DNA from: Armatimonadota bacterium
GTDB taxonomy: Bacteria; Bacteroidota; Ignavibacteria; OLB7
DNA length: 45,452 nt
Assembly: GCA_020850315.1 (NCBI GenBank)
Contig: JADZEY010000116.1
Coordinates: 1-45,452 of the forward strand
Direction of reading: 5' to 3'
The notes beneath the pieces were generated by a model. That model ran no database searches. It was not told the DNA's origin and saw only the letters and a list, made by a program, of their open reading frames with translations. Of the stretch, positions 1 through 45,452 are shown in pieces. The first letter of the stretch is position 1, and each line of letters begins with the position of its first letter. Position numbers and translations under genes: made by a program.

Positions 1-77
1 AAGGATGAAGGATGAAGGATGAAGGATGAAGGATGAAGGATGAAGGATGAAGGATGAAGGATGAAGGATGAAGGATG
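1..77. repeat. Heptanucleotide tandem repeat, 11 copies of AAGGATG
   Basis: Eleven uninterrupted copies of AAGGATG run from the first base of the window, so the array may continue outside it. It lies beyond the pnp terminator hairpin and is not inside a recognisable gene. A second, unrelated 7-bp array occurs at the other end of the window (45231-45279). Confidence 0.95.
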
Positions 78-109
78 AAAGAGAGAGGGATGGATGAGCT
101 ACTAACCAG

Positions 110-143
110 AACGCCCACCAGTATCGGATAGCTGGTGGGCGTT
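110..143 (-). terminator. Hairpin downstream of pnp, candidate terminator
   Basis: A perfect 12-bp inverted repeat (AACGCCCACCAG / CTGGTGGGCGTT) with a 10-nt loop sits 23 bases past the pnp stop codon. No long U tract follows on the minus strand, so it may act as a 3'-end stabiliser or a Rho-assisted end rather than a canonical intrinsic terminator. It closes the rimP-to-pnp operon. Confidence 0.65.
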
Positions 144-166
144 GCTGCGTGCGGGAAGTTGTTTGT

Positions 167-2461
167 TTATCGCCGACGGTCGCCGCCGCCGCGGTTGCCA
201 CGGTCGTCGCGGTTGCCACGGTCGTCGCGGTTGCCACGGTCGTCGCGGTTGCCGCCACGGTATCCGCCGCGGTCGCCGCCGCCGCGATATCCGCCACGGT
301 CGCCGTCGCGCCGCTCGCTCCGTTCGCGTGGTTGTTCTTCTTCCATCCCTTCTGGGCGTGGGATCAATGCTTTGCGGCTCAGACGGAATTTGCCGTCGTC
401 CTGGATCTCTACCAATTTCACCTCCACCCGATCGCCAACCGAAAGGACATCTTCCACATTTTCCACGCGGTGGTGGTCAATTTGTGAGATATGCAGCAGC
501 CCGGTCTTGCGCGGCAGGAACTCGATAATCGCCCCCAAGCCTTCGCGGATCTGGGTCACTTTTCCGCGATAGACTTTCCCTGGCTCCGGTTGTTCGGTCA
601 GGGCGCGGATCATCTCCACTGCCTTCTGCGACGATTCTCCGCTGACGGCTGCAATCACCACTGTTCCATCCTCTTCGATGCTGATCTCAGCACCCGACTC
701 CGCCACGATTCCGCGAATCGTCTCGCCGCCGCTGCCAATCACTGCACCGATCATCTCCACAGGAATTTGGATAGTGGTAAGCCGTGGCGCAAACGGCGAC
801 AGGTCCTCGCGGGCTTCGCTGATTGATTCGTGCATCTTGCCCAGGATGTGTAAGCGGCCTTCGCGGGCTTGGTCTAACGCGCTCCGCATCACATCAAGGG
901 AGATGCCTTGGATCTTGATATCCATCTGGCAGGCGGTGATGCCGTCGGTGGTTCCTGTCACCTTGAAGTCCATATCCCCTAAGTGATCTTCATCCCCCAA
1001 GATGTCCGAAAGGATTGCCACGCGGTCGCTGCTTTCATCTTTAATCAGCCCCATTGCAATGCCCGCAACTGGCTTCTTCAGCGGCACGCCACCGGCCATC
1101 AGCGACAGCGTTCCGGCGCAGACGGTGGCCATTGATGATGAGCCGTTCGATTCCAGAATATCGGAGACGATGCGGATGGTGTAGGGGAACTCGGTTTCGT
1201 CGGGGAGCATCACTTTCAGCGCACGTTCGGCAAGGTTTCCGTGGCCGATTTCGCGGCGCGAGGTGCTGCCGAATCGCCCAGTTTCGCCGGTGCTGAAGGG
1301 GGGGAAATTGTAGTGGAGCATGAACCGCTTTTCGTGCTTGGGCATCAGGCCGTCAATCAGTTGGCGGTCGGTTTTGGTGCCAAGCGTCATCGAGGTGAGC
1401 GATTGGGTTTCGCCGCGTGTGAACAGGGCCGACCCGTGGGTGCGGGGAAGAACATCCACCTCGCAGGTGATGCCGCGGATTTCTGTGGTGGCGCGTCCAT
1501 CCAAGCGTTTGCCATCGGTCAGGATCATCTCCCGCATCACATCCGACTCCAGATCATGCAGGACGCTTCCGACCACTTTGTCAACTTCCAATTCGGCATG
1601 GGTTTCGCCGCTGAATTTTTCGGCAACCAGTTGGGCTACTTCTTGCCGAAGTGTGCGGTAGCGCTCTTGGCGGCCCTCCTTGCTGGTGGCTTCGCGGGCG
1701 AACGTTTCCAACGTGGTGGTGGAGTGTGCCCGGATAAAATCTTCCACATCGGCAAAGCTGTTTTTTTCCGGCATTGGCAGCGGGGTCACCTCACACTGGG
1801 CTATCAGTTGCCGCTGAAGGTCGTTCAGTTGGCGGATATGTTCGTGGCCGAACTCCAATGCTGCAACAAACAGGTCTTCGCTGATTTCTTGGCATTCCCC
1901 TTCCACCATCACGATCGAGGAATCGGTCCCGGAAAGGGTGATGTCCATCATGGAGTTGGGAAGCTGGGCGAACGTTGGGTTGATGACAAACTCGCCATCC
2001 ACATACCCCACGCGGACGTTGCTGACGGGGCCGTTAAACGGCATTCCGGTCAGCATCAGTGCGCACGATGCGCCAACAGCGGCCACCACATCGGCATCGT
2101 TTTCTTGGTCGAACGAATAGACCGTGCAGATCACTTGTGTTTCGTAGGTCCATCCTTTGGTGAACATCGGGCGGATGGGGCGATCAATCAGGCGTGCGCT
2201 TAAAATTTCTTTTTCGCTTGGGCGTGCCTCACGTTTGAAGAACCCACCCGGCACTTTGCCAGCGGCTGCAAATTTCTCGCGGAACTCCACCTGCAACGGC
2301 AGGAAGTCAATTCCTTCGCGGGGGGTCCCCGCCGCAACGGCAACCGCCAGCACCATTGTGTCGCCGTAGCGGGCCATCACGGCCCCGTTGGCAAGTTTGG
2401 CAAAGCGTCCCGTCTCAAGGGAGAAGTTTCTTCCCCCGAACTCGATTTCGACAGATTTCAT
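167..2461 (-). CDS. pnp: Polyribonucleotide nucleotidyltransferase (PNPase)
   Basis: Phosphorolytic 3'-5' exoribonuclease of RNA decay. The 764-residue product has the family order: RNase PH core 1 (about 10-140), helical linker, RNase PH core 2 (about 320-455, with FGSTSRREIGHG and GDEDHLGDMDFKVTGT), a KH domain with GSGG at 576-579, and an S1 domain (about 613-690). I start at the second ATG of a tandem ATGATG (2464-2459), because MKSVEIEFGGR is the normal PNPase N terminus; a GTG at 2500 would add 13 unlikely residues. Unusual is the roughly 60-residue tail, rich in Arg, Gly and Asp, with RGGYRGG and repeated NRDDRG, encoded by 18-bp DNA repeats. It is the last gene of the operon, after rpsO, as in many bacteria. 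Confidence 0.97.
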   Translation of the reverse strand: MKSVEIEFGGRNFSLETGRFAKLANGAVMARYGDTMVLAVAVAAGTPREGIDFLPLQVEFREKFAAAGKVPGGFFKREARPSEKEILSARLIDRPIRPMFTKGWTYETQVICTVYSFDQENDADVVAAVGASCALMLTGMPFNGPVSNVRVGYVDGEFVINPTFAQLPNSMMDITLSGTDSSIVMVEGECQEISEDLFVAALEFGHEHIRQLNDLQRQLIAQCEVTPLPMPEKNSFADVEDFIRAHSTTTLETFAREATSKEGRQERYRTLRQEVAQLVAEKFSGETHAELEVDKVVGSVLHDLESDVMREMILTDGKRLDGRATTEIRGITCEVDVLPRTHGSALFTRGETQSLTSMTLGTKTDRQLIDGLMPKHEKRFMLHYNFPPFSTGETGRFGSTSRREIGHGNLAERALKVMLPDETEFPYTIRIVSDILESNGSSSMATVCAGTLSLMAGGVPLKKPVAGIAMGLIKDESSDRVAILSDILGDEDHLGDMDFKVTGTTDGITACQMDIKIQGISLDVMRSALDQAREGRLHILGKMHESISEAREDLSPFAPRLTTIQIPVEMIGAVIGSGGETIRGIVAESGAEISIEEDGTVVIAAVSGESSQKAVEMIRALTEQPEPGKVYRGKVTQIREGLGAIIEFLPRKTGLLHISQIDHHRVENVEDVLSVGDRVEVKLVEIQDDGKFRLSRKALIPRPEGMEEEQPRERSERRDGDRGGYRGGGDRGGYRGGNRDDRGNRDDRGNRDDRGNRGGGDRRR
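191..244 (-). repeat. 18-bp direct repeats encoding the PNPase RG/DR tail
   Basis: Three perfect 18-bp copies (plus-strand unit GCGGTTGCCACGGTCGTC) followed by a partial copy encode repeated Arg-Gly-Asn-Arg-Asp-Asp in the C-terminal tail of PNPase. Copies this identical suggest recent slippage expansion, so tail length may vary between strains. Confidence 0.9.
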
Positions 2462-2574
2462 CATGGCAACAGCGGTAAAGAGAAAATGGGTCTGCGGCAC
2501 TCATCACCGCAGGTCGTGTGTATTTGGTTAGTTGTGTTCAGCAGTGGTTGTTCGGCCTTCCTGAAAAGCACACA

Positions 2575-2604
2575 AGGGTGGTTCCGCTTCTGGGGGACCA
2601 CCCT
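2575..2604 (-). promoter_or_regulatory. Hairpin in the rpsO-pnp intergenic leader
   Basis: AGGGTGGT (2575-2582) pairs with ACCACCCT (2597-2604) around a 14-nt loop, midway in the 181-nt gap between rpsO and pnp. No U tract follows it on the minus strand. In Escherichia coli the pnp leader carries an RNase III-cleaved stem through which PNPase represses itself; position and form fit that role here, but this is inference by analogy. Confidence 0.5.
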
Positions 2605-2642
2605 ATCTGTGTGTTTGTCGTGTGCCGTGCGCGCCTGTTGGA

Positions 2643-2912
2643 TTACCGACGGATGCCTAATTCGGCAATGATTGTGCGGTAGCGGCTGATGTCTGTTTTC
2701 ATCAAATAGTCCAGCAGCGAGCGGCGCTTGCCGACCATTTTCAACAGGCCACGCAGGGAGTGTTTGTCCTTGCGGTTCTTCTCAAAATGTGGATTCAGGC
2801 CCGAGATGCGTGCGGTCAGCAGTGCAATTTGAACTTCTGGTTTCCCGGAATCGCCGGCGTGGTCGCCGTATTTCGCAACGATCTGGGCGGTGCGCTCTTT
2901 GGTCAAAGGCAT
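2643..2912 (-). CDS. rpsO: 30S ribosomal protein S15
   Basis: Primary 16S rRNA-binding protein of the small-subunit platform. The 89-residue product has the family's exact usual length and its signatures, including [22 protein letters not shown] (shortened: [16 protein letters not shown]). The reading frame is open further upstream to 3107, but the ATG at 2912 ([11 protein letters not shown]) gives the canonical N terminus, and upstream residues overlap the end of ribF. There is no clear Shine-Dalgarno; the leader is CAA-rich. It lies 82 bases after ribF and ahead of pnp, the classic rpsO-pnp arrangement. Confidence 0.97.
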
Positions 2913-2994
2913 GGTTCTTACGTTGTTTGAATTTGTTGATCTATGTTGTTGTTGTTGAATTCTTCTATCTGGTACGGGAATCTTCCGGTTGCCG

Positions 2995-3918
2995 TCAGAC
3001 GGCTGCTTGGCAGGTTGCGCGGTCGCGCTGCAACTGCTCCAGAAACTCCTCAGCTGAACCGAACTTTTGTTCAGAGCGGGCAAACTTACATAATTCGACT
3101 GTGACAATTTGGTGATAAATCTCTTCAGCGAATTCGAACAGGTTCACCTCAATCGTCCGCTGGGTTGCATCGGTGAACGTTGGCCGCACGCCGATATTCC
3201 CCATGCCGCGATGCCACACGCCGCCAACCTGCATCCGCACGCAGTACACCCCGTTGGCCGGGATCAGTTTGTTTGGATTCAGCGGGCTGATGTTTGCCGT
3301 TGGGATTCCCAGCTTCCGCCCCCGCCCATCGCCCCGGACGACCGTGCCGGAAAGTGAGTAATTCCGGCCCAGATATTCGGTGGCTGTTGGCAGATTCCCT
3401 TCGGCCAATGCGCGACGGATTTTTGTTGAGCTAATCGCTTGGTCGCCAATCAGCAGAGGGCCGATTTCCGTCACCCCAAATCCATGCTCGGCACCGTATC
3501 CCCGCAGCGATTCCGCGTTCCCTTTCCGATCCTTGCCGAAGGCATGGTCGTGGCCAACAATCATGTGGGCAATGCCGATATGCTGCTGCAACTGCTGCAC
3601 AAATTCTTCCCAGGGGGTTGCGGCAAATTCGCGGGTGAAGGGGATCACCACCACTGCATCCACGCCGATATGTTGGAACTGCTGTTGGCGTTCTTCAATC
3701 GTTGTCAAAATATCCACCGTTGTCCCGTGCCGCCGAATCACTTCCTGCGGGTGGGGATCGAAGGTGATAACCACGCTGCGCCCGCCAAGCGTGCGCGCCT
3801 TGTTGGTTAAGGCCCCAATCACCTGCTGATGCCCACGATGCACCCCATCGAACGTGCCGATAGTCAGGACGCTGAGGGGATTGTGCGGGATTTCTGCAAG
3901 CGAGCGATAGACAGTCAT
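2995..3918 (-). CDS. ribF: Bifunctional riboflavin kinase / FAD synthetase
   Basis: Converts riboflavin to FMN and then FMN to FAD in the cytoplasm. The 307-residue protein has the usual length of bacterial RibF. The N-terminal nucleotidyltransferase domain carries [10 protein letters not shown] (21-30), a further FDPHP motif and SSTKIR near 165. The C-terminal flavokinase domain begins near 185 and carries [11 protein letters not shown] near 205. It starts at an ATG, 43 bases after the truB stop. Placement between truB and rpsO is the standard order in many bacteria. Confidence 0.96.
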
Positions 3919-3961
3919 TCCAAGTTCACGAAGCTGTAAGAAAAACGCAGGTTGTTCCTGC

Positions 3962-4714
3962 TTACGATTCGGGGCGGTTCACAATCGCCATCAGTAACTC
4001 CATCGTCAGGGCATCCTCAACATGGAACTTGCCGCTTCGGGTGCGGCGCAAGGCTGTTAGATGCGCTCCAGACCCAAGTCCGCGTCCCAAATCGCGAGCC
4101 AGCGCACGGATGTAGGTTCCCTTGGAGCAAACGATGCGGAACTCAACTTCGGGAATATCCATCCGGGTGATCTGGAACTGGCGCACGGTGATGCTGCGGG
4201 GTGGGGCTTCCACCGTCACCCCTTTTCGGGCCAGTTTGTACATTCGTTGCCCGCCAACTTTCCGCGCCGAGTAACTTGGTGGGGTCTGAAGTTGTTCCCC
4301 CACCATCCGTTCGGCACCTTCGCGAATCAGCGTATCGGTCAGGTGAGCGGTGGGGCTGGTTTGCGTCACCGCTCCGTCGGCATCGTCGCTGTCGGTTTCC
4401 GCGCCGAACAGGATTGTGCCGGTGTATTCTTTCTCTTCGGCCTGTATCTGATCGGCAAGCCGCGTTGCCTTCCCCAAGCAGATTGCCAGCAGCCCGGTTG
4501 CCATTGGATCCAAGGTTCCGGTGTGGCCAACTTTTTTGATTTTCAGCATCCCACGGGTTTTTGCTACCACGTCGAACGAAGTCCACGTTTGCGGCTTATC
4601 AATCAGCAGGATTGCGCCGGTGGATTCCCACAATTCCCGCTGATCCAGCAGCCCGACCGTTGCGCGGGTGATGATGGGAACGCTGAATGGAGTGATAGAT
4701 GCGGCAGTGGTCAC
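3962..4714 (-). CDS. truB: tRNA pseudouridine(55) synthase
   Basis: Makes pseudouridine 55 in the T-psi-C loop of elongator tRNAs. The catalytic motif HTGTLDP (64-70) with nucleophile Asp69, followed by MATGLL, is plain, as are the later YSARKVGG, SKGTYIRALARDLG and LRRTRSG segments. The 250-residue product is near the family norm. No ATG lies before the conserved core, so the GTG at 4714, 18 bases after the rbfA stop, is taken as the start; an N-terminal extension of about 30 residues precedes GAILLIDKP. It sits in the canonical position after rbfA. Confidence 0.96.
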   Translation of the reverse strand: MTTAASITPFSVPIITRATVGLLDQRELWESTGAILLIDKPQTWTSFDVVAKTRGMLKIKKVGHTGTLDPMATGLLAICLGKATRLADQIQAEEKEYTGTILFGAETDSDDADGAVTQTSPTAHLTDTLIREGAERMVGEQLQTPPSYSARKVGGQRMYKLARKGVTVEAPPRSITVRQFQITRMDIPEVEFRIVCSKGTYIRALARDLGRGLGSGAHLTALRRTRSGKFHVEDALTMELLMAIVNRPES

Positions 4715-4732
4715 GGCGTTCGTGCAAACGGC

Positions 4733-5134
4733 TTATGGAGTTTGCGCATCTGGCTTGTTCTGCCAATCCCCTTCCGGCAACTGCTGGCTGCTGGCGGCTG
4801 GGCCGACGGAGTTCAGCAGTTGGGTGATCCGTTCAACTGCCTCGAAGGTGTCATCACGGTAAAAGCGGAGTTCGGGGATCGCTTTCATGCTCACCAACCC
4901 GGTCAATTTTTTCCGAAGCTCCGGCATGTGTGTGTTCATCCGCTTCACCAGCAGGTCGGGGTCGGTGGTGCTGCGGTAGATGCTGACATAGACTTTGGCA
5001 ATGGAAAGATCGGGGGACATTTTCACCGAAACCACGGTAATCATGCCATCCAGATACTCTGGCAGGCTCCGTTGGAACATCGCTGCCAGTGCTTCGCGGA
5101 GCATTGCTCCAACACGTTCAGTGCGTATTGACAT
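4733..5134 (-). CDS. rbfA: 30S ribosome-binding factor A
   Basis: Late 30S maturation factor that binds near helix 1 and helps process the 5' end of 16S rRNA, important in cold. The 133-residue product contains a KH-like fold with the usual pattern: basic N terminus RTERVGAMLREALA, then ITVVSVKMSPDLSIAKVYVSI, and IPELRFYRDDTFEAVERI near the end. The frame is open to 5209, but the ATG at 5134 (MSIRTERVG) matches the usual N terminus. The Gln/Pro-rich last 20 residues are not conserved. It lies between infB and truB. Confidence 0.95.
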   Translation of the reverse strand: MSIRTERVGAMLREALAAMFQRSLPEYLDGMITVVSVKMSPDLSIAKVYVSIYRSTTDPDLLVKRMNTHMPELRKKLTGLVSMKAIPELRFYRDDTFEAVERITQLLNSVGPAASSQQLPEGDWQNKPDAQTP

Positions 5135-5246
5135 CGGAAGTTGGTTATCGGGGGAATCGGTTGTTAATGGAAACGCCGACCGGTGTTTGGTCGGTTCAGC
5201 ACTCAGCATAAGCAGGGCATCGGCAACTGTTGTTTTTTTAACAAAG

Positions 5247-5279
5247 CCGACCAGGCGGCAGCTTGTTTCGCCTGGTCGG
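5247..5279 (-). terminator. Hairpin between infB and rbfA
   Basis: A perfect 11-bp stem (CCGACCAGGCG / CGCCTGGTCGG) with an 11-nt loop lies 21 bases past the infB stop. On the minus strand it is followed by CTTTGTT, not a strong U tract, so it is a partial terminator, processing site or 3'-end protector inside the operon rather than a certain stop. Confidence 0.5.
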
Positions 5280-5300
5280 GGATAGGTTGTTGGAGCCGGG

Positions 5301-8300
5301 TTATGCTGTTCCGGCGGTTTCCAGTTTCCGTTTCACTTCCACCATTTTGAACGATTCGATTACGTCACCTTGTTTGATGTCGTTCATGCCATCAAGGGTG
5401 ATGCCGCACTCGTAGCCTTGTTCCACTTCGCGCACGTCATCTTTCAGGCGGCGTAGCGATGAAACGGTTCCGGTGAAAATCTCCAGTCCATCGCGCAGCA
5501 GGCGAATTTTGTCGTTGCGGACGATTTTGCCATCCTGCACGTAGCAACCGGCAATGGTTCCGATGCGGGAGATTTTGAAGATGTCGCGAACCTCCACGGT
5601 GGCCGTGATGACTTCTTTGAACTCCGGTTTCAGCATCCCTTCCAACGCCGCACGGACTTCGTTGACGGTGTCGTAGATGATCTGGTAGGTGCGGATTTCC
5701 ACCCCTTCGCGTTCGGCCAGTTTGCGCGCCTTCAGGTTCGGGCGGACGTGGAAGCCGATGATAATTGCGTTGGATGCCGTGGCAAGCAGCACGTCCGATT
5801 CGGAAATTTCTCCCACCGATTTCATAATCACCGTCACCTGAACTTCCGGTGTGGAAAGGCGCAGCAACGCATCGGCCAGGGCCTCTACAGATCCGTCCAC
5901 GTCGCCCTTGATAATCAGCGGCAGGTTCTGCACGCCACCACGGGCTATTTGGTCGGAAAGCTCGTCCAGCGTCAGGTGGCGGCCTTGTTTGAACTCCTGT
6001 TCACGGCGCACTTGCTGGCGGCGTGTGGCGATTTCGCGGGCATCGCGGTCGTTCTCCATCACCACAATCGCATCGCCTGCGGTTGGCGGGCCGTCGAACC
6101 CAAGTATCTGCGCTGGCTCGGATGGACCAACGTGCTGCAATCGCTGACCACGTTCATCCATCATGGCGCGGACGCGACCGTAGTGGTGGCCGGCCACAAA
6201 AGCGTCGCCAACTTTCAGCGTTCCTTTCTGGACCAGGACGGTTGCCACCACACCTTTGCCACGGTCAATTTCCGACTCAATCACCACGCCGCGTGCTTGG
6301 CGGCTTGGGTTGGCTTTCAGATCCAGCAGCTCGGATTCCAGAAGGATTGCATCCAACAGTTTATCAACGTTCAGCCCCTGGCGTGCGGAGATTTCGACGC
6401 ACTGGTATTTGCCCCCCCATTGCTCCACCAGAATCCCACGGTCGGCAAGCTGTTGCTTGATTCGGTCGGGGTTTGCGTCCGGTTTATCAATTTTATTGAT
6501 AGTGATAATCATCGGCACGTTGGCGGCTTGCGCGTGCGAGATTGCCTCTAGAGTTTGGGGCATTACTGCGTCGTCGGCGGCAACAATCAGCACCACGATG
6601 TCGGTGACTTGTGCGCCGCGTGCGCGCATTGCGGTGAAGGCTTCGTGGCCCGGCGTATCAAGGAAGGTGATCTTCCGTTTGTCCGACAGCGTGACGCTGT
6701 AGGCACCGATATGCTGGGTGATGCCGCCAGCTTCGCCAGCCACCACGTTCGCGCTGCGGACATAATCTAGCAAGGAGGTTTTGCCGTGATCCACGTGTCC
6801 CATGATCGTGACGATCGGTGCGCGTTGTTGCAGTGTTTCGGGCGCATCCTCGATGTCGGCAAGGGCATCTTCGGCAAATTCCTCGGTGAACTCGACGGTG
6901 TAGCCAAACTCATCGGAAACCAGTTGGATGGTGTCGCGGTCAAGGCGTTGGTTGATGGAGACCATCAGCCCAAGCCCGATACACTTGCCGATAACTTGGC
7001 TAACGTCAACATTCATCAGGTTGGCAAGCTCGGCAACGGTGATGAATTCCGTCACGCGCAAAATTGTTGCTTCGGCACTTTCGCGTTCGCGTTGTGCTTG
7101 TGCGCGTGCTTCGTGGTGCGCCCGTTTGTTCTTGCTGTGTTGTTGCCGTCCGGATTTGCTGGTTGTCCCCATGTGGGAGAAGGTCTTGCGCACTTGTTTG
7201 TTGACCTCATTGTGGTCAACCGCAACGTTTGGCCCTTTCCGTCCGCCACGATTATTTCCTGCTCCGGTGGCTGTGCCGGTTCCGGTGCGCCCTGTGTTGC
7301 CGCCGGTTTGGGTAGTGTTGGGGCGCGGTGTGGTTCCGGTTGTGGAGGCTCCGCCGGTGGTTCCGGTTGTTCGTGCCCGTGCAGTTTCGGCATTGATATC
7401 AATGGTTTTGCCACGGGTACGAGTGCGGGTCCGTTTCTTGTCTTTCTCTTTTTCCTTCTCCTTTTTCCCGCCGATCTCAATTTTTCCAAGCACCGTAAGC
7501 CCTTGCAGCTTGGGTGGTGGCGAGACAAACCGTGAATCTTGGCCGCCTTCTGTGGTGGCCGCCGTCGGAGGTTCTGGTTCCGGGAGCGGTTCTGGTTCCG
7601 GGATCGGCTCTGGTTCTGATTCGGTTTCGCGGCCACGCATGGCAATGCGGCGAAGCTCATCAATTCGCGAGCGACGTGCGATTTCTAATTGGGCCGCACG
7701 TTCTTCTTGGCTGATGATTGGTGTGGCCGGTTCGGCTTCCGTCACTGGCTCCACAATCGGTGCTGGCGCAGGCGGCGGCGGCGGCGTTGCTGGTTGGGAG
7801 GCAGAATCGGCAGCTGCTGAATCTTGGGCGTTACTGGCTTGTGCCGTTACCGGGGAGGGTTCGGGTTGCTGGGGCTGATCTGGCGTAGCAGCCGGTTGGG
7901 GGTGTGAAATTTCTGCAGGCGTTGACAGCTGCGGTGCTGCCGATGGAGTTGTCCCGGTTGTGGCAGCAACGGGCATCTCAGGCTGCGGGGCGGTTGCCGG
8001 AACCTCTGGTGCGATAGGCACTGCCGGTTCGGTTTGCACCGGTTGGTCCGAAGGTTCGGTTGCTTCGGTGGTGGCCACAGCAATCACTTCTTCGGTTGCT
8101 TCCTCCGAAGGTTCATCCTGTGCAGCTTCTTTCCCTTTCCCTTTTTTTGCGGGTGCGGCATCATCTTTTGGGCGCACTCGCTTTTCGTGGTAGGCATCTA
8201 CCTTTTTGCGTTGCTTTTCAATCTGCCGGTGCTCTTTCTCAAATTTGTCCATGACAAGGTCGTACATCTCCTGCGACAGTTGTTCTGTCGGTTTTGGGGA

Positions 8301-8417
8301 GATGTCGAATCCTTTAGCGCGTAGGAATTCCGCGATGGTCTCCTTACCGATATTCAGTTCGGCAGCCACCTTGAAAAGCCTATAGGTTGCACCTTTTGCT
8401 GTTGTTGTTGCAGGCAT
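5301..8417 (-). CDS. infB: Translation initiation factor IF-2
   Basis: GTPase that places fMet-tRNA on the 30S subunit and promotes subunit joining. The 1038-residue protein opens with an IF2 N-terminal module (about 10-60), followed by a long low-complexity linker rich in Ala, Pro, Glu and Gln (about 65-330) and a basic Thr/Gly-rich stretch. A second IF2_N module lies near 455-515. The G domain has GHVDHGKT (540-547), DTPGHEAF, and NKID; domains 2-4 follow to the C terminus. The ATG at 8417 is supported by the conserved start of the first module (YRLFKVAAELNIGKETI). No Shine-Dalgarno is visible. It is downstream of nusA and upstream of rbfA. Confidence 0.98.
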   Translation of the reverse strand: MPATTTAKGATYRLFKVAAELNIGKETIAEFLRAKGFDISPKPTEQLSQEMYDLVMDKFEKEHRQIEKQRKKVDAYHEKRVRPKDDAAPAKKGKGKEAAQDEPSEEATEEVIAVATTEATEPSDQPVQTEPAVPIAPEVPATAPQPEMPVAATTGTTPSAAPQLSTPAEISHPQPAATPDQPQQPEPSPVTAQASNAQDSAAADSASQPATPPPPPAPAPIVEPVTEAEPATPIISQEERAAQLEIARRSRIDELRRIAMRGRETESEPEPIPEPEPLPEPEPPTAATTEGGQDSRFVSPPPKLQGLTVLGKIEIGGKKEKEKEKDKKRTRTRTRGKTIDINAETARARTTGTTGGASTTGTTPRPNTTQTGGNTGRTGTGTATGAGNNRGGRKGPNVAVDHNEVNKQVRKTFSHMGTTSKSGRQQHSKNKRAHHEARAQAQRERESAEATILRVTEFITVAELANLMNVDVSQVIGKCIGLGLMVSINQRLDRDTIQLVSDEFGYTVEFTEEFAEDALADIEDAPETLQQRAPIVTIMGHVDHGKTSLLDYVRSANVVAGEAGGITQHIGAYSVTLSDKRKITFLDTPGHEAFTAMRARGAQVTDIVVLIVAADDAVMPQTLEAISHAQAANVPMIITINKIDKPDANPDRIKQQLADRGILVEQWGGKYQCVEISARQGLNVDKLLDAILLESELLDLKANPSRQARGVVIESEIDRGKGVVATVLVQKGTLKVGDAFVAGHHYGRVRAMMDERGQRLQHVGPSEPAQILGFDGPPTAGDAIVVMENDRDAREIATRRQQVRREQEFKQGRHLTLDELSDQIARGGVQNLPLIIKGDVDGSVEALADALLRLSTPEVQVTVIMKSVGEISESDVLLATASNAIIIGFHVRPNLKARKLAEREGVEIRTYQIIYDTVNEVRAALEGMLKPEFKEVITATVEVRDIFKISRIGTIAGCYVQDGKIVRNDKIRLLRDGLEIFTGTVSSLRRLKDDVREVEQGYECGITLDGMNDIKQGDVIESFKMVEVKRKLETAGTA

Positions 8418-8605
8418 TCAGTTGATAATAATCAGAAAGAGCTGGCAGACGTCGGGCGGGCAATGTGTTCGCAGCAGGTGCGCGAACGCGATGCCCGTTG
8501 ATGACGCGACACAATTCCCCATCCGGGCTGGTGGGGATGCTGTGTGGAAGCCGCGTGCAGCAGTTGCGGCTTGGCAGTGACGATCCATTATTCGGAATCG
8601 TGCCA

Positions 8606-8627
8606 ACCGCCAGCGGTTGCTGGCGGT
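8606..8627 (-). terminator. Tetraloop hairpin between nusA and infB
   Basis: A 9-bp stem (ACCGCCAGC / GCTGGCGGT) with a 4-nt loop lies 16 bases after the nusA stop. No U tract follows. In a co-transcribed operon this could tune relative nusA and infB expression or mark an mRNA end; function is inferred. Confidence 0.45.
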
Positions 8628-8642
8628 GGATTGTTCAGTTGT

Positions 8643-10025
8643 TTATTCGGCTTGCTTATCGGCTTCGGCAGCAGTGCTTTCGGCCACGGTGCTTTCGGCC
8701 ACGGTGCTTTCGGCAGCGGCTTGGGGAACTGGGCGGATGTCAATATCGCGCAGTTCGTCCTCTTCAAATTCCGCCATCATCACCCTGCGTAGTTCCTCTA
8801 TTTTGGCTGGGGTCATGCCTTCTAACGATAGGAGGGTTGCTGGGTCGGCTTTCAGGAATTCTTTTGCTGTTTCGATTTCGGCTTCCACCAACAGCTTGAA
8901 CAGGGCGTCGCCAACTTCTTCACGGAATTCCGCCAGTTCGATATCCTCGCCCCCTTCTTTCACCAGTGAGATGGAGTAGCCGGTGAGCTTCATGGCAAGG
9001 CGCACGTTTTGCCCGTTTTTGCCAATGGCAAGCGACACTTGGTCATCGGGGACCACCACGGTTGCGGTGCGGGTGTCGTTGTCAATCGTGATCTCCTTCA
9101 CTTTTGCTGGCTGCAAGGCGCGCGCAACAAATTGCTTGGCATCGCTGGACCAGGGGATAACGTCAATGTTCTCGTTGGCAAGCTCGCGGACGATAGAGTG
9201 GATGCGAACCCCTTTCATCCCGACGCACGCGCCAACTGGATCAACGCGCTCATCAAGCGACATCACCGCCACTTTTGCACGCTCCCCTGGCTCGCGGGCA
9301 ATCCCTTTCATCTCAATGATGCCATCGTAGATTTCTGGGATCTCAATCTCAAACAACCGCTGCAGAAATTGTGGGTCGCTGCGGCTGATGATAATCTCCG
9401 GTTGCCCCTGCCCTTCGTGAACGCGAACCTCCTTCAGCAAGGCGCGGACGGACTCCCCTTTCTTGTAGCGTTCGCGCCATATCTGCTCGTTGCGTGGCAT
9501 CCGCATTTCTACTTTGCCGTGCATCACGTACACGTCGTTGCGGCGCACTTGATAGACTTCGGTGACGATAATTTCCCCCACTTTTTGGCTGTACTCGGCC
9601 ACCACGTTATCGCGCTCAACTTCGCGGACGCGCTGGCTTAGGGTTTGCGCAGCCATGGAGATCATTCGGCGACCAAAGAACTCCGAAAGGTTTTCAAGGT
9701 TCAGTTCGGTTAGGTGCTCATCGCCAACTTCATAATTCTCTCCCTGGTGATTTGCTTCCTCGATGGCAATCTGCAGGTTGGGGTCTTCAACCTCATCCAC
9801 TACTTCGCGCAGCAGGTAGATTTCGATATCCCCTTTGTCCATGTTGACGATGATGTCGAAGTTGGAATCTTGCCCATACTTCTTGCGCACCATCTGGCTG
9901 AATGTGTCTTCAATAATTCCCTGCAACAGGTCGCGATCAATGTTTTTCTGGCGCGCCATTTCGGCAAACGCTTCAATGATCAACTGCTTATTGATGCTCG
10001 ATTTGGCTGATTTTCTCTTGGCCAT
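8643..10025 (-). CDS. nusA: Transcription termination/antitermination factor NusA
   Basis: RNA polymerase-binding factor that controls pausing, intrinsic termination and rRNA antitermination. The 460-residue product has the N-terminal polymerase-binding domain (about 1-135), an S1 domain (about 140-205), and two KH domains (about 235-350) with VGMKGVRI and IAIGKNGQNVRLAM. A helical C-terminal region with one helix-hairpin-helix-like segment (SLEGMTPAKIEEL) follows. The last 25 residues contain a small AESTV repeat encoded by near-identical 15-bp units (about 8670-8715). It starts at an ATG without a Shine-Dalgarno, 43 bases after rimP. It may autoregulate the operon through the leader terminator at 10699-10734. 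Confidence 0.97.
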   Translation of the reverse strand: MAKRKSAKSSINKQLIIEAFAEMARQKNIDRDLLQGIIEDTFSQMVRKKYGQDSNFDIIVNMDKGDIEIYLLREVVDEVEDPNLQIAIEEANHQGENYEVGDEHLTELNLENLSEFFGRRMISMAAQTLSQRVREVERDNVVAEYSQKVGEIIVTEVYQVRRNDVYVMHGKVEMRMPRNEQIWRERYKKGESVRALLKEVRVHEGQGQPEIIISRSDPQFLQRLFEIEIPEIYDGIIEMKGIAREPGERAKVAVMSLDERVDPVGACVGMKGVRIHSIVRELANENIDVIPWSSDAKQFVARALQPAKVKEITIDNDTRTATVVVPDDQVSLAIGKNGQNVRLAMKLTGYSISLVKEGGEDIELAEFREEVGDALFKLLVEAEIETAKEFLKADPATLLSLEGMTPAKIEELRRVMMAEFEEDELRDIDIRPVPQAAAESTVAESTVAESTAAEADKQAE

Positions 10026-10068
10026 GACGTTAATCGTAAACGCTTGTGCAGGATTGGTTCAATAATTT

Positions 10069-10545
10069 TTATAGCTCCGGCTCAACAATCGCTTGCTTCA
10101 CATCGGTAAGCGGGATGGTAAGCTGCTCGGCGGTGTCGCGGCGGCCAGCGCGGCGGGTTACGGTTAGCGCATCCGCCGATGCTTCGGCAAGCCGGAATAT
10201 CTCGGTACGGGTTGCCCCTTCTGAATCAGCATACTGGAGCTTCAGCAGCCGCCCAACGTTTTTGCGGTATTGCCAATCAAGCTGAAGCGGGCGGTCTAAC
10301 CCTGCCGAGGAAACCTCTAGGCGATAGCGGCCAGCGATTGCTTCTTCGTGTTGATCCAGCAAGGCACTAACCCAGCGGCTTAGCTCGGTTAGCTGATCCA
10401 GCTGCACGCCTTGCTCGGAGTCCACAATCACCTCTACGACGGAAGTGTTTCGCTGCCCGCGCCGAATCACCTCCAACAGCACCATTCCGCGCTGTTCGGT
10501 TTCTTGGCGGATCATCTCTTCTATCTGTTGCGGCAGTCCGCTCAT
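10069..10545 (-). CDS. rimP: Ribosome maturation factor RimP
   Basis: Acts early in 30S assembly. The 158-residue protein matches family length. It shows the N-terminal alpha/beta domain (VVEVIVDSEQGVQLDQLTEL) and the linker motif YRLEVSSAGLDRPL, a mild variant of the usual SSPGLDRPL with Ala replacing Pro, then an SH3-like C-terminal domain. It is the first gene of the operon, starting at the ATG at 10545, with about 200 nt of leader back to the best promoter. Confidence 0.94.
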   Translation of the reverse strand: MSGLPQQIEEMIRQETEQRGMVLLEVIRRGQRNTSVVEVIVDSEQGVQLDQLTELSRWVSALLDQHEEAIAGRYRLEVSSAGLDRPLQLDWQYRKNVGRLLKLQYADSEGATRTEIFRLAEASADALTVTRRAGRRDTAEQLTIPLTDVKQAIVEPEL

Positions 10546-10601
10546 TGCTTCGGGTTATTCCAAGCCGTGAAGGGCCTGCGGCATACGCCCCCAGACCCGT
10601 T

Positions 10602-10621
10602 GGCAATAGTTTAGTATTGCC
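10602..10621. promoter_or_regulatory. Short palindrome in the rimP leader
   Basis: GGCAATA (10602-10608) and TATTGCC (10615-10621) form a perfect 7-bp inverted repeat with a 6-nt spacer, overlapping the weak promoter candidate at 10611-10639. It may be an operator or an mRNA hairpin ahead of rimP. Confidence 0.4.
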
Positions 10622-10639
10622 TTCCCCCATGATGCTCAA
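10611..10639 (-). promoter_or_regulatory. Weak secondary promoter candidate for rimP operon
   Basis: On the minus strand TTGAGC (10639-10634) is followed after 17 nt by TACTAA (10616-10611). Both boxes are imperfect, so this is only a candidate. It would bypass the terminator at 10699-10734. Confidence 0.25.
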
Positions 10640-10698
10640 TCCCCTTGTTCACGAAAGATGCGCCAATGGCACACTCTCTCTTTCAATGCCTGATGGGG

Positions 10699-10734
10699 AA
10701 AAAAAAGTGGGCACGCGTTTCCGCCCTTGCCCAC
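10699..10734 (-). terminator. Intrinsic terminator in the leader of the rimP-nusA operon (candidate attenuator)
   Basis: On the minus strand GTGGGCA pairs with TGCCCAC (7 bp, plus an inner GCG-GAAA-CGC tetraloop stem), followed directly by eight U residues (plus-strand A run 10699-10706). This is a canonical intrinsic terminator. It lies about 10 bases after the expected start of transcription from the promoter at 10751-10782 and 154 bases before rimP, and no gene ends upstream of it on this strand. It is therefore a leader terminator, or it ends a roughly 45-nt RNA. Confidence 0.75.
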
Positions 10735-10750
10735 TGAGAAAGGAGTGCTG

Positions 10751-10782
10751 CAAAGATACGGTTGTGCCGCAAGCTGACGCAA
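10751..10782 (-). promoter_or_regulatory. Main promoter candidate for the rimP-nusA-infB operon
   Basis: On the minus strand TTGCGT (10782-10777), 18-nt spacer, TATCTTTG (10758-10751), continuing CAG. The 11-mer TATCTTTGCAG is identical to that in the groES promoter at 23699, and the element agrees with the FCB-type TA-N2-TTTG box. Transcription would begin near 10745. Confidence 0.65.
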
Positions 10783-10824
10783 GGGGGCGGGGGGGAAAAG
10801 AAGGAACGTTACGGGTTGAGAACA

Positions 10825-10858
10825 TTGGTTGGGTGTGGGGGAAGTTGCCGTAACTTTG
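10825..10858 (+). promoter_or_regulatory. Promoter candidate for the secreted FN3-like protein
   Basis: TAACTTTG (10851-10858, followed by CAG) with TTGG repeats 18-22 nt upstream (10825-10832). It faces away from the minus promoter at 10751-10782, about 42 bases apart. The mRNA leader would be about 165 nt; I see no recognisable riboswitch in it. Confidence 0.55.
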
Positions 10859-11030
10859 CAGCCCCTTCGCGTGATTGCCTGTTGTTGTGGTTCCCTGCGT
10901 TCACCCACTACGGCAGAGCAAGCGGCTCTGGCAACAAGCAAATGGCCATACCGTTGTGGCTGATTCTGGGGAATGCGACGGCACACAAGAAATCCATAAT
11001 CAGTTCAACCATACAGAGATAGGTTCTCCT

Positions 11031-14000
11031 ATGCGCAGATTTCTACAACTCTCTATCAGCTGCCTATCATTGCTGTTGTTTGCTGTTGCCAACGATGCAA
11101 CGGCACAAGGGCGGCGCATCAGCAGCTTCCCCTACACCCAACTGTTTGGGTTCGTGACGGCTGGCGTTACTCAGTTCCCCACCACCAATGTGGATGGTGG
11201 TGAGTTCGTTGATGATGATTCAACAGCAACAACGTGGGTTGGTGCTTCAAGCGCAGGCTTGTACAACGCTGGCGGAAAAATCCGGATACAGACAACCAGC
11301 GCAAAAACACGGCAAGGCTTTGTTTGGTATGGCGACCTTAGCAACGCCAACGCCGATAGCCTGAGCGTTGCTTGGAATAAAGTGACGAACCTTCCCGCTG
11401 GAACCCGAACAAGCGAACTCCGGATTGCAACAAACGGAGGTAGCGGCGGCGCGTTTACCGATGTTTCGGGGGTTACATGGCCCACGTTCGATAACTCAAT
11501 CACGTCGCAAAGTGGAATCCTTAAAATCAAGCTACCCGCGTCGTTGCACGGAAGCTCGGATGTTCGCATCCGCATCTACATCTATCACGGTGGTGCTGGA
11601 AGCGGGGATCAACCACAGCTGGAGGTTGACACCCTGAAAATCACTACCACTTGCCTTGGTCCCGCAACCGCTACGTTCGATTCGGCGGGGGCAATCGGCA
11701 CGCAGAATATGTGGCTCTATTTCAAAGCCACGGCCCGCACCGATTCGATGCTGGTGATTAAGCGGGAAGGGACATCGGCGCCAACCGCCTTGCCCGCCGA
11801 CGGCACACGCTACACCGCCGGGCAAGGGCTGAATGGAACCGATACTGTGGTGTTCTGGGGCCCCGCAACCAAGGCGCGCGCACACGTCGCCGGATTGAAA
11901 AATGCCACGGCCTACAAGTTCACCATCTACGGCTGGCGAACCTGCTCGGCCACCTACTCGGTGGGGGATACGGTTGCCGCCACAACGCTATCGGCCTGTG
12001 CTGAAACGCCCGATAAAATCACGAACATCAGCGCGCCCTATGTTGATGCCACAACGGTGAAGTTCGACTTCACCACCGGAGCCCGCACCGATAGCGTGCT
12101 GATTATTCGCCGCAAAAATGCCCCGCCGGGGCTTGGCCCATCCCCCAAAAAACGCTACTTAGTTGGGGAGATTGTCGGGCTGGATAACACCGTTGTCTAT
12201 TTTGGCCCGCCCGACTCTCTTGTCACAGTGATTGGCCACCAGTCGGACTCGCTGTATGTCTATTCCTTCTACGGATTCCAATCCTGCAATGTCACCTACA
12301 ACGGCATTGGATCGCTGGATACCGTGCGGATGCGCTGCACTGGCCAACCGCGTGATGTGTCGTCGCTGACCGCCCGCTACACCAGTTCCAACAGCGCGGG
12401 CCTGCAAATATCGCTGACCGGGTTTGCCGACCATTACCTGGTGTTCCGCGATGGCGGCAACGGGCTTCCGCCAACGCTGACCAACGGAACCGATTACCCC
12501 GTTGGGACCATCGTTGGCGACGATACCGTGAAATACTACGGAACCAGCCGCCGCCCAGCCATTACCGGGCTGCCAGCAGCAACCGCCTCGACGTTCCATG
12601 CCTACGGCGTGCGCCAGTGCAACAGCACCTACTCAAGCAGCGGGGCATCGGCCACCACCACCACAAAGCCGGCTTGCGCTTCCACCCCAGATATGCTGAA
12701 CGTGCAGGGGCTGGAGATTGTGAAAAACGTCACCGACACCTTGCAGCTGCGCTGGCGGAAACTGAGTGGCGTGGACAGCTTTGTGGTGGTAGCCCGGATT
12801 GACTCCACCCCGGGCTACGCGCCACCCAACGGCTGGCTGTACGACAAAACCGACCAGTTCGGCGGAGCCTACGTGCTGGCCACCGTTCCGGCAACCGACA
12901 CGCAAACAACAATTTTGCGGCTGCCAAGCAACACCGCCTACTTCTTGCAGATCTACGGGATGCGTGCCTGCGATCTTGCCTACAGTTTCAGTTCGGCAAC
13001 GCTGGCCTTTGCCACGCCTGGAACGCAGGTTTCGCAACGGTTTGCGGTGCGGGCCAAAACGTTGCCAAGCCTAACCTTTGGCTTTGCAACGATCACCTTC
13101 ACCAAAGCTCCACTTGCCGATGGCAGCTTGCTGATAACCCGACGCGGCGGCCCCCCGGGCCCCGGAACCCGAGGATTACCATTTTTCCGCGCCGGAAAAT
13201 CGCCGGTGGATGTGGTGAGCAACTACCGTTGGTGGAGCTTTAACCGTGTGGGGCTTGATAGCTTCCAGTATGATATGCGGCTTGATGTCACAGGAATTTC
13301 AGGGGTGAAAGACACTGGCGATTTAGAGATTCTGTACCGCCCTCACCCCGATAGCGTATGGTTGGATATCATCACAACCGCACGGGAAACTGACGGTGGG
13401 AAACTGGTGCTCCGTTCCAACGATCGCTACTTCTTTAGCGATTACGCAATCGGTGCCAACAGCAAAAGCAATGTGCTTCCGGTGAAACTGATCTCCTTCA
13501 CCGGATACGCCCGCCCGGGCCAGGCAACGCTGCGCTGGCGAACCGCTGGCGAATTGAACACGCTTGGCTTCCGGGTCTATCGCGCTCGGGTGGCGGCAAA
13601 TGGAGTTGCCGGGGATCAGGCAATCGTTGCTGATTACATGAGTGATAACCGCCTGCGCAGCAATGGGAACACCACCCTCCCGCGTGACTACGCACTGCTT
13701 GATGCCGACGACGAATTATTCACCCCCGGGAACTATCGCTACCGATTGGAAGAGGTCACGGTGGATGGAACCACCGAAACGGTAGGGGAGTTGATGGTGG
13801 AAGTTGCCCAGGAAACTACCGGCGCGTTGCGGTTTGGCCCGATAACACCAAACCCAACAACCGGAGCCATGACCCTGCGGTTTGCCTTGCCCGAAGAAAG
13901 CAACGTCCACGTGGCGCTGCACGACCTAACCGGGCGGGAACTACGGACACTGGTTGCCAACCAGCATCTGAGCGCAGGAACCCACACCATTGCCGTTGCT

Positions 14001-14087
14001 GGCGATGATCTTCCGGCAGGAACCTACTACTGCCGATTGACCTGCAATGGCCAAACAAAACTTCAGCCTGTGGTGATTGTGCGATAG
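11031..14087 (+). CDS. Secreted multi-FN3-like protein with T9SS C-terminal sorting domain
   Basis: A 1018-residue predicted surface or secreted protein. I start at the ATG at 11031, giving a classic signal peptide (MRRFLQLSIS to TAQ, about 25 residues). An N-terminal beta-rich domain (about 26-205) is followed by four tandem modules of about 113 residues with FN3-like traits, each opening with Cys-x-x-x-Pro/Ala and closing with a YG-x-R/Q-x-Cys-x-x-x-Tyr motif: Cys pairs 208/305, 323/419, 436/530, 549/647. Then comes a stalk domain with LPVKLISFTGYARPG, and a T9SS type A sorting domain (about 940-1018: PNPTTG, LTGRELR, LPAGTYYCRL). Ligand or enzymatic role is not recognisable. An intrinsic terminator follows. 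Confidence 0.85.
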   Translation: MRRFLQLSISCLSLLLFAVANDATAQGRRISSFPYTQLFGFVTAGVTQFPTTNVDGGEFVDDDSTATTWVGASSAGLYNAGGKIRIQTTSAKTRQGFVWYGDLSNANADSLSVAWNKVTNLPAGTRTSELRIATNGGSGGAFTDVSGVTWPTFDNSITSQSGILKIKLPASLHGSSDVRIRIYIYHGGAGSGDQPQLEVDTLKITTTCLGPATATFDSAGAIGTQNMWLYFKATARTDSMLVIKREGTSAPTALPADGTRYTAGQGLNGTDTVVFWGPATKARAHVAGLKNATAYKFTIYGWRTCSATYSVGDTVAATTLSACAETPDKITNISAPYVDATTVKFDFTTGARTDSVLIIRRKNAPPGLGPSPKKRYLVGEIVGLDNTVVYFGPPDSLVTVIGHQSDSLYVYSFYGFQSCNVTYNGIGSLDTVRMRCTGQPRDVSSLTARYTSSNSAGLQISLTGFADHYLVFRDGGNGLPPTLTNGTDYPVGTIVGDDTVKYYGTSRRPAITGLPAATASTFHAYGVRQCNSTYSSSGASATTTTKPACASTPDMLNVQGLEIVKNVTDTLQLRWRKLSGVDSFVVVARIDSTPGYAPPNGWLYDKTDQFGGAYVLATVPATDTQTTILRLPSNTAYFLQIYGMRACDLAYSFSSATLAFATPGTQVSQRFAVRAKTLPSLTFGFATITFTKAPLADGSLLITRRGGPPGPGTRGLPFFRAGKSPVDVVSNYRWWSFNRVGLDSFQYDMRLDVTGISGVKDTGDLEILYRPHPDSVWLDIITTARETDGGKLVLRSNDRYFFSDYAIGANSKSNVLPVKLISFTGYARPGQATLRWRTAGELNTLGFRVYRARVAANGVAGDQAIVADYMSDNRLRSNGNTTLPRDYALLDADDELFTPGNYRYRLEEVTVDGTTETVGELMVEVAQETTGALRFGPITPNPTTGAMTLRFALPEESNVHVALHDLTGRELRTLVANQHLSAGTHTIAVAGDDLPAGTYYCRLTCNGQTKLQPVVIVR

Positions 14088-14108
14088 CTTCAATCCCTAA
14101 TCTTCCGT

Positions 14109-14155
14109 GCCGCCGCCTTTTGGGGGAATCGCTCCCGAAAGGCGGCGGCTTGTTG
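14109..14155 (+). terminator. Intrinsic terminator after the FN3-like gene
   Basis: A 12-bp stem GCCGCCGCCTTT / AAAGGCGGCGGC (14109-14120 and 14138-14149) with a 17-nt loop, followed by TTGTTGTT, lies 21 bases after the stop codon. Confidence 0.8.
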
Positions 14156-14176
14156 TTCCCCGCAGGCCGCAATGCG

Positions 14177-14205
14177 TTGTTGAACCAGCGATTCTGTTAC
14201 CTTTG
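14177..14205 (+). promoter_or_regulatory. Promoter candidate for the hybrid kinase
   Basis: TACCTTTG (14198-14205) fits TA-N2-TTTG; an upstream TTGTTG (14177-14182) is only 15 nt away, so the -33 element is weak. It lies between the preceding terminator and the start codon at 14251. Confidence 0.4.
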
Positions 14206-14250
14206 CTTCCCGAACAATCCTACCTGCTTGGTAGCCCACTTTTTTTGCCA

Positions 14251-17200
14251 ATGAAGGCCCCTTTCCCAGCGAACGAAGCCAACCGACTTGCCGCACTACT
14301 CCGCTACGGTGTTCTGGATACCGACGCGGAGCAATCATTTGATGATCTGACGGCGTTGGCAGCCCAAATCTGCGGAACGCCAATCGCGCTGATAACACTG
14401 GTTGATGCCGAACGCCTGTGGTTCAAATCCAACATCGGGATGAACGCCACCGAAATCAGCCGCGATATCGCTTTCTGTGCCCACGCAATCCTGACCCCTG
14501 ACGATCTGTTCGTTGTTCCCGACACATTGCTGGATGAACGATTTGCCACCAACCCGCTGGTGGTGGGGGAAACCAACATCCGGTTTTACGCAGGCGCGCC
14601 AATCGTCACCCCCGATGGCTACGCGCTGGGGAACCTTTGCGTGCTTGATTGCGTGCCACGCACACTTACCCCCCAGCAGCAATCCACACTCCAAAAACTC
14701 AGCCGCCAAGCAATCAACCTGCTTGAGCTTCGGCTGAACCTTTCGGAGCTGCACGACACCCACAGCTTGCTCCGCGAAAGTGAGCACCGCTATCGGATGT
14801 TGGTGGAACTATCCGGCGATATGGTTACGCAGTTAGAGATGGATGGAACCTACACCTATGCTTCGCCGGCAACCCGCGCAGTGGTGGGGTACGAACCAGA
14901 AGAAATCGTTGGCAAAAACGCTGTTGACTTTCTTCATCCCGATGATCTTCAACGGATGATTGAAGTCTATGAGCGGGGGGAAGGAAGCGAGGATCTGGTG
15001 CAGACCTACAACTACCGCTTTCGCCACCGCGAAGGGCACTGGGTGTGGCTGGAAACCGCCAGCCGTGTGGTGTTGCAGCTGCCCAGCCGCTACCGCCGTA
15101 TTGTGGCTACCTCACGCGATATCACCTCCGGCATTGAAGCCGAGCAAACGCTGCGCGAAAGCGAGGAGCAATACCGCTCGGTAGTGTCGGCCTTGATAGA
15201 AGGGGTGATGCTGATAGCGGGAAGCGGCGAGATCATGACCTGCAACGCAGCAGCCGAAGCAATCCTTACAACCTCTAGTGAGCATCTGCTTGGCCGAAAT
15301 ATCTTTACTGAAAAAGTAAGCCACATCCATGAAGATGGCTCCCCATTCTGCATCGAAGAATATCCGGCATATATCACTGCCACAACTGGGGAGTCGTGCA
15401 CCAACGTAGTGATGGGCTTGTCGCACCCAGAGAAGGGAATGATCTGGCTTTCGCTCAACTCGCTTCCGGTGATGCACGCAGGGACAACCGCGCCCTACAC
15501 TGCTGTTGTTTCCTTCACTGATATCACCGAACGGAAGCGATCCGAGGACGAAATGCGGGCCAGCGAGGAACGCTACAAGTACCTTGTGGATCACGCCAGC
15601 GACATCATCTACCGCGCCAACGCCGAAGGGGAGTTCACCTTTGTGAACCCGACTGCCGTGCGGGTGCTGGGGTTCCAGCTTGATGAGTTAATCGGGAAGC
15701 ATTACATGGCACTTGTTGCCCCAGCCCACCGCGACGGGGCAAAACGCTTCTACCTGAAGCAGTTCATCACCCGCACTCTTAACACCTACTACGAATTCCC
15801 CTGCATCGCCCACGACGGGCGGACGTTGTGGTTTGGCCAAAACGTCCATTTGATTCTTGAGGGGGGAAGGATTGCTGGATTCCAAGCCGTTGCGCGCGAC
15901 ATCACCGAACGGAAGCAGGTGGAGGAAGCACTGCGCGAAAGCGAAGCACTGTTCCACACCGCCTTCGATTCCGCGCCGATTGGAATGGCACTGGTCTCCA
16001 TTGAAGGGCATTGGCTGCAAGTTAATCGCGCCTTGTGCCAGATTGTGGGATACAGCGAGGAGGAGTTGCTGCAAACCAATTTCCAAAGCATCACCCACAC
16101 CGATGACTTGGAACCACAGATGGACCTGCTGTACCGCACATTGATTGGCGAGCTTCCTGGATACCAAATGGAGAAGCGGTACATCCACAAGCAGGGATAT
16201 TCTGTTTGGACACAGCTAAGCGTTTCCATCGTTCGCGATCCGCAGAGCAAGCCCCTCTATTTTATCTCACAGATTCAAGATATCACTGCCCAACGGCAGA
16301 CCCTGACCGAGCTTGCCGAGGCCCGCGACGCGGCGTTGGAATCCACACGGCTGAAGTCGCAGTTTTTGGCCAACATGAGCCACGAAATCCGCACCCCAAT
16401 GAACGGCATCATCGGCATGGCCGACCTGCTGATGACCACAAGATTAGAGCCGGAACAACGCCAATTTGCCAGCACTATCCAAGCCTCGGCATTGGATCTG
16501 CTGACGATCCTGAACGACATCTTGGATTTCTCCAAAATTGAGGCCGGGAAGGTCAGCTTTGAGAATATCCCCTTCTCGCTTCGTGGGGCGCTGACCGCCA
16601 TCACCCAACTGCTGTGGCCGCGCGCCAACGCCAAAGGTATCCACCTTGCCTTCAGCATTGCCCCCGATGTTCCCGACCGCCTGATGGGGGATCCGGTTAG
16701 GTTGCGGCAAGTGCTGAACAATCTTCTGAACAACGCCATTAAGTTCACCGCCTTCGGGGAAGTAGTGGTTCGAGTGATGATGGCAGAAGAGCAGCCGCCG
16801 GGGGCCGTCACCGTGCGGTTCCAAGTGAGCGATACCGGAATCGGCATCTCTAGCAACGTGCTTCCGCAGTTGTTCACCCCATTTAACCAAGCCGATAACT
16901 CCACCACCCGCAAGTATGGCGGAACTGGTTTGGGGCTTGCCATTTGCCAGCAATTAGTGGAGCTGATGGGGGGAACAATCGGTGTGCAAAGCCAAAGCGG
17001 AATCGGCTCCACCTTCTGGTTTGTGCTCACCTTCCCGCTGGCATCGGAAGCAATCGTGGAAGCACACCACCCCCCGCCAGCATTGCAGTATCCAGAGCGT
17101 GAGGAACAAGCATTGCACAACGCCAGCACACGGATACTTGTGGCCGAGGACAACCCGATCAACCAGCGGGTGACGGTTGGCCAGCTTGCACGGCTCGGAT

Positions 17201-17907
17201 TCCAAGCCGATGTGGTGAGCAACGGGGTGGAGGCTCTGGACGCGTTATCGCGCACGCAGTATGACCTTGTGTTTATGGATTGCCAAATGCCGGAGATGGA
17301 TGGCTACCAAGCCTCACGTGAAATCCGCCGCCGCGAAGGATCACGCCGCACCACCATTATCGCGCTGACCGCTGGGGCAATGCAAGGCGTGCGGGAAGAA
17401 TGCTTGGCCGCCGGGATGGATGACTACATCGCCAAACCGGTGCAGCTGGAAAAGCTGCAAACGATTCTCGATCAATGGGTTGGCCCGCCACGGTTTCTGG
17501 CGGCTGCAACCGTTTCTGGCAAGAATGCCGAAAGCATTGCCGACGCTGCCGCGCCACCGCCACTGGATAGTGAGGTGATTGAAAGCCTACGTGCATTGGG
17601 GGGGAGGGATGGCAAAGGAATTCTGGAGGAGCTGATTGATCTGTTCAGGGCGGATGTCCCGGTGGCACTTGCCGAGCTACGCGATGCCCTGAAAAGCGAC
17701 GAAACCCTGTGCAGTGCTGGGCGCATCAGCCACCGCATCAAGGGGAGCAGCGCAATACTTGGGGCGGGGCCCCTTACCGAATCGTTGCACGCGATGGAGG
17801 AAGCCTGCCGCCGTGGCGAGCGTGCCACCGCATTGCAGCTGCTTCCCAAGGTTGAAGCTCACATTGCAGCGGTGATACAGGCACTGAAACGGGAACAGCA
17901 TCGCTAA
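14251..17907 (+). CDS. Hybrid sensor histidine kinase/response regulator (GAF-PAS4-HisKA-HATPase-REC-Hpt)
   Basis: A 1218-residue phosphorelay protein with no obvious transmembrane segment, so probably a cytoplasmic sensor. Order: GAF (about 10-160), four PAS domains starting near 175, 303, 437 and 563, HisKA with MSHEIRTPMNGIIG (phospho-His711), HATPase_c (about 815-930; LNNLLNNAIKF, DTGIGI, GGTGLGL), REC (about 960-1075; phospho-Asp1010 in VFMDCQMPEMDGY), and a C-terminal Hpt domain with HRIKGSSA (His1161). All phosphotransfer residues are present, so a full four-step relay inside one chain is plausible. The ATG at 14251 starts the conserved GAF region; the frame is open upstream but overlaps a terminator. 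No dedicated output partner is adjacent, so the target is unknown. Confidence 0.93.
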   Translation: MKAPFPANEANRLAALLRYGVLDTDAEQSFDDLTALAAQICGTPIALITLVDAERLWFKSNIGMNATEISRDIAFCAHAILTPDDLFVVPDTLLDERFATNPLVVGETNIRFYAGAPIVTPDGYALGNLCVLDCVPRTLTPQQQSTLQKLSRQAINLLELRLNLSELHDTHSLLRESEHRYRMLVELSGDMVTQLEMDGTYTYASPATRAVVGYEPEEIVGKNAVDFLHPDDLQRMIEVYERGEGSEDLVQTYNYRFRHREGHWVWLETASRVVLQLPSRYRRIVATSRDITSGIEAEQTLRESEEQYRSVVSALIEGVMLIAGSGEIMTCNAAAEAILTTSSEHLLGRNIFTEKVSHIHEDGSPFCIEEYPAYITATTGESCTNVVMGLSHPEKGMIWLSLNSLPVMHAGTTAPYTAVVSFTDITERKRSEDEMRASEERYKYLVDHASDIIYRANAEGEFTFVNPTAVRVLGFQLDELIGKHYMALVAPAHRDGAKRFYLKQFITRTLNTYYEFPCIAHDGRTLWFGQNVHLILEGGRIAGFQAVARDITERKQVEEALRESEALFHTAFDSAPIGMALVSIEGHWLQVNRALCQIVGYSEEELLQTNFQSITHTDDLEPQMDLLYRTLIGELPGYQMEKRYIHKQGYSVWTQLSVSIVRDPQSKPLYFISQIQDITAQRQTLTELAEARDAALESTRLKSQFLANMSHEIRTPMNGIIGMADLLMTTRLEPEQRQFASTIQASALDLLTILNDILDFSKIEAGKVSFENIPFSLRGALTAITQLLWPRANAKGIHLAFSIAPDVPDRLMGDPVRLRQVLNNLLNNAIKFTAFGEVVVRVMMAEEQPPGAVTVRFQVSDTGIGISSNVLPQLFTPFNQADNSTTRKYGGTGLGLAICQQLVELMGGTIGVQSQSGIGSTFWFVLTFPLASEAIVEAHHPPPALQYPEREEQALHNASTRILVAEDNPINQRVTVGQLARLGFQADVVSNGVEALDALSRTQYDLVFMDCQMPEMDGYQASREIRRREGSRRTTIIALTAGAMQGVREECLAAGMDDYIAKPVQLEKLQTILDQWVGPPRFLAAATVSGKNAESIADAAAPPPLDSEVIESLRALGGRDGKGILEELIDLFRADVPVALAELRDALKSDETLCSAGRISHRIKGSSAILGAGPLTESLHAMEEACRRGERATALQLLPKVEAHIAAVIQALKREQHR

Positions 17908-18045
17908 TCGGACCCCAAACATCCACCAAACCACTGTGGCATCTCCAAGATATTCCGAAGAACTTGTCCTGCGGCAGTTGGCCAAACGCTTCCCAACGCG
18001 TGGCGGAACCTTCTTTGTGGTGCTTCGCAAGCCGGATGCATACAT

Positions 18046-21000
18046 CTATCCCGCAACAATCGTCACCAATGTCCGCCCGATAATGTTGCCGCTATCGCTG
18101 CGCAGCACCACCATGTAGTTTCCCGCTGGCAATCCAGCGGTAGGCCAACGGTCGTGGTATCGGTTGGCTTCGCGGTGTTGGATTGATAGAGGTGTGGCAA
18201 CCTTCCGGCCAAGCATATCCCACAGCTCAATCGCTACGCTGCTCGATTTCTGCAATCGCGATTCCACCAGAAGCTCGCCTCCATTACTCCACGCCCTCAC
18301 TTGGGCCTGATACTCAGCTTCAGCAGGAACCGCAGTTGCTATCTCTCCGGTTGTGAAACTCCACGTTGCAGACCATTGGCTTCCCCCCAATCGGTTGGCC
18401 CCCATCACACGCCAGTAGTAGTTGCTGTTGGTTTGCAATCCGCTGTACCCGAACTGCGGGATGGTCACGGAATCGGCATCAATCAGCGTGGCGGAGAAAT
18501 CAGCAGCGGCGGAGAGTTGCACCCGATACCACGCCGCGCCGGGAAGGTCGTTCCAGTACAGCGGGCGCGTGGTGGCAACGGAAAGTGAGTCGTTGGCGGG
18601 GGAAACAAGCACCGGGCCGGCGGAAAGCTGCGGCGTTGCAACCTCCACCGAATCAATCATCCCCGTTCCAAGATTCCAGTACGTCCCCGTTGCCGATTGC
18701 TGAAGCCTGAGTGGGCGAATCATGTACACGTTTCTTCCATCCGGCGCGGCAAGGTCTTGGAAGGTGGAGCCGGTAATGGGGGATTGCGTCAGCCGGGTGA
18801 ACGGGCTATCAATGGAGACGGCGCGGTAGATATGCCACCCTTGAATGCTATCCGGCGGCAAGCCCCAGGCCAACCGCACCAGCGGGCGGGATTGCGGTGT
18901 GGAAGCGGAAAATCCCACCGCCCCCCCCACCACGTGCAGCCGCAAGGTTGGGTCCCCCATCAGCGCGATATGGACCCCGCGGGCGTACAAGCTGTTCCCG
19001 GGGATATATCCATCGCTGTTGTTTTGGGTTTGCCGCACGCTTTCGCCGATTGTCCCCCCCATTCCCATCTGGTGGAACAACCAGTTTGGGGCGTTCCCCG
19101 CCCAGCAGACCGCAAGCGAAGGGGGCGTTCCCCCCAGTGGAGTTCGCAGCAACGTGTTCTGGGCGCGGTTCCAGTCGTAGAAGTTGTTGCCGTACAACAG
19201 GGTGAACGTGCTGCGGAACGGTTGCGAAGCCCAAAGGCTGCTGGATAGTCGGTTGATCCCAATCACGGTGTCGCTTCCGCGCCCGCCGGCGTAGGTGAAC
19301 AGGTAGGCGCTGTCCTGAAGCTCGCGCAGATACTCCCAATTTCTTCCCGATTTCACCCCGCTGCTTCCGAACAACGCCCCCATGTTCCGGAAGGCATTGG
19401 CCGAGACTTCCGGCTGAATGTTGTCGAACGAGGTCTCGATGTATCCCCGCTCCGGAATTTTCTCCGCTGCTCCACTACGGAACTGATGGTTTGCGGCAAA
19501 ATACCGTTTCAGCAGATCAGCTTCGGTTTCGCCAAAGGCCGGAAGATTTCCCAGCCAAAGCCGCCCCACCTGCAATTCCACATCGGACGGAAGCTCCGAC
19601 TGGTCGAACTTCCCGTCGCCGGTGATGTTCGGGGTTTGCACGCCGTTCCCCTTGGCATCGTACACGATGGAGTCGCTCCACGTTCCGTTCATCTCGCCAA
19701 AGTAAACATCAGCAGGTTGCGCCCCGATTCGCTCGGCAACGCCATCGGGGGCAAAATCGCCGGAGTATGCGGGAAGGAAGCTCCCCACAAACAGCACTGC
19801 GTTCAGGGTTGCCGAATCGGCGCGGTAGCGGGCCATAATCGTGTCGCGCATGGCGGCGGGGGGAAGGTCGGCGGGCTGAAGTAGAATCTCCACCTGCCAG
19901 CCATCGCCAACAAGGTCGGCACGGAACTGCTGCAACTGGGGGGTAATTTCCGGCGCAAGATTTTTCTCAACAATCACCACTATCCCTCCGCGTTTCTCTA
20001 CCATCGGGAGCTGGATTCCAGCGGCCAAGTAGCCGTAGCCGTTCAGTAGCGGCGTGGTTTTCAGGATACGGTACTCATACTGTTTTCCAAACTCCACTGG
20101 CGTGTGCAGCCACGATGTTGCGGTTCCGGGAAGCTGCGCAACGGTGCGCCACTGCTCGGCTGGGTTGGCGCGGGCCGCCACGCTGAACCTGGTTGCCAGC
20201 GGATCGGCCGGCCAACTGAGGGTGATGGAGGGTGGGTTGCTGCTGGCGGTTGCCGAGGCCATCACAGCAAAATCGCGTCCAACCGCCCGGTCAATGATGG
20301 TGAAATTTCCGCTGCTGCTGTCGGTGTTGGCTGGGTTGGCCACGTCAGTAATCCGGATCTGGCATTCGGTGGAGGGGGTGTTGGGAATAACCCACGCGTA
20401 GCTTCCGGCAGCGGCTGGCGTGGTACCAACCAGTGTGGACCATTTGCTTCCGCCGTTGGTGGAGAACTCGATGCGAACATCCGTCACCCCTTTGGCTCCC
20501 CAAGTAATTGCCCGCTGCGACCCCACATCCCACACCTGGCCGCCATCGGGCCCGAACAGCACCAGCGGTTGCGGGGCAACATAGCGTTGGTAGCGGATGA
20601 TTGTCCCGCTATCGCCAACGGCAACGCCAACGGTGTCGTTGAAAAAACTGACGGAATAGAGGTTGTGGGGAGTGCCAGAGTACTCGGCATTCCACCCCGT
20701 TCCGTTGTAGCGGATCACGGTTCCGCGATCCCCCACCGCCCAACCGCTTGCGGGGGCGGTGAAGCAAAGGCTCCACAAGTCGAACCCGGTGCCGGAATTT
20801 GCGCTGCGCCATGCGGTTGCGCCACGGTCGCGGGTGGTGCGGATGATTCCTTTGGCTCCGGCAATCCATCCGGTGTCGGTGCCGGTGAACCACACGGCGT
20901 AGAAGTTTGTGCCGATTGGGGCAGCGGTGTTGGTTTGGGGAATCCATTCGCTGGCCAAGTTCACATTTTTCATTAGGGCTCCGGTCCCCGGGTTGGCGGT

Positions 21001-21537
21001 GGTTCCAACCGCCCAACCAGCAACGGGGGTTTGGAAATGGAGATCGGTGACGGTGGGGGCAGTGACGTTCGACATTCGCCCCCACAACACGCCGCCATTG
21101 TTGGTTTGAAGGATGGTGTAGTTGGCCCCGCCAACCCATCCCGTGGTGGGGGAACTAAAGAAGACCGTGTGCAGTGCCTGCGTTGTTCCGGTTACTTGCT
21201 GGGTCCATGTTGTGCCGCCGTTGGCCGTGGCCAGCATCGTTCCGGAATCCCCCGCCGCCCACCCTTTGATGGAGTCGGTGAAGAACACCGAGCGGAGCTT
21301 CACGGTTGTGCCGCTGGTTTGCTGGCTCCAACTCCGTCCGCCATCGGTGGTTTGCAGGATCACACCCTGATCCCCCACACACCAACCAGACCAGCGCGTG
21401 GCCATGTGGACACCGTTCAACGGGGTGGATATCCCGCTGGGCTGAAGCGTCCATTGCTGCGCGTGGGCGTGGCCAACCGCAATCAGCATGATGAGTGGCA
21501 ACAGCCGCGACCGAAATAAGAGATGAAAGAGGGACAT
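18046..21537 (-). CDS. Secreted Ycf48-like propeller / C25 (gingipain)-like protein with T9SS sorting domain
   Basis: The 1163-residue product has a signal peptide (ATG at 21537; MSLFHLLFRSR to HAQ). A Ycf48/BNR-type propeller (about 27-330) repeats GWAVGD-GTI-R-T--GG--W units. Ig- or FN3-like modules (about 335-505) lead into a region like peptidase C25 (about 505-870), with VGRLWLGNLPA, LAVCWAGN (Cys811) and the closing ALMGDPTLRL. Where gingipains have a GHGSET-type motif with the catalytic His, this protein reads GRGSDT, with Arg753. A further FN3-like domain and a T9SS C-terminal domain (about 1095-1163; DMLGRKVATP, LPAGNYMVVL) finish it. It may be an inactive protease-fold adhesin, or active by another residue; the fold call is from motifs only. 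Confidence 0.8.
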   Translation of the reverse strand: MSLFHLLFRSRLLPLIMLIAVGHAHAQQWTLQPSGISTPLNGVHMATRWSGWCVGDQGVILQTTDGGRSWSQQTSGTTVKLRSVFFTDSIKGWAAGDSGTMLATANGGTTWTQQVTGTTQALHTVFFSSPTTGWVGGANYTILQTNNGGVLWGRMSNVTAPTVTDLHFQTPVAGWAVGTTANPGTGALMKNVNLASEWIPQTNTAAPIGTNFYAVWFTGTDTGWIAGAKGIIRTTRDRGATAWRSANSGTGFDLWSLCFTAPASGWAVGDRGTVIRYNGTGWNAEYSGTPHNLYSVSFFNDTVGVAVGDSGTIIRYQRYVAPQPLVLFGPDGGQVWDVGSQRAITWGAKGVTDVRIEFSTNGGSKWSTLVGTTPAAAGSYAWVIPNTPSTECQIRITDVANPANTDSSSGNFTIIDRAVGRDFAVMASATASSNPPSITLSWPADPLATRFSVAARANPAEQWRTVAQLPGTATSWLHTPVEFGKQYEYRILKTTPLLNGYGYLAAGIQLPMVEKRGGIVVIVEKNLAPEITPQLQQFRADLVGDGWQVEILLQPADLPPAAMRDTIMARYRADSATLNAVLFVGSFLPAYSGDFAPDGVAERIGAQPADVYFGEMNGTWSDSIVYDAKGNGVQTPNITGDGKFDQSELPSDVELQVGRLWLGNLPAFGETEADLLKRYFAANHQFRSGAAEKIPERGYIETSFDNIQPEVSANAFRNMGALFGSSGVKSGRNWEYLRELQDSAYLFTYAGGRGSDTVIGINRLSSSLWASQPFRSTFTLLYGNNFYDWNRAQNTLLRTPLGGTPPSLAVCWAGNAPNWLFHQMGMGGTIGESVRQTQNNSDGYIPGNSLYARGVHIALMGDPTLRLHVVGGAVGFSASTPQSRPLVRLAWGLPPDSIQGWHIYRAVSIDSPFTRLTQSPITGSTFQDLAAPDGRNVYMIRPLRLQQSATGTYWNLGTGMIDSVEVATPQLSAGPVLVSPANDSLSVATTRPLYWNDLPGAAWYRVQLSAAADFSATLIDADSVTIPQFGYSGLQTNSNYYWRVMGANRLGGSQWSATWSFTTGEIATAVPAEAEYQAQVRAWSNGGELLVESRLQKSSSVAIELWDMLGRKVATPLSIQHREANRYHDRWPTAGLPAGNYMVVLRSDSGNIIGRTLVTIVAG

Positions 21538-21590
21538 GAGCAGAGATTGAGATTGAGCAAGATGAAGTTAGGAGGAGGCCGTGGTTTCCG

Positions 21591-22124
21591 CTATTGATTC
21601 GGAAGTTCCACTTGGCGTAGCTGGCGAAGAATTGCTTGGATGAACTCCGCTTTGCCGTCGGTGTAGGCGGCACGGTCGTGCGGAAATCGTGCAGCAAGTT
21701 CTTCTTTCAGTTGTTGGTATTGGGCCAACGTTTCGGGGTTGCGCCGAAGGTGGTCGCGGAAGGGAACAAGCGTACTCCATTGGTATTCGCCCACCACCAC
21801 CATGTGAAGATGGTGCGTTCGGCCGGGCGTGCCACGGGTAAAGTAATGACGTTCTGGCAACCCATTTTCCCCTTTGTACTGATATCCCAATTCCGTCAGC
21901 GGGGCCACGCACGTCGGGACATCATCCAGCGACCCAAGGCCAATGGCGATATCTATGATTGGCTTTGCCGAAAGCCCCGGCACGGCGGTACTTCCAACGT
22001 GTTCAATGGCCAGCACACGTTGACCAATGGCCGCATCAATGCGCCGCCGTTCGGCAGCGAACAAACGTTCCCAAGCGGGATCGTAGGGAACAATCTGAAC
22101 AGTTCCAGTTTTCAGTCCAATCAT
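21591..22124 (-). CDS. GrpB family protein (UPF0157, nucleotidyltransferase-like)
   Basis: A 177-residue protein of the GrpB/UPF0157 family, distant nucleotidyltransferase-fold proteins whose substrates are poorly known; in some proteins this domain is fused to dephospho-CoA kinase. Family marks: VPYDPAWERLFAAE, then IEHVGSTAVPGLSAKPIIDI, and HLHMV. I choose the ATG at 22124 (MIGLKTGTVQIV) over a longer frame that reaches 22175, since this gives the usual length. It ends 53 bases before the start of the C25-like gene on the same strand, so they may share a transcript, although their roles look unrelated. Confidence 0.88.
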   Translation of the reverse strand: MIGLKTGTVQIVPYDPAWERLFAAERRRIDAAIGQRVLAIEHVGSTAVPGLSAKPIIDIAIGLGSLDDVPTCVAPLTELGYQYKGENGLPERHYFTRGTPGRTHHLHMVVVGEYQWSTLVPFRDHLRRNPETLAQYQQLKEELAARFPHDRAAYTDGKAEFIQAILRQLRQVELPNQ

Positions 22125-22254
22125 GGCGCAATTTAGCAAGAACGAAGAGGCACAACAGGGTAACAACTGCGTCAAGGGAACAGTAGGTTGATTTCAGTAT
22201 CACGAACGCTTCACCGTGTACGGTCTGCACCCGCAACCTTATTCAGGAAGTCAT

Positions 22255-23559
22255 ATGCACACTCTACTTTCCCAGACTGCGCTTGCCAGCGCACTACGTG
22301 GTTACTCCATTGCTGGCATTCTTGCTTGTTGCGTAGGGGCAGCAACCAGCATGGCCACTGCCCAGTGGCAAACGATCCCCTTCCCACAAACTGATGCTCA
22401 CGGGCAGGAAATCCGCCTATCCACAATCTCCTTCAGCGGCGGCAACATTGGGTATGCTGGCGGAGAAGCAAACAACACTGGCGTTGTTGCCGCCACCCAC
22501 GACGGGGGGGCAACGTGGGATTTTATTGACGTTGCCCCATTGGTCCCCGCCAGAATCATCCTCCATTCTGACGGTGCGGGTTACTTCTGTGGCCGCCGAA
22601 CGGACATCGAAGCCGGGTTCATCGGAAAGATTTTGGATGGGCAGGAGGATAATTGGGAGTTCTGGTACACCGCCCCGCCAGTGTACGTTGCCGACATTGC
22701 CACCCCCAACGCCAGCACCATCATTGCCGTTGGCGATAGCGGCAACGTGATTGCCAGCACCGATGCCGGCAAAAATTGGGAACTCCATTCCACCAACCGC
22801 TCCGAATCGCTTCAGCATCTTGTGTTCCCCAGCCCCGCAGCTGGCTACGCGCTGGCCGGAACACCGGGCGCGACGGTACGGCCCAACCTTGTGATGAAAT
22901 GCGGAGAAGGGGGAGCCAATTGGACGTTGGCCCACCAGTTCCCAGCCGCCACTGTGCTGAACGGCATTGCCTTCACCAGCCCCGAAACCGGTGTGGTGGT
23001 TGGCAAGGATGAAACCGGAGCAATAATCCTAAAAACCGCAAACGGTGGCGCGGAATGGAAGAAGGTCTATGATGCCAAATGGGGGGAACTCACCAACGTC
23101 CAGTTTGTGAACCAGACCGAAGGCTACGCCGTGGGGATCGGAGGGATGATCCTGCGGACAATGGACGCAGGGGATTCCTGGACGGCGGAGGAATCGGGAA
23201 GCACGAAGGATCTGTACGGAGTTGGCAAAGCGGGGAACACGCTCTGGGTGGTGGGTGCGTCGGGAACCGTGCTGAAACGCTCGCTCCCCTCGGCAGTGCC
23301 GCTGGCCGAATCGTCAACTTCATCAGCCCGCATCGCCCCGCATCCGGTGGAGTCAGTTTCCAGAGTCCAATTAGGGGAAACGGTCCCGCACGGGAGCGAA
23401 CTCACTCTGCTGGATTTGCTGGGCCGCACCGTGGCCCAATTCCCGGTGGATGACGAAGGGAACGCAGTGATTGACCGCACCGGATTGCCAGCAGGCATCT
23501 ATCAGTTCATGGTGAACACGGGCAGCCACTCCAGAACCGGAACCGTGGTTGTGCGGTGA
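22255..23559 (+). CDS. Secreted Ycf48-like propeller protein with T9SS sorting domain
   Basis: A 434-residue predicted exported protein. The ATG at 22255 has an AGGAAG site 4 bases upstream and gives a long signal peptide (MHTLLSQTAL to ATAQ). The body (about 40-345) contains repeated propeller strands typical of Ycf48/BNR proteins: IGYAGGEANNTGVV, THDGGATW, IAVGDSGNVI, STDAGKNW, GYAVGIGGMILRT and MDAGDSW. The last 75 residues form a T9SS C-terminal domain (LLDLLGRTVAQ, LPAGIYQFMV, ending TGTVVVR). In cyanobacteria Ycf48 assists photosystem II assembly, but here only the repeat fold is shared; the role is unknown. A terminator follows. Confidence 0.85.
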   Translation: MHTLLSQTALASALRGYSIAGILACCVGAATSMATAQWQTIPFPQTDAHGQEIRLSTISFSGGNIGYAGGEANNTGVVAATHDGGATWDFIDVAPLVPARIILHSDGAGYFCGRRTDIEAGFIGKILDGQEDNWEFWYTAPPVYVADIATPNASTIIAVGDSGNVIASTDAGKNWELHSTNRSESLQHLVFPSPAAGYALAGTPGATVRPNLVMKCGEGGANWTLAHQFPAATVLNGIAFTSPETGVVVGKDETGAIILKTANGGAEWKKVYDAKWGELTNVQFVNQTEGYAVGIGGMILRTMDAGDSWTAEESGSTKDLYGVGKAGNTLWVVGASGTVLKRSLPSAVPLAESSTSSARIAPHPVESVSRVQLGETVPHGSELTLLDLLGRTVAQFPVDDEGNAVIDRTGLPAGIYQFMVNTGSHSRTGTVVVR

Positions 23560-23583
23560 TGTGAAGCCAACAAGATGCTGTTG

Positions 23584-23609
23584 CAGGGGCATGAGCAATC
23601 ATGCCCCTG
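23584..23609 (+). terminator. Intrinsic terminator with GCAA tetraloop
   Basis: Perfect 11-bp stem CAGGGGCATGA / TCATGCCCCTG with a GCAA loop, followed by TTGATGTTCTTT, 24 bases after the stop codon. It has the same outer stem sequence as the terminator after groEL (25874-25899). Confidence 0.85.
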
Positions 23610-23674
23610 TTGATGTTCTTTCCCTTGCTTCCGTTTGGCAACCCCTGCATTAACATCTCCTAACCTCCCCATGC

Positions 23675-23706
23675 TTGACATCCCCCTCCTTGCACGGCTA
23701 TCTTTG
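23675..23706 (+). promoter_or_regulatory. groES promoter
   Basis: TTGACA (23675-23680), 18-nt spacer, TATCTTTG (23699-23706) followed by CAG. Both a perfect housekeeping -35 and the TA-N2-TTTG box are present. Transcription should start about 23712, at the edge of the CIRCE operator. Confidence 0.8.
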
Positions 23707-23714
23707 CAGCCGTC

Positions 23715-23741
23715 TTAGCACTCTCCTTTTCAGAGTGCTAA
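23715..23741 (+). promoter_or_regulatory. CIRCE operator (HrcA binding site)
   Basis: TTAGCACTC, nine bases, GAGTGCTAA: a perfect match to the CIRCE inverted repeat. HrcA bound here represses groESL until heat or misfolded protein titrates GroEL. It overlaps the predicted transcription start of the promoter at 23675-23706. A further TAACTTTG box lies just downstream at 23748-23755. Confidence 0.96.
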
Positions 23742-23799
23742 CACCACTAACTTTGCATCATCAACCAATCAATCCTTGTTGAGTACAGGAGACAAAACC

Positions 23800-24087
23800 A
23801 TGGAACTAACACCGCTTAGCGATCGCGTTCTTGTGAAGCCCTCGGCAGCCGAGGAAGTCACCAAAGGTGGATTAATCATCCCCGACACCGCAAAAGAGAA
23901 GCCACAGCGTGGGGAAATCGTGGCCGTTGGAACCGGCAAAACGTTGGAGAACGGCAGCATCGTTCCCCTTAGCGTGAAGGTTGGCGACAGCGTTCTGTAC
24001 GGCAAATATGCCGGCACCGAAATCAGCGTGGAAGGGGTGGATTACCTCATCATGCGCGAGTCGGACATCTTCGCCATTTGCAAGTAA
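23800..24087 (+). CDS. groES: Co-chaperonin GroES
   Basis: The heptameric lid of the GroEL chamber. The 95-residue product has normal length and conserved segments: [10 protein letters not shown], the mobile loop region [16 protein letters not shown], and [11 protein letters not shown]. The ATG at 23800 is preceded by AGGAG, one of the few clear Shine-Dalgarno sites in the window; the frame is open a little further upstream but the extra residues are not GroES-like. It is expressed from the CIRCE-controlled promoter with groEL 127 bases downstream. Confidence 0.98.
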
Positions 24088-24169
24088 AGAGATTGCCCAG
24101 CAAGGCATTCGATGGAGGGAAGCGCACCGGAACCAGCCTCGTTGCTGCCGGATGCTTGCTTGCTTCTGA

Positions 24170-25843
<1,674 letters not shown>

Positions 25844-25873
25844 ACTCACTTCTCCAAAACTGAGTAATCCCGG

Positions 25874-25899
25874 CAGGGGCGCGACGTTTCGCGCCCCTG
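25874..25899 (+). terminator. Intrinsic terminator after groEL
   Basis: Perfect 11-bp stem CAGGGGCGCGA / TCGCGCCCCTG with a CGTT loop, followed by TTGTGTTTGAT. Same outer stem as the terminator at 23584-23609. Confidence 0.88.
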
Positions 25900-25913
25900 T
25901 TGTGTTTGATGGG

Positions 25914-25945
25914 TTGCGTACACGGTGACGATGGAGCTATCTTGG
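25914..25945 (+). promoter_or_regulatory. Promoter candidate for the secreted protein at 26106
   Basis: TTGCGT (25914-25919), 18-nt spacer, TATCTTGG (25938-25945). The -35 and spacing are identical to the rimP-nusA promoter. It implies a leader of about 155 nt; the frame is open through the leader, but the translation there looks like noise. Confidence 0.5.
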
Positions 25946-26105
25946 CACCGTTTTATTATGGCGATGTTTTTTGGGATGCTACGCGCAGTTTCGCGTAACT
26001 TCTGGTGTTGTGGCAGGGTCTTTATCCAACTCTTCCCTGCTTTCGGTAGTTCTGCTGCCCCTCCCATTGTACATACTCACAACCAACTCATACTCGGGGT
26101 TTATC

Positions 26106-27575
26106 ATGGCCAAATGGCTTCGTTCTACACAGGTCTTCATGCTTCTGTTGCTGGTTTCGGCAGTGGCTCCATCGTTAGTCTTTGCCCAGGGGGGAGAAAC
26201 GCCAATCCGTATCCCGCCGGCCTTAACTGGCCGTGACGGCAAAGTGCTGGTTGGAAATGCGCGGGGGGTAATCTACAAGTCCACCGTCAAGCCGGATAAA
26301 AGCATGCTGCTGGAAGACTCCATCAAAGCTGGCCAAGCCGGATTGCCCGATAGCCTTGGCGGGGTCTGGTATCTTTCCATGCCACGCCCTGGTGATAAAA
26401 ACTATGTGATGGGCCTTGCCAGCATTCAACGCAATGGCGTAGATAGATACTGCTTGATCCACAGCAGCGATTTCGGAACCTCATGGACTGTCACAGAACC
26501 TGCAGCATTGGCCGACTCCCAATTCATCGTCACCACAAACTTCTGGCTGCAAGGATTAACCAAAATGTTCTGGCTGAACGATGGCCAGCACGGTTGGATT
26601 TATGGCAAAAAAGGGATTGTGGCCACCACTGACGGCGGCACAACATGGCAAGTCCAATTAAGAACCGCTGCCGACCCACGCGAAGGATTCAACGAAGGGG
26701 TGTGGGCGCTCTGCTTCCGCGATGCGCAGAATGGCGTGGCCACAATCGGCATCCCAGCAAGCATGAAATTCCGAACCACCTCCGATGGTGGTGCCTCCTG
26801 GAATCCTTCCACAGGAAGCGCCCCCGAATTGCTGCGGGTGAATCAGATTGATTGGGTGAACAAGCAGTACCGCGCCTTCTGCTTCGACCGCAACCAGCTT
26901 TCCAGCAACGGCTTCTGGTACTTCTCTCCCGACGGAATGTCATGGGGAACCTCCAAACGGATTTTTAACGTCGTCCGCGAGCAATCGTACATGAGTGAGA
27001 TGTTCTGGGTTGGGCATAACCAGGGGCTTATGGTGCTACGCAGCGGCGATATTTTCCGCACCGACTACAACAGCGATGTCACCTACTACCCCGGCCGGAA
27101 CTGGACAAAAGTTCAAGCTGCCGATTCCGGTGTCTATCCTATCCCGGTAAGCGGCGGGTCCGGTTGGGGACAAAAAACAATTTTGATAAAAGATCAGGCA
27201 GGCAACGACCTGTTCGTCCACACCAGCACGCTGCGGCCCGATGGCAGCATCTATCGCTTGTTGGCATGGGGGATTGAAATCCTTTCCAGTGCCCCAATTG
27301 ATCCAGCATTCACCCAAGAACTTCACCTTACTGCTTATCCCAATCCAGCAACCGGAACAAGCCAGCTTCAATTCCAACTATCGGCTCCCGAAGCAGGGGT
27401 TGTGGTTGTGGTGGATCCGTTAGGGCGCGAAGTACTCCGCCGCAATTTAGGATTGCTGGATGCCGGGCAACAACAGGTGTCGCTGGATGTGGCAGGGCTA
27501 CCCGCCGGAATGTACCGCTACATCCTTCAGCTTGGCCAGCAGCGGGCGGGCGGGGCAGTGGTGGTGGCGCGGTAA
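26106..27575 (+). CDS. Secreted BNR/Ycf48-like protein with T9SS sorting domain
   Basis: A 489-residue predicted exported protein. The ATG at 26106 gives a clear signal peptide (MAKWLRSTQV, hydrophobic core, SLVFAQ). The middle is a divergent propeller: HSSDFGTSWTV, DGQHGWIYGKKGIVATT, DGGTTWQVQL, SDGGASWNPS, YFSPDGMSWG. The T9SS C-terminal domain is distinct (about 410-489: YPNPATGTSQLQF, VVVDPLGREVLR, LPAGMYRYIL). It lies between the groEL terminator and an unusually long hairpin. Third Ycf48/BNR-type secreted protein in the window; binding partner unknown. Confidence 0.82.
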   Translation: MAKWLRSTQVFMLLLLVSAVAPSLVFAQGGETPIRIPPALTGRDGKVLVGNARGVIYKSTVKPDKSMLLEDSIKAGQAGLPDSLGGVWYLSMPRPGDKNYVMGLASIQRNGVDRYCLIHSSDFGTSWTVTEPAALADSQFIVTTNFWLQGLTKMFWLNDGQHGWIYGKKGIVATTDGGTTWQVQLRTAADPREGFNEGVWALCFRDAQNGVATIGIPASMKFRTTSDGGASWNPSTGSAPELLRVNQIDWVNKQYRAFCFDRNQLSSNGFWYFSPDGMSWGTSKRIFNVVREQSYMSEMFWVGHNQGLMVLRSGDIFRTDYNSDVTYYPGRNWTKVQAADSGVYPIPVSGGSGWGQKTILIKDQAGNDLFVHTSTLRPDGSIYRLLAWGIEILSSAPIDPAFTQELHLTAYPNPATGTSQLQFQLSAPEAGVVVVVDPLGREVLRRNLGLLDAGQQQVSLDVAGLPAGMYRYILQLGQQRAGGAVVVAR

Positions 27576-27612
27576 AACGTATCGGTGGCATCGCTGCCGT
27601 GTAAAAATTAAG

Positions 27613-27674
27613 GAGCATCTTTGATGGAACCTTTCCCGGAAATAGGCCGTTAGGGAAGTCCATCAAAGATGCTC
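27613..27674 (+). terminator. Long double-stem hairpin, probable terminator or mobile hairpin repeat
   Basis: GAGCATCTTTGATGGA (27613-27628) is perfectly complementary to 27659-27674; the 30-nt interior contains a second nested stem (CTTTCCC 27631-27637 with GGGAAG 27653-27658). TGTTGTATA follows. It is 38 bases after the stop of the secreted protein and 36 bases before the next gene. A 16-bp perfect stem with a nested stem is longer than other terminators here, so it could also be a small mobile hairpin element. Confidence 0.75.
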
Positions 27675-27709
27675 TGTTGTATACCACATCCATCTTCCGC
27701 CATTCCACC

Positions 27710-28249
27710 ATGCACCACGACGACGACGCACACCTTGCGCCGGTTGACGACGCAACAATCTTCGCGCTAACCCGCCCCGATAACAACCTGCTTCCGCTGT
27801 TCATCATCTACGCGGTGATGTCAACCGTGGCCTTCCCGCTGGTTATGCCCTATCTCTACTTCCGTTTCCGCACCCTTCGCTACCGGTTCGATAACGAAGG
27901 GCTTGCCGTGAGCTACGGCCTGCTGTGGCGGCGCGAATCGTACCTGACCTACGCCCGAATCCAAGACATCCACGTCACCCGCAATTTGTTCGAGCGGTGG
28001 CTTGGGATTGGGACAGTGAAAATCCAAACCGCATCGGGGAGTGTGCAGGCCCAGGAGGAGATCACCGGCATCCGCCAGTTCAACGAAGTACGGAATTTTC
28101 TGTACGCCCGAATGCGCGGCCACACAGCGCAAGCGGGTGCGGCCATACCACTCACCGAATCAATCACCACAACCGAGGAAACGTTAGCGGCCATTCGCGA
28201 TGAGCTTCGGGCAATCCACGTGGCGGTGAAGAAGGAGGGGGGAAGATGA
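27710..28249 (+). CDS. PH-domain (bPH2/DUF304, YdbS-like) membrane protein
   Basis: A 179-residue protein. An acidic N terminus (MHHDDDAHLAP) is followed by one or two hydrophobic segments (about 28-58: LFIIYAVMSTVAFPLVMPYLYF). A bacterial PH domain of the YdbS type then runs about 60-140, with the family pattern YRFDNEGLAVSYGLLWRRES, YARIQDIHVTRN and GIGTVKIQTASG. I use the ATG at 27710; the upstream TTG-type start would fall within the hairpin tail. Its stop overlaps the next start (ATGA), so the two PH proteins are translationally coupled. Molecular function of these proteins is not established. Confidence 0.82.
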   Translation: MHHDDDAHLAPVDDATIFALTRPDNNLLPLFIIYAVMSTVAFPLVMPYLYFRFRTLRYRFDNEGLAVSYGLLWRRESYLTYARIQDIHVTRNLFERWLGIGTVKIQTASGSVQAQEEITGIRQFNEVRNFLYARMRGHTAQAGAAIPLTESITTTEETLAAIRDELRAIHVAVKKEGGR

Positions 28250-29004
28250 TTGAGTTCCTGAAACGGTTGATCTCCCCGTTGCTAAAAATTGAGCTTGGCC
28301 AGCCAGCCCCCCCGTCCGGCTACGATCCGCATGAGTTCTTCCGCGTGGAGCGTGCTGCGCCGGAATATCTGCGATATCGCTTGCTGGGCTGGGGCGTAAC
28401 CGCTGCGTTGGTGCTGGCTGGGCTGATTGCCAGCATGGTTGCCACCGCCATATTCATTCCAGCTTGGTGGTGGATTGAGTTCCCATTGGCGTTGCTTGCG
28501 TTTGCCAAAATCGCCATTCTGTACGTTGCCACGCGGATTGAGTACGATGTCCGCTGGTACATCATCACCGACCGCAGCCTGCTGATCCGCGAAGGGGTTT
28601 GGACCCTGCGCGAAATCACCCTGACGTTCGCCAACGCCCAAAACGTTCGTGTCACGCAAGGGCCGCTGCAACGCTGGTTCGGTTTCTCCAACATCCAGAT
28701 TGACACAGCTGGAGGAGGGGGGAAAACACAAGAAGGGGAGGCGGCTCCACACCGTGCGGTGCTGCGTGGGATAAAAAATCCGGAAGAGTTGCGCGACCAA
28801 ATTCTGGAGTTGCTCCGCCGCCACCGCACCACAGGGCTTGGCGACCCCGATGAGCGGCATCACACCGCAAGCCCGCAGCTGGAATCGGAAAACAGCAGGA
28901 AGTTGTTGGCGGAGATATTGGAGGAAGCGAAAGGGGTGAACGAAGCCGTGCAACAAGCCGCAGCATTGCCAGCCAACAATGCGGCTGAACGGAAGCAGGG
29001 TTGA
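28246..29004 (+). CDS. PH-domain (bPH2/DUF304) membrane protein, partner of the preceding gene
   Basis: A 252-residue protein with two transmembrane segments (about 48-100: GVTAALVLAGLIASMVATAI and FPLALLAFAKIAILYV) and a following PH domain (about 105-175; YIITDRSLLIREGVW, ANAQNVRVTQGPL, FGFSNIQIDTAGG). The C-terminal 60 residues are helical and charged, ending in an Ala-rich stretch. It overlaps the preceding gene by ATGA and is probably co-transcribed with it. Pairing resembles the ydbS-ydbT arrangement of other bacteria, where the function is also unknown. Confidence 0.82.
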   Translation: MIEFLKRLISPLLKIELGQPAPPSGYDPHEFFRVERAAPEYLRYRLLGWGVTAALVLAGLIASMVATAIFIPAWWWIEFPLALLAFAKIAILYVATRIEYDVRWYIITDRSLLIREGVWTLREITLTFANAQNVRVTQGPLQRWFGFSNIQIDTAGGGGKTQEGEAAPHRAVLRGIKNPEELRDQILELLRRHRTTGLGDPDERHHTASPQLESENSRKLLAEILEEAKGVNEAVQQAAALPANNAAERKQG

Positions 29005-29014
29005 GCGCATCCAC

Positions 29015-29047
29015 TTGATTCGTTCCACTTCCCTTTCCCTATCTTCG
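29015..29047 (+). promoter_or_regulatory. Promoter candidate for rdgB, near-leaderless
   Basis: TTGATT (29015-29020), 19-nt spacer, TATCTTCG (29040-29047). Transcription would start around 29052, only about 3 bases before the ATG of rdgB at 29055, predicting a leaderless or nearly leaderless mRNA. Confidence 0.45.
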
Positions 29048-29054
29048 CCCCACC

Positions 29055-29693
29055 ATGACAATCCTTCTTGCAACCAACAACCTCCACAAAGCCCAGGAGC
29101 TTTCGGCAATACTTGCCGCAGGCGGCGGCGTGACGGTGCTAACCTTGCGCGACCTTCCCGCCGCAATCCCCGAACCGATTGAGGATGGCCAGACCCTGGA
29201 GGCGAACGCGTACATCAAAGCTGCCGAGATTTTCCAGGCCACCGGAATCCCCACGATTGCCGACGACACCGGCTTAGAGGTGCTGGCGCTGGACGGCGCG
29301 CCCGGCGTGTACTCCGCACGCTACGCCGGACCCAACGCCACCTACGCCGACAACTGCCACAAATTGATGGAGGCCCTTTCCAACCAAGAAGATCGGCGCG
29401 CCAGATTCCGCACGGTGCTTTGCTTCACTGATGGGCTGCGGACGCTGTTTGCCGAAGGGAGTGTTGATGGGGTGATACTCCGCCAAGCTCGCGGCAGCGA
29501 GGGCTTCGGCTACGATCCCATGTTCCTGCCAGAAGGGCATCACCTCACGTTTGCCGAGATGAACCCCGAACAGAAAAACAGCATCAGCCACCGTGGGCAG
29601 GCATTGGTGGCCTTGCGCACAACCCTTGCCCCAATTCTTGCCGAAGGTGAGTTGCCGAGTGGTGATTCGCAGTCACGGAATTTTTCTGCATGA
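29055..29693 (+). CDS. rdgB: XTP/dITP pyrophosphatase (RdgB/HAM1)
   Basis: Hydrolyses non-canonical purine nucleoside triphosphates (dITP, XTP) to monophosphates, keeping them out of DNA and RNA. The 212-residue product has the N-terminal LLATNNLHKAQEL, the catalytic IADDTGLEVLALDGAPGVYSAR region, GSEGFGYDPMFLP and SHRGQAL. The C terminus is about 12 residues longer than usual. The ATG at 29055 is supported by the conserved first strand. Its stop overlaps the start of the following pseudouridine synthase gene. Confidence 0.96.
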   Translation: MTILLATNNLHKAQELSAILAAGGGVTVLTLRDLPAAIPEPIEDGQTLEANAYIKAAEIFQATGIPTIADDTGLEVLALDGAPGVYSARYAGPNATYADNCHKLMEALSNQEDRRARFRTVLCFTDGLRTLFAEGSVDGVILRQARGSEGFGYDPMFLPEGHHLTFAEMNPEQKNSISHRGQALVALRTTLAPILAEGELPSGDSQSRNFSA

Positions 29694-30820
29694 TGGCTGA
29701 ATCCCCCACCGACCAGTATCCCGAACGGATACCGCAAACCCGGCTGTTAACCGTTGCTGCCGGCCAGGCAGCCGAGCGGATTGATATCTACCTAACCCGT
29801 TCGGTGCTGCGGGCAACCAGGAACAAAGTGCAGGAAGCGATTGCCGACGGCGCGGTGCTGGTGAACGGGCGGCCAACAAAATCGAACTACAAGGTCCGCC
29901 CCGGCGACGTTATCCAGCTAACGCTGATGAAGCCGCCGCCAATCGAACTGATACCCCAGGATATTCCGCTCGATATTCTGCACGAGGATGAAGATGTGCT
30001 GGTGATTACCAAGCCCGCCGGGCTTGTCACCCATCCGGCCTACGGCAACCGCGACGGCACATTGCTGAATGCCGTGCTGTTCCATGTTGGCGGAAGCCTG
30101 CTTCAGGCGGTGGCCCAGCCGCCAAACAGCATTGCCGACGACGACAGCGGCAACAACGATGAACCGCTTGCCGACGATCCCACCGCCGCCAACCTTGCCG
30201 CTGACAGCGATGACGGTGACGACGACGACCTGCTGAGTATCCCCCGCCCGGGAATCGTCCACCGATTAGACAAGGACACCAGCGGGGTGATGGTGATTGC
30301 AAAAACCATGGCGGCCATCAGCTTCCTGGCAAAACAGTTTGCTGACCGCACAGTGAAGCGGGAGTATTGGGCCGTCGTCTGGGGCGTGGTGGAAGCCAAC
30401 GAAGGGGAGATTGAAGGAAACATTGCCCGCGACCCCAGCGACCGGAAGAAATTTGCCGTTAGCCGCCGTGCCGGGAAGTACGCGCTGACACGGTTCCGTG
30501 TGGTGGAGCGGTTCCAGTTTGCCACGCTGCTGGCACTGCGGCTGGCAACCGGGCGCACCCACCAGATCCGGGTTCACTGTGCCCACATCCGCCACCCGTT
30601 GTTTGGCGATAGCACCTACGGCGGTGCCCAGGTCGTGTATCCCGGAACTGGTCCCAAGCATCGCCAGCGGGTTGCCAACTTGCTGGAGCGTATCCCGCGC
30701 CAAGCACTTCATGCCCGCACGCTTGGCTTCCTTCACCCCCGCACCGGGGCCATGATGGAGTTCGATTCGGAGCTGCCGGAGGATATGGTGAACTTGATAG
30801 AAGAATTGAGAAAAGGGTGA
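29690..30820 (+). CDS. RluA-family pseudouridine synthase (RluD-like) with acidic insert
   Basis: Isomerises uridines in 23S rRNA, most like RluD by layout. The 376-residue protein has an N-terminal S4 RNA-binding domain (about 20-80) and the catalytic domain with HRLDKDTSG (catalytic Asp194), KREYWAVVWG and ATGRTHQIRVH. Between the first catalytic strands (ITKPAGLVTHPA, LLNAVLFH) and HRLDKD there is an acidic insert of about 45 residues (roughly 140-183) rich in Asp and Asn. The start is at ATGATG at 29690/29693, overlapping rdgB. Residue specificity cannot be told from sequence alone. Confidence 0.93.
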   Translation: MMAESPTDQYPERIPQTRLLTVAAGQAAERIDIYLTRSVLRATRNKVQEAIADGAVLVNGRPTKSNYKVRPGDVIQLTLMKPPPIELIPQDIPLDILHEDEDVLVITKPAGLVTHPAYGNRDGTLLNAVLFHVGGSLLQAVAQPPNSIADDDSGNNDEPLADDPTAANLAADSDDGDDDDLLSIPRPGIVHRLDKDTSGVMVIAKTMAAISFLAKQFADRTVKREYWAVVWGVVEANEGEIEGNIARDPSDRKKFAVSRRAGKYALTRFRVVERFQFATLLALRLATGRTHQIRVHCAHIRHPLFGDSTYGGAQVVYPGTGPKHRQRVANLLERIPRQALHARTLGFLHPRTGAMMEFDSELPEDMVNLIEELRKG

Positions 30821-30844
30821 GCAACGTGGAAATGGCTCACCCTT
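30813..30844 (+). terminator. Terminator hairpin overlapping the end of the pseudouridine synthase gene
   Basis: A 10-bp stem AAGGGTGAGC / GCTCACCCTT with a 12-nt loop includes the stop codon (TGA at 30818-30820) and is followed by CTGTTCGCTT. Confidence 0.65.
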
Positions 30845-30860
30845 CTGTTCGCTTACTCTG

Positions 30861-30943
30861 CTTCCCGAAACAAGCGGGCGCGGGAAGGCATGGCGAAAGC
30901 CGCGTTGCAAACCGGATTATCTTTCACGCAGGAAAAAAGCGTG
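30861..30943. other. Structured intergenic stretch (three small hairpins)
   Basis: CTTCCCG/CGGGAAG (30861-30867, 30881-30887), GGC-GAAA-GCC (30892-30901) and CACGC/GCGTG (30925-30929, 30939-30943) stand in a row in the gap before the nucleotidyltransferase gene. I cannot match them to a known riboswitch class. Confidence 0.3.
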
Positions 30944-31048
30944 GCTCCCGCTAAATTCATCCCCTAAATTTCTGGCTTCAATTTTTGCTGTTCCCAAGCT
31001 CACGGCTGCAACGGCATATCCCACAGTAACCACAGCGCGGTGGATGCA

Positions 31049-31780
31049 ATGATCCTTGCGGCGGGGTTCGGAACCCGCCTTCGCCCGATTACCGATACTA
31101 CTCCAAAAGCCTTGATCCCCGTTGGTGGGGTGCCGATGGTGGAGCGGGTTGCGCGGCGGCTGATTGCTGCTGGGGCCACGCGGCTCATCGTCAACACCCA
31201 CCATCACGCCAGCCAGATTGAGGCGTTTTTGCGGGAGCGTGATGGGTTTGGAGTTGAGGTGTCCATCTCCAACGAATCGGAAGAAGTGTTGGAAACGGGG
31301 GGGGGATTATTGCACGCCGCTCCATTCTTCCAGCGCGATTCTCCCTTTTTTCTTCACACCGTTGACGTGATAAGCGATTGCGATCTGCAAAGCATCTACG
31401 CCGCACACCAGCAGTGGCAGCCGATAGCAACGCTTGCGGTCAATAACCGGAAGTCGAGCCGCTACTTCTTGTTCGATGATGATGGACTTTGTGGGCATGG
31501 GAACGACAACACCGGGGTTGTGCGCCACGCTCGGCCAGCCGTTGGCCCGCAGCGGAAAATGAGCTTCTGTGGCATCCACGTTATCGCCCCCCGTATTTTT
31601 GATCTGATGATCGAGCGGGGCAAATTCTCTATCATTGACCTCTACCTTCGCCTTGCGGCCAATGGCGAACGGCTGCTTCCGCACGACATCAGCGGAAGCC
31701 AATGGATAGATATCGGGAAGCCCGAACATCTGCAACAAGCCACGGCGATTGCTGCCACGCTTACCGAACGGCCTACCTGA
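31049..31780 (+). CDS. Nucleotide-sugar pyrophosphorylase (NTP-transferase, MurU/GlmU-N-like)
   Basis: A 243-residue single-domain sugar-1-phosphate nucleotidyltransferase. The signature AAGFGTRLRPITDTTPKALIPVGG begins at residue 4 (key residues Gly, Arg and Lys), followed by NTHHHASQI, an LETGGGLLHA loop and a metal-binding region DVISDCDL. The lack of a left-handed helix domain and the short length resemble MurU-type MurNAc-1-P uridylyltransferases, but substrate is not certain. I use the ATG at 31049; a GTG nine bases upstream is possible. It ends 45 bases before the lipoprotein gene. Confidence 0.88.
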   Translation: MILAAGFGTRLRPITDTTPKALIPVGGVPMVERVARRLIAAGATRLIVNTHHHASQIEAFLRERDGFGVEVSISNESEEVLETGGGLLHAAPFFQRDSPFFLHTVDVISDCDLQSIYAAHQQWQPIATLAVNNRKSSRYFLFDDDGLCGHGNDNTGVVRHARPAVGPQRKMSFCGIHVIAPRIFDLMIERGKFSIIDLYLRLAANGERLLPHDISGSQWIDIGKPEHLQQATAIAATLTERPT

Positions 31781-31825
31781 ACACAAGCTGCACGATTGAC
31801 CTTGAAGATTTTTTTGCAAGAACAG

Positions 31826-32515
31826 ATGCACCGACTTTTTTGGCTTGCGGTTGCCATGATTGGCTTGGCTGCCGTTTCCATGCTGCATGGCTGTGACGAC
31901 GACCAACCGGTGGCCCCTATCGCCCCCCCGATTCCGGTGGGGAGTTGGAGCAGCGAGCAGAGCTTCAGCATCAGCGGGGTTGAGCGGATGCTGCGCAGTC
32001 GCTTGGATCTCAGCTCGCAAACCACTGGAACCGTCACCGATTCGCTATTTACCCGGCAAGGGCTTGGCTGGCAGTTTGATTCGGTGGCGATTCTGGAACT
32101 GCGGTTCCAAGGGGTTGCCGATGGCTACCAGCGGACGTTGGAAATCCGCACGCCCAACGGAACCACTGCCGACACAACGCTCAGTTATCGCTACTTCCTG
32201 CGGCGTGGTGATTCCTTGTTCTACTACGTTGGCATGAGGTTCGCAGGGGCAAATGCGGGGCTGAAAGGCGTGTGGAGCAACGACCCCGCCGACACTATGT
32301 TGCTTGGTGGATGCCTGCAACTGGCGTTCGCTTCCGATAGTGTCGCCATCTCTAGCTGTGCGGAATCCGCAGCAATCACCTACGCATACCGCACAAGCAA
32401 CGACACCTTAATCGTGAACGGCCGCCCGCTGTACGGAACCCGCTACGAAGTTGTCCCGGGCTGGTCTCTGTACATCACCGGACGCGCTACCGGGGGCTAC
32501 CAGATAGTGAAATGA
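31826..32515 (+). CDS. Putative lipoprotein of unknown function
   Basis: A 229-residue protein whose N terminus (MHRLFWLAVAMIGLAAVSML) ends at LHGC, a lipobox with an unusual His at -2 and Cys23 as the likely lipidated residue; Asp residues at +2 to +4 follow. The rest is beta-rich, with SWSSEQSFSISG, RRGDSLFYYVG and repeated Thr/Asp turns, suggesting a small periplasmic or outer-membrane barrel-like domain of the lipocalin kind, but no family is recognised. I start at the ATG at 31826 rather than the TTG at 31796, since it gives a proper signal. It lies between unrelated genes on the same strand. Confidence 0.65.
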   Translation: MHRLFWLAVAMIGLAAVSMLHGCDDDQPVAPIAPPIPVGSWSSEQSFSISGVERMLRSRLDLSSQTTGTVTDSLFTRQGLGWQFDSVAILELRFQGVADGYQRTLEIRTPNGTTADTTLSYRYFLRRGDSLFYYVGMRFAGANAGLKGVWSNDPADTMLLGGCLQLAFASDSVAISSCAESAAITYAYRTSNDTLIVNGRPLYGTRYEVVPGWSLYITGRATGGYQIVK

Positions 32516-32579
32516 GAAAGGTGACCGCAGCCAGCCAACAACGAACAACCGAGTATCAACTTCTGCACCAACATCTGCA

Positions 32580-33368
32580 ATGACCAACTCCCAGCTTGCT
32601 TCCATCCTTTGGGATGCTCAATTCTCCGGCTCCCCTTGCCCGCCGCTTACTCAGCTCCGGCCAGGGCTGACGCTGGAGGACGCGTACGAAATCCAGCGGA
32701 TCAATTTGGATCGGCGGATCAACGAGCGCGGGTTGTTCGGCAAACGGGCGCGCAGCGTCGGGAAAAAAATTGGGATCACCAGCCGCGCCGTGCAAACATG
32801 GCTGAAGGTGAGCGAACCAGATTTTGGGGGATTGCTGGATGACATGAGCGTCCCGAACGCTGGCCGTGCCGACATCACCAAACTGCTTCAGCCACGGGTG
32901 GAAGGGGAGATTGCGTTCGTGCTGAAAAAATGCTTAGTCGGCCCGGGCATCACCCCCGCCCAAGTTGTGGAAGCAACCGATTGCGTGTTGCCAGCCATCG
33001 AGATTATTGACTCGCGGGTGAAAGATTGGCAGATCACTATCCAGGACACCGTTGCCGACAACGCCAGCAGCGGGATGTTCGTTCTTGGCTCGCAACCCGC
33101 ACTTCTTCGCCAACTGGATTTGCGAACCGTTGGGATGACCCTCCGGAAAAATGGCCAAGTGATGTCAACCGGCGCCGGCGCCGCCTGCATGGGCGATCCG
33201 GTAAACGCTGTGGTCTGGCTGGCCAACCGATTGGGGGAATTTGGCGAACAACTTTCTGCCGGCCAGGTGATCCTTTCCGGTGCGCTTGGCCCGGTGCAAC
33301 CAGTGGCCGCTGGCGATTGGGCCACCGTTCACGTTGGCAACCTTAGCGAGGTGGCTGTCAGTTTTTAA
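32580..33368 (+). CDS. 2-keto-4-pentenoate hydratase (MhpD/BphH/XylJ family)
   Basis: Adds water to 2-hydroxypenta-2,4-dienoate to give 4-hydroxy-2-oxovalerate in the lower meta-cleavage pathway for aromatic or steroid rings. The 262-residue product matches family length. Marks: [33 protein letters not shown], the metal-binding [13 protein letters not shown] with Glu residues, and [13 protein letters not shown]. The ATG at 32580 is the natural start. The acetaldehyde dehydrogenase of the same pathway follows 35 bases downstream. Confidence 0.93.
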
Positions 33369-33403
33369 TCAACCGTATTCCTTCATATCACATACTCACG
33401 CAC

Positions 33404-34360
33404 ATGGCTTCAACTGTTGCAATCATCGGTTCTGGGAACATTGGGACCGATCTTATGGTGAAAATTCTTCGGAACGGAAAGCACCTTCGGATGGGGGTGT
33501 TCGTGGGGATTGACCCCGATTCCGACGGGCTGCGCCGCGCCCAAAACATGGGGGTGGCCACAACCCACGAAGGGATTGATGGCTTGGTTGCCCACCCACT
33601 GTTCCCCGAAATTGACATTGTGTTCGATGCCACCTCCGCAAAGGCACATCTGCGCCATGCCGAAGTGCTGCGGGCGCACGGGAAGCGTGTGGTGGACCTG
33701 ACCCCCGCCGCCGTTGGCCCATACGTTGTTCCGGTGGCCAATTTGCAGCAGCATATCAATGCCGATAACGTGAACATGGTGACCTGTGGCGGGCAAGCAA
33801 CAATCCCGATTGTGTGGGCTGTGAACCAGATTTCACCGGTGGAGTATGGTGAGATTGTGGCATCCATCGCCAGCAAATCCGCCGGCCCCGGAACCCGCGC
33901 CAACATTGATGAGTTCACCCAAACCACTGCGCGTGCCATCGAGCTGATTGGCGGGGCAAAACGGGGGAAGGCGATCATCATCCTGAACCCAGCCGAACCG
34001 CCGCTGATTATGCGCGATACCGTGTACACCTACTGTGTCCCCGCCAGCCAGCAAGCCATTGCCGACTCCATCAATGATGTTGTGGCGCGTGTGGCGGAGT
34101 ACGTCCCGGGCTACCGCCTGCTGAAGCCACCAATTTTCGATGAAGTCAGTGTAGCCATCCCCGGCGTTGGCCCGTTCGTCGGGCTGAAAGTCACCTGTTT
34201 GTTAGAAGTGGAGGGTGCCGGCCACTACCTTCCCAACTACGCCGGTAATCTGGACATCATGACCAGCGCGGCAATGCGAATGGGGGAAGAACTGGCAAAA
34301 GAAAAAAATCCAACATCAGGTTCAGTAGGTGGCAATCTCTTACTAAATATCTATCATTGA
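33404..34360 (+). CDS. Acetaldehyde dehydrogenase (acetylating; MhpF/BphJ family)
   Basis: Oxidises acetaldehyde with NAD+ and CoA to acetyl-CoA, normally in a channelled complex with 4-hydroxy-2-oxovalerate aldolase. The 318-residue product shows the Rossmann motif [10 protein letters not shown] (9-18), [25 protein letters not shown], and [12 protein letters not shown] with nucleophile Cys128. The last 15-20 residues (after GEELAKEK) are encoded by AT-rich DNA and look unlike the family end, so the tail was probably remade when the restriction-modification island arrived. The aldolase partner expected directly downstream is missing. Confidence 0.93.
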
Positions 34361-34364
34361 ACCA

Positions 34365-35585
34365 ATGAAAATTTTGGACACATTTGCAGGTGCTGGTGGT
34401 TTTAGTTTAGGTTTTGATCTAACTGGGAACTACGAAATAGTTGGGGCTATTGAGTATGACAAATGGGCTGGGGAAACTTTCAAATTTAATCACCCAAACG
34501 CAACTGTTTTAGTTGGTGATATTCAACAATATTCAGAAGATATTTTATTGAATACTTTCAAGGATAAACCAGATATTATTTTGGGAGGGCCACCTTGTCA
34601 AGGTTTCTCGATAGCGAACAGAAAGGCAGGTGATCCTTCTGATCCAAGAAATTCTTTATTCAAAGAGTTCGTGCGACTTGGTAAAATTTTTCAGCCGCAA
34701 GTAATGATAATGGAAAATGTTCCCAATTTGATTAAAGCACGAACACATGATAAAGAATTAGTGATTGATATTATCATTAGTGAGTTAAAAGATTTAGGCT
34801 ATAATGTTTATCACACAATTTTAAGTGCAACTGATTTTGGAGTCCCACAAATAAGAAGGAGGTTAGTAGTTGTTGCTTCACAACAGCCACTCAATAATCC
34901 CTTCCCAACTCCAAGTCATTCAGTCGAGCCTTCTTCCATGAATTTATTTGGTGAGATAGTTTTGCGAACCCCAACACTTTGGGATGCAATTTCTGATTTA
35001 CCTCAGATTGAAGCTTGTGAAGGAGGGGAAGAAATGAAATACACTTCTTCCCCTCATAATGTATTTCAGAAAACATTAAGAGGCAATAGTAAAAAAGTTT
35101 TCAATCATGTTGCAATGCGGCATTCAAAGAGAATGGTTGAACGCTTTGCTTCTATGTCTTGTGGTGATTCAATTTCTGATGTACCCAATCATTTGAAACC
35201 GATTAAGCGAAATGGCAATGGAGAATTTTCAGAAAAAGTTTACGATCAAAATAACAGGCGTATGCACCCCGATAGGCCATGCCATACTATTGCGGCATCA
35301 TTTTATGCAAATTTTGTTCACCCGTTCAAGAATAGAAATTTTACTCCAAGAGAGGGCGCAAGAATTCAAACTTTTCCCGACTGGTTTGTTTTCAAAGGTA
35401 AGCCGACAGTTGTAAGCCATAAACTTTTACAACGAGAAGGACGAGATGAGGAAAAGCATCTTTGTCAGTACAATCAAATTGGCAACGCTGTTCCCCCACT
35501 ATTAGCGAAAGCACTCGCTGATAACCTATTTTCACAGATAACTAATCAAAGACAAAACAAATGCTTGTTCACGGAGACAATTTAA
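34365..35585 (+). CDS. DNA (cytosine-5-)-methyltransferase, type II restriction-modification
   Basis: Methylates cytosine C5 to protect host DNA from the neighbouring nuclease. The 406-residue protein has the ordered C5-MTase motifs: I DTFAGAGGFSLGFD (5-18), IV GGPPCQGFS with nucleophile Cys78, VI MENVPNL, VIII QIRRRL, IX in REGARIQTFPD and X QIGNAVPPLLA. The target-recognition region lies about 200-310. Base composition is far more AT-rich than the flanking genes, with Ile, Lys, Asn and Phe codons ending in A/T, a sign of transfer. Its 3' end overlaps the nuclease gene by 25 bases. The recognition sequence cannot be read from the sequence. Confidence 0.95.
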   Translation: MKILDTFAGAGGFSLGFDLTGNYEIVGAIEYDKWAGETFKFNHPNATVLVGDIQQYSEDILLNTFKDKPDIILGGPPCQGFSIANRKAGDPSDPRNSLFKEFVRLGKIFQPQVMIMENVPNLIKARTHDKELVIDIIISELKDLGYNVYHTILSATDFGVPQIRRRLVVVASQQPLNNPFPTPSHSVEPSSMNLFGEIVLRTPTLWDAISDLPQIEACEGGEEMKYTSSPHNVFQKTLRGNSKKVFNHVAMRHSKRMVERFASMSCGDSISDVPNHLKPIKRNGNGEFSEKVYDQNNRRMHPDRPCHTIAASFYANFVHPFKNRNFTPREGARIQTFPDWFVFKGKPTVVSHKLLQREGRDEEKHLCQYNQIGNAVPPLLAKALADNLFSQITNQRQNKCLFTETI

Positions 35586-36430
35586 CGCAGAAGGAAAATC
35601 ACACAGAGAAATACACGGATAAAGAAGCCAAAAGGTTTCTGAAAGAAATTCGTGTAGAGTATGTCAAGTGGAGCAACGCAAATGAGAAGCTGAAAGGCCC
35701 GTTTGCAAATCAAGAAAAGAACGATAGTGAAATTATTCGACAACGAGTACAGCTGTTTTCTGAGTATAAGGAATTTGTTGATCAACAGAAATATGCTGAA
35801 AAGTTTGACAGCCGTTCAAATCTTCATTCATCTGTATTGGAAGAATTTATTTATTATCTGTTTTGTGATATGGTTTTTGATTTTTCAAAATCAGCTGTGT
35901 TAGGGAAAGCTCACACTTTCAAAGATATTTTCTTCAATTCATCTTCTTATAAGGAGATGGTTTCAAAGCCAAATGCCAAAATTGAAAAGAAAGATCATGA
36001 TTTTGTGATTGGTGTAAACATTCAAACAGAAATGAAATGCGAAGGAAGTCAGTCAGTTGAGAAGCATAGTTGGCAAATTCCAGCAGTTGCTATCGAGTGT
36101 AAAACTTATCTTGATAAAACAATGCTTGAAGGTTCGTCAACTGCTGCAGAACAATTAAAAAACAGAAATCCAAATGCAATGTACATTGTAGTTGCTGAAT
36201 GGCTGAAACTTACAGATCAAGTAAATCTGAAAAAATTTAAGGTTGACCAGATTTATATTCTTCGCAAACAGAAAAATACCGATCGAGAATATCGTTATGC
36301 TGCAGCTTACAAGAAGAATCCAATTCATGTTGATGTAGTGCAGCATCTTTTTAACACAGTGAGGAATCATCTGACAACCGATTGGCATAGCGGTGTAAAT
36401 TATGGATTGCAAAAAGGATATTTGCTCTAA
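35561..36430 (+). CDS. Type II restriction endonuclease, PD-(D/E)XK type (possibly Bpu10I-like)
   Basis: A 289-residue protein following the methyltransferase with overlapping reading frames, as expected for a coupled restriction-modification pair. A PD-(D/E)XK-like core is visible: DHDFVIG (Asp145/Asp147) followed by VAIECKTYLDKTM with Glu179-Cys-Lys181, then a strand NAMYIVVAEW. The ECKTYLDKT segment reminds me of the Bpu10I family of endonucleases, but that is a memory-based hint, not a verified match. The N-terminal 140 residues are helical and charged. The gene shares the AT-rich composition of its partner. No controller (C) protein gene is seen. Confidence 0.75.
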   Translation: MLVHGDNLTQKENHTEKYTDKEAKRFLKEIRVEYVKWSNANEKLKGPFANQEKNDSEIIRQRVQLFSEYKEFVDQQKYAEKFDSRSNLHSSVLEEFIYYLFCDMVFDFSKSAVLGKAHTFKDIFFNSSSYKEMVSKPNAKIEKKDHDFVIGVNIQTEMKCEGSQSVEKHSWQIPAVAIECKTYLDKTMLEGSSTAAEQLKNRNPNAMYIVVAEWLKLTDQVNLKKFKVDQIYILRKQKNTDREYRYAAAYKKNPIHVDVVQHLFNTVRNHLTTDWHSGVNYGLQKGYLL

Positions 36431-36534
36431 GCGTCCAAGAACTCGAAAATCTGCTAATATGGGGTTAGCAAAACGGTGAATGTAGTAGTCAAATACACTG
36501 CCATGCTTCTCTTCAATATTTATGCAAAGGAGAT

Positions 36535-36642
36535 GTGTTGTGCTTCAAATGCTGTTGCTTCGCTATGCTCAGCCTAATAATCACGGGCTGTACCCCCCCC
36601 CATAACACACACCATTCAGCCCACACTGCTGGCAGCACATGA
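36535..36642 (+). CDS. Possible 35-residue lipoprotein, coupled to the downstream gene
   Basis: From the GTG at 36535 (or the TTG at 36538) the frame encodes 35 residues. It runs through a short Cys-rich hydrophobic signal and a good lipobox, LIITGC (Cys19), then a small His/Thr-rich tail ending at TGA that overlaps the next start (ATGA, 36639-36642). AAGGAG lies at 36528-36533, a few bases upstream. The short charged N-region and weak start codons make the call uncertain; the lipobox, ribosome site and overlap together support it. Size alone would let it escape normal gene callers. Confidence 0.35.
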   Translation: MLCFKCCCFAMLSLIITGCTPPHNTHHSAHTAGST

Positions 36643-38879
36643 TGCGTATTCCTACCATTTCCCTCCCCTTGCTGATCCCGTTTGCAACGCTGATGCTTGC
36701 TGCGCTCGGGTTGCAGTTCCTTCCGCTGACCGGTGAGCTTCACTATGAGTTTTCCGCTGCGATGGCGTTGGTTGCAAGCCTTGTGGTTGGGTTGGCGACG
36801 CTTTGGCGCGGGGCATCATGGTGTGCGCTCCCTTCCGGCAAGGGGGCGATTGATGAAGCCACTGCACAGCGTTACCGCGATTCCATTGCTGCGGATTTCC
36901 GCCAAACCTCAATCCGTGCGGTTGCGCTCACGCTTCCGCCGCTGCTGATTCCGTTGGCGCGGGCGGTGTTTGGCCACGGTTGCGGGCTTGCCGATGGAGT
37001 GCTCTGGTATCTGCTGCTGGTTCCCGTTTCGGCATGGATTAGCAGTGTGTTGGCGTTGCTTTCCGGGATGACGTTCTGCCGCCGTTGGGTCCAGCTGTGC
37101 GGGTTCTTGGGGCTGTGGTCGCTAACGCTGTTTCGTGGCGGACACGAGGCGTACCACGGGCCGCATATCTTCATGTATGCTTGGCAGATTGGGTTCTTTC
37201 CCGGGGGATCCTGGGATCCCGAACTTCCGATAACCGGGCGGTTGCTTCTCTACCGAATCGCCCATATCACCCTTGCTGCCGGGCTGTTGTTGGTTGTTCA
37301 AGAATTGCAAGGATTGCGGCTTGGAGTCCAGCAGGGGATTGTTCGGAAAGGAGGTGTTCTGCTTGCTGGAATGTTGGCGGTGGCTGCCGTTGTCTGCATC
37401 CCCTTCCGCTCCGATCTTGGCCTTTCCCGCACCGATGGTTGGCTGCGCGCTGCCCTGGGCGATACGCTGGCGACACGCCACGCCACCATCTACTACAACG
37501 CCTCGGCTACCGATTCGCTGGATCGCTGGCGCGCGGCTAATCTCACCGATTTCTACCTTGAAGAACACGCCCAAACACTGGGCCTAACCGCCCAAGAAAT
37601 TGAGCCAGTAACCCTCTACCTTTTCTCCTCGCCCGAAGAACAACAACTGCTTGTTGGCACAAGCTCCGCCAGCTTCACAAAACCGTGGAAACGGGAGCTG
37701 TGCCAGACGTTTGGCCGCATTGAAGTATCGCTGAAACATGAGCTTGCACACTTGGCGTTGGCCCGCTACGGCGCGGTGTTGGGCATCTCCATCAACCAGG
37801 GGTTGTTGGAAGGAGGGGCGGTGGCGTTGGAGGGTTCGTGGGGGATGTGGGGGCTGCACCGGTACGCACGCGCAATCGGCGATTTCCAGCTTGGCCCGCC
37901 TGTGCCGGAAGTGATGACCACCAGCGGGTTCAGCCGCCAGAAGGCTTCGCTTGCGTATGTGATGGCCGGGTCGTTCTGCAAGTGGCTGATAGATACTTAC
38001 GGAGCCGAACGCTTCCGGCAAGCCTATGGCTGGGGAGATTTTTTGGAGGCCTACGGGAAGCCGCTGGACACGCTTTCGGCTGAATACGCACGATTCATTG
38101 CAGCACTGCCGCCAACGCCGGAGCGGTATCGCCCAACCGTGCGCTACCTGTTTGGCGGCGGATCGTTTTTTGCGCAACGCTGTCTGCGGAACATTGCCAC
38201 ACTGAACGCTGTTGGATATGATGCGTTGGCCGAACAACGGTGGGGAAAAGCATTGCAGGCGTTTCGGGAATCGGAGAGTGAGGGGGGGATCAGCTACGGC
38301 GCACGTGGGGGGATTATCAGGGCATTGTACGGCCAGCAACGGTGGCGCGAACTGATAGATTCCTGCAACGCCTGGGGGCGCGACACCGCAAGCTATCCGC
38401 TCCTTCCATTGTTGATTGAACAGGGGGATGCCTACTGGTCGCTGGGGGATACGGCAACGGCGCGGCGGCTGTACGATTCGGTGGCCAAGCTGAACATCAG
38501 CGTTCCGGTAACCTACCGCGCAACCTTGCGGCGATATTTTTTGGATGACACCCTGGCCGCCAAGCCGATGCTGGGATATTTCACGGCGCAATGGAGCCTG
38601 GCCGAGCGACTCAGCTTTTTGAATCAGATGCAGGAAGGAGGGAAGAATGATGGTGTGATGCAGCTGATGGAGATCACGCTTATCGCCAATCTCACTCCAT
38701 ACCAGGCGGCGCGGCGGCTTCAAACAACGCTGAACTTTATCGAATCGGATAGCCTGCTTCAGCAACGCAGCCCCCACGCCGAAGCGATTGCGTGGCTGGT
38801 CGGCTACCAACTGCGTTCCCTTTTTGCTATTGCCCGATTGCCGTTCCCTTCGCCGCCAGCCACACTTACTGTGAGATGA
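36639..38879 (+). CDS. Membrane-anchored HExxH (gluzincin-like) metallopeptidase with TPR-like C-terminal region
   Basis: A 746-residue protein. The first 270 residues hold about six hydrophobic segments (e.g. IPFATLMLAALGLQF, AMALVASLVVGLA, LLLVPVSAWISSVLALL, GVLLAGMLAVAAVV). The domain after them contains HELAH (His367-Glu368-x-x-His371), followed by EGGAVALEG with Glu391 as likely third zinc ligand, the layout of 'peptidase MA-like' gluzincins. The C-terminal third has helical repeats (YDALAEQRWGKALQAFRESE, DAYWSLGDTATARRLYDSV) like TPRs. The start at 36639 overlaps the small upstream frame. Substrate is unknown; an exported peptidase domain facing the periplasm is my inference. Confidence 0.72.
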   Translation: MMRIPTISLPLLIPFATLMLAALGLQFLPLTGELHYEFSAAMALVASLVVGLATLWRGASWCALPSGKGAIDEATAQRYRDSIAADFRQTSIRAVALTLPPLLIPLARAVFGHGCGLADGVLWYLLLVPVSAWISSVLALLSGMTFCRRWVQLCGFLGLWSLTLFRGGHEAYHGPHIFMYAWQIGFFPGGSWDPELPITGRLLLYRIAHITLAAGLLLVVQELQGLRLGVQQGIVRKGGVLLAGMLAVAAVVCIPFRSDLGLSRTDGWLRAALGDTLATRHATIYYNASATDSLDRWRAANLTDFYLEEHAQTLGLTAQEIEPVTLYLFSSPEEQQLLVGTSSASFTKPWKRELCQTFGRIEVSLKHELAHLALARYGAVLGISINQGLLEGGAVALEGSWGMWGLHRYARAIGDFQLGPPVPEVMTTSGFSRQKASLAYVMAGSFCKWLIDTYGAERFRQAYGWGDFLEAYGKPLDTLSAEYARFIAALPPTPERYRPTVRYLFGGGSFFAQRCLRNIATLNAVGYDALAEQRWGKALQAFRESESEGGISYGARGGIIRALYGQQRWRELIDSCNAWGRDTASYPLLPLLIEQGDAYWSLGDTATARRLYDSVAKLNISVPVTYRATLRRYFLDDTLAAKPMLGYFTAQWSLAERLSFLNQMQEGGKNDGVMQLMEITLIANLTPYQAARRLQTTLNFIESDSLLQQRSPHAEAIAWLVGYQLRSLFAIARLPFPSPPATLTVR

Positions 38880-38908
38880 CCCCGAACCTCACTGTTGGCC
38901 GCTTTGAT

Positions 38909-39154
38909 GCTTCGACAGGCTCAGCATGAACGGGTGAGTGAACTTAAGGGTATGAGTGGAGCCACTGAACGAGCAATCGTTCACTGTTGCCCTCGTTCGC
39001 TGCTGGCCCTCACCCCGGCCCTCTCCCAAGCGGGTGATGCTACTATTTCCACTCCATTGGTCGGGCGGGAGAGGGAGCCAAAGCCGAAAAGGGATTTCAA
39101 TGCTTCGCTGTTCCACCGGACATCACCCTCCGCTCATGCTGAGCTTGTCGAAGC
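38909..39154. repeat. Dispersed-type intergenic inverted repeat element
   Basis: The arms, 38909-38929 and 39134-39154, are inverted copies matching at 20 of 21 positions (core CTTCGACAGGCTCAGCATG and its complement with one C/T change). Inside is a second inverted pair, CCCTCTCCC (39019-39027) and GGGAGAGGG (39067-39075), and a TGAACGA-GCAA-TCGTTCA hairpin (38966-38983). These cores resemble palindromic extragenic repeats seen in many genomes. The element fills most of the 334-base gap between the gluzincin gene and the convergent histidine kinase gene; I see no gene in it. Confidence 0.75.
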
Positions 39155-39213
39155 AAGCCAGTGAACGAGCAAGTGTGCACTATCCAAGTTCTGCGTACGG
39201 TGAGTTACTCACG

Positions 39214-41214
39214 CTATCCCAACAGTGTTAGCGGGCCCTCGCGGTCGGCAAGGTTGAAGTCGTAGGTGGCGGTGGGAAGCTCCAGCACAAACAACGCGCC
39301 GTTCCCCGGCTCCGACTGGCACCAGACGCTCCCCTGCATCAACTCCATTAGCCGCTGCACAATGGATAGCCCCAGCCCTGTGGAGTGTTCCCCTGCGGTG
39401 GGGCGTGCCGACAGCCGCGCAAATTTCCCGAACAGCCGCTGGCGATCCTTCGCCGTCAGCCCCGGGCCTTGATCTTGAACTTCAATCCTGACTTTGCTCC
39501 CCACCATCACAGTCCGCACGGTAATCTGTTTGCCACGTGGGGAGAATTTTATGGCGTTGGAGAGAAGGTTATCCAGTGCTTGCACCAGCAGGTTGGCATC
39601 GGCCATGACGCGGATTGCACGCTCGGCTGGCTGAATAGTCAGGGTCTGCCCTTTTTGTGAAGCACGTTCCAAGTAAGGGCGCGCCACCCTGTCAATGATG
39701 TCGGCAACGTCAACGGCGGTTGTCCGCATCTGCATCTCCCCTTCTTCCAAGCGGTTGATGTCTAACAGGTTGGTGATGGTCTCGAACATCCGGTCGGCGG
39801 TTTGCAAGATGTCGGTGGCCAGCTCGGCAACAAACGTTGGGTCATTCGCCATTGTTCGGTCGCGTAGTAATCCAGCAAACCCTCGGATTGCTGCAATCGG
39901 GTTTTTTAGGTCGTGGGCGGTGATCCCCAAGAACTCATTTTTCTCGTAGTTCAACCCCACCAATCGTTCGTTCGCTTGCTGAAGTTGGGCGTTGGCTTGC
40001 ACAAGCTCAACATTCCGCAGATGGGCAATCTCCGCTTCCTTTCGCGCCTGTTCGGTGTCGAACTGAAGCATCATCGTTCTGATTCGCACGGTGCTTCGCT
40101 CGTTCATTGCTTGATCTTTCAGCGCGTAGTGTTCCGAAAGATGATGGAACGCTTGCTGGAAGTTGTCGGCAAGTCGGTAGGCTTCGGCAAGCTCGCGGTG
40201 GATGTCGGCGCGGCGCAGTTGGTCGCGGTCGGGAGCGGTGGCAAGGGCTTTTTGCAGGAGTGAGATGGCGTATTCATAATCTCGCACGTCGTCGCGCTGG
40301 TGCCCCGCCAGCGACATCAGCGCGGTGGTGTGGTAGCTGGCAAGGTGTGGGGTGGTGGTCATGGCCAGCCCATGTTCCCAATGCTCCACAGCTTCGGCTG
40401 TGCGGCCCAGCAACACCATCACGTCGCCGATGTTAATGGTTGCAGCTGCCACCCCACGCTGGTCGCCAACTTCCTGGTATATCTGCAGTGCTTGTTGGTA
40501 TTGCAGCAATGCTTTCTGGTACTCTTTGGCTCCATTTTTCAGGCAGTTGGCTAGGTTGTTCAGTGTGTCGGCAATCGCCCCCTGATTTTGGGTTTCTTGG
40601 GCAAGCTCCAACGCTTGCTGGTGGTAGTGTGCCGCGCTGCTGTGGTCGCCAAGCTGTGCCTGCAGCAGGCCGATGTTATTCAGCGCGAACAGGGTTCCGG
40701 TGCTGTCGCTCGCCGTCCGTTTCCGTTCCAGATTTTCGCTGAACAACTCCAACGCTTTCTCAAGATCCCCCAGCGAATCATACACAAGGGCAATGTTGTT
40801 CAGCAGCGATGAAATTAGTGCGTCGGCAAGGTCGGGGTTGGATTCGTAGCGGCGTGTGGCAAGCTCGCGCGATTCCAGAAAGAACTGCAACGCACGCGGA
40901 AGGTCATCAAGGCCAAGATGGCAACTGGCGATGGTGTTCAGGCAGCGGGCAAGCTCAATCGGAAGATCAACCGCACGGAACAGCTGGCGCGATTCTTCGG
41001 CAAGCTGAAGTGCTTGGGGGTAGTCGGCACGCAGGAAGAAATAGCAGGCATGAAGCCACCGCAGCCGCGCCAATCCGGCTCGGTAATCACTTTTCAACGC
41101 TTGGGACCAAGCATCCTGAATCACAGCAAGAACAGCATCGTCCCCGCCGGTTCGCAGCCGGCTGCTGATGTTCTTGATCTGTTCATCCAGATGGTGCTGT
41201 TCTGCTGTTGGCAC
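39214..41214 (-). CDS. TPR-containing sensor histidine kinase
   Basis: A 666-residue soluble kinase. Tetratricopeptide repeats cover about 55-375 (e.g. LNNIALVYDSLGDLEKALELF, LNNLANCLKNG, AATINIGDVMVLLGRTAEAV), then a coiled coil (about 385-425). HisKA has FLGITAHDLKNPIAAIRGFA with phospho-His434, and HATPase_c has LDNLLSNAIKFSPRG, DQGPGL and STGLGLSIV. No receiver or membrane segment is present. No ATG opens the frame; I use the GTG at 41214, with a TTG at 41229 as alternative, and a farther TTG at 41367 would overlap the aminotransferase. It lies about 50 bases downstream of the aminotransferase and is likely co-transcribed with it. Confidence 0.88.
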   Translation of the reverse strand: MPTAEQHHLDEQIKNISSRLRTGGDDAVLAVIQDAWSQALKSDYRAGLARLRWLHACYFFLRADYPQALQLAEESRQLFRAVDLPIELARCLNTIASCHLGLDDLPRALQFFLESRELATRRYESNPDLADALISSLLNNIALVYDSLGDLEKALELFSENLERKRTASDSTGTLFALNNIGLLQAQLGDHSSAAHYHQQALELAQETQNQGAIADTLNNLANCLKNGAKEYQKALLQYQQALQIYQEVGDQRGVAAATINIGDVMVLLGRTAEAVEHWEHGLAMTTTPHLASYHTTALMSLAGHQRDDVRDYEYAISLLQKALATAPDRDQLRRADIHRELAEAYRLADNFQQAFHHLSEHYALKDQAMNERSTVRIRTMMLQFDTEQARKEAEIAHLRNVELVQANAQLQQANERLVGLNYEKNEFLGITAHDLKNPIAAIRGFAGLLRDRTMANDPTFVAELATDILQTADRMFETITNLLDINRLEEGEMQMRTTAVDVADIIDRVARPYLERASQKGQTLTIQPAERAIRVMADANLLVQALDNLLSNAIKFSPRGKQITVRTVMVGSKVRIEVQDQGPGLTAKDRQRLFGKFARLSARPTAGEHSTGLGLSIVQRLMELMQGSVWCQSEPGNGALFVLELPTATYDFNLADREGPLTLLG

Positions 41215-41263
41215 TGGGGAGGTTATCAATACTGATGGAACTATTCTGGAACCGGACGGCGCA

Positions 41264-42577
41264 TCACCGCAGCCCAGCCAACGCTTGGCGCAGCCGTGGG
41301 AGCATTGCTGCAATCTCCTGGATTGAGACGGCCCCGACTGACAACCGGAACCAGCCGCTATCTTCAACCATTCCGAAGGCTTGGAAGGGGACGATTGCGA
41401 TTCCCGATTCTTGCAGCAGGTAGTGGCGTATCTGTTCGTTGGTGGAAAGCACGGTTCCGTCGGGGGCCTGCATTCCGTTGACGGGGAATCGGACGCTCAG
41501 GTAAATCGCCCCCATCGGTGCGATAGCCTGCACCGGAAGCCCATCGCTGCGAAGCGATTCCATGCCGTCGAACAATGCCTGCAACCGGGCCTCCACGCCC
41601 GGGCGCATCGTTGCGTGGAATTGATCCATTGCCGCGTCGTCGGCAAGCAATGTTGCCGTTGCAAGCTGCTCGGCACGGGGTGCCCACGCGCCAACATGCC
41701 CAATAAAACTGGCCATGCGGTGGGTGATATCCTCCGGCCCAACGGTCCACCCCACCCGCACTCCGGTTGCGGCAAATGCTTTGGAGATGCCATCAACAAA
41801 GATGGTGTATGGCTGCATCGCTGGCCGCAGCGTCACGGGGTTCACGTGGCTGACATCGCCGAACGTCAGCATCCAATACACCTGGTCGTACATCAGGTAC
41901 AGGGGGCGTTCCTGCGGCGAACGGCTGGCATTTTCCTCCAGCACGGCATCGCACACGTCGGCAAGCTGATCGGGAGTGAAAGCGGTTCCGGTTGGATTAA
42001 GGGGTGAGTTCAGCGCAAGCAATCGTGCGCCGCGCAAGGCCTGGCGCAGTTGTTTTCCGGTTGGCAGAAAGTTGCTGCTGCTGCTGCACGTCACCGGAAC
42101 CCCAACCGCGCCAACAAGGTGGCAGTAGTGATTGTTGTTCCAGCTTGGAACCGGGTACACAACGCGGTCGCCAGTGTCCACTACTGCGCGGTAGGCGGCG
42201 TAAATCCCCGGGCGTGATCCCCCCGTGACCAGCACCGATTCAATCGGGTATCGCAGCCCCAGCCGGCGCTGGTAGAACTCCACCACTGCACGCCGCAACG
42301 GCGCAACACCATCCGACGGCGGATAGTTGGTTTCGCCAGCGCGAACCCGCTCCACGATTGCGTCTTCCAACTCCATTGGGATGCGGAATTGCGCAGGGCT
42401 GAAATCCCCAACCGTCAGATTGCACACCGAGTGCCCAGCCGCCACCAGCCCACGGATATCGGAGGCGATCTTCAAAATCTCCGATCCAATCAGCCCGTCG
42501 GCCATTGCCGAAAGGCGGCTGGCGGGTTCGGAAAGAAGCTCAAGGTCGTTGGTTTCAACGTTGTCGTCAATAATCAT
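41264..42577 (-). CDS. Class I/II pyridoxal-phosphate aminotransferase
   Basis: A 437-residue fold-type I aminotransferase. Visible marks: VGDFSPAQFRIP near the N terminus, NYPPSDGVAPLRRAV, VTGGSRPGIYAAYRAV, LNSPLNPTGT, YDQVYWMLTF and the PLP lysine in GISKAFAATGVRVGW (Lys266), plus FRLSVGAVS near the end. Length and motifs resemble aspartate- or aromatic-type transaminases; the amino donor is not determined. The ATG at 42577 has GGAGG at the right distance, so I prefer it to the longer frame to 42778, which would overlap the promoter region. The kinase gene follows on the same strand. Confidence 0.92.
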   Translation of the reverse strand: MIIDDNVETNDLELLSEPASRLSAMADGLIGSEILKIASDIRGLVAAGHSVCNLTVGDFSPAQFRIPMELEDAIVERVRAGETNYPPSDGVAPLRRAVVEFYQRRLGLRYPIESVLVTGGSRPGIYAAYRAVVDTGDRVVYPVPSWNNNHYCHLVGAVGVPVTCSSSSNFLPTGKQLRQALRGARLLALNSPLNPTGTAFTPDQLADVCDAVLEENASRSPQERPLYLMYDQVYWMLTFGDVSHVNPVTLRPAMQPYTIFVDGISKAFAATGVRVGWTVGPEDITHRMASFIGHVGAWAPRAEQLATATLLADDAAMDQFHATMRPGVEARLQALFDGMESLRSDGLPVQAIAPMGAIYLSVRFPVNGMQAPDGTVLSTNEQIRHYLLQESGIAIVPFQAFGMVEDSGWFRLSVGAVSIQEIAAMLPRLRQALAGLR

Positions 42578-42610
42578 GGCAATGCCTCCGGTTTGATTCT
42601 GTGTGGAGTG

Positions 42611-42640
42611 GGAAGATAGGGATGCAAGGGGATTATGCAA
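42611..42640 (-). promoter_or_regulatory. Promoter candidate for the aminotransferase-kinase operon
   Basis: On the minus strand TTGCAT (42640-42635), 16-nt spacer, TATCTTCC (42618-42611). This resembles the TATCTTNG boxes elsewhere in the window. The expected start near 42604 gives a short leader with the GGAGG site. Confidence 0.5.
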
Positions 42641-42776
42641 GAGGGGGCGGTGAGAAGAGTTTACGCTAACAATTTCACCTCTGTTATCGCTTGCCATACT
42701 AATTGTTATCAGTAGTAGATACGTTGTTGTGGTAGTGCCACACTTCATCCATCGAACATAACCGGATACCACGATC

Positions 42777-45224
42777 ATGCAGAACGCTACTCAGATGCGA
42801 CTAACCGTACTATTGCTTGCCTTTTTCGGAGTTGCCCCATTTCTGGCGGCCCAGCAGCCAATGGTTGATATCAATGGCCACATGGGAATTGGGACGCTTA
42901 CGCCAGACCCGGCGGCAATCCTGGATTTGACCTCCACGACCGCCGGGCTGCTTACCCCGCGAATGACCACAGCCCAGCGGGACGCAATCGCAAGCCCACC
43001 ATCGGGGTTGCTGATTTTTAACACCGACCTGAACTCCTTCCAACATTACGTCGGCCCACCAACTTCGGCCTGGACTACCATCGTCACCGATTTCAACTTG
43101 GGTGGGGTGGTCTGGAAACTTTCCGGCAACGCGGGAACCACTGCCGGAACCAATTTTTTAGGAACCACCGACAGCCAACCGCTTGAACTCCATGTGGATG
43201 AAGCCGGATATATCCTCTCGCCAACCTCAGGCCGTGGGCGGGTGATGCGGTTCGAGCCGAAAGCAACCTCACCCAATATCATTGGCGGCCACCACACCAA
43301 CAGCGTTGCCAGCGGGCTGTTTGCTGCGGTAATTGGTGGGGGCGGGGCCAACGGGTTCAGCAACAGCATCAGCGGAGCAGGCAATTATGCTGTGGTGAAC
43401 GGCGGGTTGAACAATGTTGCATCGGCCATTGGGACGGTGATCGGCGGCGGTAACGGCCATCGGGCTTCGTCAGCGTGGAGTGTTATCGGCGGGGGAAGTC
43501 TAGACACGGCATCTGGTGGTTTCTCGGTAGTTGGGGGTGGTGTCTATAACCATGCCAGCCAGGATATGGCATCTATTGGTGGCGGGCGGAGGAATGTGGC
43601 TTCCGGAGCGGCTTCCACCATTGGTGGTGGCCAAGAAAATCTTGCATCGGCTGATTACGCCACGGTTGGTGGCGGATACCGCGACACAGCATCGGGGAAC
43701 GGCGCCACCGTTGGCGGCGGGCGGGGGAATGTGGCTTCCGGGGATGTGGCAACCATTGCTGGCGGGCGGCGCGGGGTTGCTTCCGGCGATTATTCAGCAA
43801 TCGGCGGCGGATACCAGGACACCGCCTACGCCCACTACAGCGTGATTGCTGGCGGATTGGATAACGACATTGCCCCAAGCGGATATGGAGGCGTTATCGG
43901 CGGCGGGGATTCCAACTCAGTCACGGGCGACCGCGGAACAATCGGCGGCGGGCATCACCACCTTGCTTCGGGAACCTACTCAACAATTGGCGGCGGTTTC
44001 CGCGACACAGCATCGGGGAACGGCGCAACAGTTGGTGGCGGTCGGGGGAATGTGGCTTCGGGGTTTAGCGCGACGGTGGCCGGTGGCCGGCGGCTGGTTG
44101 CTGCCGGAGATTATTCAGCAATCGGTGGTGGATTCCAGGATACCGTCACCGGAGAGTATGCGGTGATTGCTGGCGGGATCAACAATGGCGTGTGGGCCAA
44201 TCAATCGGGAATTATTGGCGGCGAACAGAATGCGATCTACGGAACCCGCTCCTTTATTGGTGTGGGTTTGCAGGATACCATTACTGGGGAGCTTAGCGTG
44301 ATTGGTGGCGGATACAGGAACAGAGCAACCGCCGTTGCCACTGTAATTGGTGGCGGCCAAGAAAATCTTGCATCGGCTGTGTATGCCACGGTTGCTGGTG
44401 GCTTCCGCGACACAGCATCGGGGAACGGAGCAACGGTTGGCGGCGGGCGGGGGAATGTGGCTTCGGGGTTTAGCGCGACGGTGGCTGGCGGACGGCGTGG
44501 CGTTGCTTCCGGGGATTATTCAGCAATCGGCGGCGGGTGGCAGGATACCGCCATTGGCCACTATTCCGTTATTGGTGGCGGATCTGACAACAACACAACG
44601 GGGGATTATTCAGCAATCGCTGGCGGCAGAGGGTTGGTTCTTGGAGCCAGCAGCTTTGGATTCAACGGGACCACAACCCTTCCGCGCACCGATCTGACAG
44701 CGTTCAGCGGGCTTGCATTTTTTGGCAACACCGACATCTGGATTGGAAACGATAACAGCACAGCACGCGCCCTGCGGTTCTACGAGCCGAACAGCGACCT
44801 TGATTACTCCAGCGCGAACTACTCAGCCTTCCAAGCGCAAGCACAAACCGGGAACATCACCTACACACTTCCCGCCGTGCTTCCGGCTGCGGCAAGCAGC
44901 ATTACCCCCGATCTTGGCAGCGGAATCTTGCAAACCGACAACACCGGAAGCCTGCAATGGCGGCAGATTGCCAGCACCACCGCCGCACTGAATTTTGGTG
45001 TAACCCCCACCGGCAGCTTTGCGGACGTGACCCTGACCGTCAACGGTGCCAGAAGCGGAGATGCCGTCACCGTTGGGGTTCCAAACGCGGCAATGGCGAT
45101 TGGGAACGTCCATTTCAGCGGGTGGGTATCGGCCAACAACACCGTCACCGTGCGGTTCCACAACAACAGTGGCGCAGGCCAAGTAGTCAGCCAAACATTT
45201 GGAATCGTTGTGGTGAAGCCGTAG
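42777..45224 (+). CDS. Secreted beta-solenoid protein of about thirty 15-residue repeats (YadA-head-like)
   Basis: An 815-residue predicted surface or fibre protein. A signal peptide (MRLTVLLLAFFGVAPFLAAQ; a second ATG at 42795 is possible) is followed by the conserved N-terminal segment GIGTLTPDPAAILDLTSTTA, TPRMTTAQRDAI, common in Bacteroidota surface and fibre proteins. From about 175 to 640 run some 30 repeats with consensus [TV][VI]GGG-x-x-N-x-ASG-x-[YF]-[SA], like trimeric autotransporter heads (left-handed beta-roll). The C-terminal 170 residues form a separate beta-domain ending FGIVVVKP, and I do not see a T9SS sorting domain, so the export and anchoring route is unclear. Long near-identical DNA blocks in the repeat region suggest recent internal duplication. 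Confidence 0.82.
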   Translation: MQNATQMRLTVLLLAFFGVAPFLAAQQPMVDINGHMGIGTLTPDPAAILDLTSTTAGLLTPRMTTAQRDAIASPPSGLLIFNTDLNSFQHYVGPPTSAWTTIVTDFNLGGVVWKLSGNAGTTAGTNFLGTTDSQPLELHVDEAGYILSPTSGRGRVMRFEPKATSPNIIGGHHTNSVASGLFAAVIGGGGANGFSNSISGAGNYAVVNGGLNNVASAIGTVIGGGNGHRASSAWSVIGGGSLDTASGGFSVVGGGVYNHASQDMASIGGGRRNVASGAASTIGGGQENLASADYATVGGGYRDTASGNGATVGGGRGNVASGDVATIAGGRRGVASGDYSAIGGGYQDTAYAHYSVIAGGLDNDIAPSGYGGVIGGGDSNSVTGDRGTIGGGHHHLASGTYSTIGGGFRDTASGNGATVGGGRGNVASGFSATVAGGRRLVAAGDYSAIGGGFQDTVTGEYAVIAGGINNGVWANQSGIIGGEQNAIYGTRSFIGVGLQDTITGELSVIGGGYRNRATAVATVIGGGQENLASAVYATVAGGFRDTASGNGATVGGGRGNVASGFSATVAGGRRGVASGDYSAIGGGWQDTAIGHYSVIGGGSDNNTTGDYSAIAGGRGLVLGASSFGFNGTTTLPRTDLTAFSGLAFFGNTDIWIGNDNSTARALRFYEPNSDLDYSSANYSAFQAQAQTGNITYTLPAVLPAAASSITPDLGSGILQTDNTGSLQWRQIASTTAALNFGVTPTGSFADVTLTVNGARSGDAVTVGVPNAAMAIGNVHFSGWVSANNTVTVRFHNNSGAGQVVSQTFGIVVVKP
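43400..44640 (+). repeat. 45-bp protein-coding repeat array with larger near-identical blocks
   Basis: The solenoid region consists of imperfect 45-bp units. A larger block, recognised by GCGACACAGCATCGGGGAACGG-type sequence (first bases at 43681, 44002 and 44407), occurs three times at spacings of 321 and 405 bp; 405 is nine units and 321 about seven. The blocks are nearly identical at DNA level, unlike the more diverged single units, pointing to recent block duplication or conversion. Confidence 0.85.
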
Positions 45225-45230
45225 GGGGAG

Positions 45231-45279
45231 TTGTCAGTTGTCAGTTGTCAGTTGTCAGTTGTCAGTTGTCAGTTGTCAG
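45231..45279. repeat. Heptanucleotide tandem repeat, 7 copies of TTGTCAG
   Basis: Seven perfect copies start six bases after the solenoid gene's stop codon. Short tandem heptanucleotide repeats between genes are known from several bacterial groups, notably cyanobacteria. Confidence 0.95.
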
Positions 45280-45286
45280 TGGCAAA

Positions 45287-45452
45287 GAAAGTCAGTGGTC
45301 AGTCTTCCCCTTCTTCATTTCATACTTCATCATTCATACTTCATACTTTCAAAGGTCAGTGGTCAGTCTTCCCCTTCTTCATTTCATACTTCATCATTCA
45401 TACTTCATACTTTCAAAGGTCAGTGGTCAGTCTTCCCCTTCTTCATTTCATA
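45287..45452. repeat. 64-bp direct repeat running off the window end
   Basis: GGTCAGTCTTCCCC recurs at 45297, 45361 and 45425, giving a 64-bp period with about 2.5 copies in view. Each unit contains TTCATACTTCAT-type sub-repeats. The array continues past the window. Confidence 0.9.

Follow-up and report, generated by a model that had tools for sequence, protein, structure and literature searches.

A promoter-abutting terminator ahead of rimP-nusA-infB as a probable further example of the rimP-leader attenuator in a Bacteroidota lineage

What is an intrinsic terminator doing almost directly behind the promoter of the operon that encodes NusA? NusA has proved essential in those models that have been studied, and control of its operon, which also encodes IF-2, is known experimentally in few species. 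We addressed this question in a window of 45,452 nt (the whole stretch of DNA analyzed), where RimP, NusA, IF-2 and RbfA are encoded in a single minus-strand run whose order was confirmed by Pfam. The first gene of the operon is rimP (10069-10545, ATG at 10545; RimP_N, E 4e-16), and it is followed by nusA (8643-10025; NusA_N and KH_5, E 2e-30), infB for IF-2 (5301-8417; IF-2, IF2_N and GTP_EFTU) and rbfA (4733-5209; RBFA, E 2e-23). Judged from its letters, the operon's leader contains a short stop signal at which many transcripts probably end prematurely, at a length of about 46 bases.

The original prediction described TTGCGT, an 18-nt spacer and a promoter box on the minus strand, followed by a GC-rich hairpin with a U8 tract, and this is what the sequence holds. 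TTGCGT (10777-10782) represents a TTG-type −33 region that is also present in the same-genus genome G001. It is separated by 18 nt from TATCTTTG (10751-10758), a −7 element of the Bacteroidota sigma-A type TAnnTTTG. As Flavobacterium psychrophilum has TAnnTTTG for its sigma-A −7 box, located at −12 to −5 (PMC9723704), the box was placed at these positions to derive a predicted +1 at about 10746. A sigma-70 promoter scan missed this promoter, as expected for the TAnnTTTG type. The hairpin, AGTGGGCA-AGG-GCG-GAAA-CGC-G-TGCCCACT (10706-10735, minus strand), lies 15 nt from TATCTTTG, with its first base at about +12 and thus some 11 nt past the predicted start. It possesses a GC-rich stem of 8 bp with an inner GCG-GAAA-CGC, and its folding energy is −16.3 kcal/mol alone and −18.3 kcal/mol with flanks. 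The T8 run directly 3' of the stem completes the layout of an intrinsic terminator and corresponds to a U8 tract (10699-10706), in which the aborted RNA is predicted to end. Hairpin and U tract together span 10735-10699, and the terminated RNA (from about 10746 to about 10699) is predicted to be about 46-48 nt long.

The upstream neighboring gene (about 11031-14087) lies on the plus strand and is divergent from the rimP operon, so that, as had been claimed, no gene needs a terminator at 10735-10699. A C-terminal sorting domain of type IX secretion (Por_Secre_tail) was identified in its product, the start of which, MRRFLQLSISCLSLLLFAVANDATAQ, resembles a signal peptide; for this gene there is a −7-type box, TAACTTTG, at 10851-10858 on the plus strand. 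On the operon side, 153 nt separate the terminator from the rimP ATG, and the corresponding gap is 20-162 nt in order-mates. This rest of the rimP 5' leader (10546-10698, minus strand) is poorly conserved, with 67% identity to the same genus and 10-46% to the same family. Neither a second conserved promoter nor an antiterminator was found in it, nor a further TANNTTTG on its minus strand.

Could such an arrangement be expected by chance? Single-sequence statistics are weak on this point. In the window, TANNTTTG was counted 12 times against 12.8 expected, which is the chance level, and scanning the region loosely for terminators gave no excess over shuffles. The 30-nt hairpin folds better than 200 of 200 shuffles (z −4.3), for a segment that had been preselected as a hairpin. 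The rimP-leader site is the top-scoring minus-strand hairpin with a T run in the 45 kb window, and on both strands together no other such site is preceded, at 8-42 nt, by a −7 box. Very stable hairpins on the plus strand at 14109 (GCCGCCGCCTTT stem) and 25871 (CGGCAGGGGCGCGA stem) have weak T-rich tails and are likely to be ordinary gene-end structures. A regulon sharing the motif elsewhere in the genome was rejected: GTGGGC-N3-20-GCCCAC occurs at 5 places in the genome, with a T run after the rimP copy only, and a control pattern is more frequent. It is conservation that is decisive for the reality of the element.

Within the order, we compared the window, as the reference for identities, with four other genomes (G001-G004). 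Over the hairpin and U tract, the four order-mates share 82-97% identity with the window, as against 10-67% over the leader downstream of them; the stem is near-invariant and the tract T-rich in all five genomes. Ahead of rimP, GTGGGC..GCGGAAACGC..GTGCCCAC followed by T8 is found in G001, G002 and G004, and GTGGGC..GCGGAGTCGC..GTGCCCAT followed by T6 in G003. Either TATCTTTG or TATTTTTG precedes the hairpin in three of the four order-mates (G001, G002 and G003), and no clear −7 box was found at the usual place before the hairpin of G004. Conservation in the order is confined to promoter, hairpin and U tract, with no antiterminator or larger RNA element.

To extend the comparison, we searched for RimP in 149 genomes at the level of the class and in 148 at that of the phylum, and inspected some 360 nt spanning the rimP start for 141 genomes, which represent 44 families. 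A strong hairpin with a U tract lies ahead of rimP in 112 of the 141 genomes, compared with 1.1% of shuffles. A relaxed score raised these values to 125 of 141 genomes, in 43 of the 44 families, and 5.8% of shuffles; many of the remaining genomes show weaker versions of hairpin and U tract by eye. The hairpin is preceded by a −7 box at 8-42 nt in 87 of the 125, compared with 33% when the same segment is shuffled. Spacings based on these predicted boxes put the hairpin a median of 11 nt past the predicted start (quartiles 7-20) and give a predicted aborted RNA with a median length of 39 nt (quartiles 33-47). When 52 loci were scanned for the combination of −7 box, hairpin and U tract, 38 occurrences fell at rimP and 6 at other places within the 347 kb of strand. 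The near-universal occurrence of the promoter-abutting layout across the phylum is a minor new point. Because promoter, hairpin and U tract are kept in the same order across the phylum, the proposal of an attenuator before rimP-nusA-infB came through this comparison with relatives unrefuted and is well supported; we consider it very probable that the terminator acts in this way.

Family f10 (L015, L018, L174 and L175) possesses rimP, but a convincing terminator was not found there and seems to be genuinely absent, indicating that the element is not indispensable. In L174 and L175 of this family an upstream reading frame seems to extend close to rimP, and L018 has a TATCTTTG box shortly before rimP. 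With the class-level profile (E 0.001), RimP was not matched in nearly complete genomes of families f13 and f19, in which it is either lost or very divergent.

We also examined the composition of the stems. Their letters vary by family (AGTGGGC/GCCCACT, ATAGCCC/GGGCTAT, TCGCCC/GGGCGA, GTCCCGC/GCGGGAC, GATGTGGGG/CCCGCATT and GAGGGGAC/GTCCCCTC), and three neighboring G-C pairs are nearly always present in the rimP-leader stems of the phylum. The G-rich arm is 5' in 24-25 families and 3', behind a C-rich 5' arm, in 15-18 families. The phylum rimP leaders compared for this arm swap were L111-L167 and L168-L247. Mapped onto a tree of NusA from 54 genomes, which has some long branches and one doubtful join among them, polarity labeled by GGG/CCC triples needs 4 changes, or 3 without one long-branched family. 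A count of compensatory base changes was rejected as circular, because the hairpins had been chosen by complementarity. The swaps of G-rich and C-rich arms between families, a further minor new point, argue for the sensing of structure over that of arm sequence, and they are easier to reconcile with a hairpin sensed in the RNA exit channel than with recognition of the arm sequence by a protein.

How does this element relate to described systems? A rimP-leader with a GGGc..gCCC terminator and no antiterminator was reported by Naville and Gautheret in 2010, who proposed NusA as the effector and named RimP as an alternative (PMC2965389). The window element is this known rimP-leader attenuator, a further example and no new kind of system, and the signal is present in many phyla besides this one. 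Both share the 5' UTR of rimP-nusA-infB, a GGGC..GCCC stem with a U tract and the lack of an antiterminator, and GTGGGC..GCCCAC plus T8 in the window matches the published motif of GGGc(...)gCCC plus a T stretch. AGTGGGC..GCCCACT is also found ahead of rimP in Nitrospirota, Thermodesulfobacteriota and KSB1, and with a G-U pair in Latescibacterota, which makes the window element a typical rimP-leader member by sequence as well. By contrast, its 153 nt to the gene are slightly outside the published range of 4-130 nt, and its hairpin abuts the promoter (at about +12) and has the inner GCG-GAAA-CGC stem. The mirror polarity, with a C-rich 5' arm, occurs in related families of the phylum, whereas the 2010 study has it only for an extra upstream terminator of some Gammaproteobacteria (PMC2965389).

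The nearest match in layout is the rimP leader of Streptococcus agalactiae, in which the terminator is likewise promoter-proximal. RNA-seq in this species detected short and long RNAs from one start, with an end at +31 before rimP-nusA-infB-rbfA, and NusA feedback was proposed (PMC4448216). For Bacillus subtilis, the passage of PMC12288461 that cites Mondal 2016 states that NusA regulates itself by stimulating termination within its own 5' leader; as described there, this nusA (ylxS) leader resembles the window in that both operons for NusA have an intrinsic terminator in their leaders. The S. agalactiae leader, from a different phylum, was mapped by RNA-seq and the NusA response was measured in that of B. 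subtilis, whereas termination and a NusA response at the window element are predictions. In addition, the B. subtilis leader is about 180 nt long (PMC2965389), as against termination predicted by about +46 in the window. Within the same phylum, a structured rimP 5' element of F. psychrophilum is conserved in other Flavobacteriaceae genera, with no Rfam match and no mechanism given (PMC9723704); it resembles the window in its structured rimP 5' region and its TAnnTTTG −7 box. Rfam RF01770 ('rimP', E. coli type, 102 positions, threshold 47 bits) is named after the same operon, but its model fails to match the window element: neither the genome nor, with E values of up to 10, the leader gave a hit, and among 14 control genomes it matched E. 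coli alone. Rfam searches at gathering thresholds and at E up to 10 gave only chance matches to human lncRNAs.

By analogy with these leaders, we lean toward a rimP-leader attenuator through which NusA feeds back on its own operon. Transcription would start at about 10746, and the hairpin and U8 tract would be made by about +46. RNA polymerase would then either release an RNA of 46-48 nt or read through into rimP-nusA-infB-rbfA, and the fraction of read-through would most likely be set by NusA, stimulating hairpin folding and release. Plentiful NusA would thereby lower expression of its own operon. The promoter-like box, the hairpin, the U tract, their order and their conservation are what the sequences show, and termination in the cell, regulated read-through and NusA as the regulator are what we infer here. 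Control by NusA is plausible, and NusA is the first and best-supported candidate signal, given the identity of the gene and the precedents in B. subtilis and S. agalactiae. The 11 nt before the hairpin have no space for a leader peptide or an upstream antiterminator, and both were rejected; this leaves a trans-acting factor on RNA polymerase or the hairpin, or a fixed termination efficiency. A more specific form of NusA control can be offered only tentatively and seems rather unlikely. With the leader reduced in this phylum to a bare hairpin and U tract directly behind the promoter, the polymerase may decide at about +35 to +45, during the exchange of sigma for NusA, and would read the speed of NusA loading after promoter escape by RNA structure alone. 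If true, such a readout would explain how G-rich and C-rich arms could swap without loss.

In B. subtilis, NusA reportedly assists suboptimal hairpins and U tracts (PMC8060035). The stable stem and uninterrupted U8 tract of the window are stronger than such terminators and should terminate well without NusA, which counts against the NusA step and leaves fixed, unregulated attenuation a serious rival. A constant low read-through would then match operon output to need with no sensor, consistent with a strong hairpin, a perfect U8 and a leader free of antiterminators or other conserved RNA elements. However, a weaker promoter would have the same effect at a lower cost, 43 of 44 families have retained the element and NusA feedback has been reported in another phylum, and we regard fixed attenuation as improbable, if well worth weighing. 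Feedback might also be exerted not by NusA but by another operon product or the translation machinery, with RimP, IF-2, RbfA or a ribosomal protein bound to the hairpin. The operon itself encodes the first three, which bind RNA or ribosomes, the stem letters are highly conserved within families and the RimP alternative was raised in 2010 (PMC2965389). That arms swap sides between families, with 3-4 changes on the NusA tree, is hard to accommodate for a reader of arm sequence, making this option less likely still.

The original prediction had also allowed for a tiny stable RNA, the terminated RNA of about 46 nt being itself a trans-acting product. It would be short and structured, with its own promoter and terminator and a sequence kept within the order. 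This idea did not hold up well, as stem and loop sequences differ completely between families while layout and position before rimP are kept, conservation is limited to hairpin and U tract, and there is no Rfam match; we give it very little credence. Equally little attaches to an insulator that blocks stray transcription from the divergent upstream region from entering the operon. Any same-strand transcript crossing the site would meet the terminator, but as an incidental effect, for the site lies downstream of the rimP promoter and so also stops that promoter's own transcripts, and the order of promoter and terminator is conserved across families.

Attenuation of the operon with feedback by NusA thus remains the reading we prefer. 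With the same minimal promoter-abutting terminator in most of a large phylum, these leaders would provide attenuators that are very small and open to testing, and in the families with swapped arms the sensing of structure can be told apart from the recognition of sequence.
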